Below, piece after piece: positions 1 through 64,000 of a stretch of 64,000 nucleotides of DNA. The stretch comes from Thermosediminibacter oceani DSM 16646 (GTDB taxonomy: Bacteria; Bacillota; Thermosediminibacteria; Thermosediminibacterales; Thermosediminibacteraceae): positions 620,001 through 684,000 of the forward strand of contig NC_014377.1 in assembly GCF_000144645.1 (NCBI RefSeq). Direction: 5' to 3'. The translations under genes and the position numbers were made by a program. Numbering within the stretch: position 1 is the stretch's first letter; every line of letters starts with the position of its first letter. The notes beneath the pieces are model-generated. The model searched no databases and had not been told where the DNA came from. It saw only the letters and a list, made by a program, of their open reading frames with translations.

Positions 1-21
1 GCGCGCAGGATTATCCCTTGA
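1..21 (+). CDS. C-terminal tail of an upstream gene (partial)
   Basis: The first seven codons read A-R-R-I-I-P-stop in frame 1, ending at a TGA 15 nt before the next gene. Because the next two genes are DppD and DppF ATPases, this is most simply the end of a DppC-type permease. That is inference from gene order only; the tail is too short to identify by itself. Confidence 0.35.
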   Translation, partial: ARRIIP

Positions 22-36
22 CCGGGGGTGGCGTAT

Positions 37-1026
37 GTGGAAGGAAAGATTTTACTCGAAGTTAAGGACCTCACGGTGAAGTTCTTCACCGACGACGGGG
101 TCGTGACGGCGGTGGACCGGGTGTCCTTTGACATAAAGATGGGTGAGACCCTGGGGATGGTCGGTGAGTCCGGCTGCGGCAAATCGGTGACGTCTCTCGC
201 CATCATGCGCCTTTTGCCGTCTCCTCCGGCCAAAATCACCTCCGGAAAAATATTGTTTGAGGGCGAGGATCTTTTGGCAAAGTCCGAGGCGGAAATGAGG
301 CGGATAAGGGGAAACCGGATTTCGATGATTTTTCAGGAGCCGATGACTTCCCTGAATCCGGTATTCACCGTCGGCAGGCAGATTTCCGAGGCGATAATGC
401 TCCATCAGAGGCTGTCCGGAAAGGAGGCCGTAGAACGGGCCGTCGAGATGCTCAGGCTCGTTGGGATACCCAACCCCGAAAAAAGGTATCACGAGTATCC
501 GCACCAGATGTCAGGAGGCATGCACCAGAGAGTGATGATAGCCATGGCCCTTTCGTGCAGTCCGAAACTATTGGTTGCCGACGAACCCACTACAGCCCTG
601 GACGTGACAATTCAAGCCCAGATACTGGATCTGATAAACCGGCTTAAGGACCAGATAGGCATGAGCGTTCTTTTAATAACCCACGACCTGGGTGTCGTCG
701 CGGAAACAGCCGAGAGGGTTGTGGTGATGTATGCGGGACAGGTGGTTGAAGAAGCTGCTTGCGAAGACCTCTTTGAAAGTCCGCTGCACCCTTACACTGC
801 GGGGCTTTTGAAATCCATACCCAGCCTGGGAGGTGAAAAAGGCCGCCTCCACGTGATCGAAGGTACTGTGCCGAATCCCCTTAACATGCCCCCGGGCTGC
901 AGGTTTAACCCCCGATGCCCCGAAGCCGCGGACGTATGCAGGAAAAAGTCCCCCGCCCTCCTGGAGATGGGAAACGGACGGAGGGTGAGGTGTTTTTTAA
1001 GGGGTTCCCACCCCGAGGAGGTGTAG
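37..1026 (+). CDS. dppD: Peptide ABC transporter ATP-binding protein (DppD/OppD type)
   Basis: One of the two cytoplasmic ATPases that power an oligopeptide/dipeptide importer. Visible are a Walker A (GESGCGKS, about residues 43-50), a signature MSGGMHQ (about 159-165, with H where most relatives have R), Walker B LLVADEP and the C-terminal oligopeptide-transporter extension with the CRFNPRC motif. GTG at 37 is preferred to GTG at 28 because the GGGGGTGG ribosome site at 24-31 covers the latter, and the result starts [12 protein letters not shown] like the paralogue at 44955. It lies 4 nt upstream of the DppF partner. The permeases and binding protein should lie just outside the window. Substrate is not determinable. 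Confidence 0.93.
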
Positions 1027-1030
1027 GCGT

Positions 1031-2005
1031 TTGAACCTGCAGGACATAGTCGAAGTGCAGGGGCTTGTAAAGTGGTATCCGGTGAAAGCCGGAGTATTCC
1101 AAAAAGTGGTGGGTTACATCAAAGCCGTCGACGGCGTGAGCTTCAGCATAAAAAGAGGAGAAACCCTGGGACTGGTGGGGGAGAGCGGCTGCGGCAAGAC
1201 CACCACCGCCAGGTGCATGCTGAGGCTGATAGAACCCACAAAAGGCCGAATACTGTTTAACGGTAGGGATATAATGAGACTTAACCGTGAAGAGCTCAGG
1301 AAGTTACGGCCAAAGATGCAGGTGATATTCCAGGACCCATATAGTTCCCTCAACCCCAGGCTTACCGTTAAAGAAATAATAGGCGAAGCACTGGCCTTTC
1401 ACGGCATCGCCAGGGGAAAGGAACTGGAGGAAAGGGTAAAGCACCTGCTGGAGATGGTGGGCCTTGCTCCGCACCATATGAGGCGGTTCCCCCACGAATT
1501 TTCCGGGGGCCAGAGGCAGAGGATAGGTATCGCCAGGGCCCTAGCTACCAATCCGGACCTCGTAGTGTGCGACGAGCCGGTATCGGCCCTGGATGTTTCC
1601 ATACAGAGCCAGATTCTGAATCTCCTGGAGGACCTGCAGGCCCGCCTTGGGGTGTCCTATCTTTTCATAGCCCACGGGCTTAACGTGGTAAAACACATAT
1701 CCCACAGGGTGGGTGTAATGTACCTGGGGAAAATAATAGAGATAACCGAAAGCGACGAGATTTACCGAAACCCCCTCCACCCCTATACCCAGGCGCTCAT
1801 TTCGGCCATACCTTTACCGGAACCAAAAGTCAAGAGGCGAAAAATACTGTTGGAAGGGGATGTGCCCAGTCCCCTTAATCCGCCGGAGGGGTGCCGGTTC
1901 TGGACAAGGTGCCGACACGCAGTGAATATATGCAGGCGGGAGGAACCGGAACTATTTGAATGCGCTCCCGGCCATAAGGTGGCATGTCATCTTTATAGGC
2001 GATGA
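1031..2005 (+). CDS. dppF: Peptide ABC transporter ATP-binding protein (DppF/OppF type)
   Basis: Second ATPase of the importer whose first ATPase ends 4 nt upstream. Walker A GESGCGKT (about residues 50-57), signature [15 protein letters not shown], Walker B LVVCDEP and the C-terminal CRFWTRC oligopeptide-transporter motif are all present. The start is TTG, set by GAGGAGGTG overlapping the dppD stop. The H-loop reads FIAHGLNVV, whereas the family normally has FIAHDLSVV; the switch histidine is kept. The stop codon abuts the end of the convergent rhomboid gene with no gap and no visible terminator between them. Confidence 0.93.
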
Positions 2006-2689
2006 CTAATACCGATCTCTGAGGAAAAATCTATTTAACAGCACGCCGCTGACAAACCCTCCGATGTGTGCCCACCATGCAATTCCTGAAACCGCCGCAC
2101 CGCCGATGACGGACAAGACCGTGCCGGAATAGAGCTGGGCCAGGAACCACAGGAAAAGGTAGACCACGGCGGGTATCTGGATGAAGATTGGAACCAGGAA
2201 AAAGGTCGGCACCAGGGTGATTATCCTCGCCGATGGGAATAACACGAAGTACGCGCCCATTACGCCCGCGATAGCTCCAGAAGCCCCCACCACCGGTACC
2301 CGTGATAAGGGGTTGAAAACCAGGTGAAACACGCCTGCGATTACACCGCTGAGGAGGTAGAAGAGCAGGAACCTTATATGGCCCATCCTATCTTCTACGT
2401 TGTCACCGAAAAGCCACAGTATCCACATGTTGCTGATTAAGTGGAGTGTGCTCCCGTGGAGAAATATACTGGTAATAAATGGATAAAGGTCGCCTAGGGA
2501 AAACGGTGCACCGGATACCACCAGTTTCGTAATTTTCACCGGTATTAACCCGTATTTGTGGGTGAACCCCACGAAGGTCCTGTATGGAGTGTCCGAGAGA
2601 GTAAAAAATATGAGCGAATTTATTATTATGAGCAGGACCGTAACGAGAGGCGGTCGCCTGCTCGGGATGTTGTCCCTGATTGGAAACAT
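2006..2689 (-). CDS. Rhomboid family intramembrane serine protease
   Basis: Integral membrane protease predicted to cleave substrates within the bilayer. The 227-aa protein has about six hydrophobic segments. It carries the rhomboid features in order: the HGSTLHLISNMW segment (residues 78-89, with Asn87 of the oxyanion region), GASG with nucleophile Ser137, and AHIGG with His208 completing the Ser-His dyad. The region around 128-140 also carries the usual small-residue GxxxG packing. A GGAGGG ribosome site lies 6 nt before the ATG. It is a single gene convergent with dppF. Substrates are unknown. Confidence 0.93.
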   Translation of the reverse strand: MFPIRDNIPSRRPPLVTVLLIIINSLIFFTLSDTPYRTFVGFTHKYGLIPVKITKLVVSGAPFSLGDLYPFITSIFLHGSTLHLISNMWILWLFGDNVEDRMGHIRFLLFYLLSGVIAGVFHLVFNPLSRVPVVGASGAIAGVMGAYFVLFPSARIITLVPTFFLVPIFIQIPAVVYLFLWFLAQLYSGTVLSVIGGAAVSGIAWWAHIGGFVSGVLLNRFFLRDRY

Positions 2690-2790
2690 CTTAAACCCTC
2701 CGTTTTTCTTATTGTTAGCTTTGCATTAACATTATATTAAGATTATAGCACAGGTGGGAATAAATAACAGAACAAGCGAAGTGCCTATGA

Positions 2791-2821
2791 TTGTAACTTC
2801 TTATGTAAAGCAACATATACT
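2791..2821 (+). promoter_or_regulatory. Possible sigma-A promoter for the DUF2935 gene
   Basis: TTGTAA at 2791-2796 is followed after 17-19 nt by CATATA/TATACT. It lies about 40 nt upstream of the GTG start. The -35 is imperfect, so this is a weak call. Confidence 0.3.
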
Positions 2822-2858
2822 AGTAGCATTAGAAGGGAATTTTTAGGAGGGATAAGCA

Positions 2859-3818
2859 GTGTCTTCAAATATTGATTTTGTTCGTGAGTCCCTGGATATA
2901 CATCTATTTTTTGCAAGGATCATGAAAGAACATTCTTTTTTTCTTGAAATAGGATTTATGCCTAAAAATGTAAATTTTATCCGGCGAGCAGATGATTTCA
3001 GGAGGGCTTTTGACGGATTATTAAGAGAAGTGATCTTTCTTGCTAATGGTGTTGTTAGCCCCGAAGTACTTCAATCAGGAGAAGTAATAACGCCATACAC
3101 GCTTAAAGCAGAAGAAGTTTCTTCGTTTTTTACAGGGGTTAGGATACCAACTGAATTAACAAAAGCTGAAGATGAATTGTCAGGCTCAGATTCTAGGATA
3201 AATAATCCGATGCTTGAACGGAAAGTGTTTATGCTTAATCAAAGGGCCATGGAATTACTCATCGAATTAATACGATTTAAAACCACTATTTTATCCAATG
3301 TTTTATCCTGCAAAATGTTTACTGTCAACTATCCCCTGCTGATAGAGCATATAAGGAGAGAAACAGAGCTCTATTTACGTATTATTCAGAGGATTCAGGG
3401 TAGAGAGAATATAGATATTAAGAGGGAAGTCCTTGAACAGGAGTTATTCTGGAACAGGATTATGGCTGAGCATGCAAAATTCATCCGCGGGTTGCTTGAT
3501 CCGACAGAAAACGAATTAATCAAAACAGCAAATGATTTTGGGAATGAATTTGACCGTTTGACCAAAGAGGCGAAGGCTGCAATTGATATGACTGTACCTC
3601 CGGAACAGGTCACGGATGATAGTCTCAGGGCAACAAAAGCAATTAGGGATTTCAAGGCACAGGGAACTCAGGGTTTGCTTGAATGCAATATCAGGTCGAT
3701 AATTTTACCATTACTTGGTGACCACGTATTACGTGAAGCAAATCACTATTTGCGACTTTTAAAAATGTTTCAAAGGCATATGTTTGATATTTCCTCTAAC
3801 GGCGTCGATGAGGCTTAA
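2859..3818 (+). CDS. DUF2935 domain-containing protein
   Basis: A 319-aa soluble, mostly helical protein of the DUF2935 family found in Clostridia and Bacilli. It consists of two related halves: the N-terminal half contains SLDIHLFFARIMKEH and the C-terminal half EQELFWNRIMAEH. Each is followed by a four-helix-like stretch with conserved Glu/His residues (residues about 8-135 and 145-310). The repeated ExxxWxxIMxEH-like motif could bind a metal, which is inference. The start is GTG with TTAGGAGGG 7 nt upstream. It is monocistronic with a terminator overlapping its stop. Function is unknown. Confidence 0.85.
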   Translation: MSSNIDFVRESLDIHLFFARIMKEHSFFLEIGFMPKNVNFIRRADDFRRAFDGLLREVIFLANGVVSPEVLQSGEVITPYTLKAEEVSSFFTGVRIPTELTKAEDELSGSDSRINNPMLERKVFMLNQRAMELLIELIRFKTTILSNVLSCKMFTVNYPLLIEHIRRETELYLRIIQRIQGRENIDIKREVLEQELFWNRIMAEHAKFIRGLLDPTENELIKTANDFGNEFDRLTKEAKAAIDMTVPPEQVTDDSLRATKAIRDFKAQGTQGLLECNIRSIILPLLGDHVLREANHYLRLLKMFQRHMFDISSNGVDEA

Positions 3819-3831
3819 AACGCCTTTTTTT
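3801..3831 (+). terminator. Intrinsic terminator of the DUF2935 gene
   Basis: A short stem (GGCGT/ACGCC, or the alternative GAGGC/GCCTT) spans the stop codon and runs into seven Ts. The stem is only about 5 bp, so strength is modest. Confidence 0.55.
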
Positions 3832-3898
3832 ATGGCTTTTGATATTGCATTGATGATGATACCTTATCATAAAATAACCACAGCAAATGCTGACGGCC

Positions 3899-3927
3899 TT
3901 GACATAAATTCTAGTATATAATATAAT
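3899..3927 (+). promoter_or_regulatory. Consensus sigma-A promoter of the aroF-tyrA-aroA operon
   Basis: TTGACA at 3899-3904 and TATAAT at 3922-3927 are separated by exactly 17 nt, a perfect match to consensus. The predicted transcription start near 3934 gives a leader of about 285 nt before the aroF start. Confidence 0.85.
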
Positions 3928-3948
3928 ACTTTCTAACGTAATGCGGGA

Positions 3949-3984
3949 AACCTCTCGCTCCTGACGGGGTGCGGGAGGTTTTTT
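3949..3984 (+). terminator. Leader terminator/attenuator upstream of aroF
   Basis: A 10-bp stem (AACCTCTCGC 3949-3958 with GCGGGAGGTT 3971-3980, one G-U pair) runs directly into a T tract. It lies only about 15 nt after the predicted transcription start of the aromatic operon. A 7-codon reading frame (MRETSRS, ATG at 3941) overlaps the 5' arm. It would cut transcripts to about 50 nt unless antiterminated. No T-box, TPP or other known riboswitch motif was recognised here. Confidence 0.65.
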
Positions 3985-4204
3985 ACATAAGCCGGGAGGG
4001 GTATGGCGTGACTGTCAGAACGAGTTATCCCGGGCCGATTCCTGACGACAATTCGGAAGGGAACCTTCTTAAGGAAACTGCCGGTAACGCCGAAGCTTTT
4101 GTATGCTGTTCCCGGTGGCGGGCGATCTATCCCCCCTCCGGGGGGATATTTACAGGGTGTTTGTAAACGGCACAATATATAAAGCACGTTATTGACATCG
4201 TATA
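3985..4204 (+). other. Structured untranslated leader before aroF
   Basis: No gene is convincing in this stretch. It contains a GC-rich 8-bp hairpin at 4129-4147 (ATCCCCCC/GGGGGGAT) without a following T run, and several smaller G-rich repeats. An open frame through 3969-4166 has no ribosome site or recognisable product. Confidence 0.5.
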
Positions 4205-4219
4205 ATGGAGGGATTGACC

Positions 4220-5233
4220 TTGATAATAGTGATGCAGAAAAACGCCACCGAGGATCAGATAAAGAAAGTATGCGAGATGGTCGAAAATGCGGGGCTAGGG
4301 GTACACCTTTCCAGAGGTACCGATATAACCATAATCGGGGTTATAGGAGACCGCCGGCTGCTGGCCGATAAGCCTATAGAGCGCATGGACGGTGTGGAAA
4401 AGACGGTATCCATCATGGAACCGTATAAACTCGCGAGCCGCACTTTTCATCCCGAACCTACCGTGATAAAAGTGGGGGATGTATCGATAGGGGGCGACGA
4501 GTTCGTCGTCATGGCAGGCCCCTGTGCTGTGGAGAGCAGGGAACAGCTCCTGGAGACCGCCGAGATGGTGAAAAAGTGCGGCGCTAAAATCCTCCGGGGA
4601 GGTGCTTTTAAGCCCAGGACTTCGCCTTACTCATTCCAGGGGTTGGGCGAAGAGGGGCTGAAAATTCTGGCCGAGGCGAGAGAAAGGACCGGCCTTCCCG
4701 TTGTAACCGAGGTTACAAGCACGGAAGCTGTAAATACGGTCGCCGAGTACGCCGACATACTGCAGATAGGAGCCCGCAACATGCAGAATTTCCAGCTGCT
4801 CAAGGCTGTGGGCAGGACGGGAAAGCCGGTGCTCCTGAAGAGGGGTATGTCCGCCACCATCGAGGAATGGCTGAACGCCGCCGAGTACATCATGAACGAG
4901 GGCAATTTTCAGGTAATCCTGTGTGAAAGAGGAATAAGGACCTTTGAGCCGATGACCAGGAATACCCTGGACCTGAGCGCAGTGCCGATAATAAAAAACA
5001 TAAGCCACCTGCCCGTAATAGTGGACCCCAGCCACGGCACGGGCCATTGGCGCTGGGTGACCCCGATGAGCAGAGCGGCACTGGCCGCCGGTGCCGACGG
5101 CCTTATCATCGAAGTCCATCCCAATCCCCAGGAAGCATTGTCCGACGGTTCACAGTCCCTGAAACCGGAGAATTTCATGCTGCTTTGCGAGGAACTCAAA
5201 AAAATCGCCCCAATAGTCGGGAGGAGCATGTAG
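4220..5233 (+). CDS. aroF: 3-deoxy-7-phosphoheptulonate (DAHP) synthase
   Basis: Catalyses the first step of the shikimate pathway, condensing PEP with erythrose 4-phosphate. It is of the AroA-I-beta type known from Thermotoga maritima: an N-terminal ferredoxin-like regulatory domain (about residues 1-75), then the barrel with [38 protein letters not shown] and VDPSHGTGH. In the T. maritima enzyme the N-terminal domain confers feedback inhibition by aromatic amino acids; the same here is inference. TTG at 4220 is preferred to ATG at 4205 because GGAGGG (4207-4212) lies 7 nt before the TTG and nothing precedes the ATG. It is first gene of the operon and abuts tyrA. Confidence 0.95.
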
Positions 5234-6130
5234 TTGAGCGTTTCCACAGTGGCGGTAGTGGGGTTGGGAATTATAGGAGGGTCGCTGGCCAGGGCTTTTA
5301 AAGCTGCTGGCTTGGAAGTATTGGGCATCGACTCGGATGACGGAACCCTTTCAGCGGCTGCAAGCGAAGGGGTCGTATCCGAAGACAGCTTCAATATAAA
5401 TAGCGCTGACGAAAGCAGCTTTAGAGCATTAAAGAGGGCGGATATAATATTCATCTGTACGCCGGTGCTTAGCATAGTGCCGGTCGTGAAAAGGCTGGCG
5501 CCCTTTATTAAAAGGGGTGCCGTGGTGACCGATACGGGCAGCACCAAAAGGGTCGTGGTGAATTCCGTGAAGGAGGTGCTGCCTGAAGGTGTGGCTTTTG
5601 TGGGCGGCCACCCCATGGCCGGTTCCCAGTACAGCGGCTACGGTTTTAGCCGGGCCGACCTTTTTTCAAAAAGCCCTTATATACTTACGCCGGCGGAGGA
5701 AACCCCTCTGGAGGCTGTCGAGACCCTCAAAGCCTTGGTTTTTAAGATCGGTGCGGTTCCACATATAATGACCCCCGAAGAGCATGACGGGATGGCGGCT
5801 GCGGTAAGCCACCTGCCGCAGGTTATAGCAACCAGCCTGGTGAATGCGGTGAGAGAATCCGATACTAGCGGGGAATACTTAAAACTTGCTGGGAGGGGAT
5901 ATAAAGACACTACCCGCATAGCATCCTCCGCCGCGGGAATATGGATAGATATACTGCTTACTAACAGGGATGAAGTTCTAAACATGATATCGATTTTTAA
6001 AAAGCAGCTCGGCGAACTGCAGAGGGCAATAGAAGCCTCCAGCGCTCCGGACATAAAAAGGATCTTCGAGAGGGCACGAGAATACGGAAACGGGAGGAAT
6101 GAAGACTTTGGATGTGACGGTAGAAGGTAA
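5234..6130 (+). CDS. tyrA: Prephenate dehydrogenase
   Basis: Oxidatively decarboxylates prephenate to 4-hydroxyphenylpyruvate for tyrosine synthesis, using NAD(P)+. The 298-aa protein starts with a Rossmann motif VGLGIIGGSLA and carries GGHPMAGSQYSGY and AVSHLPQ, both typical of TyrA. There is no C-terminal ACT domain and no fused chorismate mutase. The start is TTG directly after the aroF stop, with GGGAGGAG 7 nt upstream. Its last 32 nt overlap the annotated start of aroA, implying translational coupling. Confidence 0.94.
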   Translation: MSVSTVAVVGLGIIGGSLARAFKAAGLEVLGIDSDDGTLSAAASEGVVSEDSFNINSADESSFRALKRADIIFICTPVLSIVPVVKRLAPFIKRGAVVTDTGSTKRVVVNSVKEVLPEGVAFVGGHPMAGSQYSGYGFSRADLFSKSPYILTPAEETPLEAVETLKALVFKIGAVPHIMTPEEHDGMAAAVSHLPQVIATSLVNAVRESDTSGEYLKLAGRGYKDTTRIASSAAGIWIDILLTNRDEVLNMISIFKKQLGELQRAIEASSAPDIKRIFERAREYGNGRNEDFGCDGRR

Positions 6131-7394
6131 AAGGAGACTCAGGGGGGAGATTTTTGCTCCCCCAGACAAATCCATATCCCACAGGAGCGTAATGCTGGGG
6201 GCCGTCGCGGAGGGCATAACCCGGGTGGAGCGGTTTCTTACGGCCGACGATTGCCTCAGGACCGTTGACTGTTTTAAGAAAATGGGAGTGGATATACTGT
6301 TTGAGGCGCCGGATAAAGTAATCATAAATGGAAGGGGTCTCAGGGGGTTGAAAAAACCCGACGGACCCCTATACGCGGGCAACTCCGGGACGACGATAAG
6401 ACTCCTTTCGGGGATACTGGCGGGCCAGGGTTTTGAAGCTACCATTACCGGGGACGAGTCCATCCTGAAAAGGCCCATGGGCAGGGTGGTGGAGCCCCTG
6501 ACCATGATGGGAGCCGTTATCGAAGGGGCCGGCGGGGGCAGGTACGCCCCCCTCACCATAAGGGGGGGACGTCTTAAAGGAATCCGGTACGAGCTTCCGG
6601 TGGCCAGCGCCCAGGTAAAGTCGGCCATACTGCTGGCGGGGCTATACGCCGAAGGCGAAACTACAGTAATAGAAAAGCATAAAACCCGCGACCACACCGA
6701 AATTATGCTGGCCCACTTCGGAGGCAGGATTTCAACATCGGACGGTGAGGTCAGGCTGACCCCCGTGGATAAACTCAGCGCCGAGCGGGTGACGGTGCCG
6801 GGGGATATATCGTCGGCGGCCTTTTTCATGGCGGCCGCCGCAGTAACGGAAGGTTCAGAACTTCTGATAAGGGATGTGGGCATTAACCCCACTCGAACGG
6901 GTATAATCGATGTGCTCCGGGAAATGGGCTGCAATATAAAGATTTATGACGAGAGGATTTGGAATGGAGAAAAAGTCGCCGATGTGCTCGTCAAAGGAGA
7001 AGGGCTTCGGGGGATAACCATAAAGGGTGAAATAATACCCAGGCTCATCGATGAGATTCCGGTGATTGCAGTTGCGGCTGCCTTTGCAGAAGGCGAGACG
7101 ATAATAAGGGATGCGGCAGAGCTGAGGGTAAAGGAGAGCGACAGAATAAAAGCAATAGCCGTGAATTTGAGGAGATTCGGAACTGAAGTGACGGAACTGG
7201 AAGACGGCATGATAATCCGGGGCGGCGGGTTCTTGAAGCCCGCCGAGTTTGAAAGCTTTGGCGACCACAGGATCGCCATGGCCATGGCGGTGGCGGCGCT
7301 GGCGATCCCCGGGCCATCGAGGATTAAAAACGCCGAGTGTGTAAAAATATCCTTCCCCGGTTTTTTTGAAACTCTTGAGGAAGTCTTATGTTAA
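6099..7394 (+). CDS. aroA: 3-phosphoshikimate 1-carboxyvinyltransferase (EPSP synthase)
   Basis: Transfers enolpyruvate from PEP to shikimate 3-phosphate. The 431-aa protein shows the family blocks in order: PDKSISHRSVMLG, AGNSGTTIRLLSG, KSAILLAGLYAEGET, DEIPVIAVAAAFAEGET, RVKESDRI and GDHRIAMAMAVAAL. The ATG at 6099 is only 1 nt after GGGAGG, whereas a TTG at 6108 has a 10-nt gap, so translation may really begin at 6108 (MDVTVEGK). It is the last gene of the aroF-tyrA-aroA operon and is followed by a strong terminator. Other shikimate genes are not in this window. Confidence 0.95.
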   Translation: MKTLDVTVEGKRRLRGEIFAPPDKSISHRSVMLGAVAEGITRVERFLTADDCLRTVDCFKKMGVDILFEAPDKVIINGRGLRGLKKPDGPLYAGNSGTTIRLLSGILAGQGFEATITGDESILKRPMGRVVEPLTMMGAVIEGAGGGRYAPLTIRGGRLKGIRYELPVASAQVKSAILLAGLYAEGETTVIEKHKTRDHTEIMLAHFGGRISTSDGEVRLTPVDKLSAERVTVPGDISSAAFFMAAAAVTEGSELLIRDVGINPTRTGIIDVLREMGCNIKIYDERIWNGEKVADVLVKGEGLRGITIKGEIIPRLIDEIPVIAVAAAFAEGETIIRDAAELRVKESDRIKAIAVNLRRFGTEVTELEDGMIIRGGGFLKPAEFESFGDHRIAMAMAVAALAIPGPSRIKNAECVKISFPGFFETLEEVLC

Positions 7395-7405
7395 AAGCTT
7401 TATTA

Positions 7406-7443
7406 AAAGCCCTCTTTTGGCGAAAGAGGGCTAAAATTTTTTA
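7406..7443 (+). terminator. Intrinsic terminator of the aromatic operon
   Basis: AGCCCTCTTT pairs with GAAAGAGGGCT around a short loop, followed by AAAATTTTTT. It lies 12 nt after the aroA stop. Confidence 0.85.
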
Positions 7444-7484
7444 GCTGTTATGTCAAGTGGAATAAAGATCGCATAAAATGTGTA

Positions 7485-7513
7485 TTGACAGGTTTTTTTA
7501 TTTTAAATAGAAT
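7485..7513 (+). promoter_or_regulatory. Sigma-A promoter of asd-lysC
   Basis: TTGACA at 7485-7490 and TAGAAT at 7508-7513 with a 17-nt spacer. The leader to the asd start is about 70 nt. Confidence 0.75.
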
Positions 7514-7590
7514 TATCCTTAATGCATACCTTGATGAGCGGCGCCGTTCATCAATGTTTATCAAAAGATTTTATCCAGGGGGAATGAAAA

Positions 7591-8604
7591 ATGAACGGTT
7601 ACAATGTGGCCGTGGTGGGTGCTACCGGTGCTGTAGGCCGAACGATGCTGAAAATTTTGGAAGAGCGCAATTTTCCTGTCAAAAGGATTTTGCCTCTGGC
7701 TTCTTCGCGCTCCGAGGGTCAGACCGTTGAGTTCATGGGCAGTACAGTAAGGGTTGAAGAAGCAAAACCCTCGTCCTTTGAGGGTATAGATATAGCGCTT
7801 TTTTCCGCCGGAAAGGACGTAAGCCTAACTTTAAGCCCCGAAGCCGTAAAAAGGGGAGCGGTGGTGATCGACAACAGCAACGCCTTCAGGATGGACCCCG
7901 ACGTTCCCCTAGTAGTGCCGGAGGTCAATCCTCAGGACCTCTATAAGCACAAGGGCATTATCGCCAACCCCAACTGTTCGACCATTCAGATGGTGGTTGT
8001 TCTAAAACCCATCCACGACAGGGCGCGGATAAAACGGGTAGTAGTTTCCACGTACCAGGCGGTATCGGGGACCGGCCTTGAGGCCATAGAAGAATTGAAA
8101 CTTCAGTCAAAAAAGGTCCTCGAAGGAGAGAAACCGGAGCCCTGCGTTTATCCCCACCAGATAGCCTTCAACCTCCTTCCGCATATAGACGTTTTCGACG
8201 ATACGGGTTATACAATGGAAGAATGGAAGATGATCAGGGAGACAAAGAAGATAATGGGGGATGAAAACATAGCTGTGACCGCCACCACCGTTCGGGTGCC
8301 GGTGCTGAACTGCCATTCGGAATCGGTAAACATAGAAACTTACGAGAAGGTTACCCCCGAAGAAGCCCGTCGGATTCTTTCCGGTGCTCCGGGCGTCGTG
8401 GTGATGGACGATCCTGCAAATAAAGTATACCCGATGCCGGCATACCTTTCGGGTAAAAACGAGGTCTTCGTGGGCAGGATAAGGGAAGATTTTACGGTGC
8501 CGTGCGGTTTGAACCTGTGGATCGTGGCCGACAACCTGAGAAAGGGAGCGGCCTATAACGCGGTGCAGATAGCCGAATACCTGGTGAGAAACAAGTTGGT
8601 ATGA
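7591..8604 (+). CDS. asd: Aspartate-semialdehyde dehydrogenase
   Basis: Reduces aspartyl phosphate to aspartate semialdehyde with NADPH, the shared step towards lysine, threonine, methionine and dipicolinate. The 337-aa protein has the N-terminal dinucleotide motif GATGAVGRTML (residues 10-20), the catalytic cysteine in NPNCSTIQ (Cys129) and the substrate-binding block around TVRVPVLNCHSESVNIE. It is first of a pair with lysC, 12 nt apart, matching consecutive pathway steps. Confidence 0.95.
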   Translation: MNGYNVAVVGATGAVGRTMLKILEERNFPVKRILPLASSRSEGQTVEFMGSTVRVEEAKPSSFEGIDIALFSAGKDVSLTLSPEAVKRGAVVIDNSNAFRMDPDVPLVVPEVNPQDLYKHKGIIANPNCSTIQMVVVLKPIHDRARIKRVVVSTYQAVSGTGLEAIEELKLQSKKVLEGEKPEPCVYPHQIAFNLLPHIDVFDDTGYTMEEWKMIRETKKIMGDENIAVTATTVRVPVLNCHSESVNIETYEKVTPEEARRILSGAPGVVVMDDPANKVYPMPAYLSGKNEVFVGRIREDFTVPCGLNLWIVADNLRKGAAYNAVQIAEYLVRNKLV

Positions 8605-8616
8605 GGTGGCTTTGAT

Positions 8617-9798
8617 ATGAAACTGGTTGTACAGAAATTTGGGGGCACGTCGGTAGCCACTCCCAAGTCCAGGGAGATGGTGCTAAAGCATGTGATAAGG
8701 ACGAAACGGGAAGGATATTCTCCGGTGGTTGTGGTTTCGGCCATCGGGCGAAGGGGTGACCCCTACGCCACCGATACCCTGCTTTCCCTGCTGGAGGAGG
8801 TCGGGGGAGAGGTACCGGCCAGGGAAAGGGACCTCTTGATGTCCTGCGGCGAAATAATTTCCGCCGCATTGGTGGCTGCTCTGCTTAACGCCAAGGGACA
8901 TCCGGCCAAGGCTTTTACCGGAGGCCAGGCGGGCATCATAACCGACGACCGCTTCGGAAACGCCGCGATAAAGGAAATTAAGACCGACGTTCTGATAGAC
9001 GCTGTCAAGCAGGGCTACATCCCTGTCGTCGCCGGGTTCCAGGGTATTACCGAAAACGGCGACATCACCACCCTGGGTAGGGGCGGCAGCGATACGACGG
9101 CTGTAGCCTTAGGTGCCGCTCTCGGCGCCGAGTGCGTCGATATTTTCACCGATGTGGAAGGAATCATGACGGCGGATCCCAGGATCGTCAAGGGAGCACA
9201 CATTCTGGATACGGTCACCTACCGGGAAGTGACCGAAATGGCTTACAACGGAGCCAGGGTGATACACCCCAAGGCTGTGGAGATAGCCATGCAGCGCAAC
9301 ATACCGGTGAGGGTCAGGTCCACCTTTTCCGATTCACCGGGGACCCTGATCACCTGCGGGCCCGAACGGCTAATTACCGGCATAGCACACATTCCGCACC
9401 TGGCCCAGATCTGCATAAAAGTGCCGTCCGATGACAGGAGCGTGGAGGTCCGCATATTCAGGATGCTGGCGGATGCAGGCATAAGCATAGACCTGATCAA
9501 TCTATTCCCGGATCTGAAGGTATTTACCATTAAAGAAGAGCTTGTGGAAAAAGCGGTCGGGGTACTCGAGGGGATCGGCGTAATTCCCGAGGTGGTGCGC
9601 GGACTTGCCAAGGTTACGGTGGTCGGGGCCGGAATGCGGGGTGTACCCGGTGTAATGGCCAGGATAATCGAGGCTCTGGAAGGCGAAAATATCGAAATCC
9701 TTCAGACATCCGACTCCCATACGACGATATCCTGTCTGGTGAGAGACGAGGATGCGGAAAGGGCTATAACGGCGCTCCATAAGAAGTTCGAGTTGTGA
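8617..9798 (+). CDS. lysC: Aspartate kinase
   Basis: Phosphorylates aspartate at the head of the aspartate-family pathway. The 393-aa protein has the kinase motif VQKFGGTSV at its N-terminus and the FTDVEGIMTADPR block of the kinase domain. Two C-terminal ACT domains (about 250-393) bind effector amino acids in this family. It is of the DapG-like ~400-aa class. GAGGTGG lies 8 nt before the ATG. The end overlaps the open frame leading into the next gene, but that gene's own ribosome site lies downstream of the lysC stop. Confidence 0.94.
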   Translation: MKLVVQKFGGTSVATPKSREMVLKHVIRTKREGYSPVVVVSAIGRRGDPYATDTLLSLLEEVGGEVPARERDLLMSCGEIISAALVAALLNAKGHPAKAFTGGQAGIITDDRFGNAAIKEIKTDVLIDAVKQGYIPVVAGFQGITENGDITTLGRGGSDTTAVALGAALGAECVDIFTDVEGIMTADPRIVKGAHILDTVTYREVTEMAYNGARVIHPKAVEIAMQRNIPVRVRSTFSDSPGTLITCGPERLITGIAHIPHLAQICIKVPSDDRSVEVRIFRMLADAGISIDLINLFPDLKVFTIKEELVEKAVGVLEGIGVIPEVVRGLAKVTVVGAGMRGVPGVMARIIEALEGENIEILQTSDSHTTISCLVRDEDAERAITALHKKFEL

Positions 9799-9839
9799 TA
9801 AAATTAAATTGCTATAATTTACAACAGGAGGTCAAAGTA

Positions 9840-10403
9840 ATGTACTGGGATTTGCCGGGAAAGCAAAACACGGAGAACACCCTGGCCGTTGTAAAGGAGG
9901 CTGTAAGCGAGAGAGGAATAAAGCATGTGGTGGTGGCGTCCACTGGGGGCTATACGGCCAAGTTGTTTTTCGAGGCGAACCTGGGGGTAAACCTGGTGAT
10001 CGTGACCCATGTTTGCGGCTACGCTGAGCCGGGGAAGATGGAATTTCCCGAGGACCTCAGGCAAAAGCTTTTAGCCTCCGGGGTAAAGGTTTTAACCACA
10101 ACTCACGTGCTGTCGGGAGCCGAGCGGGGTATAAGCCGGAAGTTCGGCGGGGTATACCCCGTGGAGATAATAGCGAATACATTAAGGATGTTCGGCCAGG
10201 GAGTCAAGGTATGCGTCGAAGTTGCGACGATGGCCCTCGATGCAGGTTTGATACCATACGGCGAGGACATTATAGCCGTGGGCGGCAGCGGCACCGGGGC
10301 GGATACCGCAGTCATCATGCGCCCGTCCCACGCGGCAAGCATATTTAACACTTGGATTTCGGAGATACTGTGCAAACCGGCGAAGAGAAAAAGGGGAGCA
10401 TAG
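9840..10403 (+). CDS. Stand-alone pyruvate kinase alpha/beta (C-terminal) domain protein
   Basis: A 187-aa protein resembling only the C-terminal allosteric domain of pyruvate kinase. Recognisable are VVVASTGGYTAKLFFE, the VIVTHVCGYAEPG segment and the C-terminal GGSGTGADTAVIMRP loop. No catalytic barrel is present. ATG at 9840 is chosen because AGGAGGT (9827-9832) precedes it by 7 nt; an upstream in-frame ATG at 9795 overlaps lysC and lacks a site. It is cotranscribed with asd-lysC or has its own promoter. Such single-domain proteins are conserved but uncharacterised; a ligand-sensing or small-molecule enzyme role is inference. Confidence 0.8.
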   Translation: MYWDLPGKQNTENTLAVVKEAVSERGIKHVVVASTGGYTAKLFFEANLGVNLVIVTHVCGYAEPGKMEFPEDLRQKLLASGVKVLTTTHVLSGAERGISRKFGGVYPVEIIANTLRMFGQGVKVCVEVATMALDAGLIPYGEDIIAVGGSGTGADTAVIMRPSHAASIFNTWISEILCKPAKRKRGA

Positions 10404-10413
10404 TGAAAAATGT

Positions 10414-10447
10414 AAAGCCCCATTCCCGAAAAGGGAATGGGGCTTTT
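10414..10447. terminator. Bidirectional terminator
   Basis: AAAGCCCCATTCCC pairs perfectly with GGGAATGGGGCTTTT around a 4-nt loop. It sits between the converging pyruvate-kinase-domain gene and the symporter gene and has T or A tracts on both sides. Confidence 0.85.
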
Positions 10448-10448
10448 G

Positions 10449-11675
10449 CTACACATTTACCTCAAGAGTAGTATCCTGATTGAGCTCCTTTTCGGTGGCT
10501 GCTACCACCACCGATCCGGCTATATCACCCGTCACGTTGATGCACGTCCTGACCATGTCGAGTATGCGATCTATTCCCGCTATGAGGGCTATGCCCTCCA
10601 GAGGCAGCCCTACAGACTGCAGCACCATCGTTAGCATTATGAGGCCCGCGCCGGGAACTCCGGCAGTTCCTATGGAAGCCAGGGTGGCAGTAAGTATTAT
10701 TACTATCTGCTCTGACAATGTCAGGTTAATACCGAAAACCTGAGCGACAAATAGCGCGCAGACCCCCTGGTAAAGGGCGGTACCGTCCATGTTGATGGTG
10801 GCGCCCAGCGGCAATACAAAGCTGGATATTGACTTGGACACTCCCAGGTTCTTTTCGGTTGCTTCCATGGAAACCGGAAGGGTCGCCGAACTGCTGCTGG
10901 TGGTAAAGGCTACAAGCATAGCCGGTGCGGCGCCTTTGAAGAATTTAACCGGGCTCATCCTGGCAAATAAAAAGACCAGAGAGGAATATACCAGAACGGC
11001 GTGGAGGGCGCATCCAAGGTAAACCGTTATTATTACCTTTAGCAGGGGAAGCAGCACCGAAGGTCCATTTGCGGCGACTACGGGGACTATAAGGGCAAAA
11101 ACGCCTATGGGTGCATACTCCATTATTATCCCGACTATTTTATAGCTGATCTCAGCAAGGCTGTCGAAGAAATTTAGAACGGGTTTTCCCTTCTCACCGG
11201 CAAATGTAATGGCTATACCCAGAAAAATGGCAAATACTATGATCTGAAGCATATTGGCTTCAGCCATGGCTTTAATCGGGTTGGTCGGGACGATGTTAAG
11301 GAGCGTCTCCACCACCGATGGCGCCTGTTGGACTTCTACTTTGGCATCCGGAGGCAGGGTCATGCCCATGCCGGGGTCAAGGATGTTGCCCAGAATGAGG
11401 CCCAGAGCTACAGCAAAAGCGGTGGTGAGAAGATAATAGGTTAGAGTCTTGGCACCGATTCTCCCCAGTTTCCCTACATCACCGGTGCTGGCCGCTCCCA
11501 CCACCAGCGATGAAAGAACCAGGGGCACTATTATCATTTTGATGAGGTTGAGGAAAAGGTCCCCGAAAGGTTTAATGTATGTCGTGGCCGCGCCGGGAGC
11601 CGATGTAAATAAGAGGCCTACAAAGACACCCAGAATAAGACCGATTAAAATCTTGGTCGTGACGTTAATCCTCAT
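10449..11675 (-). CDS. gltT: Dicarboxylate/amino acid:cation symporter (GltP/GltT family)
   Basis: A 408-aa membrane protein of the DAACS family that takes up glutamate, aspartate or C4-dicarboxylates with sodium or protons. The serine-rich reentrant loop SSSSATLPVS and the motif NMDGTALYQG are both clear, as are re-entrant HP2 residues around GTAGVPGAG. About eight transmembrane helices are expected. The ribosome site AAGGGGGG precedes the ATG. It is a single transcription unit. The exact substrate among Glu, Asp or dicarboxylates cannot be told from sequence alone. Confidence 0.93.
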   Translation of the reverse strand: MRINVTTKILIGLILGVFVGLLFTSAPGAATTYIKPFGDLFLNLIKMIIVPLVLSSLVVGAASTGDVGKLGRIGAKTLTYYLLTTAFAVALGLILGNILDPGMGMTLPPDAKVEVQQAPSVVETLLNIVPTNPIKAMAEANMLQIIVFAIFLGIAITFAGEKGKPVLNFFDSLAEISYKIVGIIMEYAPIGVFALIVPVVAANGPSVLLPLLKVIITVYLGCALHAVLVYSSLVFLFARMSPVKFFKGAAPAMLVAFTTSSSSATLPVSMEATEKNLGVSKSISSFVLPLGATINMDGTALYQGVCALFVAQVFGINLTLSEQIVIILTATLASIGTAGVPGAGLIMLTMVLQSVGLPLEGIALIAGIDRILDMVRTCINVTGDIAGSVVVAATEKELNQDTTLEVNV

Positions 11676-11862
11676 TAGATGACCCCCCTTGGATTTTGTA
11701 TGTTAATAATTTGGATGTTTGTTAGAAAATAAATACTAAAATAAAATAATGACAAAATTATTATAATATCCTTCCCAAGAAAAGTAAAGTAATATTGCAA
11801 AAATATTAATTTCTACGGTTTTTTATACAATGATAGTGAGGTGGGTCTTATCTCTACCGGGG

Positions 11863-12393
11863 TTAGTTCACCAGGGAGTCCAGAATCTGTTTGGTAACCT
11901 GCCCTTCTATTCTAGCCTTGATCACCCCGTCTCCGCCGGCTACCACCGTGGTCGGGACCCCTCTTATGAGATAGGACCTTACGGTTTGGGCACTATCATC
12001 CTTTAAAACCGTGAAAGTGTATCCCTTGTTTTTGATGTAGGTTGCGACTCTTCCGGCATCCCTGTCCAGGTTTATCATAAGGATCGCTACATTTTCCGGT
12101 TTGGTGGCGTTGAATTCTTCGAAGTCGGGCATTTCGGCGAGGCAGTAAGAACAGTTGAGGGACCAGAAGTTCAGGACTACCGTTTTCCCACGGAAGTTTG
12201 AGAGCCTTACTTTCCTGCCGGACAGGTCAGGGAGTTCGAAGTCCGGGGCTAAAAAGCCTTCATAGGGTTTTATTTCGGGTTCCGGGTTGGCAGTTTCGAC
12301 TTTCGTTTTCCCACAGCCTGCAAGGTAAAGCGTTATAAATACGATAACAGTCAGTAGGCCAAAGGTCTTAGACTTTTCCGGAAACGACCTCAT
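11863..12393 (-). CDS. TlpA/ResA-type thioredoxin-fold lipoprotein
   Basis: An extracytoplasmic thiol-disulfide reductase anchored by lipid. The 176-aa protein has a signal peptide with lipobox LAGC (Cys27), then a thioredoxin fold with active site CSYC (Cys81, Cys84) in FWSLNCSYC and the cis-proline loop GVPTT (Pro147). ATG at 12393 is preferred to the adjacent GTG because GGAGG lies 6 nt upstream. It follows ccdA by about 85 nt on the same strand. CcdA normally delivers electrons across the membrane to such ResA/TlpA proteins, so the two form a redox pair, probably for cytochrome c maturation or disulfide reduction. Confidence 0.92.
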   Translation of the reverse strand: MRSFPEKSKTFGLLTVIVFITLYLAGCGKTKVETANPEPEIKPYEGFLAPDFELPDLSGRKVRLSNFRGKTVVLNFWSLNCSYCLAEMPDFEEFNATKPENVAILMINLDRDAGRVATYIKNKGYTFTVLKDDSAQTVRSYLIRGVPTTVVAGGDGVIKARIEGQVTKQILDSLVN

Positions 12394-12479
12394 CACTTAC
12401 CTCCTAACGGAAACTTATTCATGGAAGACAAAAGGAAGACATTTCAGTACAAGTGGGAGAGTCCTGCCGTCCGCGAATT

Positions 12480-13147
12480 TTAAAGCCAGTTAAGAAAAAG
12501 TAGCGTTCCCATCAATATAAGGATGGCTCCCGCGGCTTTCTGAAAGAGGGTGAGGTACGGGTTGATCCGGGGTGCGATGGCGTTGACCCTTTCGGCGGCC
12601 AGGGCCAGTAGAAAAAAGGTAGAGCGAGGCCTGCGGAGAAAATGAGAAGCAATACAGCGCCGGCTTTAAAATCCTGTGTGCTGCCGGCCATCAAGAGAAC
12701 CGACGACAGTACCGGCCCCAGACAGGGCGTCCAGCCCAGAGAAAAGGCGCACCCCATTATAAAAGCGGAGAGCGGCGTTACTCTCCGAAAATGCGGGTGG
12801 CCCCGCCTTTCCCTCATGAAGAAGGGGATTTTCAGGGCGCTGACGAGGAACAGCCCGAAAATTATTACAAAAATACCCGCAATTCTCGAAAGAATAATTC
12901 GGTTAACCAGTAGGAATTGACCCAAGGCGGTTACCGAAAGCCCAAGTGAGGTGAAAATCAGGGAAAAACCGGTAATAAAGCATATGCTGTTGGTGATTAG
13001 GACCGCCCTTTTTTCGAATTTGCTGATACCACCGCCGGCCAGAACGGAAAGATACGCGGGCAGCAGAGGTAGCGTGCAGGGGGAGAAAAAGGTCAGAATA
13101 CCTGCCAGGAATGCGGTTCCTATGCTCAGGTTGCTGATTTGCGCCAT
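12480..13147 (-). CDS. ccdA: CcdA-type thiol-disulfide interchange membrane protein, frameshifted near its C-terminus
   Basis: Membrane electron carrier of the CcdA/DsbD family with the paired cysteines in SPCTLPLLPAY and GWTPCLGPVLSS. The zero frame runs to 12512 but after ALPFF turns into an unlikely Pro/Ser-rich tail (YWPWPPKG...). Reading in the -1 frame from the A6 run at 12612-12617 (U6 in the mRNA) restores a normal CcdA ending, LLALAAERV...LLFLNWL, with a TAA at 12480-12482. The junction reads CCU-UUU-UUC, a canonical U-UUU-UUC slippery heptamer in the correct phase. So it is a -1 programmed frameshift, a real mutation, or a one-base homopolymer sequencing error. Confidence 0.85.
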
Positions 13148-13205
13148 CCTTCCGCTTCCCTTCCGATTTAAGTAAGTAAATTATAACATATTTATATTAA
13201 ACCGG

Positions 13206-13319
13206 ATGATAAAATATTCAACAGCTCGAGTTGGTGTTGTAAAAGGACTCAAGTATGATTCCTCTAAGACATTAGGACGATACCTCAAAAAAGCAAGACG
13301 TGTTATCGTATTTCTGTAA
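13206..13319 (+). CDS. Possible 37-aa basic peptide ORF
   Basis: A short open frame (begins MIKYSTARVGVVKG, ends KKARRVIVFL) fills the space between ccdA and the stalk-domain gene. Its composition looks protein-like and strongly basic, but the ribosome site is weak (AACCGG) and I recognise no family. It could be a gene remnant. Confidence 0.2.
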   Translation: MIKYSTARVGVVKGLKYDSSKTLGRYLKKARRVIVFL

Positions 13320-13342
13320 TAAAAAAATAAGGAGGGGTTTCG

Positions 13343-14026
13343 ATGAAAAAGAGTATATTTAAAGTTCTATGCCTTACTCTCATCATGCTTTTGACTTTAT
13401 CGACGGTAGCTTTTGCACTGCCCGGAAAGTACAGCAACCCAGACAAGGTCAGGGGCGAGGTCAAGGTAGGAGAGAAAAAGGAACATAAAAATTATAAAAT
13501 GGAAGAACGAATTAAGAACGACATAAAAGAAAAAATGAGTAACATGAAGGAGTTTAAAGCAAAGATAATGGTAAATAAAAAGGAAATGAAATGCGATGTG
13601 CCACCGGTAATAAAGGACGGTAGGACGTTGATCCCGCTGAGAGCCATTATGAACGGTTTCGGAGCAACGGTGACCTGGGACCAGGTATCAAAGGCGGTTT
13701 ACCTGGTAAAACAGGATATAAAAATTACAATATTTGTCGGGAGCAACACGATATATGTCAATGAAAAACAGGTGACTTTAGACGTTCCGGCCCAGATGAT
13801 CAGTAACAGGACCTTCGTGCCCTTGAGGTTTATAAGCGAGGTGCTCGGTAATAAGGTAAATTATGACGCAACCACCGGTGATATAGAGATAGAGGAAAGG
13901 CTGGATGTTGAAGAAGAAGTAGAATTGGGAGAAGAAAATGATGACGACTGGGTCCAGGATCAAGCCGGGGACGATGATGTAGGAGCCGAATTGGAAAATC
14001 AGCAGGAAGTAAATCCAGAGGTGTAA
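13343..14026 (+). CDS. Secreted copper-amine-oxidase-N-type stalk domain protein
   Basis: A 227-aa exported protein. It has a signal peptide (about residues 1-25, MKKSIFKVLC... VAFA), then a Lys/Glu-rich linker (about 30-75). A stalk domain follows (about 76-190), with the family's DGRTLIPLRAIMNGFGATVTWD and NRTFVPLRFISEVLG blocks. The C-terminal tail (about 190-227) is highly acidic. Such domains are common in surface proteins of Clostridia and are not enzymatic. The ribosome site is AAGGAGGGG. The acidic tail may bind cations or cell wall, which is inference. Confidence 0.85.
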   Translation: MKKSIFKVLCLTLIMLLTLSTVAFALPGKYSNPDKVRGEVKVGEKKEHKNYKMEERIKNDIKEKMSNMKEFKAKIMVNKKEMKCDVPPVIKDGRTLIPLRAIMNGFGATVTWDQVSKAVYLVKQDIKITIFVGSNTIYVNEKQVTLDVPAQMISNRTFVPLRFISEVLGNKVNYDATTGDIEIEERLDVEEEVELGEENDDDWVQDQAGDDDVGAELENQQEVNPEV

Positions 14027-14034
14027 GAAGCGGG

Positions 14035-14065
14035 CAACCCCGCCTGAAGGCGGGGTTGTTTTTTT
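14035..14065. terminator. Bidirectional terminator
   Basis: AACCCCGCC-TGAA-GGCGGGGTT followed by GTTTTTTT. It lies 9 nt after the stalk-domain gene and between convergent genes. Confidence 0.88.
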
Positions 14066-14067
14066 AT

Positions 14068-15156
14068 TTAGTATTTTTTGAGGTATAGGATCAGCTTACC
14101 CTCTTCGGTAGAGATCGAGGTAATTTTCAGGTCGTAGGGCAAGGGCGGTGGGGTAAAGGAAAGGTCATGGCCTTTCGTCAAATCGTGGATTACCTCCGGA
14201 GGAAGCAACACGCCGTTAAACTCCACTCTGATGGGAATTATTTTTATCTTGTTATTTTCCTCCAGTTCCAGCCTGCAGGTAATCGAGTACAGCGGTTTTC
14301 CGTCGGGGCCTTTTTCGGATAAGGTAATGCCTTCCGGACTGAACGTGAAATACGCGTTTTTGAGCTTATCGTTGCCGGAGAAAAGTTTCTCGGTGATGCT
14401 TTTATCTATAAATTCAGCTCTGGCCGTCAGGGTGAGATAGTTTACCTTCAGGCTGTCAGGACTGATGCTGCTCCACGGTAGGGAAGATAGATTTTTTAAA
14501 AGATAATCGAGGGAGGGTAGGGCTTCCTGCCAGTTTTTGCTTATTTTTTCCAAATTTACGGTGTTTTCCAATATATTTTTAGCTCTAATGAGCTCCTGTT
14601 CTTTCTGAGCTAGGGCTTCCTGAAGCTCTTTAAGAGCTTTGCGGGCTTCTTCCTCCAGAGCCTGGATCTCTTTTTGTTTTTCCATAATATACGATTCCTC
14701 CCGCTTTTTATAAAGTAGGAGATTCCTGGTCTCCGAAATTATATTATTATAATATTCCAGCACTCGAGTAATGTTGTCGAATCGCCTTAAAAAATCGCCC
14801 AAATCTTCAGCGCCGACGAGCACAGCGAGGAAAGTCCCCATACCGCCTTTATAGCTGAATACCACCCAGCGGGCCAGCTTTTTTTTGCGCTCTTTCAGCT
14901 GGCCGTCCAGGCGGTTTAATTCCAGGCGCTTGGCGGCGAGGGCCTTTTTTAATTCACCGTTCTGGAAAGAAAGTTCATTTATCTTTCGGGCGAGGGCATG
15001 AATTCTGGAATCCAGCTTGAGGATCTCCTCAATAATCCCCTGCTCCGTCTCGTTTTGTGAGTACATGGGGAAAGCGGAGATTATAGTAAACCTGCTGGTG
15101 AATACTGAGGTTAAAAAAATGATTGTCAGCAGAATTCCGAAGACCTTCCTGATCAT
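14068..15156 (-). CDS. Exported coiled-coil protein resembling the PcsB N-terminal domain
   Basis: A 362-aa protein with an N-terminal signal or membrane anchor (about residues 5-30). Two long heptad-rich coiled coils follow (about 40-105 and 125-215), flanking a short RWVVFSYKGGMGTFLAVLVGAEDLGDFLRR segment. That arrangement is typical of PcsB/CwlO-type N-terminal regulators of wall hydrolases. The C-terminal ~150 residues form a separate beta-rich region of no recognised family, and no NlpC/P60 or peptidase M23 domain is present. A role in regulating cell-wall hydrolysis, perhaps through an FtsEX-like partner, is inference. Confidence 0.7.
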   Translation of the reverse strand: MIRKVFGILLTIIFLTSVFTSRFTIISAFPMYSQNETEQGIIEEILKLDSRIHALARKINELSFQNGELKKALAAKRLELNRLDGQLKERKKKLARWVVFSYKGGMGTFLAVLVGAEDLGDFLRRFDNITRVLEYYNNIISETRNLLLYKKREESYIMEKQKEIQALEEEARKALKELQEALAQKEQELIRAKNILENTVNLEKISKNWQEALPSLDYLLKNLSSLPWSSISPDSLKVNYLTLTARAEFIDKSITEKLFSGNDKLKNAYFTFSPEGITLSEKGPDGKPLYSITCRLELEENNKIKIIPIRVEFNGVLLPPEVIHDLTKGHDLSFTPPPLPYDLKITSISTEEGKLILYLKKY

Positions 15157-15308
15157 TTCGGCTTCCCAACCCTTTAAAAAAGAGCTTTCTTTATAAAATT
15201 ATTCTATATATAGGAAAAAATTCCCTCGTTTCCGAGAATAAAAGCCTTTAAAAAGCTTAATGAATTTTCCGGTTTATTGTATAATGAAAATGTAATGGAG
15301 GTGTTAGC

Positions 15309-16220
15309 TTGACAGCAGAGACAAAGGCATACGTAAGTTTGCTGGGGGTGGCTTTTTTTTGGGGGACTTCCTTTGCCGTTTCAAAAATAGGCCTTAAAAG
15401 TCTACCGCCAATGTATCTTGCAATTCTAAGGTTTTCCATCGCTTCTATAATTTTTTATGCACTGCTCAGAAAAAACTATTATGGCTACAAGATTCGGCAA
15501 AAGGATAAACCTCTTCTTTGGTTTCTCGGCGTGCTCGGCATTTCTTCTTATTTTTATGTACAGTACACGGGGTTGAGCCTGACTACGACGGTGAACACCG
15601 CTATAATAATAGCTACGAGTCCGATATTTACCGCATTGCTGTCTTCCCTGCTTTTTCGCCAGGAGAGGCTTTCATTAAATAAACTTTTAGGAATTTTGAT
15701 GGGTTTTACCGGCATATTTTTGATATTTGCGGGTGGCACCGGCGTATCCTTCGGTAGCGAGACTCTAAGGGGGGACCTTCTCATCCTGTGCAACTCCGTG
15801 GCCTGGGCTTTCTTTACCGTGATGGGTAAAAGACTGGTGGACGCTTACGATCCCTTTGTGGTAATAGCCCACATAAACATCTACGGCACCATCACCATGC
15901 TGCCCCTGGCTTTTTCGCGCACATTTCTCAATTTGCTCATGAGCATCGGGCTTGAGACCTGGCTGGCCGCGTTATATCTTGCTCTGACCTGTTCGGTCTT
16001 CGGGTATTACATGTGGTACCGGGGGGTAAGGGTCCTGGGAGCATCCAGGACGGCCGTCTTTAATTATGTTAATCCTCTCTTTGCGGTTACCATAGGGATT
16101 CTGTTTTTAAAGGAACCATGGAACCTGTTCACCCTGGTCGGCGGAGCCGCGATCCTGCTTGGAGTATACGTGGCTTCGTTAAAGGGCGGGCAGGTAGCTC
16201 TTATAAAAAATAAAAGCTGA
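15309..16220 (+). CDS. EamA/DMT family transporter
   Basis: A 303-aa membrane protein with ten hydrophobic segments arranged as two EamA repeats (about 10-145 and 155-295). Typical features are WGTSFAVSKIGLKSLPP at the start and the later FNYVNPLFAVTIGILFLKEP. Members export or import metabolites and amino acids; the substrate is unknown. The start is TTG with GGAGGTG 7 nt upstream. A TATAAT lies about 30 nt before the start. The gene ends 18 nt before the next and may be cotranscribed with it. Confidence 0.9.
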   Translation: MTAETKAYVSLLGVAFFWGTSFAVSKIGLKSLPPMYLAILRFSIASIIFYALLRKNYYGYKIRQKDKPLLWFLGVLGISSYFYVQYTGLSLTTTVNTAIIIATSPIFTALLSSLLFRQERLSLNKLLGILMGFTGIFLIFAGGTGVSFGSETLRGDLLILCNSVAWAFFTVMGKRLVDAYDPFVVIAHINIYGTITMLPLAFSRTFLNLLMSIGLETWLAALYLALTCSVFGYYMWYRGVRVLGASRTAVFNYVNPLFAVTIGILFLKEPWNLFTLVGGAAILLGVYVASLKGGQVALIKNKS

Positions 16221-16238
16221 ATCGGGGGTGGTGTTTAC

Positions 16239-17261
16239 ATGAACATTAACGAAATAAAGAAAAACGCCAGGGAAAAGATGAAGGGGTACTGCCGGGTATG
16301 CAGGTTTTGCGACGGAGTGGCCTGCGCCGGGGAAGTGCCGGGGATGGGAGGTACAGGCACCGGTTCGTCCTTCAGGGCCAACGTCCAGGCCCTGGCACGG
16401 GTCAGGCTCAACATGAGGACCCTTCACGGTGCGAAAGACCCGGACATCACCGTTGAACTCTTCGGCAGGAAGCTTTCGATGCCCATTCTGGCCGCACCGA
16501 TAACCGGCTCCGAGTACAACATGGGAGGCGCCGTGCCGGAAGAGGAATTCATACAGATGGTCATTTCCGGAAGTAAGGCAGCCGGTACCATAGGTATGTG
16601 CGGCGACGGAGGAAATCCACTGTTTTACGATTCCGGCCTGAAAGCCATCGAAAAAGAAGGTGGCCACGGTATAGCCGTGATGAAGCCCAGGGAGAACGAC
16701 GTGGCCTTGCGGATGGCGGAAAGGGCGAAAATTATAGGAGCGGTTGCCGTAGGTATGGATGTGGATGGAGCCGGACTTATCACCATGGCTCTAATGGGCC
16801 AGCCGGTAGGGCCCAAGACCCGGGAAGAGCTGGAAGAAATCATATCGAAGGTCGGTGTGCCCTTCATTCTGAAGGGGATAATGACGGTGGACGAGGCCCA
16901 GCTGGCCTACGAGGTGGGCGCAAAAGCTATAGTTGTCTCCAATCACGGAGGCAGGATACTGGACAGCACACCGGGAGTAGCGGAAGTCCTGCCGGCCATT
17001 GCCGAAAAGCTGAAGGGGAAGATCACCATCCTGGCTGATGGTGGCGTGAGGTCCGGCGTGGATGTGCTGAAATACCTGGCCCTGGGGGCCGACGCCGTGC
17101 TGGTGGGAAGGCCGGTAATAATCGGCGCTTACGGCGGGGGTGCCGAGGGGGTAAAGGTGGTACTGGAGACAATGGCAAAGGAACTCAAGCAGGCGATGAT
17201 ACTTACGGGGTGCAACGATATAGCTTCGATAGGTGATCATGTCATTTATAAGCCCCAATAA
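16239..17261 (+). CDS. FMN-dependent alpha-hydroxy-acid oxidizing protein
   Basis: A 340-aa TIM-barrel flavoprotein of the glycolate oxidase/lactate dehydrogenase family. The barrel has [23 protein letters not shown] and the conserved active-site SNHGGRILD (catalytic His and Arg), followed by the FMN phosphate loop [26 protein letters not shown]. It is unusual in having an N-terminal cysteine cluster [12 protein letters not shown] (about residues 17-28), suggesting an Fe-S or zinc site, which is characteristic of a clostridial subgroup. The substrate is unproven. It lies 73 nt upstream of tryptophanase, so it may act on an amino-acid-derived acid. Confidence 0.85.
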
Positions 17262-17334
17262 CAGCGTTAGAATCAGGAGGGGGGGGGTAAAAGCAAAACT
17301 TTGGCTGGATCAAAATTTACAGGGAGGTTATAAA

Positions 17335-18717
17335 ATGCCGGACGATCTCACGAAAATGGCGGAACCATACCGCATCAAGATGGTGGAACCTCTGAGGGTG
17401 TTATCCAGGGAGGAAAGGATACAGAAGATAAAAGAAGCGGGCTATAATACCTTTTTGTTGAAGTCGGAGGACGTTTATATCGACCTTCTGACCGACAGCG
17501 GCACTTCGAGCGATTACCAGTGGGCCGGAATGATAATGGGCGACGAAGCCTACGCCGGCAGCAGGAACTTCATCCACCTTTACGAAGCGGTAAAGGACAT
17601 TTTCGGCTACAACTACATGGTACCCACCCACCAGGGCAGGGGTGCCGAGAGGGTGCTGTTCCCGCTGCTTATAAAGAAGGGACAGTACGTTATCGGCAAC
17701 ATGCACTTCGATACGACCAAAGCTCATATCGAGATGGCGGGCGGCACTGCGGTCAATATGGTAATTAAGGAAGCGGAGGATACCGAAAATTACCACCCCT
17801 TCAAAGGCAACTTCGACGTGGAGCGGATGGAGAGGTTCATCCGGGAGAAGGGTTCCGAAAACATAGCTTTCATACTCGCTACCGTTACGTGCAACAGCGC
17901 CGGCGGCCAACCCGTTTCTATGGAGAACATAAAAGAAGTGAAGCGGGTCGCTGACAAATACGGCATAAGGTTCTTCATCGATGCGGCTCGTTTTGCCGAA
18001 AATGCTTATTTTATCAAGCAGAGGGAAAAAGGGTACGAAAATAAGTCGATTAAGGAAATCGTAAGGGAAATGTTCTCTTACGCCGAAGGCTTCACCATGT
18101 CGGCCAAGAAGGACGCACTGGTGAACATCGGAGGAATGATCGCGATAAAGGACGACGAGGACCTCTTCAGGAAAGTGCAGAACATGGTCGTGCCTCTTGA
18201 AGGATTCGTAACTTACGGGGGCCTTGCCGGCAGGGATATGGAGGCCATGGCAAGGGGTCTGGAGGAAGGGTTAAGCGAGGATTACCTGCACTGGAGGATC
18301 AACCAGGTGAAGTACCTGGGCGATAAGCTCAGGGAAGCCGGGATACCCATCCAGTACCCGACCGGCGGCCATGCAGTGTTCATCGATGGAAAAAAATTCC
18401 TCTCCCACGTGCCTCAGGAACAGTTTCCATCCCAGGCCATCTGCGTTGAGCTTTATATAGAAGCGGGCATCAGGGGCGTTGAAGTCGGAGCACTCCTGGC
18501 GGGAAGGGACCCGGTAACCGGAAAGGAGATTCTTCCCGCACTTGATTTCGTGAGACTCACCATACCGAGAAGGGTTTATACCAACAGCCACATGGATGTG
18601 GTGGCCGAGGCTGTAAAGAGGGTCTATGCCAGAAGGGACAGCATCAAAGGGCTGAGGTTCGTTTATGAGCCTCCGATTCTGAGGCACTTTACCGCCAGAC
18701 TCGAACCGGTAGAGTAA
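17335..18717 (+). CDS. tnaA: Tryptophanase (PLP beta-eliminating lyase)
   Basis: Splits tryptophan to indole, pyruvate and ammonia. The 460-aa protein matches the tryptophanase/tyrosine phenol-lyase family: [18 protein letters not shown], the PLP lysine in TMSAKKDA (Lys259) and [10 protein letters not shown]. Two residues known to separate the enzymes favour tryptophanase: Asp126 in FDTT (Thr in tyrosine phenol-lyase) and His451 in RHFTA (Phe there). ATG at 17335 has GGGAGGTTATAAA upstream; the longer frame from 17233 overlaps the previous gene. A terminator follows. No TnaC-like leader peptide was seen. Confidence 0.88.
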
Positions 18718-18736
18718 TGCTTTGGACCATAAAAAT

Positions 18737-18760
18737 AAGGCGGGTGATTGCCCGCCTTTA
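18737..18760. terminator. Bidirectional terminator
   Basis: AAGGCGGG-TGATTG-CCCGCCTTT lies between the converging tnaA and ychF genes. Confidence 0.8.
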
Positions 18761-18763
18761 AAC

Positions 18764-19858
18764 TTATACATTGAACCTGAAGAAAATCACGTCCCCGTCC
18801 CGCACCACATAATCTTTACCTTCCAGCCGGACGAGGCCCTTTTCTTTTGCTGCCTGCTGGCTGCCGCAGGCCATCAGGTCGGCGTAAGAAATCACTTCGG
18901 CCCGAATGAAACCCCGCTCGAAATCGCTGTGGATCCTGCCGGCGGCCTGGGGTGCTTTTGTGCCCTCCCGTATGGTCCAGGCCCTCACCTCTTTGGGACC
19001 GGCGGTGAAAAAGGTTATGAGACCCAGCAGGCGGTATCCCGCCCTTATAACTCTGTTCAGACCCGGCTCGTCAAGCCCGTAGGCCGAAAGGAGCTCGACT
19101 TTTTCCGGGTCGGGCAGGTCCGCCAGTTCGGCTTCTACTTTGGCGCATAAGGAGATAACCTGGGAACCTTCTTTTTCTGCGTATTCCCTCACTCTTTTGA
19201 CCAATTCGTTTTCCCCGCCGGCAATCAGATCGTCTTCGGAGATGTTAGCCACGTATAGCACCGGTTTTGCAGTGAGCAGGCAGAGCTGCCTTACAATTTT
19301 CTGCTCCTCTTCTGTTAAATCCACAGCCCTGGCGGGCAAATTTTTCTCCAGAGATTCCTTCAAGCGTTCCAGCACCGAAAGTTCTTCCAGGTACTGCTTT
19401 TCTCCTGACTTGGCCTGCTTGCTGACTCTATCTATCCGGCGTCCCAGGGTTTCCAGGTCGGCGAATATGAGTTCCAGATTTATGGTTTCGATATCCCTTA
19501 TCGGGTCGACGCTACCGTCCACGTGGACCACGTTGGGGTCTTCGAAGCACCTTACCACATGGGCTATGGCGTCCACTTCCCGAATATGAGAAAGGAATTT
19601 ATTCCCGAGGCCTTCGCCGCGGCTGGCACCCCTGACCAGGCCTGCAATGTCTACGAACCTGATGGTGGCTGGTGTCACCTTCTGAGGATTCTCAAGTTTT
19701 GCAAGTTCGTCCAGCCTGCGGTCCGGCACCGCCACCACTCCGACGTTGGGCTCTATGGTGCAGAAGGGGTAATTGGCGCACTCGGCTCCCGCCTTTGTTA
19801 TAGCATTAAAAAGGGTGCTTTTGCCCACATTGGGCAGCCCCACTATACCGATCTCCAT
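18764..19858 (-). CDS. ychF: Redox-regulated ATPase YchF
   Basis: Obg-family P-loop NTPase that binds ATP in preference to GTP and associates with ribosomes. The 364-aa protein has G1 [12 protein letters not shown], the switch region around [22 protein letters not shown], and a C-terminal TGS domain with the closing ...[15 protein letters not shown]. Length equals the family norm. GAAAGGAG precedes the ATG. It is a single gene in a minus-strand unit. Confidence 0.96.
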
Positions 19859-20026
19859 TTTCTTTACTCCTTTCGAGAATTTGTCCCACTTTTTGTATTA
19901 TACCAGCACGGAAATTTACTGTAAACACGGCGCTCATTAGTTTGCGGACAAGGCAGGATTTTTGAGCCGGGATATAGAAATAATACCGGGGAACCCGTAA
20001 ATTTTGAACTATTGGAGGAAGATGAA

Positions 20027-20824
20027 ATGAAGTACAGGCTTGTCGTAACGGACCTGGACGGAACGCTGCTTGACAACGAAAAAAGGGTATCAAGCGCTAA
20101 TATCGAAGCTATAAAAAGATTAAGGGAAGCAGGTATCATGTTTACAATAGCCACCGGCAGGGGGGAAAGAGCCGCAGGGCCTTTCATAAAACTGCTGGGA
20201 ATAGACATGCCGGCGGTCCTTTTCAACGGCGGTGAGATTTATGACCCTTCGAGAGGGCCGGTTTACACCAGTTACTTGGAAAAAGATGTTTTCCACTTGG
20301 TGATAGACCACTTCAGGAACAGCGAAATGGGAATAGTGACCTTCCATCACGACCGGATATTTATAGCCGATTTAAAACCGTCCCATGACCTTTATCTTAA
20401 AAGGGAAAAGGTGGAAGTTGAAAGGCTGAAGGACCCGGAGGAAGTAGACGAAGTTAATAAGATCCTGCTGGTGGGCGATGTGCCCCTCGCTAAAAAGATG
20501 ATGGCCGAGCTCGAGAAAAAAGCAGGAATCCGTATAAATCACGTGCAGTCGGACAGGTTTTACCTGGAGGTAATACCGGATGGGGTTTCAAAAGCGGAGG
20601 GATTGAGAAAGCTGTGCGATATCCTGGGGATTGACCGGCAGAGCGTTGTAGCGATAGGGGATAACATGAACGACCTTTCCATGATAGAATTCGCCGGCTT
20701 AGGGGTTGCCGTAGAAAATGCCGAGGAAGAGATAAAAAGGGCAGCGGGGTTGATTGTACCAGCGAACACGGAAAACGGCGTGGCCTATTTAATAAAGAAG
20801 ATTATCGAAGGCGATATTACCTGA
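20027..20824 (+). CDS. Cof-type HAD-IIB hydrolase
   Basis: A predicted sugar-phosphate or cofactor phosphatase. The 265-aa protein has HAD motif I DLDGTLLD, motif II in FTIATGRG, and motif III/IV GDNMNDLSMIEFAG, with a type IIB cap (about 85-190). ATG at 20027 follows GGAGG by 8 nt; a TTG at 20012 coincides with that site and is not used. It converges on the pseudouridine synthase gene with only 5 nt between stops. Substrate is not predictable. Confidence 0.92.
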   Translation: MKYRLVVTDLDGTLLDNEKRVSSANIEAIKRLREAGIMFTIATGRGERAAGPFIKLLGIDMPAVLFNGGEIYDPSRGPVYTSYLEKDVFHLVIDHFRNSEMGIVTFHHDRIFIADLKPSHDLYLKREKVEVERLKDPEEVDEVNKILLVGDVPLAKKMMAELEKKAGIRINHVQSDRFYLEVIPDGVSKAEGLRKLCDILGIDRQSVVAIGDNMNDLSMIEFAGLGVAVENAEEEIKRAAGLIVPANTENGVAYLIKKIIEGDIT

Positions 20825-20829
20825 CATTT

Positions 20830-21561
20830 TTACAGGTTTACCGCCTCCGTTAAAATCCTTATCTCCTCATCGGTGAGTTCGCGCCACTCACCCGGCTCCA
20901 GGTTTTCATCCAGCTTTAAAGGCCCCATTGAAAGGCGCTTCAGGTAAGTCACTTCTTTGCCTCTGGCTTTCATCATCCGCTTGATCTGGTGGAACTTGCC
21001 TTCGTATATTGTTACCAGAGCCGAAGAAACCTCTCCGGCTTCCAGTATTTCCAGTTTTGCCGGGAGCGCCCTGTAATCCCCAAGGAAAACGCCTTCTTTA
21101 AAGGCCTTGACGTCTTCCTCTACAAGGCGACCTTTTACTTCCACGTAGTAGACCTTTTCGACTTTTTTTCTGGGGGATAGCAGCCTGTGGGCGAGTTGGC
21201 CGTCGTCGGTGAGAAGGAGCAGTCCTTCCGCGTCCTTGTCAAGCCTTCCTACAGGAAATAGATTTCTGTGGGAGAATTCATCTTCCAGCAGGTCTATTAC
21301 CGTGGTCTCTCGCCTGTCGTGGGTGGCGGAAATAACTCCTTGGGGTTTGTTCATCATGATGTAGATATGTTCTTTGAAAATCAGCAGCTCGCCCGAAACG
21401 CTTATGGAATCAACGGCAGGGGCCACCGGTGTACCGGCATCGGTGACGACCCGGCCGTTCACCTCTACTTCTCCCCGCTTTATTATTTTCTTCACATCCT
21501 TGCGGCTGCCGTAACCTGCCATACTGAGGACCTTGTCAAGACGCTCTGTTTTTTCAGCCAT
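20830..21561 (-). CDS. rRNA pseudouridine synthase (RsuA/RluB/E/F family)
   Basis: Isomerises a specific uridine in rRNA. The 243-aa protein has an N-terminal S4 RNA-binding domain (about residues 6-65, RLDKVLSMAGYGSRKDVKKIIKRG). The catalytic domain has MMNKPQGVISATHD, GRLDKDAEGLLLLTDDG containing the catalytic Asp, and FHQIKRMMKARGKEV. Sequence does not decide between RluB and RsuA target sites. Confidence 0.93.
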   Translation of the reverse strand: MAEKTERLDKVLSMAGYGSRKDVKKIIKRGEVEVNGRVVTDAGTPVAPAVDSISVSGELLIFKEHIYIMMNKPQGVISATHDRRETTVIDLLEDEFSHRNLFPVGRLDKDAEGLLLLTDDGQLAHRLLSPRKKVEKVYYVEVKGRLVEEDVKAFKEGVFLGDYRALPAKLEILEAGEVSSALVTIYEGKFHQIKRMMKARGKEVTYLKRLSMGPLKLDENLEPGEWRELTDEEIRILTEAVNL

Positions 21562-21696
21562 TTCACAAACCTCGCTTGATGATTTCTACATTTTATATAA
21601 TATATCATTCCTGCAATAAAAGGCAAAATCTTTTTCTCACAATTTTTATATACAAAGAGTTTAAAAAAATGAAGCAGTATCTCGGAAGCGTCTAGT

Positions 21697-21728
21697 TAAA
21701 AAATACAAGGGTACTTTCGGTACCCTTG
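21697..21728 (-). terminator. Terminator of the 133-aa protein gene
   Basis: CAAGGGTAC and GTACCCTTG form a perfect 9-bp stem. Read on the minus strand it runs into a T-rich tract (TATTTTTT). Confidence 0.85.
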
Positions 21729-21737
21729 TGCTCAATA

Positions 21738-22139
21738 TTACTTAACAATCGTGTACAGGAAATTTGCCATAAGGTGCTGAAATTCTTCGGTTTTCATAAG
21801 GCTTAAAAACATGGGAACCCATTTGTCGGTAGGCTGCACGGTACCGCCCCGGTCAGTGAATTCGAGGGTCTTTCCTTCTAGCTTCATCTGCGCTTTTTCA
21901 GTGATTTGAGTAAAGCACTCTACTGCGCACTTCGTCAGGTCTATGGAATTTGAAATCTTATCCAGAGCTTCTTTTAGATTTCCCGTGGTTATGGCTTGCC
22001 GGAGCAGCTTTTTGCCGACAGTGGTGAATGAAACAGGTTCATTTTCGGGAGTTTGCGTTGCTTCACTTTCCTCATTTTTAATTAAACTTTCCTGTTCCTC
22101 AGGCTCTTTAAAAGCATTTTCAAGTTCCTCTTTGGCCAT
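21738..22139 (-). CDS. Hypothetical 133-aa protein with acidic N-terminus
   Basis: I recognise no family. The first ~35 residues are Glu-rich and probably disordered. Residues about 38-133 look like a compact helical domain, containing GKKLLRQAITTGNLKEALDK, one pair of cysteines close together (KCAVEC) and TDKWVPMFLSLMKTEEFQHLMANFL. There is no signal peptide or transmembrane segment. GGAGGG precedes the ATG by 7 nt and a strong terminator follows, so it is a genuine gene. It is downstream of two tiny membrane-protein genes on the same strand but separated from them by a terminator. Confidence 0.75.
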   Translation of the reverse strand: MAKEELENAFKEPEEQESLIKNEESEATQTPENEPVSFTTVGKKLLRQAITTGNLKEALDKISNSIDLTKCAVECFTQITEKAQMKLEGKTLEFTDRGGTVQPTDKWVPMFLSLMKTEEFQHLMANFLYTIVK

Positions 22140-22241
22140 GGATAACCCTCCTTCTTCCTATTGGCTTTTTGAGCTAATATATAATATGAAATTTCCTAAA
22201 ACCTTGCCCTTGTGGCGTAATAGTAAAGCCCTGCAAGTATC

Positions 22242-22276
22242 AAAAAAAACCCTGGATGTATATACTACATCCAGGG
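22242..22276 (-). terminator. Terminator of the small Trp-rich membrane protein gene
   Basis: A perfect 11-bp stem CCCTGGATGTA/TACATCCAGGG with a 5-nt loop. On the minus strand it is followed by eight Ts. It lies 24 nt after the 31-aa ORF and supports its being a real transcribed gene. Confidence 0.88.
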
Positions 22277-22299
22277 ATTTGCTGCGATGTATTCTAATT

Positions 22300-22395
22300 T
22301 TAGGAGCACAGAACTATTATCACCACCGGCAGTAAGAATACTAATATAATGATGGGGAAAAACCACCACCACTGTATGTGGGTCAAGTCAGCCAT
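22300..22395 (-). CDS. Tiny Trp-rich single-pass membrane protein (31 aa), copy A
   Basis: Begins MADLTHIQWWWFFPIII and ends VVIIVLCS. It has a short polar head, then WWW at the predicted interface, then one hydrophobic helix interrupted by two prolines. AAGGGAGGTG lies 5-6 nt before the ATG, and the gene is closed by a strong terminator. It is paralogous to the 39-aa ORF just upstream, sharing WWW..F.PIII.VF..P..IIVL. No known family comes to mind; small coat or sporulation-membrane proteins such as YjcZ are comparable only in size. Confidence 0.7.
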   Translation of the reverse strand: MADLTHIQWWWFFPIIILVFLLPVVIIVLCS

Positions 22396-22477
22396 TGCTG
22401 CACCTCCCTTCTACCGTCTCTCCTACTTTCATAATATGCTTTAACTTCATAGGGTGCTAAGACAAAAAACTGCGATA

Positions 22478-22503
22478 AGCTCCGGGAGCTTTTTCCCCGG
22501 AGC
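22478..22503 (-). terminator. Hairpin between the two small membrane-protein genes
   Basis: GCTCCGGG/CCCCGGAGC stem of 8 bp. On the minus strand a T tract begins only about 9 nt after the stem, so it may be a weak terminator or an RNA-stabilising hairpin. Confidence 0.5.
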
Positions 22504-22516
22504 CTTCTTACTAATT

Positions 22517-22636
22517 TTAGACCGCCTGACCCAGAACTATTATTATGATCGGGAAGAAGAATACTACTATAATAATGGGAATGAACAGCCACCACCACCA
22601 GTTAAAGCTTCTCTGGGGCTTTGCAACGTCGGGCAT
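22517..22636 (-). CDS. Tiny Trp-rich single-pass membrane protein (39 aa), copy B
   Basis: Starts MPDVAKPQRSFN, then WWWW, LFIPIII, VVFFFPIIIIVLGQAV. One transmembrane helix follows a cluster of four tryptophans; positively charged residues precede it, suggesting N-in topology. AAAAGGAGGTG lies 5 nt before the ATG, among the best ribosome sites in the window. It is paralogous to the 31-aa ORF downstream on the same strand. Both are too short for default gene callers. Function is unknown. Confidence 0.7.
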   Translation of the reverse strand: MPDVAKPQRSFNWWWWLFIPIIIVVFFFPIIIIVLGQAV

Positions 22637-22878
22637 CTTGGCACCTCCTTTTACGTTTCTACTGATATAGTATTCAAGGGATATTCATGTGTGAATTGAG
22701 GGAATAAAAAGACGTTCTTTGTTTCAGACAACATTTAACAAATTTATAAATATGTAGATATCTTGCCATTTAAAAACAACGTTACGAGAATTTATCAGCA
22801 TATTGATTTCCTTTAAGGTTATTTTAAATATTAGAGTGAAAGAAAAATTGTGCCTTTTGATGGCAAAGGAGTGATTTT

Positions 22879-23217
22879 ATGCGGTCTTTCAGGCCTTTTT
22901 TGGCAGGCGTTTTTGCCGCCGCAATGGCTTATGTCCTGAGCCCTCAAGTCAAAAAAAGGGTCAGGCCTATGGTTGAAAAGGGCATGGAAAAGGTATCGGG
23001 CATGACCGAAAAGGGAAAGGAAAAAGTGGTAGAAATTAAGCACATGATGACTAAAAAAGTGATGGATGAAGGAGAACAGGTGGACCAGCTTGGCTATTAT
23101 GAAGAACTGGAGCGGCTGAAAGAGGAGAGAAACCAGTATTTAGAAGAAATCAAGGAACTAAAAGAGTTGGTAAATCATCTATATGATGAAATTAGGGAAC
23201 TAAAAAACAAAAGCTGA
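22879..23217 (+). CDS. YtxH-like small membrane-anchored protein
   Basis: A 112-aa protein with a short N-terminal hydrophobic segment (FLAGVFAAAMAYVLSP, about residues 7-22). A basic amphipathic stretch follows (VKKRVRPMVEKGMEKVSG...) and then a C-terminal coiled coil (about 70-110). This layout is typical of YtxH/gas-vesicle-like envelope stress proteins, although similarity is mainly architectural. AAAGGAGTG lies 7 nt before the ATG and a terminator follows directly. Divergent from the small membrane-protein cluster. Confidence 0.6.
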   Translation: MRSFRPFLAGVFAAAMAYVLSPQVKKRVRPMVEKGMEKVSGMTEKGKEKVVEIKHMMTKKVMDEGEQVDQLGYYEELERLKEERNQYLEEIKELKELVNHLYDEIRELKNKS

Positions 23218-23219
23218 GA

Positions 23220-23247
23220 GAGCCGTCCCCCGCGGCTCCATTTTTTT
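23220..23247 (+). terminator. Intrinsic terminator of the YtxH-like gene
   Basis: GAGCCG/CGGCTC stem followed by CATTTTTTT, 3 nt after the stop codon. Confidence 0.8.
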
Positions 23248-23254
23248 ATTCCCG

Positions 23255-23283
23255 TTGACACCCGGCGGCTTTTTGTATATAAT
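23255..23283 (+). promoter_or_regulatory. Consensus sigma-A promoter of thiM
   Basis: TTGACA at 23255-23260 and TATAAT at 23278-23283 with a 17-nt spacer. It is placed about 20 nt before the TPP riboswitch. Confidence 0.85.
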
Positions 23284-23301
23284 TCTACCAAAGCTGAATA
23301 A

Positions 23302-23393
23302 AACTACCGGGGGTGCTGCGAAGAGCGGCTGAGACGGGAATTTTCCCGAACCCTTGAACCTGTTTGGGTAATGCCAGCGGAGGGAGGGTAGTT
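23302..23393 (+). promoter_or_regulatory. TPP riboswitch (THI element)
   Basis: Contains the hallmark THI-box blocks GGGGTGC, GGCTGAGA, ACCCTTGAACCTG and GGGTAATGCCAGCG-AGGGA. P1 is closed by AACTACC (23302-23308) and GGTAGTT (23387-23393). It should bind thiamine pyrophosphate and shut off thiM. Confidence 0.96.
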
Positions 23394-23404
23394 GTTTTTA
23401 GGCG

Positions 23405-23433
23405 TTTCGTACCTCCTTGGTACGAATTTTTTA
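23405..23433 (+). terminator. TPP riboswitch expression-platform terminator
   Basis: TTCGTACC-TCCTT-GGTACGAA followed by TTTTTT, 12 nt after riboswitch P1 and about 95 nt before thiM. It gives ligand-induced transcription termination. Confidence 0.88.
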
Positions 23434-23528
23434 TTTTTTGGAGAGGAGGGTTTACTAAGCCCGGGCGAGAAAAACCCTGACTGCCAAAGGCGTGGTGAAA
23501 TGCTGATTAAAGATCGGGGGAGGAGTCC

Positions 23529-24326
23529 ATGATGATTGAGGGTCTGCTTGAAAAAGTGCGGAGTCAAAAACCCCTTGTCCACCACATCACCAATATTGTG
23601 ACGGTCAACGACTGCGCCAACGTGACCTTGGCGATTGGAGCATTGCCCGTGATGGCTCACGCGCTGGAAGAAGTTGAGGACATGGTAAAGGCGGCGTCGA
23701 GCCTCGTGCTGAACATCGGCACCCTTACGCCAAAGCAGGTGGAAGCCATGATCAAGGCCGGAAAAAAGGCGAATGAGCTGGGGGTACCCGTTGTGCTGGA
23801 CCCGGTGGGGGCCGGAGCCACGCCCCTCAGGACCGAAAGTGCCAAAAGGATACTGAGAGAGGTGAAAGTATCCGTGATAAAGGGCAACAGCGCTGAAATC
23901 GGAGTGCTTGCCGGTGCCGGCGGAAAGATCCGGGGGGTCGAAGCCGTCGGCAGCAGCGAAAACCTTTTGGCAGCGGCAAAGAAAATGGCTAAAGACTTAG
24001 GGTCTACTGTTGTGATATCGGGAGTAAGAGATATAGTTACCGACGGGGATAGGGTAGGGTATGTGGACAACGGTCACCGCTGGATGGGAACCATAACCGG
24101 CACGGGATGCATGCTGGCGTCGGTGATCGGCAGCTTCTGCGGTGTGGAAAGGGATTGCTTCAAAGCTTCCACTGCAGCATTGGTCGCCTTCGGTCTTGCC
24201 GGAGAACTGGCGGCGGAAAGACCGGAAGTCCGCGGCCCGGCGAGCTTTAAGGTGTGCTTCTTCGACGAACTTTACAATTTAACGAAAGAAAAGATACGAG
24301 CGGGAATGAAATATTCGCTTGCATAA
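23529..24326 (+). CDS. thiM: Hydroxyethylthiazole kinase
   Basis: Phosphorylates 4-methyl-5-(2-hydroxyethyl)thiazole for thiamine salvage. The 265-aa protein has the family blocks [46 protein letters not shown] and the anion-hole [21 protein letters not shown] precedes ATG-ATG. It is alone under a TPP riboswitch; ThiD and ThiE are not adjacent. A terminator follows directly. Confidence 0.96.
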
Positions 24327-24327
24327 G

Positions 24328-24352
24328 GAGCGGGAAAACCCCGCTCTTTTTT
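24328..24352 (+). terminator. Intrinsic terminator of thiM
   Basis: GAGCGGG/CCCGCTC stem followed by TTTTTT, immediately after the stop. Confidence 0.88.
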
Positions 24353-24473
24353 ATTTCTTTAATTAGATACAGACTGTGTGGAAGGAATAAAAAAATTCAT
24401 TGACTTTCGTAAAATTTTTGTATATTTTAGGGGAAGACAGAATACTGTCATCTTATTTAAGGGGAGAACAAAA

Positions 24474-24650
24474 ATGAGGTTTATTTTTAACAAATTTGTT
24501 TTATTTTCTTCAATCATATTTGTTATTTTGTTTACCGTTAACCTTTATGAACCCACAGCTTTGGATTTTATTGGGGCAATTGTTGGCGGGATTATATCGG
24601 GAATAATTATAGGAACGATTTTGTATGTTATCCGTAAGATCTTAACTTAA
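24474..24650 (+). CDS. Small two-helix membrane protein (58 aa)
   Basis: Starts MRFIFNKFVLFSS and has two predicted helices, FVLFSSIIFVILFTV and IGAIVGGIISGIIIGTILYVI. The second is glycine-zipper-like (GxxxGxxxG). AAGGGGAG lies 6-7 nt before the ATG. No family recognised; the AT-rich composition differs from neighbouring genes. Confidence 0.5.
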   Translation: MRFIFNKFVLFSSIIFVILFTVNLYEPTALDFIGAIVGGIISGIIIGTILYVIRKILT

Positions 24651-24990
24651 GGAGTGATTAGATTGGGTACAAGATTCGCTAAAAAGGTTTAGCTGGCTTG
24701 GTGCCATGGTCTTTACTGAAGAAGAACTATCGAGGCAGGTACGCGAAGCATCCCGGTAAAACATAAACTCAAACGACGTTAATCGCCTCCCATATAACGG
24801 GGCGCAATTTATATGGAAATAAAAGGGGCGTTTTACGCCCACTTATTATTTATAAACATTTAGGAAGGTACTTTCTCAAATCACACGCTGGTTATACAAT
24901 TAATTTTTAATAAAATGCGGTTATATTTTGAACCGGTTATGTCCTCTTTTTATACATAGAGAGAAGATACGATGAAAGGAGGAGCACTCC
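24651..24990 (+). other. Intergenic stretch without a recognisable gene
   Basis: About 340 nt with stops in all frames. It begins with an AAGGAGTG ribosome-site-like sequence followed by a TTG-started frame that stops after about ten codons (24664 onward), so it may be a decayed gene. A small hairpin GGGGCG-TTTTA-CGCCC sits near 24824-24839. No promoter or RNA motif was recognised with confidence. Confidence 0.4.
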
Positions 24991-25320
24991 GTGGAAATGT
25001 TTACTTACGATTTTCTGAGCACGTTGACGGGGACGGTAACCGCAACGGTACTCGTGGTGGAATTTTTAAAAGAACTGGGTCCTATAAAAAAAATACCCAC
25101 CCGGTGGGTGGTGTTTGCTGTATCGGAAATGATAGTTATAATCACGAGCATTGCAAGGGGGAACTTCGGGATAATCAATCTACCGTTGTATTTTTTGAAC
25201 GGATTGCTAGTCACCACCTTAGCAATGGGCAGCTGGCACCTGCTCTGCTACAATCTTCGGGATATCACGGTTAAGCACCGGATATACATACCTCCCGGCA
25301 GATGGAAGACGTTGAAATAA
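24991..25320 (+). CDS. Small membrane protein of unknown function (109 aa)
   Basis: Two or three hydrophobic segments (about 10-28, 42-58 and 65-82) and a polar basic C-terminus ending GRWKTLK. AAAGGAGGAG lies about 7 nt before the GTG start; an in-frame ATG two codons later is the alternative. The general plan (short N-term, KKIPTRW turn, hydrophobic pair) resembles holin-like or phage-derived membrane proteins, but no lysis enzyme is adjacent on this strand. The M15 carboxypeptidase gene converges from the right. Confidence 0.6.
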   Translation: MEMFTYDFLSTLTGTVTATVLVVEFLKELGPIKKIPTRWVVFAVSEMIVIITSIARGNFGIINLPLYFLNGLLVTTLAMGSWHLLCYNLRDITVKHRIYIPPGRWKTLK

Positions 25321-25333
25321 AGGTTTTTCCCGT

Positions 25334-26602
25334 TTATTTTTTTGCCATTATAGGCTTTTTATCAATCTTTACGGTTACAATAAGGCCGCCGGTATTATCC
25401 GAAGACGCATCGACAGCTAGTCCATTGGTTGTAAAAACATCAATATCCGATAGCCAACCGGCGTTCCCCAGGTAATAGATCCGGAAAGTTTCACCGGTTT
25501 CGGAAGTGTATTCTATCCGCCGGTTCTTCTTGAGGTATTCTATATACTCCTCCAAGCACATCTTCTTTTTTGTTATGATTTCCGCATGGGGTTTACCTAC
25601 ATAACGGTAGTGCCAGGGTTCGTAAATTATCTTGGTGATATTCTGCTTATCTTTTGGATAGCGCAAAATAAACCCGTACTTGTAAGAATTTTTAATTAAC
25701 CATTTACCCTCTCTAGTTTGGTCAAACACTTCTTCAAGCCCTTTGGTACGCTGCAGCAATGTTCTTGAAAAAATGTCTACCGCAAGGCCTGTCTGATGTT
25801 CACTGGTACCGGGTACCGCTACCACTCTTCCCGCCAGACGTTTTGCATCGCTCATTGTTTTACCCAGTTTTCTGTATGTATTTACCTTATTATTGAACAG
25901 GGTGCTTTGATAGCTGTAAGGACGGTAAGCGCTCGTTACTATTAGTCCTGGAACGCCTTCTTTTTTAGCAGCTTTAAACATTTGAACCAGCTGGTTTGCT
26001 GCTTCAGCGGTTAATTTCAGATCGGACTTGTTCCCTGGTACTTTACCGTCCAGCTTGCTCAGAGATGTAGGTGAGTAGCCCTTTCCCGCGGGATAAGATT
26101 GATTTACCAGTATTAAATTGCCTTTATTTATGTACTTAAATGTGGCTTTAGCAGCATTGAGCGAACGCTCTGTCCCCCAATTCTGTTTTCTTCCTATAGT
26201 TATCCTGCCGGTAGCGGAATCAACGGAAATATACTCGCTGGGCACGTAGTTTAAAACTGCTAGGGATACATACATTTGGCCGTTCTTTATCCGCACAGCG
26301 CCTGCATGTACGGGGGTGTTGTTTATCAAGACATAATTTGCACCATTTTTGGCCTGCAATTTAAATCCTTTGCCGGTTAATATACTGGTGTCGGTAGCGC
26401 TATTCCATTGCAGACTGCCCCCCACCATATCGGAAATAAACCGGATGGGGACTAAACGGTTATTGCTATCGGCTTTGGAGGCCGGATCCAGTTCTATGCT
26501 GACCCCGCTAGATCCCAAATGAAGTGAACTTACTGCGAACGTAAAGCTGGAGATGGACAGTACGAATACTACAATAAGTAAAATCAAAATCTTTTTTTTC
26601 AC
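25334..26602 (-). CDS. M15 (VanY-type) D-alanyl-D-alanine carboxypeptidase with stalk domain
   Basis: A secreted 422-aa wall enzyme that trims terminal D-Ala from peptidoglycan stems. In order it has a signal peptide (about 1-24) and a copper-amine-oxidase-N-type stalk domain (about 30-145). The zinc peptidase domain follows (about 170-355), with SAYRPYSYQ, GTSEHQTGLAVDI and EPWHYRYVG, giving the His-Asp-His zinc ligands and catalytic Glu. A C-terminal beta-rich ~65-residue tail closes it. GTG at 26602 (MKKKILILL) follows GGGGGT and starts exactly at the signal peptide; the longer frame to 26677 is not supported. Confidence 0.92.
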   Translation of the reverse strand: MKKKILILLIVVFVLSISSFTFAVSSLHLGSSGVSIELDPASKADSNNRLVPIRFISDMVGGSLQWNSATDTSILTGKGFKLQAKNGANYVLINNTPVHAGAVRIKNGQMYVSLAVLNYVPSEYISVDSATGRITIGRKQNWGTERSLNAAKATFKYINKGNLILVNQSYPAGKGYSPTSLSKLDGKVPGNKSDLKLTAEAANQLVQMFKAAKKEGVPGLIVTSAYRPYSYQSTLFNNKVNTYRKLGKTMSDAKRLAGRVVAVPGTSEHQTGLAVDIFSRTLLQRTKGLEEVFDQTREGKWLIKNSYKYGFILRYPKDKQNITKIIYEPWHYRYVGKPHAEIITKKKMCLEEYIEYLKKNRRIEYTSETGETFRIYYLGNAGWLSDIDVFTTNGLAVDASSDNTGGLIVTVKIDKKPIMAKK

Positions 26603-26732
26603 TTTTTTACCCCCAATACTGCTTAGAACTTCGGCTTCAAAAAACCAGTTCTGACCGTGAAACCTGTCCACTAACATTATATACCAGAAACTTGAGATTT
26701 ACTATGGTTTGATTAAAAAATTAAAAATATTT

Positions 26733-26801
26733 TTTGCACAAAATTTTCTTTATGTTATTTTGCTCAAAAAATAGAAATAAATTTGATGGAATTTGAGCAA
26801 A
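26733..26801. promoter_or_regulatory. Three TTTGCWCAAA-type sites upstream of glxK
   Basis: TTTGCACAAA (26733-26742), TTTGCTCAAA (26759-26768) and the inverted TTTGAGCAAA (26792-26801) lie within 70 nt, ending 64 nt before the glycerate kinase start. Repeated, dyad-symmetric sites at this spacing look like an operator. The CdaR-type regulator encoded downstream is the obvious candidate protein; this is inference. Confidence 0.5.
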
Positions 26802-26865
26802 GTGAATATTACAATTTTATTAATATTGGGATAGAATTAAACAAAAAGCGGAATCGGAGGTCTAT

Positions 26866-28014
26866 ATGAAGGTACTAATTGCACCTGATTCCTTTAAGGG
26901 AAGCCTTACTTCACTTCAGGCGGCAAATGCTATGGAAAGGGGCGTCTTGAAAGCAGCGTTCAGCGCCAATGCGGTTGTGGAGGTATATAAAATCCCGATG
27001 GCCGACGGCGGGGAGGGCACCGTGGAGGCAGTAATCTGTGCCGCGGGTGGGAGAATCGTAAAAACCCGGGTTTTAGACCCGCTGGGGAGGACAATCAATT
27101 CTTTTTTCGGCGTGCTCTCGGACGGTACCGCCGTAATAGAGATGGCCGCGGCTTCGGGGTTGAACCTTTTGAAACCCGGAGAAAGAAACCCCATGGTGAC
27201 CACCACTTACGGCACCGGCCAGCTTATAAGGTCGGCGCTTGATCACGGGTGCAGAAAACTCATAATAGGCATAGGCGGCAGCGCTACCAACGATGGTGGC
27301 GTAGGCATGGCTCAGGCCCTTGGCGTAAAGTTCCTGGATGCCGAAGGTAAGAATATAGGTTTTGGAGGTGGTGAACTTTCAAAAATAGAGAGGATTGATA
27401 TTTCGGGACTTGACCCCAGGGTAAAAGGAGCCGATATAGTTGTAGCGTGCGATGTGAAAAACGTGCTGTGCGGTCCGCAAGGTGCGTCGGCGGTTTACGG
27501 ACCTCAAAAGGGCGCGACGCCGGAAATGGTCGAAATTTTGGATGAGAATCTCAGACACCTTGCAGAAGTGATAAAAGTGGACCTTGGAAAGGATATAGCT
27601 GAAGTCCCCGGTTCCGGTGCAGCGGGTGGCCTCGGGGCGGCTTTAATGGCTTTTTTAAATTCAAAGTTACGGCCGGGAATAGAGATTATGATGGATATAA
27701 CGCATTTTTCTGATAGAGTTTCGAACGCGAACCTGATAATTACAGGAGAAGGTTGCACGGATTACCAGACCCTTTTCGGCAAGGTGCCCTTTGGAATTGG
27801 ACAGGTTGCGAAAAGGTTTAATAAGCCGGTGATATGCATTTCCGGCTCTCTTGGAGAAGATTATGAGCAACTTTATGATGCGGGAATCACGGCATTGTTC
27901 AGCATAATAAATAGACCCATGACGCTGGAAGAGGCCATGGAAAGGGGGGAAGAGCTGCTCGAGAAAGTTTCCGAGAACGTATTCAGACTATATTTGAGTC
28001 GGGAGGTAAGATAA
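26866..28014 (+). CDS. glxK: Glycerate kinase
   Basis: Phosphorylates D-glycerate with ATP (GlxK/GarK family, normally giving 2-phosphoglycerate). The 382-aa protein carries the family start IAPDSFKGSLTSLQAANAMERG, MADGGEGTVEA, GIGGSATNDGGVGMAQALG, GSGAAGGLGAALMAF and ITGEGCTDYQTLFGKVP. CGGAGGTC precedes the ATG. It directly abuts the GntP permease gene, forming a glycerate or sugar-acid uptake-and-use unit, with the CdaR regulator next. Confidence 0.95.
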   Translation: MKVLIAPDSFKGSLTSLQAANAMERGVLKAAFSANAVVEVYKIPMADGGEGTVEAVICAAGGRIVKTRVLDPLGRTINSFFGVLSDGTAVIEMAAASGLNLLKPGERNPMVTTTYGTGQLIRSALDHGCRKLIIGIGGSATNDGGVGMAQALGVKFLDAEGKNIGFGGGELSKIERIDISGLDPRVKGADIVVACDVKNVLCGPQGASAVYGPQKGATPEMVEILDENLRHLAEVIKVDLGKDIAEVPGSGAAGGLGAALMAFLNSKLRPGIEIMMDITHFSDRVSNANLIITGEGCTDYQTLFGKVPFGIGQVAKRFNKPVICISGSLGEDYEQLYDAGITALFSIINRPMTLEEAMERGEELLEKVSENVFRLYLSREVR

Positions 28015-29400
28015 ATGACACCGGAACAGCTGGCTGCCGCGAAGGCGGTGATGGTTCACGGTCCCCTGTTGATTATCATAGTGGTACTTGCAATACTATT
28101 TATCATTTTTGCTACCGCAAAGCTTAAGATCCACCCGTTTATGGCGCTTTTGCTCGCCGCATACGGTGTAGGTTTTTTGAGCAGAATGCCCGTTGAATTT
28201 ATAGGCCCGGTAATAGCGCAGGGATTCGGCAACTTGATGACAAATATAGGACTTGTCATAGTTTTCGGCACCATAATAGGTACCATAATGGAAAAATCGG
28301 GAGCGGCTCTGAAAATGGCCGAGGTGGTTCTCGATGTAGTCGGAATCAAGAGGTCGCCTCTGGCTATGAGCATAATTGGCTATATTACCAGCATCCCGGT
28401 TTTCTGCGATTCGGGGTACGTGATACTAACTCCCCTCAACAAAGCTCTGGCCAAGAGAGCCAAAATCCCCATGGCCATAATGGCCGTTGCTCTGTCGACA
28501 GGACTCTATGCCACGCACACGCTGGTGCCGCCTACACCGGGGCCTATAGCGGCTGCAGGGAACGTCGGCGCGGACCTCGGCCTTGTAATCCTGGTAGGCA
28601 TGGTGGTATCGATACCGGCGGCTCTTACCGGACTCTGGTGGGCTTACAGGCTTGGAAGAAATATAGAATCTGAAATGGATCAGACGAATATAAGCTATGA
28701 TGAATTGAAAAAACAATTCCACAAACTTCCGGGAACAGTCAAATCTTTTATACCAATTGTAGTACCGATATTACTTATAGCCTTTGCTTCGGTGGCAAAG
28801 TTTACGGAATATGCCGGTCCGGGCAGCGAATTTATAGTATTCTTCGGTACGCCGGTCAACGCACTCATGATAGGTATGCTGCTTTCTCTGACTCTACTTC
28901 CGAGGTTTGACGAAGAGACCCTCATGAACTGGGTCGGACAGGGAATAAAGGACTCGGCGATTATCCTGCTGATAACCGGAGCGGGTGGTTCCCTAGGAGC
29001 CGTGCTGTCGGCAACTCCTATTTCCGACTACATTAAGACGTTGGCTGGAGGGAACGTATCCGGCGGCATTTTCGGGTTAATTCTGGTGTTCGTAATAGCT
29101 GCACTGCTGAAAACAGCCCAAGGGTCCTCCACGGTGGCTCTGGTCACCACCTCCAGCTTAATAGCTCCCATGCTGCCTCAGCTCGGGTTGACGTCTCCCA
29201 TGGATCTTGCTTTAACAGTGATGGCTATAGGGGCAGGGGCAATGACGGTATCCCATGTTAACGACAGCTACTTCTGGGTCGTATCGCAGTTTTCGGGATT
29301 AAAGATCACCGACGCTTACAAAGCCCAGACGATGGGCACTCTTCTTGAAGGCCTGGTGTCTTTTGTCACCACGCTGATACTTTTCGTAATACTCCATTGA
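28015..29400 (+). CDS. GntP-family permease (gluconate/glycerate type)
   Basis: A 461-aa transporter of the GntP family with about 12-14 hydrophobic segments. Recognisable blocks are FGTIIGTIMEKSGAA near residue 80, SIPVFCDSGYVILTPL, the THTLVPPTPGP motif and the C-terminal SHVNDSYFWVVSQFSG. GGGAGGTAAGATAA precedes the ATG at the glxK stop. Cotranscription with glycerate kinase points to glycerate or a related sugar acid as substrate. A strong terminator follows. Confidence 0.93.
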   Translation: MTPEQLAAAKAVMVHGPLLIIIVVLAILFIIFATAKLKIHPFMALLLAAYGVGFLSRMPVEFIGPVIAQGFGNLMTNIGLVIVFGTIIGTIMEKSGAALKMAEVVLDVVGIKRSPLAMSIIGYITSIPVFCDSGYVILTPLNKALAKRAKIPMAIMAVALSTGLYATHTLVPPTPGPIAAAGNVGADLGLVILVGMVVSIPAALTGLWWAYRLGRNIESEMDQTNISYDELKKQFHKLPGTVKSFIPIVVPILLIAFASVAKFTEYAGPGSEFIVFFGTPVNALMIGMLLSLTLLPRFDEETLMNWVGQGIKDSAIILLITGAGGSLGAVLSATPISDYIKTLAGGNVSGGIFGLILVFVIAALLKTAQGSSTVALVTTSSLIAPMLPQLGLTSPMDLALTVMAIGAGAMTVSHVNDSYFWVVSQFSGLKITDAYKAQTMGTLLEGLVSFVTTLILFVILH

Positions 29401-29419
29401 TCACAAATAGGGAAAATCT

Positions 29420-29453
29420 AAAAAGCCTGCGCAAGTATCAGCGCAGGCTTTTT
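29420..29453 (+). terminator. Terminator of glxK-gntP
   Basis: AAAAGCCTGCGC and GCGCAGGCTTTTT form a perfect stem with an 8-nt loop, then Ts. Confidence 0.88.
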
Positions 29454-29549
29454 CTTCTGGAGGATGTAAATCTCCTTAAAGTTTTTAAAAGGATTTTATC
29501 AATGTAAGGCGAATTACATAATTATAATTTTTATGATCGGGGTGGTAAA

Positions 29550-30728
29550 TTGGAAATCACCCATCGGTACGCTCAGACCATTGTCGACAGGACCATGAAG
29601 ATCCTCGGCTATAACATAAATATAATGGACAGCCGGGGAATTATAGTGGGAAGCGGAGATAAAAAGAGAATAAATACCTTCCACCAGGGTGCCGCAGAAG
29701 TAATCAGAACCGGGAAACCCGTAGAGATAACTTCCGATATGGCTCGAAACCTGGAAGGGGTAAAGCCGGGCGTCAACCTGCCCATTTACCTGAACGACAG
29801 GATAGTAGGGGTTGTCGGGATTACAGGGGAACCTGCTCAGGTGCGCCCTTTTGGAGAACTCCTGAAGGTATCGGTGGAGACCATGCTGCAGGAGGCTTTC
29901 CTCGCCGAGCAATTCAGAGCGCACCAGAATGCCAGGGATCTTTATATGTACGACCTTATTATGGGAAATTTCGATGACGAGGAGTTATTCAAGATAAGAG
30001 GAGCCGCTCTCGGGTTCGATATGAACCTCCCCAGGGTCGCCGTCGCGATTAAGGTGGAGGATCTGAATGCGAGTAACAGTTATGCTGGGGAACTGATTTT
30101 GCAGAAAAAGAGGGAGTACCTCTTAAATTGCATAAAGACGGCTTTTGACAACCCCCAGAATATTATAGGCTACAGCGGTAGCAGCAGTTTTACGGTGTTC
30201 TGCGTCGTAGGTGAGACTGATACCCGGAAAATTAAAAGACAGGTGCTGGGGTATGTTGGAAGGCTTGAATCTCTGCTAAAAAAGGATCGGTTCCGGTTCA
30301 GAGCCGGGATCGGGAAATTTCATCAGGGGTTGAGAGGACTGAAAAAGTCCTATTCCGAAGCAATTCGGGCGCTGTTGATAGGTGAAAAGGCGGGTAATCC
30401 TTTAAGCGTCCTTTTTGTAGCCGACGTCAGCCTGGAAATTTTGATTGACAGCATACCTGAAGAAGTATTAGAAAATTTTCTCGACAACCTTTTACCCGGC
30501 GGTCAGGTTCTGGAGGTTATAAAAAAGCCTAAGTTCCTTCAGGTGCTCAGGGCTTTCTTTGAGAGCGATTTGAATATCAGCACGGCGGCCAGGAGATTGA
30601 AAATATCGCGAAACACCGTAGTAAATCGCCTGGAGAAGATAAAAGAAATAACGGGCCTTAATGCCCGGAAACTCTGCGATGCACTTAAGCTGAAATTGCT
30701 GCTTTTGATATGCGAGTTGGATAAATAA
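29550..30728 (+). CDS. cdaR: CdaR-type sugar diacid transcriptional regulator
   Basis: A 392-aa activator of sugar-acid genes. The N-terminal sugar-diacid-recognition domain (about 1-135) contains RTMKILGYNINIMDSRGIIVGSG and the VGVVGITG segment. The middle has a degenerate GGDEF-like CdaR domain (about 140-270), and the C-terminus a PucR-type HTH (about 325-385, FFESDLNISTAARRLKISRNTVVNRLEKI). TTG start with GGGGTGG upstream. It is downstream of glxK-gntP but separated by a terminator, so it is likely transcribed on its own and controls the flanking permease/kinase unit. Confidence 0.9.
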   Translation: MEITHRYAQTIVDRTMKILGYNINIMDSRGIIVGSGDKKRINTFHQGAAEVIRTGKPVEITSDMARNLEGVKPGVNLPIYLNDRIVGVVGITGEPAQVRPFGELLKVSVETMLQEAFLAEQFRAHQNARDLYMYDLIMGNFDDEELFKIRGAALGFDMNLPRVAVAIKVEDLNASNSYAGELILQKKREYLLNCIKTAFDNPQNIIGYSGSSSFTVFCVVGETDTRKIKRQVLGYVGRLESLLKKDRFRFRAGIGKFHQGLRGLKKSYSEAIRALLIGEKAGNPLSVLFVADVSLEILIDSIPEEVLENFLDNLLPGGQVLEVIKKPKFLQVLRAFFESDLNISTAARRLKISRNTVVNRLEKIKEITGLNARKLCDALKLKLLLLICELDK

Positions 30729-30824
30729 AAAGATATAAATCCCGAACGGTACTCTATTAGAAAATTTCGGCGGAAAAGGAAACCCTAGGCCTAAGCGATT
30801 ATGTCGACGAGGGTGGGTTTTAAA

Positions 30825-32711
30825 GTGAAAATCGTGCTTATTGCTCCTTATAAAGATTTGCTGGAGATCGCAATGGAAGTGAAAAAAGACCTGGATGTCG
30901 ATATCGAACTGGAACTGGGGGATTTGAGCGAAGGCGTCAAGTTAGCCAGGGAGTGGGAGAAAAAAGGCGCTGACGTAATAGTAAGCCGCGGGGGCACGTA
31001 CCAGCTTATAAAAGAATCAATTTCCGCGCCCGTAGTGGAAATTAAGGTGAGTGCTTTCGATATTTTGAGACAATTTAAGGGTTTGATCGGATACCAGCAA
31101 ATTATAGGTGTAGCCGGATACAAAAATGTAATATACGGATGTGAAGTTATCGGAGAGATATTGAATTTAAATTTGATCAAAGTAGTCATCGAAAAGGAAG
31201 AGGAAGGTCCGCGGCAGGTTGCCGCAGCCAAAGAAAAAGGTGTTAGTTTAATTATAGGCGATACGATCGGCGCTTACAGTGCAAAAAAATTGGGCCTGGA
31301 GAGCCGGCTCATAACTTCCGGAAAGGAGGCGGTGGCTGCCGCCGTAAACGAGGCCTTCCGGTTGGCCCATGCCCTTCAAGCGGAGAAGGAAAAAGCCGAA
31401 CAGATCAGAACCATAGTTGACTTCGTGCATGACGGAATAATCGCCGTAGATAAAGAGGGCGTAATTTCTACTTACAACAGGATGGCCGAGAAAATCTTCA
31501 AAAAACCGGCGGCCGAAGCCATAGGCCGGAAAATCGAAGCGGTGGTACCCAATACCAAGATTTACGAGGTGATGAAAACAGGAAAACCTCAGATAGGAGA
31601 ATTGCAGGAAGTTTCGGATACCATGATCGCCACCAACCGGGTACCTATAGTGGTAGGCAACGAGGTCGTGGGAGCGGTAGCTACCTTCCAGGACGTAACC
31701 ATGCTCCAGAAAGTGGAACATAAAATAAGGAGGCAGCTTGCCGACAAGGGCCTGGTAGCTGTATACAAATTCGATGATATTGTCTTTTTGAGCGAAAAGA
31801 TGAAGGATGCGATAAACCAGGCCAAAAAATACGCGATGCTCGATTCGACGGTGCTCATCTTCGGGGAGACCGGCACGGGAAAGGAACTTTTTGCTCAGAG
31901 CATTCACAATGCCAGCAGGAGGAAAAACGGTCCCTTTGTAGCCATAAACTGCGCCGCACTGCCCGAAAACCTGCTGGAAAGCGAGCTTTTCGGCTACGCG
32001 GAAGGCGCTTTTACCGGCGCCCGGAAGGGAGGAAAAGCCGGATTGTTCGAGCTGGCCCACCGGGGGACCATTTTTCTCGACGAGATCGGAGAAATGCCTC
32101 CGGGCTTGCAGTCGAAATTGCTCCGGGTAATTCAGGAAAGAAGGGTTATGAGGATAGGGGATGACAGGTTGATCCCCGTGGATGTGAGGATAATATGTGC
32201 CACCAACAGGGACCTCGTTAAAATGATAAAAGAGGGCAAATTCAGAGAAGACCTGTTTTACCGCATAAACGTGCTGCAAATTAATATACCGCCTCTCAGA
32301 GAAAGAAAAGAAGATCTGGATGTACTTGTGCCTTATTTCATAAAAAAATATTCGCTAGGTTGCGGAAAGTATATAAAGGGCATAACTTCGGGGGCGATGG
32401 AGCTTTTGAAAACCCTCAACTTTCCGGGAAACGTAAGGGAGCTGGAAAGTATTATAGAAAGGGCATGCGCCCTCTGTGAAGGGACCTTAATAGACGTAGG
32501 GGATATAAAGTTTTATTACCGGGAAGAGAGCAATACACCGCCGGAAAAGGAAAGTTATGAGAGTATAAAACCGCTGGAGGAGGTAGAAAAGGAATACATT
32601 GTAAAAGTTATAAAGCTGACGGGAGGTAATTTATCGGAAGCCGCTCGGAAGCTGGGCGTTAACAGGACGACCCTCTGGAGAAAGTTAAAAAAGAATCGGG
32701 CTCCGGAATAA
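30825..32711 (+). CDS. PrpR-type sigma-54-dependent transcriptional activator
   Basis: A 628-aa enhancer-binding protein. Domains: PrpR-N sensor (about 1-190, IVLIAPYKDLLEIA at the start), PAS (about 195-300), and an AAA+ sigma-54 interaction domain with Walker A GETGTGKE (about 347-354) and the sigma-54 contact loop GAFTGA (about 394-399). A Fis-type HTH closes the protein (about 585-625, GNLSEAARKLGVNRTTLWRKL). GTG at 30825 fits the family start and the GGGTGGG site; ATG at 30801 is less likely. It precedes a perfect -24/-12 promoter, so it should activate the sugar-acid operon downstream, probably after binding a pathway acid. Confidence 0.92.
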   Translation: MKIVLIAPYKDLLEIAMEVKKDLDVDIELELGDLSEGVKLAREWEKKGADVIVSRGGTYQLIKESISAPVVEIKVSAFDILRQFKGLIGYQQIIGVAGYKNVIYGCEVIGEILNLNLIKVVIEKEEEGPRQVAAAKEKGVSLIIGDTIGAYSAKKLGLESRLITSGKEAVAAAVNEAFRLAHALQAEKEKAEQIRTIVDFVHDGIIAVDKEGVISTYNRMAEKIFKKPAAEAIGRKIEAVVPNTKIYEVMKTGKPQIGELQEVSDTMIATNRVPIVVGNEVVGAVATFQDVTMLQKVEHKIRRQLADKGLVAVYKFDDIVFLSEKMKDAINQAKKYAMLDSTVLIFGETGTGKELFAQSIHNASRRKNGPFVAINCAALPENLLESELFGYAEGAFTGARKGGKAGLFELAHRGTIFLDEIGEMPPGLQSKLLRVIQERRVMRIGDDRLIPVDVRIICATNRDLVKMIKEGKFREDLFYRINVLQINIPPLRERKEDLDVLVPYFIKKYSLGCGKYIKGITSGAMELLKTLNFPGNVRELESIIERACALCEGTLIDVGDIKFYYREESNTPPEKESYESIKPLEEVEKEYIVKVIKLTGGNLSEAARKLGVNRTTLWRKLKKNRAPE

Positions 32712-32724
32712 TCGACAGTAAAGA

Positions 32725-32749
32725 CCGTTGATGCAAAATGCAGCAACGG
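32725..32749. promoter_or_regulatory. 25-bp palindrome: probable activator site and terminator
   Basis: CCGTTG-A-TGCA / TGCA-G-CAACGG, 11-bp arms with one mismatch around AAA. It lies 91 nt upstream of the -24 element, a suitable place for an enhancer of the sigma-54 activator. It is followed by TTTTATTTTTG, so the RNA can also fold as the terminator of the activator gene. A related half site TGTTGCAAAAT is at about 32771-32781. Confidence 0.55.
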
Positions 32750-32839
32750 TTTTATTTTTGTAACACTACATGTTGCAAAATATTAGGCATACGAAAGCTC
32801 GGAGCAGGTTTTTTGCGGATAGTGCAATTCAAAAATATA

Positions 32840-32855
32840 TGGCACGGTCCTTGCT
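32840..32855 (+). promoter_or_regulatory. Sigma-54 (-24/-12) promoter
   Basis: TGGCACG-GTCC-TTGCT matches the RpoN consensus TGGCACG-N4-TTGCW at every defined position. It lies 26 nt upstream of the UxaA N-domain gene and just after the gene for a sigma-54 activator. Confidence 0.92.
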
Positions 32856-32880
32856 TGACTGTTTGGCGGAGGTGATTTTA

Positions 32881-33183
32881 ATGAAAAAACTAGCGGTGGT
32901 GGCTCATCCTAAGGACAATGTAGCCACCGCAGTGCAGAATTTGAGTAAAGGGGAGGAGGTACGTGTGGACGTAGACGGTAATGAGATGCGGGTGAAACTG
33001 CTGGTCGATATACCCTTCGGCCACAAGTTTGCGTTGAAAGACATTGAAGCTGATATGGATGTGATAAAATACGGGGAAGTTATCGGCAGGGCTACCCGGT
33101 CCATTAAAACGGGAGAGCACGTCCACGTCCACAACATAGAGAGCCTGCGAGGCAGGGGCGATTGGGAGGGTGAGAAAAAATGA
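32881..33183 (+). CDS. UxaA-family dehydratase, small SAF-domain subunit
   Basis: A 100-aa protein corresponding to the N-terminal SAF domain of altronate/galactarate dehydratases. Typical are the VDIPFGHKFALKDIE block and the HVHNIESLRGRG end (compare the usual HVHN). ATG at 32881 has GGAGGTG 6 nt upstream. It overlaps the large-subunit gene by 4 nt; together they make the split two-subunit dehydratase common in bacteria. It is first gene behind the sigma-54 promoter. Confidence 0.88.
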   Translation: MKKLAVVAHPKDNVATAVQNLSKGEEVRVDVDGNEMRVKLLVDIPFGHKFALKDIEADMDVIKYGEVIGRATRSIKTGEHVHVHNIESLRGRGDWEGEKK

Positions 33184-34337
33184 AAATTATGGGATATGTC
33201 AGACCCGACGGCAGAGTGGGTATCCGAAATCACATAGTCATAATACCTTCTTCGGTCTGTGCCAGCGAAGTGGCAATGCGCATAGCTTCCCATGTGGAAG
33301 GAGCGGTGGCTCTTCCCAACCAGCACGGCTGCTGCCAGATCGGTGCCGACATGGAGCTCGTAACCAATACCCTCATCGGGCTCGGTAAAAATCCGAATGT
33401 GGCTGCAGCACTGGTGGTGGGGCTGGGTTGTGAAGGTGTTCCCACAGAAAAGGTGGCTGAAGAAATAGCAAAGACCGGCAAGAGGGTGGAGCATATAATA
33501 ATCCAGGATTGCGGCGGGACGCTGAAAGCAGAAGAGATCGGGACCAGGATAGCAAGGCAAATGGCGCAGGAAGCTACACTGCTGAAAAGGGAAGAAGTGG
33601 ATATATCCAATTTAATACTTGCGGTGGAATGCGGAGGTTCCGATACCACATCGGGACTTGCTTCGAATCCGGTGGCGGGCTACGTTTCGGATAAATTAAT
33701 CGAACTAGGCGGTACATCCATGTTTTCGGAGACCACAGAGATAATAGGTGCCGAGCATCTGCTGGCAAAGCGCGCCGTTTCCAGGGAAGTGGCAGATAAG
33801 CTCCTGGAGATCGTAAGAAGGTGCGAAGAAAAGGCCAAGACGATGGGAGTGGATATGCGGGGAGGACAGCCTACTCCGGGCAACATCGAAGGTGGTATAA
33901 GCACCATAGAGGAAAAATCCCTGGGCTGTATATATAAAGGCGGTACGAAGCCGGTACAGGGAGTCCTGGATTATGCGGAGCCGCCGGCGGGGAAAGGTCT
34001 TTATATAATGGATACCCCCGGACAGGACATAGAATCAATAACCGGTATGACCGCAGGCGGCGCCCAGGTGGTGATCTTTACCACCGGCAGGGGCACGCCA
34101 ACCGGTTCGCCGATTGCCCCGGTCATAAAGATAACCGCTAACCCCGATACGTATAAAAAGATGGAGGATAACATCGATTTCAACGCTGGCACCATAGTGG
34201 AGGGTGATGAAACTATAAAAGAAGCCGGGGAACGGCTATTCAATGAGATGGTAGAAGTCTGCAACGGCAAGCTTACCAAAGCCGAGGTATTAAAGCACAG
34301 AGAATTCGGCATGTATAAGCTCATATCGACTTTTTGA
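33180..34337 (+). CDS. UxaA-family dehydratase, large catalytic subunit
   Basis: A 385-aa protein matching the C-terminal domain of altronate/galactarate dehydratase. Blocks are YVRPDGRVGIRNHIVIIPSSVCAS, NQHGCCQIG, VGLGCEG, LAVECGGSDTTSGLASNP and TGRGTPTGSPIAPVIKI. Enzymes of this family use a metal site (Fe2+ in the characterised members) to remove water from hexonates or hexarates. The exact substrate here is unknown. Neighbouring genes (KdgT permease, DUF1537 kinase, PdxA2) suggest either a six-carbon acid or a shorter acid; see findings. Confidence 0.88.
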   Translation: MKIMGYVRPDGRVGIRNHIVIIPSSVCASEVAMRIASHVEGAVALPNQHGCCQIGADMELVTNTLIGLGKNPNVAAALVVGLGCEGVPTEKVAEEIAKTGKRVEHIIIQDCGGTLKAEEIGTRIARQMAQEATLLKREEVDISNLILAVECGGSDTTSGLASNPVAGYVSDKLIELGGTSMFSETTEIIGAEHLLAKRAVSREVADKLLEIVRRCEEKAKTMGVDMRGGQPTPGNIEGGISTIEEKSLGCIYKGGTKPVQGVLDYAEPPAGKGLYIMDTPGQDIESITGMTAGGAQVVIFTTGRGTPTGSPIAPVIKITANPDTYKKMEDNIDFNAGTIVEGDETIKEAGERLFNEMVEVCNGKLTKAEVLKHREFGMYKLISTF

Positions 34338-34354
34338 AAGAAGGGGTGAAGTTA

Positions 34355-35320
34355 GTGAAGATTTTAAAAGCCATTAACCGGGTCCCCGGTGGTTTGATGG
34401 TGGTTCCCCTTTTACTGGGGGCGATAATAAACACTTTCTTCCCGCAGGTCCTGCAAATAGGTGGTTTTACAACAGCCCTTTTTAAACAGGGGGCTATGCC
34501 CTTGATTGCTCTTTTCCTATTGTGCAACGGTGCGCAGATTACGATCAGACAGGCCGGAGTTTCTCTGGGCAAAGGCGTCGCACTAACGGCCGTGAAGTTT
34601 TTCATAGGCGCCGTTCTCGGGTGGTTTGTGGGGAAATTCATGGGTCCATCCGGCTTACTAGGTCTTTCCTCTCTTGCTATTATAGCCGCCGTCACCAATT
34701 CCAATGGCGGCCTTTACACGGCCCTTGCCTCTCAGTACGGCGATCCGACCGATGTGGGAGCTATTGCGGTGCTATCCATAAACGACGGCCCCTTCCTCAC
34801 CATGGTAGCTATGGGGGCTACCGGGCTTGCCAACATCCCCTTTATAGCCCTTGTGGCGGTCGTGGTTCCGATTCTGGTCGGTATGGTGCTGGGCAATCTG
34901 GACGAGGACTGGAAAAATTTTCTCGAACCAGGACAAAAACTTCTCATACCGTTTTTCGCTTTTCCGCTGGGGGCAGCCCTGGACTTCAGGACGATTTTAA
35001 AGGCCGGCCTGCCTGGAGTGCTGCTGGGACTTTTAACGGTGGCAATCACCGGATTAGGAGGTTATCTAACGATAAAGTACGTTTTTCGCGAGAAGAAGGG
35101 CGTTGGAGCGGCTATCGGCAACACCGCTGGCAATGCCGTGGCGACTCCTGCTGCTCTGGCTGCCGCGGACCCGACTCTGGCACCTCTTGTTGCCGCTGCT
35201 ACCGCTCAGGTTGCGGCATCGGTTATAATCACGGCCATCCTTTGCCCGCTGTTGGTATCATATCTGGATAAAATTGAGCGGGGAAATGACAATTCTTTGA
35301 GGAGAGAGAAAGTTGTATAA
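34355..35320 (+). CDS. kdgT: 2-keto-3-deoxygluconate permease family transporter
   Basis: A 321-aa membrane protein of the KdgT family with about ten hydrophobic segments. The start NRVPGGLMVVPLLLGAIINTFFP and the central TNSNGGLYTAL and GNTAGNAVATPAAL motifs are clear. GTG at 34355 is preferred because AAGGGGTGAAG lies just upstream; the open frame continues back to 34334. The 3' end overlaps the kinase gene by 8 nt. In other bacteria KdgT-like, DUF1537 and PdxA2 genes form one cassette, so the cargo may be a tetronate rather than KDG. Confidence 0.9.
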   Translation: MKILKAINRVPGGLMVVPLLLGAIINTFFPQVLQIGGFTTALFKQGAMPLIALFLLCNGAQITIRQAGVSLGKGVALTAVKFFIGAVLGWFVGKFMGPSGLLGLSSLAIIAAVTNSNGGLYTALASQYGDPTDVGAIAVLSINDGPFLTMVAMGATGLANIPFIALVAVVVPILVGMVLGNLDEDWKNFLEPGQKLLIPFFAFPLGAALDFRTILKAGLPGVLLGLLTVAITGLGGYLTIKYVFREKKGVGAAIGNTAGNAVATPAALAAADPTLAPLVAAATAQVAASVIITAILCPLLVSYLDKIERGNDNSLRREKVV

Positions 35321-36572
35321 AGTCATAGTAATAGCCGATGATTTTACCGGAAGCAACGATACTGGGGTGCAGCTGGTAAAGCACGGATACTTTGCGATTA
35401 CCCTGACCGATACAGCCCTAGCTGAAAAATACGAGGATGTTGCCGACGCCCTGGTGATAGATACAGAGACCCGGGGCGTACCGGCTTCAAGCGCCTATGA
35501 AAAACTGAAGGAAATATCAAAAATTGTAGGTGAGTATAAAGAGGCGGTGGTCTATAAAAAAATCGATTCCACCCTTCGAGGCAATATCGGAGCCGAGATC
35601 AGGGCGCTGCGCGAGGGACTTAAGCCTGACCTGACGGTATTCGCACCGGCCTTCCCCAAAAACGGGCGCACGACGGAAAGGGGCGTTCACTTCTTGAAAG
35701 GCGTGCCCATAGATAAAACCGAACTTGCCAGGGACCCGAAAAACCCCGTTACCACGGCAGATGTTAAAAAAATCCTGGTAGAAGGTCTGGGGGTTCCGGT
35801 TAAGCACAAGGTCCTGGAAGAAATAAACGGAGATCTAAAAGAAAACATGGAAAAAGAGCTGGGAGAATACGATGTATTTTCTTTCGATGCAAAAACCGAC
35901 GACGATCTGATAAAAATAGCTACCGTCGTGCTGAACCTTGGCAGGAAAACGCTCTGGGTTGGCTCTGCCGGACTAGCCGAGGCCTTAATGGCCTCTCTTG
36001 AAAAAAAAGAGGGGAAGAAACCTGTGCTGATTATAGCGGGGAGCGTCAGCCAGGTAACCAGAAGGCAGGTATTTAAGGCACTGGAAGACAGCCGTATCGT
36101 CCTGGTAAAACTCGACGCAAAAAGGGCTTTATCGCATCCCCAAGAGGAAATAGATCGGGTTCGGAAAATCGCCCTGGACCACATGAGCGCAGCAAGGGAC
36201 GTAATTATAGCGTCCGCAGTTGAGGAGGATGCGGTATCCGAATCAATTGCGGCAGGGATGAAAAAGGGGCTGTCTCCCATTGAAACCAGCGAGATCCTGG
36301 CACAGGTCCTGGGCGAAATCGCCTGCTCGATAGTGGCGGCAAAAAAACCGGCAGGTTTAGTGCTCACCGGCGGAGATACGGCCATACATGTGGTGAAGAG
36401 GCTTGCCGCCGCAGGGTGCAGGATAACTTCCGAACTGGAACCGGGCATACCGGAGCTTGCGCTGATTGGAGGGGCTGTCAACGGCCTTAGAGCTGTAACC
36501 AAGGCCGGGGCTTTTGGGAGCGATGAATCGATATTGAATTCGGTAAAATTTTTGAGAGGAGATGGAAGATGA
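35313..36572 (+). CDS. Four-carbon acid sugar kinase (DUF1537 family)
   Basis: A 419-aa ATP-dependent kinase of the DUF1537 family, whose characterised members phosphorylate D-threonate, D-erythronate, L-threonate or 3-oxo-tetronates. The N-terminal sugar-binding domain begins VIADDFTGSNDTGVQLVKHG and has VVYKKIDSTLRGNIGAEI and FAPAFPKNGRTT. The C-terminal ATP-binding domain has IAGSVSQVTRRQ and LVLTGGDTAIHVVKRL. TTG start with GAGGAGAG upstream. It overlaps pdxA2 by 4 nt, the pairing described for D-threonate/D-erythronate degradation. Confidence 0.9.
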   Translation: MYKVIVIADDFTGSNDTGVQLVKHGYFAITLTDTALAEKYEDVADALVIDTETRGVPASSAYEKLKEISKIVGEYKEAVVYKKIDSTLRGNIGAEIRALREGLKPDLTVFAPAFPKNGRTTERGVHFLKGVPIDKTELARDPKNPVTTADVKKILVEGLGVPVKHKVLEEINGDLKENMEKELGEYDVFSFDAKTDDDLIKIATVVLNLGRKTLWVGSAGLAEALMASLEKKEGKKPVLIIAGSVSQVTRRQVFKALEDSRIVLVKLDAKRALSHPQEEIDRVRKIALDHMSAARDVIIASAVEEDAVSESIAAGMKKGLSPIETSEILAQVLGEIACSIVAAKKPAGLVLTGGDTAIHVVKRLAAAGCRITSELEPGIPELALIGGAVNGLRAVTKAGAFGSDESILNSVKFLRGDGR

Positions 36573-37549
36573 GACCTCTTGTAGCGATAACAATGGGGGA
36601 CCCGGCTGGGGTCGGCCCGGAGATAAGCCTGAAAGCTGCGGCGTCGGTAGACGTTTCCGGAGTTGCAAGGCCCTTGATTCTTGGTTCCGGTCCGGTACTC
36701 CGGTATTACGCTGACCTGCTTAAACTATCCGTACCTCTGCGAAGCATAAATTCACCGGAGGATTACCTGGATGGATTTGTAAATTATATACCCGTGAATA
36801 ATCTTTCCCTGACCGATTTTGAGGTGGGAAAGGTCTCATCCCTCTGCGGGCGGGCGGCATACGAGTATCTGGAGGCCGGCGTAAAAATGGCCCTCCGGGG
36901 CGAAGTTTCTGCCATTGCTACAGCTCCTTTGAACAAAGAGGCCCTTCACAGAGCCGGTCTGGAATTCGCCGGTCACACCGAGATACTGGCGAAGCTGACG
37001 GGGACTAAGGATTACGCCATGATGCTGGTTGCGGGGAATCTGCGCGTAATCCACGTCTCCACCCACGTGGCAATCAGAAAGGCGTGCGATCTGGTCAAAG
37101 AAGAAAGAGTTTATAAGACCGTAACTATGGCGGCTGCAGCCGCCGGTTCCCTGGGGATACGCGATCCCCGGATAGCGATTGCGGGGCTGAACCCCCATGC
37201 GGGGGAGAAAGGACTTTTCGGCGACGAAGAGATAAAGGAGATAGTGCCCGCCGTAGAAAAAGCCCGGGAGCAGGGTTTCGACGTTTATGGCCCGCTTTCC
37301 CCCGACACGGTGTTTTTAAAGGCGTCCAGGGGCGAGTACGACGTCGTTGTAGCCATGTACCACGACCAGGGGCATATAGCCGTAAAGATGGCGGGATTCG
37401 AAAAAGGAGTGAACATAACTGTAGGCTTGCCTATAATCCGTACATCAGTAGATCACGGTACGGCTTTTGATATAGCCGGGAATGGCATAGCCGATGAAAG
37501 AAGTATGGTAGAAGCGGTAAAACTCGCGGCCCAGATGGCCAAAAAATAA
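36569..37549 (+). CDS. pdxA2: PdxA-family 4-phospho-tetronate dehydrogenase (PdxA2-like)
   Basis: A 326-aa NAD-dependent, metal-dependent dehydrogenase related to 4-hydroxythreonine-4-phosphate dehydrogenase. Start ITMGDPAGVGPEI, the His metal ligand in FAGHTEILA, the AGLNPHAGE block and YHDQGHIAVKM are visible. Context with a DUF1537 kinase argues for the PdxA2 role: oxidation and decarboxylation of D-threonate- or D-erythronate-4-phosphate to dihydroxyacetone phosphate and CO2. A vitamin B6 role is less likely, because no other pdx gene is near. It is last gene of the operon. Confidence 0.88.
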   Translation: MRPLVAITMGDPAGVGPEISLKAAASVDVSGVARPLILGSGPVLRYYADLLKLSVPLRSINSPEDYLDGFVNYIPVNNLSLTDFEVGKVSSLCGRAAYEYLEAGVKMALRGEVSAIATAPLNKEALHRAGLEFAGHTEILAKLTGTKDYAMMLVAGNLRVIHVSTHVAIRKACDLVKEERVYKTVTMAAAAAGSLGIRDPRIAIAGLNPHAGEKGLFGDEEIKEIVPAVEKAREQGFDVYGPLSPDTVFLKASRGEYDVVVAMYHDQGHIAVKMAGFEKGVNITVGLPIIRTSVDHGTAFDIAGNGIADERSMVEAVKLAAQMAKK

Positions 37550-37564
37550 CGAATTCGTCCAGCC

Positions 37565-37607
37565 TGAGGATATATGTTCTTCACTGAACATATATCCTCA
37601 TTTTTTT
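37565..37607 (+). terminator. Terminator of the sugar-acid operon
   Basis: A perfect 15-bp stem TGAGGATATATGTTC/GAACATATATCCTCA with a 6-nt loop, then seven Ts. Confidence 0.92.
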
Positions 37608-37696
37608 ATAAAAGAGAATCTAATGATTTATCCATTCCAACGGCCTGCATATCCAGCGAACTCACCGAATAATTCGATCTTGAACCTGTTAAAATG

Positions 37697-37725
37697 TTGT
37701 AGATTTAAGACCAAAATGATAAAAT
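37697..37725 (+). promoter_or_regulatory. Probable sigma-A promoter of gatCAB
   Basis: TTGTAG at 37697-37702 and TAAAAT at 37720-37725 with a 17-nt spacer, about 50 nt before the gatC start. Confidence 0.5.
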
Positions 37726-37775
37726 TATATGCGTTGGACAGGTGTAAACAAAAATAACTTGAAGAGGGTGGAAGC

Positions 37776-38066
37776 GTGAAAATAACGATAGAAACCGTAG
37801 AGCATGTGGCCAATCTAGCAAGGCTCTATCTTTCGGAAGACGAAAAAGCTGAAATGGCACAAAAGCTCAACTCCATCCTGGATTACATGGATAAACTGAA
37901 CGAGCTTGATACGAGCAACGTCCCTCCCACCGCCCATATAATTCCTATCAAAAACGTATTTCGCGAGGATGCGGTGAGGGAAAGCCTCCCCAGGGAAGAG
38001 GTCCTGAGGAACGCCCCCGATAAGGAACGGGGTTTCTTCAAGGTTCCGAGAATCATAGAGGATTAA
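37776..38066 (+). CDS. gatC: Asp-tRNA(Asn)/Glu-tRNA(Gln) amidotransferase subunit C
   Basis: Stabilising subunit of the GatCAB transamidosome. The 96-aa helical protein has the family start [17 protein letters not shown] and the [14 protein letters not shown] loop with the [18 protein letters not shown] end. GTG start with GAGGGTGG upstream. First of three genes. Confidence 0.95.
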
Positions 38067-38085
38067 CGAAACGGAGGTAAAGGCG

Positions 38086-39534
38086 TTGAAGCTGTACGAA
38101 TTGACCGTCCATGAAGCCCGCGAACTCCTTTCAAAAAGGGAGATTTCATCCGAAGAGCTGACAAAGGCAGTACTTGAAAGAATCGATCAAGTTGAAGAAA
38201 AGATAAGGGCGTTTTTAACAATTGACAGAGAAGGCGCCCTGGAAATGAGCAGAAAAATAGATGAAGAAGCCGATTTTTCCAGGACTTTAGCCGGAATCCC
38301 CGGGGCTATTAAGGACAATATATGCACTAAGAATTTGAAAACCACCTGTGCGTCAAAAATTCTCGGTAATTTCATACCGCCTTATGACGCCACAGTTTCG
38401 AAGAAGTTAAAGGCCGACAATGCGGTAATTCTCGGCAAGACCAACATGGATGAGTTTGCCATGGGGTCATCCACCGAAAACTCGGGCTTTTTCATCACCA
38501 GGAACCCGTGGGACCTGGAAAGGGTGCCGGGAGGTTCCTCCGGCGGTTCGGCGGCCGCCGTTGCGGCGGGTGAGTGCATATTCGCCCTGGGCTCCGATAC
38601 GGGAGGTTCCATCCGCCAGCCGGCTTCATACTGCGGCGTTGTTGGCTTGAAACCTACATACGGCAGGGTTTCCCGCTACGGCCTGGTGGCCTATGCGTCT
38701 TCACTGGATCAGATAGGCACCATAACGAAGGATGTTACGGACTGCGCCATCGTGCTCAACGCGATTTCCGGTTGGGATGAATGCGATTCCACTTCCGTGA
38801 ACATGCCGGTCCCGGACTATACCGAAAGCCTGGTTGCCGATGTCAAAGGCATGAAGATCGGACTGCCCAAAGAATACCTGGGAGAGGGAATAGACAAGGA
38901 GGTCCGGGAAGCGGTTCTGGCCGCCGCGCGCACTTTCGAGAGCCTGGGGGCCGTCTGCGAGGAAATTTCCCTTCCGCATACCGAATATGCCCTGTGGGCT
39001 TACTACATAATAGCCCCGGCGGAAGCCAGCTCGAACCTGGCGCGTTACGACGGCATAAGGTACGGCGTAAGGGCTGTAGATTACGACGATCTCATAGACC
39101 TTTACAAGAAAACCCGCAGCGAAGGTTTCGGGCCCGAGGTCAAGCGGAGGATCATGCTGGGCACTTATGCGCTGAGTTCCGGCTATTACGACGCGTACTA
39201 CCTCAAGGCCCAGAAGGTAAGAACCCTGGTGAAAAGAGATTTTGACATGGCTTTCGAGAAGTACGACGTGATAATTTCACCCACCGCCCCGACAGCAGCC
39301 TTCAGGATAGGGGAGAAGACCGGCGACCCGCTTAAGATGTACATGTCGGACGTCTGCACGATACCCGTGAACATGGCGGGATTACCGGCTATTTCCGTCC
39401 CCTGCGGTTTCTCGAACGGGATGCCTGTAGGACTTCAAATAATAGGAAAGGCTTTCGATGAGGCCACAATAATAAGGGCGGCTTACACTTTTGAACAGGC
39501 TACCGATTACCACAGAAAAAAGCCCGTGCTTTAA
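38086..39534 (+). CDS. gatA: Asp-tRNA(Asn)/Glu-tRNA(Gln) amidotransferase subunit A
   Basis: Amidase subunit that releases ammonia from glutamine or asparagine. The 482-aa protein has the amidase-signature triad Lys76 (GAIKDNI), cis-Ser151 ([11 protein letters not shown]) and nucleophile Ser175 ([10 protein letters not shown]). TTG start with GGAGGTAAAG upstream, 19 nt after gatC. The GatCAB set implies mischarged-tRNA routes to Gln-tRNA and/or Asn-tRNA. Confidence 0.96.
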
Positions 39535-39550
39535 GGATGGAGGTGCAAAG

Positions 39551-40978
39551 ATGGAATTTGAAACCGTTATAGGCCTTGAGGTTCACGTAGAGCTTCACAC
39601 CAAATCCAAGATATTCTGCGGGTGTACCACGGAATTCGGGGGCGAAGTAAACACCCACTGCTGCCCTGTATGCCTTGGAATGCCCGGGGTTCTGCCCGTG
39701 ACCAATAAAAAGGCGGTGGAATACGCCATAAAGGCGGCTCTGGCGTTGAACTGCGAGATAGCTGAGTTTTCCAAGTTCGACAGGAAAAACTACTTTTATC
39801 CCGACCTGCCGAAAGCTTACCAGATTTCCCAGTACGACCTGCCCCTCGCCAGGAACGGCTATATAGAGATCGAAGTCGACGGCAAGGTGAAGCGCATCGG
39901 TATAAACCGGGTTCACCTGGAGGAGGATGCGGGGAAACTCGTCCACGAGGAAGGCAAAAGCTATTCGCTGGTGGACCTGAACCGCACCGGTGTACCTCTG
40001 ATCGAGATAGTTTCTGAGCCCGACATACGCTCCCCCGAGGAGGCTTGGCTATATCTCAACAAATTGAAGACCATACTCCAGTACATCGAAGTATCCGACT
40101 GCAAAATGGAAGAAGGTTCGCTGCGCTGTGACACCAATATTTCTATAAGGCCAAAAGGGTCCGACAGGTTCGGGACAAAGGTTGAGTTGAAAAACCTGGG
40201 GTCCTTCAGGGCTGTCCGGCGGAGCCTGGAATATGAAGAAAAGCGCCAGAGGGAGATCCTCGAGCAGGGCGGCGCCATAGTCCAGGAGACGCGCCGGTGG
40301 GATGAAGCAAGGGGTATTACAATATCCTTAAGAAGCAAGGAAGAGGCTCACGACTACAGGTACTTCCCTGACCCGGACCTGGTTCCGATAGTTATAGAAA
40401 GGGAATGGGTGGAAAAACTTAAGTCCGAACTTCCCGAACTCCCCGATGCCCGGAAAAAAAGATACGTGGAAGAGTACGGCCTGCCGGCCTACGACGCGGA
40501 GGTCATTACGGCTTCCAAAGCCCTCGCCAATTTCTTCGAGCAATGTGTTTCACTATACCATGACCCCAAAACCATCAGCAACTGGGTAATGTCCGAGATG
40601 ATGGGGATACTCAACGAGACCGGCAGGGAAGTCGAGGATATACCCCTTGGTCCCGAACACCTGGTGAAAATGCTGAAGATGATCGACGACGGCACAATCA
40701 GCGGCAAGATAGCAAAAGAAGTCTTCAGGGAGATGTTCGATACCGGTAAGGACCCGGAGGCAATCGTCAAGGAAAAAGGCCTCGTCCAGATCTCGGATGA
40801 AGCGGAATTGGAGAAAGTGGCGAGGAAGGTCATCGAGGAAAACCCGAAATCGGTGGAGGATTACAGGAACGGAAAGGAAAAAGCCATCGGATTTCTTGTC
40901 GGCCAGGTTATGAAGGAGACCAGGGGTAAGGCCAACCCGCAGCTTGTGAATAAAATACTGAAAGAGCTCCTGAAATGA
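39551..40978 (+). CDS. gatB: Asp-tRNA(Asn)/Glu-tRNA(Gln) amidotransferase subunit B
   Basis: Kinase/amidotransferase subunit that activates the tRNA-bound Glu or Asp with ATP. The 475-aa protein starts [17 protein letters not shown], has the zinc-binding cysteines CGCTTEF...[21 protein letters not shown], and the C-terminal YqeY-like tRNA-binding tail. ATG at 39551 has GGATGGAGGTG upstream; the open frame begins 60 nt earlier but overlaps gatA. A strong terminator follows. Confidence 0.96.
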
Positions 40979-40982
40979 GCTT

Positions 40983-41020
40983 AAAAAGCCCCCGTCCCTT
41001 CCGCGGCAGGGGGCTTTTTA
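40983..41020 (+). terminator. Terminator of gatCAB
   Basis: AAAAAGCCCCC and GGGGGCTTTTT form an 11-bp stem with an internal GC-rich loop. Confidence 0.88.
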
Positions 41021-41300
41021 TATTGGCTGGACCCGATTATAATAAAAGTTTTTAGTTCGCTAAAAAAAAGAAGGATTTTTGTATTTGTTGTAGAATATAA
41101 ATATTTTAATAAGATGGGACCTGTTGGAGAACACATTGTTAACAAACCTACCTGCATTTGTATTAAAAATATGGATAATATTTTAAATGTTATAAATAGT
41201 ATATATAGTATTACTTGAAGGGGGGGATCGCTTAAGGGGCTATCCGGACAGGTTTTAATATAAACATTCTTAAAAATTATTCAGGAGGGGATTAGATTAA
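41021..41300 (+). other. AT-rich leader before the peptide-binding protein gene
   Basis: About 280 nt with no ORF. It is rich in TATA-like tracts (for example around 41095-41115 and 41190-41215) so several promoters are possible, but none has a convincing -35/-10 pair. The ribosome site CAGGAGGGG lies at about 41282-41290. Confidence 0.4.
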
Positions 41301-42950
41301 ATGTTAAGAAAAAGTTTAGCCCTGGCTATCGTTCTGCTGCTGGTTCTTGGCACCGTTGCCGGTTGCGGCCAGAAGACCGACCAGCAGGCGGCAGAACAGA
41401 CAGGGGAAAAAGAATTGGTTTTTGCGATTGGCGCAGAGGTTCCAAACCTTGATCCTCAGAAAGCCACCGATACTTACGCCATAATGGTCAGTAATGCCAT
41501 TTTCGAAGGCCTCGTGAGGGTGCGCGATGGCAAAGTTGAGAAAGGAATGGCTGAAGATTGGCAAGTATCGGAAGACCAGAAGACCTGGACTTTCAAACTG
41601 AGGGATGCCAAGTGGAGCGACGGCAAGCCGGTCACAGCTTATGACTTTGAGTACGCCTTTAAGCGGCTGCTCGACCCCAATACCGCTTCCGAGTATGCCT
41701 ACCAGGGCTACTACATTCTCAACGGCGAGAAGTTCAACAAGGGTGAGATAACCGATCCCAGCCAGGTCGGAGTAAAGGCTCTCGATGAAAAGACCCTGGA
41801 AATAAAATTAGAAAACCCTGTAAAATATTTTGATAGCCTCATGAGCTTCATATCCTTCATGCCGGTTAGGAAGGATGTTGTAGAGCAGCATGGCAATGCC
41901 TTTGCCGCCGACGCCGACAAGCTGCTTTTCAACGGCCCATTTGTCTTAAAGGAATGGAAGCACGAACAGGAACTCATTTTGGAAAAGAACCCCAACTACT
42001 GGAACAAAGATGCCATAAAGCTTGACAGGGTAAGGATCTTGGTAGTGAACGATACTAACACTGCGTATCAGATGTATGAAAACGGCGAACTCGATTTCGT
42101 AGGAATTCCCCCAGATTTTGTTGAGCAGCTGAAAAATGAAGGCAAGGCACTCTTCTATTACGATGGTGCAGAAGCTTACCTGCAGTTCAACGGAAAGAGG
42201 GAAGGCAAGCCCTGGCTCGCCAATGAGAACTTCAGGAAAGCTATAGGTTTTGCGATCGATAGGGAAGACTATATAAAGACTGTGCTGAGAGGCGTATCCG
42301 ATCCCGCAACGAGATATGTACTGCCGCTCCTTTCCGGCCTTGAAAAGAAATTCGTGGAAGAATACCCGTATGAATACTATTCGAAGAAGGCCGATCCCGC
42401 AAAAGCCAAGGAATACTTGAATAAAGCCATGCAGGAGCTCAATATCAGCGATCCATCCAAGATGACTTTTGAACTGTTAACCGACGACAACGCCACATCT
42501 AAGATAAGTGCAGAAACAATCCAGGATATGCTCAGGAAGAACCTGGGCATCGAGATCACCATAAAGCAGGTTCCCTTCAAGCAGAGGCTTGAACTTACGC
42601 GCAGGGACAAGATGGACTACGATGTCGTGCTTGCGCTATGGGGACCTGACTATGACGACCCGATGACCTATCTCGACCTGTGGACGTCTGACGGCGGCTT
42701 CAACAGTACCGGCTGGAGCAACAAGGAGTATGACGAGCTTATAAAATTTGCAAAGACCACTGCAGATTTCAAGGCACGTGCTGACAAGATGTTCGAAGCG
42801 GAGAAGCTGCTCCTCGACAAAGGGCCGATCGTACCTCTCTACTTCAGGCAGAGGGCTTGGACCAAAAGAGACTATGTAACAGGCCTCGTCAGGAACTTTG
42901 TCGGTGGTGATCCGGATTTCATCTATGCTGATGTCGAAGGGAAAAACTAA
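41301..42950 (+). CDS. oppA: Peptide ABC transporter substrate-binding lipoprotein (SBP family 5)
   Basis: Extracellular lipid-anchored receptor for peptides. The 549-aa protein has a signal peptide with lipobox VAGC (about residue 22), then the family-5 solute-binding fold: EVPNLDPQKATDTYA, WTFKLRDAKWSDGKPVTAYDF, GPFVLKEWKHEQELILEKNPNYW. It is the first gene of the oppA-B-C-D-F operon. A stem-loop after its stop probably makes it more abundant than the membrane subunits. Confidence 0.94.
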   Translation: MLRKSLALAIVLLLVLGTVAGCGQKTDQQAAEQTGEKELVFAIGAEVPNLDPQKATDTYAIMVSNAIFEGLVRVRDGKVEKGMAEDWQVSEDQKTWTFKLRDAKWSDGKPVTAYDFEYAFKRLLDPNTASEYAYQGYYILNGEKFNKGEITDPSQVGVKALDEKTLEIKLENPVKYFDSLMSFISFMPVRKDVVEQHGNAFAADADKLLFNGPFVLKEWKHEQELILEKNPNYWNKDAIKLDRVRILVVNDTNTAYQMYENGELDFVGIPPDFVEQLKNEGKALFYYDGAEAYLQFNGKREGKPWLANENFRKAIGFAIDREDYIKTVLRGVSDPATRYVLPLLSGLEKKFVEEYPYEYYSKKADPAKAKEYLNKAMQELNISDPSKMTFELLTDDNATSKISAETIQDMLRKNLGIEITIKQVPFKQRLELTRRDKMDYDVVLALWGPDYDDPMTYLDLWTSDGGFNSTGWSNKEYDELIKFAKTTADFKARADKMFEAEKLLLDKGPIVPLYFRQRAWTKRDYVTGLVRNFVGGDPDFIYADVEGKN

Positions 42951-42968
42951 TTAAACTTAGGTTGTTCA

Positions 42969-43003
42969 TAACGGAGGTATATGTAAGCATATACCTCCGT
43001 TTA
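42969..43003 (+). terminator. Stem-loop between oppA and oppB
   Basis: A perfect 14-15-bp stem AACGGAGGTATATG/CATATACCTCCGTT with a 4-nt loop but only a short T run. It fits a partial terminator or 3'-end stabiliser for the binding-protein message. Confidence 0.7.
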
Positions 43004-43078
43004 TGATAATTTAAAAATTTATTATTTGACAAGCAATAATTTCTTTTTTGAATGCTGTGTATAAAAGGGGGTAAGAAA

Positions 43079-43999
43079 ATGGCCCGGTATATATTGAACA
43101 GGCTTCTCGTTTCGCTTGTCACCGCATTAGTCCTTGTGACCATAGTCTTTTTCCTGGTAAGGCTCCTTCCGGGGGACCCGTTCTTGAGTGAAAAAGTTAC
43201 TCCCGAAATCAGGCAGAACATGATGAAATACTACGGGTTTGATAAACCGCTCCACATCCAGTATATAAGGTATATTTCAAACCTTTTAAAAGGCGATTTG
43301 GGGTATTCCCTGAGGTATCAAAATAGAACGGTAAATCAAGTTATAGAAGATGCATTTCCTTATTCTGCAGACCTGGGAATTCGCGCCGTTATTTTTGCTA
43401 GTATAGTGGGTATTACTTTAGGAATAATTGCAGCTTTGAACCGCAATAAACCCCTGGACTATGCCAGCATGTTTATCGCTATTGTGGGCATTTCTGTTCC
43501 GAGTTTTGTGATTGGGCCTCTGCTTCAATATATTTTTTCTATAAAACTAAAGCTTCTGCCTGTTGCCCAGTGGAAAGGTTTCGCTTATACAATAATGCCG
43601 ACTTTTGCGTTAAGCTTGAGTTCTATTGCGCTGCTGGCAAGACTTATGAGGGCCAGTATGCTCGATGTGGTAAATCAGGACTATATCAAGACTGCAAAGG
43701 CCAAAGGCCTTTCACCAGTGCAAATAGTGTGGAAACACCAAATAAGAAATGCCATTTTGCCGGTGGTTACCGTCCTCGGTCCTGTAACAGCCACACTTCT
43801 TACAGGTACCTTTGTCGTAGAGCAGATTTTCGCAATCTCCGGGCTTGGGAAGTACTATATTTTAGGCACTCAAAACCTGGACTATTCGCTGGTACTAGGG
43901 ATGACGGTTTTTTACGGCCTCTTCTTAATTGCAGCGAACTTTATAGTTGACATTATCTACGGTATTATAGACCCGAGGATCAGGATAGCAGGAAAGTAG
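43079..43999 (+). CDS. oppB: Peptide ABC transporter permease (OppB/DppB)
   Basis: A 306-aa permease with six membrane segments. It starts MARYILNRLLVSLVTAL, has the family segment FFLVRLLPGDPF, and the cytoplasmic EAA loop around DYIKTAKAKGLSPVQIVWKHQIRNAILPVVT. ATG at 43079 follows AAGGGGGTAAG; the frame extends to 43052 but without a site. It pairs with oppC. Confidence 0.95.
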   Translation: MARYILNRLLVSLVTALVLVTIVFFLVRLLPGDPFLSEKVTPEIRQNMMKYYGFDKPLHIQYIRYISNLLKGDLGYSLRYQNRTVNQVIEDAFPYSADLGIRAVIFASIVGITLGIIAALNRNKPLDYASMFIAIVGISVPSFVIGPLLQYIFSIKLKLLPVAQWKGFAYTIMPTFALSLSSIALLARLMRASMLDVVNQDYIKTAKAKGLSPVQIVWKHQIRNAILPVVTVLGPVTATLLTGTFVVEQIFAISGLGKYYILGTQNLDYSLVLGMTVFYGLFLIAANFIVDIIYGIIDPRIRIAGK

Positions 44000-44008
44000 G
44001 AGGTGAAG

Positions 44009-44941
44009 ATGATGCAGAATAGTTTAGGAGAACTTTCTCAGGAGCTCTTTACCCATGTAGGCAAAAATATAAGGGAAATGGAGGCCATAGCGAGGCCCAG
44101 CATTACCTACTGGCAGGACGCGTGGAGAAGGCTAAAGCAGAACAAAGTCGCAATGCTGGGGTTAGTAATAATTATACTTTATACTCTCCTGGCAATAGTT
44201 GGGCCTTACATGACTCCATACGACTACAGGACTACAAACCCGTCCGAAATTAACCAGCCGCCGTCGGCGAAGCATTGGTTCGGGACGGATACATTGGGAA
44301 GAGATTTGTGGGCGCGCACGTGGATGGGCGCAAGGGTATCCTTGATGATCGGCTTTGTGGCTGCGATTTTGAATGCGGTAATAGGTGTACTTGTAGGGGG
44401 CATTTCGGGTTACTTTGGCGGTAAAGTTGACCTGGTAATAATGAGGTTTGTAGATATTTTGTATGCCATTCCGTATATGATAATTGTCATCCTGATGATG
44501 GTAGTCCTCGGTCAGGGTGTTATGACACTTATCCTGGCACTGGTTGTTGGCGGATGGCTTGGTATGGCAAGGCTTGTACGAGGGCAGGTTCTCCAGTTAA
44601 AAGAGCAGGAATTCGTGCTGGCGGCGAAAGTGCTCGGAGCAAGTCACGCAAGGATAATTCTGAGGCACCTGATACCGAATACAATGGGAGTGATCTTAGT
44701 AAACCTCACCATGTCTGTCCCGGGTGCCATATTCAGCGAGGCTTTCTTAAGCTTTATAGGCCTTGGAGTTCTTCCCCCGCAGTCAAGCTGGGGGCAGCTT
44801 GCAGCTTATGGTGCCCAGTCTTTCAGAATATATCCGTACCAGCTCTTCATACCAGCGTTTTTCATAAGCACGACTATGCTTTCCCTTAACCTCCTCGGCG
44901 ATGGATTAAGGGATGCCCTTGACCCGAGACTTCGCAGTTAG
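44009..44941 (+). CDS. oppC: Peptide ABC transporter permease (OppC/DppC)
   Basis: A 310-aa permease. It has an N-terminal cytoplasmic segment (about 1-50) followed by six helices; LARTWMGARVS-type motif LWARTWMGARVSL, EAA loop EFVLAAKVLGASHARIILRHLIPN, and the C-terminal NLLGDGLRDALDPRLRS. GGAGG at 43999-44003 places the start at ATG 44009 or 44012; GTG 44003 overlaps the site. It lies 14 nt upstream of oppD. Confidence 0.95.
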   Translation: MMQNSLGELSQELFTHVGKNIREMEAIARPSITYWQDAWRRLKQNKVAMLGLVIIILYTLLAIVGPYMTPYDYRTTNPSEINQPPSAKHWFGTDTLGRDLWARTWMGARVSLMIGFVAAILNAVIGVLVGGISGYFGGKVDLVIMRFVDILYAIPYMIIVILMMVVLGQGVMTLILALVVGGWLGMARLVRGQVLQLKEQEFVLAAKVLGASHARIILRHLIPNTMGVILVNLTMSVPGAIFSEAFLSFIGLGVLPPQSSWGQLAAYGAQSFRIYPYQLFIPAFFISTTMLSLNLLGDGLRDALDPRLRS

Positions 44942-44954
44942 GAGGTAGGCGGAA

Positions 44955-45974
44955 ATGGAAAAGCTGTTAGAAGTAAAGGACCTGGAAGTTTCGTTTAAGA
45001 CCTACGCTGGAGAGATAAAGGCGGTAAGAGGGGTTTCCTTCCACGTGAACAGGGGAGAGACGGTAGCGATAGTGGGCGAATCCGGTTGCGGCAAGAGCGT
45101 CACCGTACAGACCATAATGCGGCTGATCCCCATGCCCCCGGGAATTATCAAAAACGGATCGATTATTTTCGATGGCAAGGATATAACAAAACTCTCGGAA
45201 AAGGAAATGGAACACGTCCGGGGGTCCGAGATGAGCATGGTGTTTCAGGACCCCATGACATCCCTGAACCCGACCATGAGAGTGGGTGCCCAGATCGCCG
45301 AAGGTCTTATAAAGCACCAGAAAATGCACCCCAAACAGGCCAGGGAAAGGGCTATTGAAATGCTGAAACTGGTAGGGATACCCAATGCGGAGAAGCGCGT
45401 GGACCAGTATCCCCACGAGTTCAGCGGCGGAATGAGGCAGAGGGCGATGATAGCCATCGCGCTGGCCTGCAACCCCAAACTGCTTATAGCCGATGAACCT
45501 ACGACGGCCCTGGATGTTACTATACAGGCGCAGATACTGGACTTGATGAGGGATCTGCAGAAAAAGCTGAATACATCCATAATAATAATCACCCATAACC
45601 TGGGCGTCGTGGCCAACCTGGCCGAGAGGGTCCTGGTCATGTACGCGGGTAAGATAATCGAGCGCGGCAGCCTTGACGATATATTTTACAATCCGCGTCA
45701 TCCGTACACCTGGGGATTGCTGATGTCGGTCCCCACTCCCGAGCTGGATAAGAGTAAAAAGCTGGCTTCCATAGACGGCACGCCGCCGGACCTGTTCGCA
45801 CCTCCGGTGGGCTGTGCATTTGCCGCCAGGTGCGAATACGCCATGAAGATATGCTACGAAAGGTATCCTGAGGACTTCACGGTGGGCGACGGCCACAGTG
45901 CCGCCTGCTGGCTGCTGCATCCCATGGCTCCAAAAGTGAAACCGCCTGTAGGAAAAGGGGTGACGTTATCATGA
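44955..45974 (+). CDS. oppD: Peptide ABC transporter ATP-binding protein (OppD)
   Basis: A 339-aa ATPase with Walker A GESGCGKS, signature FSGGMRQRAMIAIAL, Walker [14 protein letters not shown]-loop TIITHN-type IIITHNLGVV, and the C-terminal oligopeptide-transporter cysteine motif (CAFAARCEYA). AGGAGGTAGG precedes the ATG. It overlaps oppF by 4 nt. It is a paralogue of the dppD at the window start, so the genome has at least two such importers. Confidence 0.96.
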   Translation: MEKLLEVKDLEVSFKTYAGEIKAVRGVSFHVNRGETVAIVGESGCGKSVTVQTIMRLIPMPPGIIKNGSIIFDGKDITKLSEKEMEHVRGSEMSMVFQDPMTSLNPTMRVGAQIAEGLIKHQKMHPKQARERAIEMLKLVGIPNAEKRVDQYPHEFSGGMRQRAMIAIALACNPKLLIADEPTTALDVTIQAQILDLMRDLQKKLNTSIIIITHNLGVVANLAERVLVMYAGKIIERGSLDDIFYNPRHPYTWGLLMSVPTPELDKSKKLASIDGTPPDLFAPPVGCAFAARCEYAMKICYERYPEDFTVGDGHSAACWLLHPMAPKVKPPVGKGVTLS

Positions 45975-46933
45975 CGGTTGCCGGGAATCCTCTCATAGAA
46001 ATAAATAACTTAAAGAAGTACTTCAATGTGGACAGGGGTTCGGTGTTAAAGGCCGTCGACAACGTCAATCTTCAGATAATGGAAGGCGAGACTCTGGGCC
46101 TCGTGGGTGAATCGGGCTGCGGTAAGACCACCCTGGGGAGGACCGTAATAAGGCTTTACGAACCCACTTCCGGAGAGGTGCTTTTCGAAGGCAAAAACGT
46201 GCACAGGCTGCAAGGTCAGCAGTTGAGGGAATTCAACCGCAAGGCTCAGATGATATTCCAGGACCCCTATGCGTCGCTGAACCCCAGGATGACGGTCGGG
46301 GATATAATAGGAGAGGGTATAGATATCCATGGCTTATACAAGAACAAAGAGCGCACTGAGAGAATATACGAACTTTTGAATGTTGTCGGCCTGAACAAGG
46401 AGCACGCTAACAGGTTCCCGCACGAGTTCTCCGGCGGGCAGAGGCAGAGGATAGGCATCGCGCGAGCTCTCGCCGTGGAGCCCAAGTTTATAGTGTGCGA
46501 CGAACCCATTTCCGCCCTGGACGTATCCATTCAGGCTCAGGTAATAAACCTGCTCATGGATCTTCAGCAGAAGCTGAAGCTGACCTACCTCTTTATCGCG
46601 CACGACCTGAGCATGGTAAAGTACGTATCCGACAGGATAGCGGTTATGTACCTGGGAGTTGTGGCGGAGCTGGCCACCTCCGAAGACCTGCACAAAAGGC
46701 CCCTGCATCCGTACACCCAGGCGCTGCTTTCAGCCATACCGGTTCCCGACCCGGAAACCGAGAGGAAGAAGAAGAGGATCCTGCTGGAAGGAGACGTGCC
46801 GAGCCCCATCAATCCGCCGGAAGGCTGCAGGTTCGCCAAGAGGTGCAGGCATGCCAAACCCGTTTGCACCGAACAGCAGCCGGAGTTCAAAGAAGTGGAG
46901 AAAAACCATTTTGTGGCATGTCACCTGTTTTAG
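45971..46933 (+). CDS. oppF: Peptide ABC transporter ATP-binding protein (OppF)
   Basis: A 320-aa ATPase partner of OppD. Walker [10 protein letters not shown], signature [15 protein letters not shown], Walker B FIVCDEPISALD, H-loop FIAHDLSMV (canonical Asp, unlike the paralogue at 1031) and the CRFAKRCRHA motif are clear. It overlaps oppD by 4 nt. It ends the operon; a bidirectional terminator follows. Confidence 0.96.
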   Translation: MTVAGNPLIEINNLKKYFNVDRGSVLKAVDNVNLQIMEGETLGLVGESGCGKTTLGRTVIRLYEPTSGEVLFEGKNVHRLQGQQLREFNRKAQMIFQDPYASLNPRMTVGDIIGEGIDIHGLYKNKERTERIYELLNVVGLNKEHANRFPHEFSGGQRQRIGIARALAVEPKFIVCDEPISALDVSIQAQVINLLMDLQQKLKLTYLFIAHDLSMVKYVSDRIAVMYLGVVAELATSEDLHKRPLHPYTQALLSAIPVPDPETERKKKRILLEGDVPSPINPPEGCRFAKRCRHAKPVCTEQQPEFKEVEKNHFVACHLF

Positions 46934-46943
46934 AAAAAATAAT

Positions 46944-46985
46944 ACCGGCCGGACAGCGTTTATCAGCTGACGGCCGGCTTTTTTA
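46944..46985. terminator. Bidirectional terminator
   Basis: CCGGCCG/CGGCCGG outer stem with a CAGC/GCTG inner stem, then six Ts, between the convergent oppF and TtcA-like genes. Confidence 0.82.
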
Positions 46986-47726
46986 TTGAAGCTCTTCCTT
47001 ATGTTCACTTTTCTCCCTGAAAAAATCTCTGCGCTTTATGGCGGCTAAAATATTTTCCCTTGCTCTGGGGAACACCTGCTCCATCCGGTCGAGGAGCTCT
47101 GTCATCTCGTCCCGCTTTGTCCTGCCGTCAGCCGGGCACGGGCTTTCGATGACCGGCAGGCCCCGAGATTTTACTATCGTCTTTATGGTCCGCTCGCTGA
47201 GGTATATGAGTGGCCTGATTAAAGTCACGTTTTTCCGGGAGAGATAGGTTTTGGGCTCAAAAGTGTCAAATCGCCCGGTAAAGATGAGGTTTAACAAAAG
47301 GGTTTCGATTACGTCGTCGGCGTGGTGAGCCAGAGCCACCTTGTTGCACCCCAGCTCGACGGCGGCGCTGTCCAGGGTGCCGCGCCTCATCCTGGAGCAG
47401 AGGGAACAGGGATTGGACTCCTTTCTTATTTCAAACACCACCCGGGCTATGTCGGTTTTGACTACTTTGAGCGGTATCTGGAGGTTCCGGCAGAAATCTT
47501 CAAGAGGTGTAAGATCCATCTCCCATCCCAGGTCAATATTTACAGCCACGATGTCAAAATCTAAAGGAGAGTGTTTTCGCACCAGGTCCAGGATGTATAA
47601 AAGAGTGGTAGAATCCTTACCTCCGGAAACTCCAACGGCTATTTTATCCCCGTTTTCTATCATGCCGTAATCGATGATGGCTTTTTTGACCTTTGTGAGA
47701 AACCATTTGCCGAAATTCCTGTTCAT
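46983..47726 (-). CDS. ttcA: TtcA/TilS-family PP-loop protein (tRNA 2-thiolation-like)
   Basis: A 247-aa N-type ATP pyrophosphatase. The PP-loop SGGKDS is at residues 34-39, a CxxC (PCSLC, Cys107/Cys110) follows, then LAHHADDVIETLLLNL and a further Cys in ESPCPADGRTKR. In TtcA these cysteines hold the 4Fe-4S cluster used to thiolate C32 of tRNA. Clostridia also have unassigned relatives, so the tRNA position is not certain. ATG at 47726 follows GGGGGT; the frame to 47747 is unsupported. Confidence 0.85.
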   Translation of the reverse strand: MNRNFGKWFLTKVKKAIIDYGMIENGDKIAVGVSGGKDSTTLLYILDLVRKHSPLDFDIVAVNIDLGWEMDLTPLEDFCRNLQIPLKVVKTDIARVVFEIRKESNPCSLCSRMRRGTLDSAAVELGCNKVALAHHADDVIETLLLNLIFTGRFDTFEPKTYLSRKNVTLIRPLIYLSERTIKTIVKSRGLPVIESPCPADGRTKRDEMTELLDRMEQVFPRARENILAAIKRRDFFREKSEHKEELQ

Positions 47727-47751
47727 ATTTACCCCCTGTCGAGACACTTTT

Positions 47752-48795
47752 TTAGTTGAGTTCAGCGGCTATTTCCTTCACCGCTTCCACGGTCCTCAAT
47801 ACATCATTTTTGTCTATGCCGTAGTGGGTTACGAATCTTACCAGCGAACCCGAGCCGCCGTTGATCTTTATGCCTTTTTCAAGCAGCCGCCCTGCAAGCT
47901 CGTTTCCGCTGATGCCAAGGCCCGAAATGTCGCATATGACAATATTGGTCTGCACCGTTTTCATATCTATGGAAATTCCCGGAATACTATTCAAGCCCTC
48001 GGCCAGGAGCCTTGCGTTTTCGTGGTCTTCCTTAAGCCTTTCCGTCATCTTTTCGAGGGCGACTATTCCGGCGGCGGCTAAAAATCCAGCCTGGCGCAGC
48101 CCACCGCCCAGCATTTTGCGGAATTTCCTGGCCCGGTTGATGAAATCTCTGCTGCCGGCGACTATGGAGCCCACGGGAGCGCAAAGGCCCTTGGAAAGGC
48201 AGAACATGACGCTGTCGGCGTACCGGGCTATGTCGCGCACCGGCACTCCCAGGTAGGTGGCGGCGTTAAAAATCCTGGCACCGTCCATGTGGACGGGAAT
48301 GCCGTGTTTTTTTGCAACCTCGTAGGTCTTCTCCAGCGTATCCATCGGGATTACAGTGCCGCCTGCTCTGTTGTGGGTGTTTTCAACGCATATGAGGCTG
48401 GTTCTCGGGAAATGTAAGTCGTCCTCCCTAATAGCGGCCTCAATATCGGTTGGGTCCATGACGCCCCTTTTACCGGGGATGAGGCGTGCCTGCACGCCTG
48501 CAAGATAACCGATGCCGCCCACCTCATAGGTGAAGATATGGCTTTTTTCTTCAAGGATTATTTCATCGCCGGGCCGGGTATGGGTCATTATGCACACCTG
48601 GTTGCCCTGGGTCCCGCTGGTGACGAACATGGCCGCTTCCTTCCCCGTGATCTCTGCGGCCATCTCTTCAAGTCTTCTGACGGTCGGGTCCTCGCCGTAC
48701 ACATCGTCGCCCACTTCAGCCCGGTACATGGCCTCTCGCATCTCAGGAGTAGGAAGCGTTACGGTATCGCTCCTGAGGTCAATATATTTCGCCAT
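47752..48795 (-). CDS. ltaE: Low-specificity L-threonine aldolase
   Basis: PLP enzyme that splits threonine or allo-threonine to glycine and acetaldehyde. The 347-aa protein begins [23 protein letters not shown], has [12 protein letters not shown], the [10 protein letters not shown] block with the PLP Asp, and the Schiff-base lysine in [16 protein letters not shown] at 48795 follows GGGGAGGAAATC; the longer frame to 48870 is unsupported. It is upstream of the TtcA-like gene by 25 nt, likely cotranscribed. Confidence 0.94.
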
Positions 48796-48923
48796 ACTGA
48801 TTTCCTCCCCAAACACGTTTATAAATAAATAATTCTCCCAGCATGCCGTAAATCCTGCTTTTTCTTGCAATATCCGCGCCGTTTATGTATAATCTATCCA
48901 AAAGATGTTTGTGGAGGGATTTC

Positions 48924-49199
48924 ATGAAAAGATCGGCCCGCGCTCTAATATACGGTATGGTGCAGGGGGTAGGCCTCCGGTACTCGGTCCACAGAAAAGC
49001 TTCCCAACTTGGACTGACGGGTTTCGTCAAAAACCTGCCCGACGGAAGCGTCGAGCTGGTGGTCGAAGGGGACGAGGCTTTGATAAAAGATCTTCTCGAA
49101 TACATAAAGACCGGTCTCCGGTGGGCAAGGGTCGATAGAATCGATGTAGATTGGTCGGAGTACGAAGGAAAGCACCGCGGCTTTGAAATAGCCTTTTAA
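48924..49199 (+). CDS. acyP: Acylphosphatase
   Basis: Hydrolyses acyl phosphates. The 91-aa alpha/beta sandwich has the acylphosphatase signature [16 protein letters not shown] (catalytic Arg; the usual Phe before Arg is Leu) and [16 protein letters not shown] with the catalytic Asn. ATG at 48924 follows GGAGGG; the open frame extends to 48885 without a site. It lies 16 nt upstream of rarA. Confidence 0.93.
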
Positions 49200-49215
49200 C
49201 CGAGAGGGTGAAACC

Positions 49216-50556
49216 ATGGATTTCGAGCAGAGCTCGCTTTTTGACGGCGAGATCAAAAAAAGCGCTCCGCTGGCCGACAGGATGCGGCCCAGGAATCTGG
49301 ACGAATTCGTCGGCCAGGACCACCTGCTTGGCAGGGGAAAGATTCTTAGAAAATTGATAGAAAACGACCTGATAACCTCCATGATACTCTGGGGTCCCCC
49401 GGGGGTGGGGAAGACTACGCTGGCAATGATAATAGCGGAAATGACAAGAGCCAGATTCGTCACCTTCAGCGCCGTTCTCTCGGGGATAAAAGAGGTGAAG
49501 GAGGTTATGAAAGAGGCCCAGGAACGCCGCAGGTACGGCCAGAGGACTCTTGTTTTCATAGATGAGATCCACCGCTTTAACAAATCGCAGCAGGACGCCT
49601 TCCTGCCTTACGTGGAAAAAGGCGATATAATCCTCATCGGCGCCACCACGGAAAATCCTTCCTTCGAACTTAATTCAGCACTGCTCTCCCGCTCGAAGGT
49701 TTTCGTCATGAACCCTCTTTCCCCGGATGACCTGATGGTATTACTGAAGAGGGCTCTTCGGGACGAAGAGAGGGGACTCGGGAGGTTTAAGGTTCGGGTT
49801 GAAGACGAACAGCTCTATAAAATCGCGGTTTTTGCCAACGGCGACGCCAGGGTTGCCCTGAACACCCTGGAAATTGCAGTATTGAGCTCAGTACCCGACG
49901 ATAGCGGGCAAATACGAATAACCGACGAGGTGCTGAAGGAGGCATTCCAGAGAAAAACCCTTCTTTACGACAAAGGGGGAGAGGAGCATTATAACCTGAT
50001 TTCGGCCTTTCATAAGTCCCTGAGGAACAGCGATAGCGATGCTGCGCTGTACTGGCTGGCCCGGATGCTGGAAGCGGGGGAAGACCCGCTTTATGTGGCA
50101 AGGCGAATGATCCGTTTCGCCTCCGAGGATGTGGGCCTTGCGGATCCAAGGGCCTTAGAGCAGGCGGTGGCGGCCTACCACGCTGCCCATTTTATTGGGA
50201 TGCCCGAATGCAGCGTGAATCTCGCTCAGGCCGCGGTGTATCTCGCCCTGGCTCCGAAATCCAATTCCCTCTATACTGGCTATGCCCGGGCCAAAAAAGA
50301 CGCCCTGGAGACCCTGGCTCAGGGAGTACCGCTCCATCTGAGAAACGCCCCCACAAGGCTCATGGAAGAGCTTGGCTACGGCAGGGGTTACAAATACGCC
50401 CACGATTTCGAGGATAAAATAGCCGATATGGAGTGCCTGCCCGACAATTTAAGGGGCAGGCAGTATTACATCCCCACAGAACAGGGCATGGAAAAGAATT
50501 TTAAGGAACGAAAGGAGTTGCTGGAAAAATTGAAGAAAAAAGAGGTGGGACGATGA
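49216..50556 (+). CDS. rarA: Replication-associated recombination protein A (RarA/MgsA)
   Basis: AAA+ ATPase that acts at stalled replication forks. The 446-aa protein has [21 protein letters not shown], Walker [10 protein letters not shown], Walker [17 protein letters not shown], sensor [13 protein letters not shown] and the C-terminal tetramerisation and MgsA domain (YALHL-like [23 protein letters not shown]). It overlaps the following ATPase gene by 4 nt. Confidence 0.95.
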
Positions 50557-52259
50557 GATCGAAAGAAGACCTTAAAAAAATCATCGCAAGGATCAACGGC
50601 AAGGGATACAAGGCTTATAAAGAAATACAGGGGGACTACGATTTCGGCGGTTTTGTGCTTTACATAGACCACGTCCAGGGGGACCCCTTCGCCTCACCCT
50701 CTAGGGTAAGGCTCTGGGTTGATATGAAACGGGCCGGTTTTCCGGAGGAACTTTATAAAACCTCCGTCAGGACCACCGCCCTGGAGGATTTTCTGGCAAG
50801 GCAGGCGGCGGCTGTCATCCGGAAATTGCCGCGGGTGAACGGCACCGGAGGCAGCGGAGAAATCTATATTGATAAAGGCGGGCAGGAGATTTTGAAGCGC
50901 ACCGCCGTGAAGGTGTGCTCCGATTACGTGGAGGCAAGGCTCAGTGTGGGACTTCCTGCTTTCGGGCGAAGGATCAACGGTGGGGGAGCCGAAACGCTGT
51001 TTTTCTCCAATTTACCCGAGATAGCGGAAAAAGCCCTCCTTTACCGGAATATAGATGCCGAATCCGCGAGAAAATGGGTGGAACTTGCCGAAGACCAGGA
51101 ATACCTGAGGGATCAGCTGAAGAAGAGTCGCCTTGTGGCTTTCGTCGCCGACGGCTCAATCCTGCCCAGGGAAAGCGGAATAAGCGACAGGCCCATGAGG
51201 GGGGACAGGGTGGTGCCCTTCAAATCCCCGGAAAGCCTGAAAGTATCCTTTGAGCTTCCCAATGCCGGTGTCGTTGGGGGTATGGGCATACCCGAAGGCG
51301 TCACCCTGATCGTGGGGGGAGGCTACCACGGGAAAACCACCCTGCTGTCGGCGCTGCAGAGAGGGGTATACAACCATATCCCCGGTGACGGCAGGGAATT
51401 CGTGATAACCGTGAAGGACGCGGTGAAGATCAGGGCCGAAGACGGGCGCCGGGTGGAAAAGGTGGATATAAGCCCGTTCATAACCAATTTGCCCGACGGG
51501 CAGGATACCAGGAAGTTCAGCACCGAAAACGCCAGCGGCAGCACCTCCCAGGCGGCCAATATCATGGAAGCCGTCGAAATTGGTACAAGCCTGCTCCTTT
51601 TGGATGAGGACACCTGTGCCACCAATTTCATGATAAGGGATGCGAGAATGCAAAAGCTAGTCGCTAAAGAGAAAGAACCTATTACGCCTTTCATAGACCG
51701 GGTGCGGCAGCTTTACGAAGAACTGGGGATATCAACGGTGCTGGTCATGGGCGGGAGCGGGGATTACTTTGATATGGCCGACTGCGTTATAAAGATGCAG
51801 GATTACCGCCCCTACGACGTAACGGAGGAGGCCCGGCGGATAGCAGCAGAGATAAAGACAGACCGCAGGATAGAAAGAACGGAAGGCCCCATCTCGGTAA
51901 CCCCGAGGGTTATTCTAAAAGAGGGCCTGGAGCTTCGGGGGAAGAAAAAAGTTAAGTCCAGAGACGTGGATACCCTGCAGTACGGCGGCGAATATATAGA
52001 GATGGATTACGTGGAGCAGCTGGTGGACCGCAGCCAGACCAGCGCCGTAGGCGAAATCATCAGGTACGCCGTGGAAAAATATGTGGACGGCGGGAGAACG
52101 TTCAAAGAAATCGTGGAAATGGTCTTTGCCGATATAGAAAAATACGGCATCGACGTCGTATCGCCCTTTTACGGGAAACACCCCGGGAACCTGGCCCTGC
52201 CGAGGCCCCAGGAAGTGGCGGCGGGCCTTAACAGGTACCGGGGACTCAGGGTAAAATAG
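50553..52259 (+). CDS. Predicted ATPase of the ABC class (COG3044 type)
   Basis: A 568-aa cytoplasmic protein of a widespread but poorly characterised ATPase family. The N-terminal region (about 1-240) contains [22 protein letters not shown]. The P-loop [14 protein letters not shown] lies at about residue 253, an ABC-like [21 protein letters not shown] segment follows, and Walker [14 protein letters not shown]. The C-terminal part (about 450-568) has [23 protein letters not shown]. No membrane segments. Four-nt overlap with rarA suggests a nucleic-acid or stress role, which is inference only. Confidence 0.88.
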
Positions 52260-52266
52260 ATTCACA

Positions 52267-52312
52267 GCCGGAACGGGGTATTTATTGTCCTTTACCCGTC
52301 CGGCCTTTTTTT
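52267..52312 (+). terminator. Intrinsic terminator
   Basis: GCCGGAACGGGGTA pairs with TACCCGTCCGGC (one internal mismatch), followed by seven Ts, just after the ABC-class ATPase gene. Confidence 0.85.
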
Positions 52313-52460
52313 ATCATTTCCTCTTTTTAAAATAATTGATGAGTCTTTTGTAATAATTGTTTTCAGGTAAAAAAATCTCGGAATTACCAAATAATTAGAG
52401 GAAGTATATATTTTTTAGCGAAATAATATATTATCACATTAAAATGGGGGCCGAAAGTTT

Positions 52461-53315
52461 ATGAAAAAGATATTTGTCGTGTTATTAATAGCCGCTTTTA
52501 TCCTTGCGGGCTGCGGCGTAAAACCCGCGCAAAGGAGCGGCGCGAATGAAAGGGCTGCACCCGATTACGGGCAGAACAATATGATCGTACAGGATGCAAT
52601 AACGCAAGCGCACCAGGAAAGCAATAAAAACTTAGCGGGTACCATTGACAGGAAAATAGTAAAAAACGGCACCATTCATCTTGGAGTCAACGATTTGAAA
52701 GAAACGGAAACAGCGGTCTACAATCTGATTCAAGAATACGGCGGGTTTATCCAGAGCTCCTCGTCAAGAAACGAAAATCGGGAAGTCTGGAGTGAAATAG
52801 TTGCTCGGGTGCCGTTTGATCGCTTCGAAGAATTTTTCGGAAGGCTAAAACAGCTCGGGAGAGTAAACTACGACAACATTTCCACCCAGGATGTGACCGA
52901 GGAATACATAGACCTTTCCGCAAGGATTAAAGTCCTGAAAGCACAGGAAGAAAGGCTCATTAGCCTTTTGGCCAAAGCTGAAAAAATAGATGATATCCTT
53001 AGGATAGAGAATGAGCTTACCAGGCTGAGAAGCGATATCGAGCAATTGCAGGGAAGGATAAATTATCTTGACAGGGCTACCGGTTATTCCACGGTCACTA
53101 TCAGAATAAATCAGCTGGTGACGGCTTATCCTGAGACCGGGAATGCAATGGGGAGTATTCTTTATAGACTGAAAGACGGATGGATAACATTTTTCAATGT
53201 ATTGATTTTTGCAGTTGAAACTCTGGCTTGGCTGTCGCCGTACATCGTTCTTGCGGGTATTTTCGCAATCGTATATTTAAAGTATATAAAGAAAAATACC
53301 GGCAAGGGTGCATAG
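52461..53315 (+). CDS. DUF4349 domain-containing lipoprotein
   Basis: A 284-aa envelope protein. It has a signal peptide with lipobox LAGC (Cys19), then the DUF4349 region (about 60-215) with KNGTIHLGVNDLKETETAVYNLIQEYGGFIQSS, a coiled coil (about 150-200, RIKVLKAQEERLISLLAKAEKIDDILRIENELTRLRSD), and a C-terminal transmembrane helix (about 245-270). Members are widespread in Firmicutes with unknown function, sometimes tied to antimicrobial-peptide or envelope stress. The ATG follows GGGGGCCG, a poor site. Confidence 0.87.
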   Translation: MKKIFVVLLIAAFILAGCGVKPAQRSGANERAAPDYGQNNMIVQDAITQAHQESNKNLAGTIDRKIVKNGTIHLGVNDLKETETAVYNLIQEYGGFIQSSSSRNENREVWSEIVARVPFDRFEEFFGRLKQLGRVNYDNISTQDVTEEYIDLSARIKVLKAQEERLISLLAKAEKIDDILRIENELTRLRSDIEQLQGRINYLDRATGYSTVTIRINQLVTAYPETGNAMGSILYRLKDGWITFFNVLIFAVETLAWLSPYIVLAGIFAIVYLKYIKKNTGKGA

Positions 53316-53367
53316 GTTTTCATCAGGCGGTATAAAAAGCATTATACAATTCGAATCAGTGGCACCA

Positions 53368-53401
53368 TAAGCCCCTTGTCTTTAAAGACTGGGGGCTTTA
53401 A
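53368..53401 (+). terminator. Terminator-like hairpin after the DUF4349 gene
   Basis: AAGCCCC/GGGGCTT outer stem with a GTCTTTAAAGAC inner palindrome. The T run afterwards is short. Confidence 0.55.
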
Positions 53402-53431
53402 CTTTAGAGATATCAGGCGGGAGGAGATGTT

Positions 53432-53842
53432 ATGAGAATCATCAATGTAGAAACCACCGCGAGGACGCAGATGGTGGATATAACCTACGAGGTCCGGAAG
53501 GCTATATCGGAATTCGGGGTGAAGGACGGGCTGTGCTTTGTCTTCGTACCCCACACCACGGCAGGAGTAACCATAAACGAAAACGCCGATGACGATGTAA
53601 AGACCGATATAATAAACGCCCTGAACAGACTGATCCCGCAGAGGGGTGACTACAGGCACGTGGAGGGAAACTCCGATGCCCACATAAAGGCGACGCTTGT
53701 GGGAAGCTCCGTAGTTTTGGCGATAGAAGATGGCAGGCCAGTTCTCGGCACCTGGCAGGGCGTGCTTTTCTGCGAATTCGACGGACCAAGGAAGAGGAAG
53801 GTATTTGTCAAGTGTGTGAACGCTGAAGATTCTAAGCAGTAG
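53432..53842 (+). CDS. yjbQ: YjbQ family protein (UPF0047)
   Basis: A 136-aa homotrimeric-fold protein with the family signature HTTAGVTINENAD and DAHIKATLVGSSV...GTWQGVLFCEFDGPR. Some members have weak thiamine-phosphate synthase activity in vitro; the physiological role is unclear. GGGAGGAGATG precedes the ATG. Confidence 0.93.
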   Translation: MRIINVETTARTQMVDITYEVRKAISEFGVKDGLCFVFVPHTTAGVTINENADDDVKTDIINALNRLIPQRGDYRHVEGNSDAHIKATLVGSSVVLAIEDGRPVLGTWQGVLFCEFDGPRKRKVFVKCVNAEDSKQ

Positions 53843-53917
53843 TTTGACTCTGCATTGCGTAAAAAATATGAGCTTGTTCCTTCGAAAAATGTGGGAATAA
53901 GAAAAAGGAGGGGGCTC

Positions 53918-54232
53918 ATGATTGATGTTAGATTGCCAGAAAATAAGATACTGAATATTTTGCTTCATTTTTATAAGATATTAAAAGAAACACCGTTGCT
54001 TTTGGGTTATATAATCGTGGGGTTAGTAGTGACATTTGGTTTGTATGGTCTTCATGGATTGATTGTAGCCTTGAAAAACCTGTTTTTACTATTAATCTGG
54101 GCCTTAATAATTAGGGTTATGACCGAAGGTTCTCCTCGTCCTGTTAAAATAAAAAATCCTAAAATAGAATTGTCTATCGGGGTTATACTTGTTGTTTATT
54201 GCATAATTAAAATGGACAGAGTTGCAAAATAA
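53918..54232 (+). pseudogene. CPBP intramembrane protease gene, 5' part only (cut by an IS21-type element)
   Basis: The 104-codon frame starts after AGGAGGGGG and has two hydrophobic segments. It matches the N-terminus of the CPBP protein at 57130: both share LKETPLLLGYIIVGL and VKIKNPK. A 39-nt stretch (53980-54018) is identical to 57195-57233. After ...ILVVYCIIK the frame runs into the left end of the IS element and stops (MDRVAK). The catalytic part is missing and is not found on the other side of the element. Confidence 0.75.
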
Positions 54233-54347
54233 AATCCCCACTTTTGCAACTCAAAAATCCCCAAATTTGCAAAGGTCATTGCAGGCACCCCTAAAAACCT
54301 TTACCCTTGTAGTTAGGGACAACTTAACTGCAAGGGAGGAATGGAGG

Positions 54348-55172
54348 ATGCTCACAATGACCCAAATTGATAATATCAGAAAAGCTTTCTTTATGAAAGG
54401 GCAAAATATCAGCGAGATAGCCCGGGAGTTCCAAAAAGACCGAAAAACGATACGAAAGTATATCTATCAAGAGGACTGGAACACCAGGGTTAAAGCTGAA
54501 GAAGCTAAACATACCTTCCCAAAACTCGATCCTTTCAAGGCGGATATAGACCAATGGCTAGAAGAAGATAAAAAAGCTCGCAAAAAGCAGAGACATACAG
54601 CTAAAAGAGTTTACGACAGGCTCTATGAAAAATACCAAGATAAGTTTAACTGTTCTTACCGTACCGTAGCAGGCTACGTGGCCATGAGAAAAAAAGAATT
54701 GTACCAGGACAACTCATGCCGTCTGCCGCTGGAACATATCCCGGGTGAAGCGCAGGTGGATTTCGGCGAAGCAGACTTTTACGAAAACGGGACGCTATAC
54801 CACGGCTTTTATCTGAACCTGTCGTTTCCCTACAGTAACGCGGGCTATACTCAGCTCTTCAAGGGAGAAAACCAGGAATGCCTGTTTCAGGGACTTAAGA
54901 ACATATTTGAACATATTGGTGGAGTGCCTCATAAGCTATGGTTCGATAACGCCAGCACTATTGTGAAATTCTTGAAGAATGGTGAGCGAAAACTAACCGA
55001 CGCCTTCCTGAGATTCAAGCAGCACTATGGTTTTGAAGCGGTATTCTGTAACCCTACTTCCGGCCACGAAAAGGGTAATGTGGAAAACAAGGTGGGATAC
55101 CACCGGCGCAACTTCCTTGTCCCGGTCCCCGGGTTTGAAAAGCTGGAGGATTTTAAGAAAAGAAAAACCTGA
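54348..55172 (+). pseudogene. istA: IS21-family transposase IstA, C-terminally truncated
   Basis: About 275 codons from ATG 54348 (after GGGAGGAATGGAGG). It has an HTH (MKGQNISEIAREFQKDRKTIRKY) and the start of the DDE integrase core: first Asp in GEAQVDFGEADF, second Asp in LWFDNAST and the NPTSGHEKGNVENKVGYHRRN block with Glu. The IstA tail (normally another ~200 residues) is missing; the frame ends KLEDFKKRKT where istB sequence begins. Frame open to 54222 lies inside the element end. Confidence 0.85.
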
Positions 55173-55613
55173 TCCTTTACGGCAACGTGGGAACCGGCAA
55201 AACCCATCTTGCCACAGCCATCGGTGTGGAGGCCTGTAAAAAAGGATTCAGCGTAAAGTTTTTGTCGCACTGCAGCACTGGTAAACCGGCTGGTAGAAGC
55301 CAGGAAGGGAGGTGAACTTTCCGGGTTACTGAAACAGCTTTCCAAACCGGATCTTCTGATCTGCGACGAATGGGGCTATGTTCCTTTGGACCGCGAAGGA
55401 GCGCAGCTACTTTTTCAGGTGATTTCGGACTGCTATGAACGTCGCAGTGTAGTAATTACCACTAACCTGGAATTCAGCCGCTGGGCGAGCATTTTCTACG
55501 ATGAGCAGATGACAGCAGCAATGATTGACCGGCTAATACACCACAGTTACCTATTGATCTTTGATGGTCAAAGCTACCGGATGAGGCAATCACTCATGAG
55601 GCAGTTAAGTTAA
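55160..55613 (+). pseudogene. istB: IS21-family ATPase IstB, N-terminally deleted and frameshifted
   Basis: Starts within the helper ATPase at KKNLILYGNVGTGKTHLATA (Walker A), so roughly the first 100 residues are gone. A one-base shift near 55260 (after GFSVKF) breaks the frame; the continuation ALVNRLVEARKGGELSG, then LLICDEWGYVPLDREG (Walker B), VVITTNLEFSRW and MIDRLIHHSYLL is in the next frame to a stop at 55613. Non-functional. Confidence 0.85.
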
Positions 55614-55687
55614 CATAAAAATTCCCCACCGGTGCCTGGGGAAAACTCTTTGCAAAAATGGGGAATTTCCTCTTGCAAAAAACAACA

Positions 55688-56206
55688 TCGGCGGTTATAG
55701 TCGGTGCCTACATATTTGCTACATATGCGTAAAAGGTGGATGGTGTAAGGCTGACGAAAAGCAAGAACGTTAGTAGAAACTATATCCTTTCGCCACCCAC
55801 CTTTTGGCAATTGCGACTTTGTCGGCTACTGAGGGTTTACTCGATCCCGCAATTCTCTTAAAATAGCCAGTTCTAGTTCTTTTTCCGCCACAAGTCTTTT
55901 TAGCTGGTCATTCTCCCTAGCTAAACTTTCTAGCCTATTTTCTGCCTCTAAAAGCCTTTGGTTTACATCGCGTGGCAGAGGGATAACAGAACCATTCTTT
56001 CTTGTTGCTTGAAGCCAGTTATATACCGTATTTTTGGAGAGTCCATGTCTTCTAGCCACTAACGCAATATTACCAACTTCCTGGCATTCTCTTACAACTT
56101 GCTCCTTAAATTCTTGGTCATAACGTTTCTTTTTCAATTTCATACCCCCTAATTAACATTGTAACATTATCAAACTTTTTCTCCAATTCTATTAGGGGGC
56201 TAAATA
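55688..56206 (-). mobile_element. Remnant of an IS3-family element
   Basis: Contains an intact orfA (55826-56143) and the first ~40 codons of orfB (reads ADKVAIAKRWVAKGYSF, then shifts frame) before it is cut at the IS21 end. Beyond orfA, CCCCCTAAT (56148 region) and ATTAGGGGG (about 56191-56199) form a 9-bp inverted pair that may be part of the IS terminus; the right boundary is approximate. Confidence 0.6.
55826..56143 (-). CDS. IS3-family transposase OrfA
   Basis: 105-aa HTH protein (KRYDQEFKEQVVRECQEVGNIALVARRHGLSKNTVYNW, about 7-45) followed by a leucine-zipper-like coiled coil (LLEAENRLESLARENDQLKRLVAEKELELAILREL, about 68-100). OrfA alone cannot transpose; orfB is missing. Confidence 0.85.
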   Translation of the reverse strand: MKLKKKRYDQEFKEQVVRECQEVGNIALVARRHGLSKNTVYNWLQATRKNGSVIPLPRDVNQRLLEAENRLESLARENDQLKRLVAEKELELAILRELRDRVNPQ

Positions 56207-56236
56207 GAATGCTATATTTAATTAGGTGAGGCATTA

Positions 56237-56827
56237 ATGAACAAAAATTTTTTCATAATTATGTTAATAATTATCTCTATTCTATTAGGCTTTTTTGTTT
56301 ATAATCAAAGACAGGAGAACATAAAATATGAAAATTTATTTTCCGATAAACTATATACAACGATGTATTTACTATCTTCCTCAATACTCAGTAATAATGA
56401 AATTCTCCAATCAGGTTTTAGCAAAAAGTATTTTACCGAATCGGAAGTTGATCAGCTTATTTATAATTACGCTAATATTATTAACTATTCTCAGGAAGCA
56501 AATTATTTTGTTAGAACCTTGGGTAGAGCAAAGTCTTCACAAATAAATGATTATACAGCATATATAGCCGAGAGAATTCAGTATTACTTACTGAATATAA
56601 AAAGGCATGCAAACGGCAATTATTCTGTTTCTTTAAATGAGGATAATACAGAGCTGTTTCAATATGCAAAAGAAGTAAGTGAACTCTGGACGTCAGTTAT
56701 CAATAACACTATAGAAGGTAAAAGTCCAGAAGAGCTAGGAAACATACATGATAATTATTGGGTTGAAACTATGTTAGAATTGTCCCGTCATTCTAAAAAT
56801 CAAAAACATTATTTTGATAATTTTTAA
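56237..56827 (+). CDS. Hypothetical membrane-anchored protein (196 aa)
   Basis: One N-terminal membrane segment (FFIIMLIIISILLGFFVY, about 5-22) and an extracytoplasmic helical domain rich in Asn, Tyr and Ser. No family recognised. Codon use is far more AT-rich than flanking housekeeping genes, indicating recent acquisition. The ribosome site AGGTGAGG lies about 8 nt before the ATG. It is the only intact non-mobile gene in the decayed region before 60.2 kb. Confidence 0.6.
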   Translation: MNKNFFIIMLIIISILLGFFVYNQRQENIKYENLFSDKLYTTMYLLSSSILSNNEILQSGFSKKYFTESEVDQLIYNYANIINYSQEANYFVRTLGRAKSSQINDYTAYIAERIQYYLLNIKRHANGNYSVSLNEDNTELFQYAKEVSELWTSVINNTIEGKSPEELGNIHDNYWVETMLELSRHSKNQKHYFDNF

Positions 56828-57129
56828 TGAGGTTGCAAAATATTTCATGCAAATTTCATCCTTCTATGATGATCAAGTCCAATTTTTTTGTGTAAAAATC
56901 CCTCTGGCTAGAACCAGGTGATTCTATCACCATCGCTTGGCCTATTATACCGCCTCCGGCCCTTTAGGTGTCAAGGATACACTATCGCCGGGCTCTGCCT
57001 CCCCTTGACATCGAGGCCTCCAGCGGTTATCAATAGAGCCCGTCCCCGTTTTTCGTCCTGTTCCATAAGTAATGCTTTACTTTGGTGATGGTAATTTAAA
57101 ATTAAGAAGCTGTTTTAGGAGGAAGGTTA
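56828..57129. other. Non-coding stretch with an out-of-place GC-rich block
   Basis: About 300 nt without a gene. From about 56930 to 57060 the composition switches from AT-rich to GC-rich (for example CCGCCTCCGGCCC and CCCGTCCCCG). On the minus strand it holds TTGACA and TATAAT elements separated by 19 nt. It may be an end of an unidentified mobile element. CPBP coding sequence starts directly after. Confidence 0.45.
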
Positions 57130-58051
57130 GTGAATAATATTTCTTCTTTATTGGATGGAAAAGTATTAAATATTATGCTTCATTTTTATAAGAGATTAAA
57201 AGAAACACCGTTGCTTTTGGGTTATATAATCGTAGGATTAGCAGTAACATTTGGTTTGAAGGGTTTTCAGGGATTGGTTGTAGCCCTGAAGAACTTAGTT
57301 GTATTATTAAATAATCAGGATTATGACCGAAGATTCACCTAAGTCTGTTAAGATAAAAAATCCCAAATTAGAGTTATGTGTCGGATTTATATTTTTTGTA
57401 TATGAGTTAATAATAGCTGTTTTGGTACATAATTACGTCAAGAATGCTGCTTTTGCAAGTAAAGTACATAATTTTCGAGAATTTATGCGAAATATTTTCT
57501 TATTGAATTATAAAACATTAACAGTTCTATCTGGAGAACTCATGAATGCTATTACAGTTACAATATTGATAACAATTCCCATTATATTAATCTACCTACT
57601 AATGGGCTATAAACTTAGAGAAATGGGTTTTAATAGAGGGTACTGGAAGCTTACCTTTGTGCTTATGGCATTAAGTGTATTGTTAGGTATCTATGAAGGA
57701 TTTAAAATATCTGATTATAAGTTGCTTATAGCTGTATATCTTATTCATATATTTATAAACGGTTTACCCGAAGAATTGTTTTATAGAGGTTTTTTACTTC
57801 CGCGATTAGAAGTTATATTAAAGAATTCGCTCAATGCTTTAGTTATTTCTTCAATAATTTTTAGTGCAAGCCATGTTCCTTCTATGGTCATACAATACAA
57901 TTACAGTCTTTGGCACGCTTTATTGGATGTGTTTAGCTTCGAACAGCCTACAGGTCTTATATGGGGATATTTATATTTAAGAACAAGGAGTGTTATTCCC
58001 GGTATGCTGTGGCATGCTTCTGTTGGAATATTGGGTAAGATATTTTTATGA
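57130..58051 (+). pseudogene. CPBP family intramembrane metalloprotease, frameshifted by an 11-nt deletion
   Basis: The first frame (GTG 57130 after AGGAGGAAGG) gives 70 residues. The second (ATG 57323) gives 242 residues with the CPBP motifs EELFYRGFLLP, FSASHVPS and LWHASVG, i.e. the Glu-Glu-Arg and His residues of the CAAX/ABI protease site. Alignment with the copy at 53918 shows 11 nt missing after TTATTA at about 57314 (that copy has ATCTGGGCCTT), which breaks the frame. Translation restarting at 57323 could still give an active protease lacking two N-terminal helices. Members are CAAX-like proteases or bacteriocin-immunity proteins. Confidence 0.78.
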
Positions 58052-58114
58052 TTTTAGAGAATCATTGGGAATTGGTATATATAAAAAATTCGAAAAAATA
58101 CGATTATAACCTGC

Positions 58115-58262
58115 CGGCTGACAAAACCGTTTTGATAATTGCTCATACAGACTTTTGACCTTGAAAATTGTGACAAAAGTGATGGTCTTACATAAAAGAG
58201 AAATTGTTGAAGTTGGGACTCATGAAGAGCTTTTACCAAAAGAGGAGCTTACAACAATGTGA
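58115..58262 (+). pseudogene. Remnant of an ABC exporter ATPase C-terminus
   Basis: KTVLIIAHT (H-loop) in one frame, a stop, then LKIVTKVMVLHKREIVEVGTHEELL in another frame: the standard ending of MsbA/LmrA-type exporters (compare HRLST...D.I.VL..G.IVE.GTHEELL). Everything upstream is gone. Confidence 0.65.
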
Positions 58263-58383
58263 AAAAAACAATCTGTGATAAAATTTCCCTTACCTAAAAA
58301 AGGAATTTACAGATTTGTGCCGAAATTTAAAAACCAATCTTTAACATAAGGGGGTATTAAATGGGGATTGAAAGAAACACATA

Positions 58384-59556
58384 ATGAAATTTACCCTGTA
58401 CAGTGTTTTTACGAAGGCGTTATTCATGGATGCTATTATTATACTTTATTTGTTCGCACACGGTTTGAACGTTACCCAAATAATGTTCCTGGAGACCTTT
58501 TCAGCTTTAACCATAACTTTCTTTGAGGTTCCGGGTGGCGCTGTAGCGGATAAGTTTGGCATAAAATACAGTTTGTTTTTTGGAGCATTTTTCCAAGCGA
58601 TTGCAGTCATATTTTTTATAATCGGTCAAAATTATCTATTCTTTGTTGTCGGGATAGTGATATTTTCGATTGGAGCTACTTTTATATCGGGTGCGGACAA
58701 CGCTTATTTGTATGACTTTTTAAATGAAAATAATATGAGAGATAAGTTTCAACAAATTGACGGCAGCATAATGTCATGGGTTTATTACGCTATGGCGATT
58801 ACTTCTCTGACAGCAGGTTTTCTATATACGAAAAGCATCTATTATCCTTTATATCTCACCTTTATATTCCTAATATTCCATCATTGTTGGCGCTCGGTCT
58901 GGCAAATATAAGTTTGGAAGGCGAAAAAACCGGAAGCCAAGTTGTCCTATTCTCAAATCATCGAAGAAAGCGGAAAATTTATATTTAAAAACGCCGACAT
59001 ATTATTCTTGTCCCTCTTTTCTATTGGAATTCTATCCTTTATACATTTGGCCAAAAACATCGAACAGACATATTTATATTTAAATAAAGTGCCGCCGCAA
59101 TACTTCGGAGCGCTGGTATGTATTTTCAATTTGACTGCATGATTCTTTTCCAGAAAAAGCAGGCAGATAACCGATTTGTTTAAAAATGAAGGCCAGCTTT
59201 ATATATGTATAGCATTGTTCCTGTTTATAATATTGATGAGTCAAATTAAGTATTTGTATTTCAGCTTGCCTTTGCTTTTAGTTTTCTATGCAATTAGAGG
59301 TATAGCTTCCCCTTATATCTTCAGACGCCTGAATGAGTCCATTATTTCGAAAATACGTGCCACGATACTCTCTTTTCACAATTTATTGATGGGCCTTTTT
59401 GTAGCCGCTTCGGCCCCTCTGCTGGGGTTTTTTACGGATAGATCGGGTATATATTATACCTATCTCGTAATGCCGCTGAGTTTCTTATGCCTGATTGCCG
59501 TTATTTCTCTTTTAAAGTCGAAGAAATTAAAAATGTTGGTTTTTCGGGCGGATTGA
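58384..59556 (+). pseudogene. MFS transporter, disrupted by frameshifts and a nonsense codon
   Basis: About 390 codons of a 10-12-helix MFS permease starting MKFTLYSVFTKALFMDA and with the motif-A-like GGAVADKFGIKYSL. Two compensating shifts between about 58868 and 58935 (IPSLLALGLANISLEGEK is in the +1 frame) and an in-frame TGA at 59140-59142 break it. The C-terminal third (LLLVFYAIRGIASPYIFRRLNE...) is still open. Belongs to a decayed AT-rich transport block. Confidence 0.78.
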
Positions 59557-59617
59557 AATGGCGGTTTATATTAAAGACCAGAATAGGTAGCTATAAGAAA
59601 GAAAAAAAGAGTTGAGA

Positions 59618-59707
59618 ATGAAAAAAGGTGATGAAATAATAGCTTTTGTTAACGATATTCCGATTTATAAAAATGAAGTGGAATATAGAAAAGATTGGCA
59701 GAAATAG
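59618..59707 (+). pseudogene. Possible SurA/foldase-like N-terminal fragment
   Basis: 29-codon frame MKKGDEIIAFVNDIPIYKNEVEYRK. VN-x-x-PIYK-x-E resembles the N-terminal SurA-like domain of foldases; similar-looking residues continue in another frame to about 59790. Very tentative. Confidence 0.25.
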
Positions 59708-59794
59708 CCTATGGAAGCAGAGACAATGAATTTGTAGATTCCTTTGCTGCAATTTTTGCTCTTTTTTTGTTAAAGTGGAAGGGAATTTTACCTC

Positions 59795-60257
59795 ATGAAT
59801 CTGGGAAAAATAGTGGAGCTTGATAGGATAAACATGAGCCCGATATTAAAGGAATTAGGCATAGAGTTTGATCCCGAGAGACGAAAGAATGACCTTGTCA
59901 GAGAAATTGAAAAAGGGCTAGGTTTATCCTGGTCTGGGGAGCGATATTCTGGCTGCTTATCTGGAGTATATGCCTCTTTCTGAAGACTGCTGGAATGTGA
60001 TGTCGATACAGGTACATCCTGCGTACAAAAGAAGCTCAATTTTGCGCGAGATATTACAAAAAGGCTACAGAGAAATATTATCGAATCATCCGAAATAAGT
60101 TTTCAGTTCTGCCCATAAAAACAACAAATCTTCGGTTTTGCTTCATCGTAGGCTGGGGTTCAGGGTTATTTCGGATGAAAACGAAAGATATAGATACGAA
60201 ATTTCCGGCGATGAACTGCTGGGATTTTTTAACCGGATATTTAAGAAGGGGAATTAA
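59795..60257 (+). pseudogene. GNAT-family N-acetyltransferase, disrupted
   Basis: Frame 1 reads MNLGKIVELDRINMSPILKE... to about 59930. It then shifts to SDILAAYLEYMPLSEDCWNVMSIQVHPAYKRSSILREILQKGYRE, a beta4-P-loop-like acetyl-CoA region. An in-frame TAA sits at about 60096-60098. The ending SSVLLHRRLGFRVISDENERYRYEI is the classic GNAT C-terminus. One frameshift plus one nonsense codon. Confidence 0.65.
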
Positions 60258-60288
60258 TCCAAACACTGCAAAACTTGGAGGGAATTGC

Positions 60289-60672
60289 TTGAAAGTTCTT
60301 TACACTATTTCCGTTTTGATTTGCTCTCTTTTAGTCTACAAATTTTGGCCCAAATATGAAAATAATATGTTTCCTCTTTTTACGGACATTACTACCATCC
60401 TGCTTTTTCTTCCCTCATTTTTTATTTTGTTTTTCTCCTTCCCTTCCTTCATCCTTTTAACTTTATCTAAACAGTTAAAAAAAGCAATTAAGATTTCCAT
60501 GGTTTTATTGATCTATATAATGGTCTTTTTATTCTCCCTGAATGCATTAGACTTTTATTCAATAAGGTTGAGGGGTTTAATTTCTTTCGTAACTTCATTA
60601 CCGGGGTTATTACATTTCATCTTATCGATAACATATGTTCATTCAAAGGATATCGGGCTGCCCAAAAATTGA
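60289..60672 (+). CDS. Small multi-pass membrane protein (127 aa)
   Basis: TTG 60289 has GGAGGG 6 nt upstream and yields KVLYTISVLICSLLVYKFW..., four hydrophobic helices in all (about 4-18, 30-52, 65-82, 100-118). No family recognised. The open frame to 60175 overlaps the GNAT remnant and is not used. AT-rich like its neighbours. Confidence 0.55.
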   Translation: MKVLYTISVLICSLLVYKFWPKYENNMFPLFTDITTILLFLPSFFILFFSFPSFILLTLSKQLKKAIKISMVLLIYIMVFLFSLNALDFYSIRLRGLISFVTSLPGLLHFILSITYVHSKDIGLPKN

Positions 60673-60782
60673 CTAAAAAAAATAAGGATAGCAGAAAAAA
60701 GGCTTTTATTTACAAAAAATCGTTATTATGCTAATATGAAACATAATTAGCCCCACAATTATTTCTTTCGGGAATGATGTGC

Positions 60783-61136
60783 ATGGACATAAAAAGGGCG
60801 GAAAAAGAATACAAAGCTTTGTTAGAAAGTGAACTAGAAAGGATTACAGCAGAGCTTAAAAAGCTCGGTGCGGAAAAAATACTGCTCTTTGGTTCTTATG
60901 CTGCGGGGCGCAAAGACCTTTTAACCGACCTCGACATCATAGTGGTTTTAAAGAGCGATCTACCATTTATCGAGCGGATAGGTTTTATCTATAGAAAAGT
61001 CGCTCCTAGAGTAGCTGCGGATATACTGGTTTATACGCCTGAAGAATGGCAAACTGTTAAGAAAAAGCCTTTTTTCAAAAAAGCCGCTGCCGAGGGGAGG
61101 GTGCTGTATGAGAAGGTCGGGAATGGAAGAGGGTAA
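60783..61136 (+). CDS. Minimal nucleotidyltransferase (MNT domain)
   Basis: A 117-aa protein with the complete GSX10DXD motif: GSYAAGRKDLLTDLD, plus the later Asp in VAADILVY. Three in-frame ATGs start the frame (60774, 60777, 60783); the last fits typical MNT starts (MDIKRAEKEYK). It overlaps the HEPN gene by 29 nt. In MNT-HEPN pairs the nucleotidyltransferase usually acts as antitoxin by modifying the HEPN partner. Confidence 0.88.
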   Translation: MDIKRAEKEYKALLESELERITAELKKLGAEKILLFGSYAAGRKDLLTDLDIIVVLKSDLPFIERIGFIYRKVAPRVAADILVYTPEEWQTVKKKPFFKKAAAEGRVLYEKVGNGRG

Positions 61137-61527
61137 GAGATGGCTGGAACAGGCAAAAGAAGACTTAAAGTGGGCCAGAGTCCTGGCCGAACAAGGTGGC
61201 TATCATATCGCGTGCTTTTTAGCCCAGCAGGTGGCTGAAAAAGCCATTAAAGCTCTTTTATATGCTATGGGGGAAACTATAGTCCTGGGCCATTCGGTGA
61301 ACGTATTAGCCCGAAGAGCCGCCCAGTATAATGAAAAAATAGGAGAAAAGTGCGAAAAATGGTCTATACTAGACGGTTATTACATTCCAACAAGGTATCC
61401 TAACGGCCTGCCGGACAGTATTCCTGCACGAGTGTACAACAGGGAAATAGCTACTATAGCCGTAGATTTGGCTGAAGATGTGGTTAATACTATGGAAGAA
61501 ATAATGAATGATTTAGAGGCTTTTTGA
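61108..61527 (+). CDS. HEPN domain protein, partner of the MNT protein
   Basis: A 139-aa helical protein of the COG2250 type with WLEQAKEDLKWARVLAE, the central FLAQQVAEKAIKALLYAMGE and IPTRYPNGLPDSIPA. The R-x4-6-H ribonuclease motif of toxic HEPN proteins is not visible. GAGGGGAGGG precedes ATG 61108; ATG 61123 is an alternative. Tight overlap with the MNT gene indicates a two-gene module, toxin-antitoxin-like. Confidence 0.87.
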   Translation: MRRSGMEEGKRWLEQAKEDLKWARVLAEQGGYHIACFLAQQVAEKAIKALLYAMGETIVLGHSVNVLARRAAQYNEKIGEKCEKWSILDGYYIPTRYPNGLPDSIPARVYNREIATIAVDLAEDVVNTMEEIMNDLEAF

Positions 61528-61646
61528 ACAATAGGCAGCGGTAGCTCAGCATATATGGAAGCCTCAAGAACGGAGTCCAGCATGTAGGTGCCCGACTCTA
61601 TGAATTGGCTCAGCGTTTGCACGGACAAGTTCTTCTTTTGGCGCTC

Positions 61647-61675
61647 TTGACAAAGCAATAGCCTGAAGGTAAAAT
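61647..61675 (+). promoter_or_regulatory. Sigma-A promoter of valS
   Basis: TTGACA at 61647-61652 and TAAAAT at 61670-61675 with a 17-nt spacer, just upstream of the T-box leader. Confidence 0.8.
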
Positions 61676-61689
61676 ATACATAAAAATAG

Positions 61690-61942
61690 AGAGTGCAAAG
61701 GCGTTGACGGGGAGGAGTAGAAAGCCAACCCTTATAAAAGAGAGGAAGGCCGCCGGGTGAAAGCCTTCTTAAGGGTAGCTTTCGAAGGTCGCCCCTGAGC
61801 CGTCCCGGTGAAAAAGTAGCCGGGGCCGGTTTTTCCGTTATATTTTCGAGAGCCCGGATTTGAAAGTCCGGGAACTAAGGTGGTACCGCGAAAAAGGCCT
61901 TTCGTCCTTAAATCAGGGCGAAAGGCCTTTTAAGTTTTTACA
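61690..61942 (+). promoter_or_regulatory. T-box riboswitch of valS
   Basis: The 3' part has the canonical T-box AACTAAGGTGGTACCGCG (61873-61890), directly followed by the terminator AAAAGGCCTTTCG...CGAAAGGCCTTTT with a T run (about 61891-61941). The 5' part is a long stem I region with AGTA-like and GGAG-like elements; GTC at 61788-61790 is a candidate valine specifier. Uncharged tRNA(Val) should allow read-through into valS. Confidence 0.92.
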
Positions 61943-61963
61943 TTTTTTAAAGGAGGAGGAAGA

Positions 61964-64000
61964 ATGGATTTCACCAATATCCCTTCCGTTTACGACCCAA
62001 AAAATGTGGAGGATAAATGGTACAGATTCTGGGAAGAACAGAATTTATTCCGCGCGGAAATTGATCCGGAGAAGGAACCCTTCACCATAGTTATTCCGCC
62101 GCCAAATGTAACCGGTCACCTCCACATCGGGCACGCCCTCAACAACACCATCCAGGACATCCTGATAAGGTATAAGAGGATGCAGGGCTACCCGACGCTG
62201 TGGTTACCCGGCACCGATCACGCGGGAATCGCCACAGAAGCCAAGGTGAAGGAGCAGCTGGCAGAAGAGGGGCTGTCCAAGTACGATCTCGGCAGGGAAA
62301 AGTTCCTGGAAAGGGTGTGGGCCTGGAAGGAAAAGTACGGCGACACCATAGTGAACCAACTGAAAAAACTAGGCGCTTCCTGCGACTGGTCCAGGTTCAG
62401 GTTCACCCTGGACGAGGGGCTCAGCCGCGCAGTGCGCGAAGTGTTCGTAAGGCTATACGAAAAGGGCCTCATATACCGCGGCGACTACATCGTGAACTGG
62501 TGTCCGACGTGTAAGACGACCCTTTCGGACATAGAGGTAGAGCACGAGGAGAGAAATGATAAGATCTACCATGTGAGGTATCCCTTCAGCGACGGCTCGG
62601 GCCACATAACCGTGGCGACCACCCGCCCCGAGACCATACTGGGCGATACGGCCGTGGCCGTGCACCCGGCGGATGAAAGGTACAAAGCATACATCGGCAA
62701 GACCGTCGTTCTGCCGCTGGTGAACAGGGAAATCCCGATCATCGCCGACGACTACGTGGATATGGAATTCGGGACAGGCGCGGTGAAGGTAACTCCCGCC
62801 CATGATCCCAACGATTTCGAGATGGGTCTGCGCCACGAACTCCCGATAATCAAGGTCATGGACGAAGAAGGGCGCATGAACGAAAACGCCGGAAAGTTTG
62901 AAGGCCTCGACAGGTACGAGTGCCGGAAAGCCATAATTAAAGAACTGGAAGAAAAGGGTTTACTGGAAAAGATCGAAGACCTGACCCACAGCGTGGGCCA
63001 GTGCTACCGCTGCCACACCGTGGTGGAACCGATGGTCTCCAAGCAGTGGTTTGTCAGGATGAAGCCTCTGGCCGAGCCTGCCATTGAAGTGGTAAAGCAG
63101 GGCAGGGTGAAGTTCGTCCCCGACAGGTTCACCAAAATATATATAAACTGGCTGGAAAACATTCACGACTGGTGCATTTCGAGGCAGCTCTGGTGGGGCC
63201 ACCGGATTCCCGCGTGGTACTGCCAGGATTGCGGAGAGACCATCGTGGCGAGGGAAACGCCCGTAAAATGCTCAAAATGCGGCGGAAGTTCCCTGGAACA
63301 GGACCCGGACGTGCTCGATACCTGGTTCAGTTCGGCCCTCTGGCCTTTCTCGACGCTGGGCTGGCCCGACGACACAGAGGACCTCAGGTATTTTTATCCG
63401 ACTTCCGCGCTGGTTACCGGCTACGACATAATATTCTTCTGGGTAGCCCGCATGATATTCATGGCTATGGAGTTCATGAAGGAGGAGCCCTTCGAGTACG
63501 TGGCTATAACGGGCCTTGTCAGGGACGCCCAAGGCCGCAAGATGAGCAAATCTCTGGGCAACGGCATAGATCCCCTGGAGGTCATAGAAAAGTACGGCGC
63601 CGACACCCTCAGGTTTGCTCTGTGCACCGGCAACACTCCTGGAAACGATATAAGGTTCTCCTGGGAAAAGGCAGAGCACAGCCGCAACTTTGCGAACAAG
63701 ATATGGAACGCCTCCCGGTTCGTCATGATGAACCTGGAGGGCTTCGAGCCCGGAGAACCGGAATTGGAAAATCTATCGCTTAAAGACCGGTGGATCCTGT
63801 CCAGGCTAAACGATGTGACTTCAGAAGTTACGGAGTTCCTGGACAAATTTGAAGTGGGCATAGCGGCCCAGAAGGTCTACGACTTTTTCTGGAGCGAATT
63901 CTGCGACTGGTATATCGAAATGGCCAAGATAGACCTTTACGGGGACGACGAAAACGCGAAAAAGAGGACCCAGCGAGTCCTTTATACCGTGCTGGAGAGG
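61964..64000 (+). CDS. valS: Valine--tRNA ligase (partial, runs off the window end)
   Basis: Charges tRNA(Val). The first 679 of about 880 residues are present without a stop. Visible: HIGH at residues 54-57 ([10 protein letters not shown]), [13 protein letters not shown], zinc-type cysteines in NWCPTCKT and CQDCGET/CSKCGG, the editing domain [34 protein letters not shown] and KMSKS at 526-530. AAAGGAGGAGGAAG precedes the ATG. It is controlled by the adjacent T-box. Confidence 0.97.

Follow-up and report, generated by a model that had tools for sequence, protein, structure and literature searches.

The membrane redox gene ccdA of Thermosediminibacter oceani DSM 16646 loses its reading frame exactly at a slippery heptamer, which raises the question of whether the gene is read through a -1 frameshift or has lost a base and, if so, whether the base is missing from the organism or only from its genome record. 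We analyzed a window of 64,000 nucleotides around this locus (contig NC_014377.1, positions 620,001 to 684,000; positions below are those of the window unless a contig is named; Table 1) and compared it with the sister species T. litoriperuensis DSM 16647, its nearest relative (hereafter the sister). Translated from its ATG at 13147 on the minus strand, ccdA remains recognizable as a member of its family up to the residues ALPFF and then ends out of frame (...ALPFFYWPWPP...SLY) at a stop at 12514-12512. The codons across the break are CTA CCT TTT TTC TAC, which places the TTTTTTC heptamer (12617 to 12611 on the minus strand, its T run at 12612-12617 being an A run on the plus strand) in the correct X_XXY_YYZ phase. 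Translation in the -1 frame from the heptamer yields FFLLALAAERVNAIAPRINPYLTLFQKAAGAILILMGTLLFLNW, an ordinary last helix, and this C-terminus is 82% identical to that of the sister (query residues 177-221). A preliminary description of the locus had reported the same course of events, namely a normal CcdA up to ALPFF followed by nonsense, a heptamer in the phase required for shifting and a last helix restored by a -1 shift, and our translations agree with it on each of these points. The further stop that it described is also present, at 12482-12480, although it lies 32 nt past the zero-frame stop and not 30 nt. The frame break at the heptamer is real in the genome record.

Table 1. Features of the ccdA locus, in window coordinates.
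Feature	Coordinates	Strand	Basis
Zero-frame ORF of the broken ccdA	12512..13147	minus	Translation, 211 aa, stop codon within the coordinates; Pfam DsbD_TM PF02683 match
T_TTT_TTC heptamer, in phase, at the break	12611..12617	minus	Sequence read
Segment in the -1 frame that encodes the normal C-terminus with the last helix	12480..12617	minus	Stop 12482-12480; translation and sister match
End of the zero-frame ORF past the break, out of frame (YWPWPPKGS...SLY, then stop)	12512..12610	minus	Translation
AhpC-TSA/thioredoxin-like gene, next on the same strand as ccdA	11863..12396	minus	177 aa from a GTG start; match to the AhpC-TSA profile of Pfam (E 3.5e-23)

The zero-frame product matches the DsbD_TM profile with an E-value of 1.9e-20 and 73.6 bits (curated cut-off 27.1). 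This match spans residues 9-179 (profile to position 179 of 219), and the C-terminal helix is not completed in frame; in the sister CcdA, the match reaches residue 216 (profile position 213). Two cysteine-containing motifs, FFSPCTLP and GWTPCLGP, are retained in the zero frame, and we take their cysteines to be the redox cysteines of the protein. A single-base loss at the junction of the proline codon and the run of six Ts would bring translation out of frame ahead of the last transmembrane helix, and the zero-frame product would therefore carry both cysteine motifs followed by a nonsense tail of 32 residues, presumably at the cost of its function. The adjacent thioredoxin-like gene is, we assume, TlpA/ResA-like. 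In addition, the genome encodes a second, intact DsbD_TM protein (C1:710962-711489) that is about 31% identical to the broken CcdA and has a counterpart in the sister (contig C5). This second gene could cover the loss of ccdA, which may thus be tolerated.

We then surveyed 26 genomes of the class, 16 of which gave any match to CcdA. Strong matches (E 1.9e-44 or lower) were counted as orthologues and were found in 14 other genomes, leaving aside as weaker the match in G024 (E 3e-8), five rows from paralogues (E 1e-23 to 1e-26) and a fragmentary second match in G003. In all 14 orthologues, including that of the sister, which together with T. oceani makes up the sample of the genus (2 genomes), a single open frame runs through the site; only in T. 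oceani is the match split (residues 1-181 and 177-221) among the 26 class genomes. As far as these genomes indicate, the frame break is private to T. oceani. The orthologues read CCN at the site, followed by TTT TTT, TTT TTC, TTT TTA, TTT TTG, TTT ATG, TTT ATA or TTC TTT. None of the 14 carries T_TTT_TTC there, and 5 of them have another in-phase T_TTT_TTN that is decoded without a shift (T_TTT_TTT in L007; T_TTT_TTA or T_TTT_TTG in L005, L006, L008 and L013), which suggests that such heptamers stem from Pro-Phe-Phe/Leu codons. The programmed frameshift that the preliminary description had considered does not withstand this comparison: conservation had been set beforehand as its test, and the shift and the U6C heptamer are each conserved in 0 of 14 orthologues.

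The ccdA region is 87% identical to that of the sister over 801 bases, and in the alignment a gap of a single base falls on the wobble position of the proline codon that precedes the T run. The run itself consists of six Ts in both species. Because the runs are equally long and the gap lies one base before them, a homopolymer undercall needs an extra substitution in the T. oceani lineage, and plain shortening of the homopolymer is, from the alignment, not the simplest account of the gap. Of the earlier suggestion, a base missing from a homopolymer of six, the missing base is thus retained as the better reading, whereas its placement within the run is not. Small indels between the two species are many in this alignment (C9), and by our own reading the ccdA gap alone is intragenic in both, uncompensated and away from gene ends. 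Across the three codon positions, changes relative to the sister number 11/6/31 in the 176 codons preceding the break; the 43 codons that follow, taken in the -1 frame, have 6/2/11. The corresponding NG86 dN/dS ratios are 0.188 and 0.177, the latter from only 43 codons. The C-terminal -1 frame shows no decay, and constraint is intact on both sides of the break. From the equal ratios, we infer that the loss is recent or exists in the record only; a bypass of the frameshift fits them equally well.

No recoding signal was detected around the heptamer. With a folding tool that does not predict pseudoknots, the 81-nt stretch downstream of it forms no more stable a structure than shuffled sequences do (z +0.66, 145 of 200 shuffles at least as stable), and the same holds for the sister at this site (z +0.73). 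Inspection by eye found no Shine-Dalgarno core (GGAG, GAGG or AGGA) upstream of the heptamer in TTCTCCGCAGGCCTCGCTCTACC. The rarity of the heptamer, considered as evidence of recoding, was dropped: 50 greedy ORFs from the window contain 7 in-phase TTTTTTY sites, the one in ccdA and six others, and 49 from the sister stretch contain 8. When single-base deletions were simulated in the sister ccdA, 9 of 403 distinct deletions left a heptamer that was in phase and within reach; 3 of the 9 lie at the present site. A chance of about 2% for a random deletion is mildly surprising when taken alone. The heptamer is nevertheless weak evidence, since a T6 run is a likely place for an indel and T_TTT_TTN is already in phase in those five orthologues. 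We also observed an in-phase T_TTT_TTC (TCTTTTTTCGGC) at nucleotide offset 236 of the ORF at 26866-28011. It has a counterpart at the same offset in a sister ORF whose length is almost equal, and both ORFs are open, which makes this heptamer a natural control against taking heptamers for recoding signals.

Breaks of this kind are not exceptional between the two species. A strict scan over about 170 kb of alignment found a long out-of-phase block in T. oceani for 6 of 137 sister ORFs. Three with short terminal blocks (71, 78 and 91 columns) were set aside as start-site or end differences, and three, ccdA among them, were judged interior, the other two belonging to genes that have diverged further (83% and 87% identity, versus 89%). 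In the reverse direction, 6 of 146 T. oceani ORFs were flagged, two of them at places already flagged from the sister side. With 6 of 137 ORFs flagged and 3 interior, frame breaks of the ccdA kind are a regular feature of the pair. A tblastn scan gave 5 and 3 split candidates, a lower bound because it missed ccdA with the sister query, whose first match ran through the out-of-frame tail. A DNA scan was discarded because returns to frame and start-site differences were mixed in among the ORFs that it flagged (33 of 142 from the sister, 31 of 150 from T. oceani).

Two other loci deserve mention in their own right. At about 59280-59770 of the window, the frame of sister ORF C5:105957-106448 is broken in T. 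oceani, and near 59690 there is another gap of a single base; identity here is below that around ccdA, and this is therefore probably a decaying gene. Outside the window, at about C1 689610-690060, the frame is disrupted in the interior relative to sister ORF C5:94738-95484 (83% identity), and this region is likely a pseudogene.

Together, these observations make us confident that ccdA has undergone a private one-base loss at the junction of the proline codon and the T6 run, and that the heptamer comes from the Pro-Phe-Phe codons and not from an evolved recoding signal. It would be a by-product of these codons whether the deletion is real or an error of the record, and it probably lies at the break by coincidence, without programmed frameshifting. 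We consider it somewhat more likely that the organism itself has recently lost the base than that the consensus is in error. According to the authors of the GeneTack survey, frameshifted genes that do not cluster are either errors or recent indels, those near the 3' end more likely indels (PMC3711429). If the record were in error, the cell's ccdA would be intact and the finished consensus would have dropped one base beside the T run, which we regard as a serious but lesser possibility. A private break without downstream decay at a homopolymer is what such an error would leave, and the genome report (2,280,035 bases in one contig, 88 annotated pseudogenes) lists 454 reads at 25.4x among the data (PMC3035372). 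Its stated error rate of less than 1 in 100,000 still leaves room for some 23 errors at most over 2.28 Mb. However, the data also included Illumina (34.3x) and Sanger (5.3x) reads, the former serving to polish the consensus (PMC3035372), a run of six bases is short, and the equally long run of the sister demands the prior substitution described above.

A real, recent deletion might also be tolerated through low-level -1 slippage on U_UUU_UUC that yields a minor full-length CcdA, in a compensatory rather than an evolved manner. The heptamer lies in the exact phase needed, U_UU.U_UU.C is listed as shifting at more than 0.10% without stimulators in E. coli, and some IS elements use it (PMC4066793), so some slippage at the ccdA site is plausible. 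Frameshifting over indels is moreover a known class (PMC5009743), and the conserved downstream frame is what a bypassed frameshift would show. Yet recency by itself accounts for that frame, like heptamers are decoded in frame in five orthologues, no stimulators were found in the downstream fold or, by eye, as an upstream Shine-Dalgarno, and the second DsbD_TM gene could cover the loss; we therefore consider compensatory slippage improbable. If it were true, this free-living thermophile would have adventitious compensatory frameshifting and would show by what route indels can persist in free-living cells. Chloroplast atpB is reportedly a further case of compensatory slippage over an indel. An evolved programmed -1 frameshift that yields two forms of CcdA by design can be credited only with the phase of the heptamer and the known slipperiness of the motif. 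It is not conserved even in the sister species, has neither a stimulatory structure nor an upstream Shine-Dalgarno core, and our literature search found no published recoding of ccdA or programmed frameshifting in cytochrome c biogenesis; we hold it to be very improbable. Transcriptional slippage at the T run is also less likely, given that the run has six bases while selection is evident in many genomes at nine (PMC1088944).

Relative to known systems, the T. oceani gene shares with the CcdA/DsbD_TM family (PF02683) the profile match, the two cysteine-containing motifs and a thioredoxin-like neighbor, and differs from it in that the last helix is out of frame in the record. Programmed -1 frameshifting on U_UU.U_UU.C in some IS elements (PMC4066793) involves the same heptamer, phase and direction, whereas at ccdA neither conservation nor stimulators were found and the orthologues need no shift. 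Compensatory slippage in endosymbionts and mitochondria (PMC5009743) resembles ccdA in the indel beside a slippery site, over which low-level bypass is possible, but ccdA shows no sign of bypass. Compared with the nine-base runs taken as prone to transcriptional slippage in many genomes (PMC1088944), the T run of ccdA is short. Another parallel is offered by the singleton frameshifted genes of finished bacterial genomes, recent indels or sequencing errors described in the GeneTack survey, the main text of which does not mention CcdA (PMC3711429): as in ccdA, the break occurs in one genome, near the 3' end, with intact orthologues. Unlike these singletons, the ccdA break happens to sit on an in-phase heptamer. 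Where two Phe codons adjoin, losing a single base next to them can be enough to create a correctly phased slippery heptamer of the textbook type, and phase and heptamer in a single genome are therefore no evidence of recoding.

Follow-up and report, generated by a model that had tools for sequence, protein, structure and literature searches.

What are the two very short open reading frames that lie in tandem on the minus strand of the Thermosediminibacter oceani DSM 16646 chromosome, and what might they be for? We addressed this question in a window of 64 kb, the whole stretch of DNA that was analysed, which belongs to a genome of 2,280,035 bases in a single contig; start codons and tiny ORFs were called with purpose-written scripts. 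ORF A (22517-22636, minus strand; MPDVAKPQRSFNWWWWLFIPIIIVVFFFPIIIIVLGQAV, preceded by AAAAGGAGGTGCCAAG) encodes 39 aa, and ORF B (22300-22395, minus strand; MADLTHIQWWWFFPIIILVFLLPVVIIVLCS, preceded by AAGGGAGGTGCAGCA) encodes a paralogue of 31 aa. Both frames and their strong ribosome sites are present as an earlier note on this DNA had described them, and the common pattern that it had drawn from them is correct: a short head, WWW or WWWW (WWWW in A) and a hydrophobic stretch with two prolines nine residues apart (P20 and P29 in A). The AlphaFold2 model of A consists of one helix, residues 12-38, which is confident in its core, free of charged residues and has the Trp cluster at its beginning. 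In membrane proteins, Trp is usual at the membrane interface. No Pfam, NCBIfam or PHROGs family matched A or B above the cut-off, in agreement with the remark that no described family carries such a signature. A and B are real tiny proteins of one family, and very probably span the membrane. Hairpins had been claimed 3' of both ORFs and both were found. The one after B (22250-22276, minus strand; 11 stem pairs, 8 T, fold z = -3.4) is a perfect intrinsic terminator. The one after A (GGCTCCGGGG..CTCCCGGAGC, approximately 22480-22510, minus strand; fold z = -2.2) is stable, and since its T run begins about nine bases past the stem instead of adjoining it, it is not a textbook terminator.

The search in relatives that the earlier note had proposed showed that seven further genomes of the family have A/B homologues in the corresponding position. 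Both ORFs are present in T. oceani (G000), T. litoriperuensis (G001), G003 and G007, and B, which has orthologues in all seven, occurs without A in four of them (G004, G005, G006 and G008); the ninth family genome, G002, holds a more distant relative within a gene cluster of its own. In the seven genomes the position is constant wherever the contig shows it, with the order YtxH-like gene, A, B, rsuA. In T. oceani these conserved neighbours are a divergent YtxH-like gene (22879-23217, plus strand) and a gene for an rsuA/rluB-type pseudouridine synthase (20830-21561, minus strand). A lack of conservation of the reading frames had been named earlier as one finding that would refute the pair, but the frames are conserved: four sequences of A gave a pN/pS of 0.26, and seven of B gave 0.38. 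Judged from this pattern of substitution, A and B are protein-coding and under purifying selection. Beside rsuA, several relatives (L005, L006 and L162) carry a small membrane protein with a SHOCT-like tail at the place where T. oceani has the gene that we call P3.

In the window, as in T. litoriperuensis, the first gene to follow B downstream is P3 (21738-22139, minus strand). It encodes 133 aa of an unnamed family with a C-terminal EFQHLMAN motif and is followed by a terminator-like hairpin (21705-21729, minus strand). Among 398 sampled genomes of the phylum P3 is present in 43, and Q, another protein without a name (about 110 aa), is present in 46; the two occur together in 37 genomes, against 5 expected, and one or the other is found in 52. 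P3, Q and an S8 subtilase (PF00082), whose genes begin with a hydrophobic segment, form one gene set. Searches of Pfam, NCBIfam and PHROGs gave nothing above the cut-off for P3 or Q, the structure prediction of P3 reached a pLDDT of 55, and a fold search with that model returned no match below E 5. The only PDB sequence matches of P3 were designed helical bundles or coiled coils with E near 0.01, which we took as chance.

Weak matches to A and B in other families turned out to be tiny ORFs with a ribosome site, located beside relatives of P3 or Q. G002, the only genome among the other genera of the family to keep the set together, has its genes arranged as rsuA, P3, S8, Q, tiny WWW, and G012 and G009 (family f2) have rsuA, tiny, P3, S8, tiny, Q; rsuA adjoins P3-S8-Q in G002 and G012. 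Tandem pairs of tiny genes are located between S8 and Q in f18 and f53; the pair is next to Q in f33 and next to S8 in f122. In T. oceani and most of its family A and B are far from S8 and Q; the T. oceani P3b-S8-Q set lies at chromosome positions 484181-486167, and A, B and another P3 stand at rsuA. The P3b-S8-Q set adjoins genes resembling an IS21-type istAB pair and another transposase (L159 (G000:C1:480000-492000), 391-4118), and these transposon-like neighbours may explain its separation from A and B. The S8-P3 unit occurs twice in tandem in Tepidanaerobacter sp. DTU063 (L037:3-3182), and a protein of 340-360 aa (VVGVGRGYK...) without a Pfam match follows S8 in f53 genomes (L171:1903-2925, L172:1146-2237 and L238:9159-10244).

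The tiny proteins of several other families of Clostridia have about 28-46 residues, contain W, form one helix and often come in tandem pairs. We scanned for them with criteria that were applied alike everywhere (26-50 aa, a Shine-Dalgarno sequence, a W and at least 18 consecutive uncharged residues). Such ORFs were found at 18 of the 23 P3 loci outside the family (73.7 kb). The controls, 75 rsuA loci (753 kb) and 20 stretches elsewhere in P3-bearing genomes (400 kb; 1.15 Mb of control DNA in all), had none. The Fisher P value for P3 loci against controls is 1.6e-15, and it overstates independence because the sequences counted are related. The criteria were set after the first examples had been seen, and the P3 profile was seeded in part with a locus from among the 23 (G189); a contrast of such size cannot stem from either circumstance. 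Within the 64 kb window A and B alone qualify and in the 753 kb and 400 kb of control DNA nothing does, which bears out the earlier opinion that the pair is hard to explain by chance. A and B share the traits of the class, namely a length of 26-50 aa, a Shine-Dalgarno sequence and Trp ahead of one uncharged helix, and also its gene context, with P3 adjoining B downstream. Direct comparison of the A/B profile with that of a further set of tiny WWW proteins, drawn from other families (A1 vs A8), gave E 1.7e-11. When A/B were aligned with the MTQ-type tiny proteins that f2 and f53 carry (A1 vs A7), the match covered only five columns with a probability of 35 and is not significant, and we therefore do not claim common ancestry of all tiny subtypes. 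As far as sequence and gene order go, A and B are a local form of a wider class of tiny proteins linked to P3, the S8 subtilase and Q.

We then consider how these genes may be switched on. The earlier note had pointed to a sporulation-type -10, CATATTATG, ahead of A and had called its -35 weak. The hint at sporulation proved the most productive part of that observation, but the placement was wrong, as the element lies downstream of A and upstream of B; nor is the -35 weak, since it is CACC (22456-22453), which is good for sigma-K. The putative sigma-K-type promoter of B spans 22430-22456 (minus strand), with CATATTATG at 22438-22430 and 15 nt from AC to CATA, and the seven other genomes have also kept CATATTAT upstream of B. 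The putative promoter of A (22666-22693, minus strand) consists of CAC (22693-22691), 15 nt and GAATACTATA (22675-22666), with GCATACTATA in T. litoriperuensis. P3 has a -10-like CATATTATA (22180-22188, minus strand) without a clear -35. The -35 of sigma-K promoters is AC, against ATA for sigma-E, and CATATTAT is the canonical mother-cell -10 (PMC3789822); the spacing of sigma-K promoters in B. subtilis is 15 +/- 1 (PMC517825). The elements of A and B, with AC at -35, about 15-17 nt and a CATANNNTA-like -10, match the sigma-K arrangement, although sigma-E has the same -10, which counts against the assignment.

The arrangement is not limited to T. oceani. Upstream of A, B and the tiny genes of f2, f18, f122 and G002, at about 40-60 bases from the start codon, there is CAC or ACC, 15-17 bases and CATANNNT[AG], in most cases CATATTATA/G, and many P3 genes have the same -10. 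Between -24 and -56, CATANNNT[AG] precedes 17 of 38 tiny genes and 12 of 20 P3 genes (shuffle means 0.66 and 0.40, respectively), compared with 4 of 203 other genes; in a later set it was found in 5 of 14 (shuffle mean 0.19). Matches are missing for most of the tiny genes of f33 and f53. A genome-wide scan for MAC-N16-CATANTATA gave 2 sites and its reversed control also 2, so the promoter argument rests on the comparison between genomes and not on rarity in one genome. The S8 genes show a different and very regular element, CAC-N16-GAATANNNT, in 14 of 15 cases (e.g. L159, upstream of 4684).

Sporulation of T. oceani is recorded as not observed (PMC3035372). Its genome carries spoIVA and an intact sigK (369 bits, with a cut-off of 298.65). 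The gene spoIVA is present in each of the 52 genomes that carry P3 or Q, compared with 336 of the 398 overall (hypergeometric 7.6e-5, not corrected for kinship), a weak link given that spoIVA is common anyway. In three f33 genomes yabG (TIGR02855, 332 bits in the one tested) is followed directly by P3, and Coat_F genes (PF07875, 97 and 82 bits) lie near P3 in two f18 genomes (L228:5605-6174 and L230:15418-15990).

We propose, with a probability of roughly 0.7, that A and B are late mother-cell proteins with sigma-K-type promoters that would build or mature the outer spore envelope together with P3, S8 and Q. The basis of this proposal is the coding conservation, the linkage of tiny genes, P3, S8 and Q, the conserved promoter elements, the intact sigK and the linkage to yabG or Coat_F in some genomes. 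Many spore-forming bacteria have members of this unnamed class, often as pairs, next to P3, Q and the S8 protease and with what looks like a late-sporulation switch, so that the class is probably an overlooked part of the wrapping of the spore. Sigma-K would drive their expression late in the mother cell, and the peptides would insert into the mother-cell or the outer forespore membrane with the Trp cluster at the interface, where they may serve as small scaffolds or oligomers. Together with P3 and Q they could assemble the outer envelope, be it the outer forespore membrane or the coat, and the S8 subtilase would act on its partners as a processing enzyme; the exact biochemical step of A and B is a guess. 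More tentatively, and at somewhat less than even odds, the paired Trp-rich tiny proteins, P3, Q and a dedicated S8 may make up an unnamed sporulation module of the Clostridia for the construction or processing of a layer at the outer forespore membrane, a function that would be without counterpart in Bacillus.

The position of the tiny pairs, often directly beside S8 or between S8 and Q, could also mean that A and B are subunits or regulators of the neighbouring protease, like other tiny regulatory membrane proteins, with a role beyond the spore. The hydrophobic start of the S8 genes and their regular promoter element would suit such a partnership, but in T. oceani, as in most of its family, S8 and Q are located a long way from A and B, whose promoters are of the mother-cell type, and we consider it unlikely. 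We give still less credence to type I toxins or holin-like pore formers, acting for example in mother-cell lysis. Tandem tiny hydrophobic proteins are in keeping with that idea and a late mother-cell promoter would fit lysis, yet the orthologous position is conserved across the whole family, with no sign of mobility, and the linkage to P3, S8 and Q also argues against it.

A role in ordinary vegetative cells, with a misleading resemblance of the promoters, would agree with the absence of visible sporulation in T. oceani and with a sigma-70-like match (9/12) that overlaps both promoter elements. Such matches, however, are near the shuffle level, and several families have kept the AC...CATATTATA/G arrangement, which leaves this explanation quite improbable. 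The runs of TGG codons followed by hairpins recall Trp-codon leader peptides for attenuation, a notion that we rejected as scarcely credible, because it is contradicted by pN/pS over the helix and by the gene context, with no Trp genes downstream. Conservation also covers the hydrophobic part that follows the Trp run, the number of Trp varies from W to WWWW, and the ORFs have putative promoters of their own and B also its own terminator.

A place for A and B in the late mother cell, as we prefer to see them, would recall some known proteins. SpoVM is a tiny mother-cell morphogenetic peptide at the forespore membrane, a likeness that we propose for A and B, but it has a charged amphipathic surface helix whereas these are uncharged hydrophobic spans. 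Subunits of the CydX/KdpF type are one-span proteins of about 30-40 aa, as A and B are, which in contrast have no such partner enzyme complex nearby. YjcZ and comparable membrane proteins of Bacillus sporulation are likewise tiny and hydrophobic, and in B. subtilis yjcZ has been placed in the sigma-K regulon (PMC517825); A and B differ from these proteins in having no Pfam or NCBIfam match at E <= 1, in their Trp cluster and spaced prolines, in their occurrence as pairs and in the fixed linkage to P3, S8 and Q. Tiny sigma-K-dependent membrane proteins are thus already known as a kind from YjcZ, and the linked gene set is the more novel aspect. In C. difficile sigma-K controls a YabG-like protease (PMC3789822), and the P3 genes found directly downstream of yabG share the neighbourhood of this spore coat protease; the protease of the P3/Q set, however, is an S8 subtilase and not U57, and A and B are not proteases. 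In the text of open-access papers we found no description of the tiny class linked to P3, S8 and Q.

If our proposal is true, a late sporulation gene set would have been overlooked in about one eighth of the species sampled from the phylum (P3 or Q in 52 of 398), because gene finders do not accept ORFs as short as its most characteristic members and no family model covers the larger ones. The set would also offer concrete targets for the study of the spore envelope in thermophilic Clostridia, possibly including Moorella-like lineages (f18, a naming by inference).
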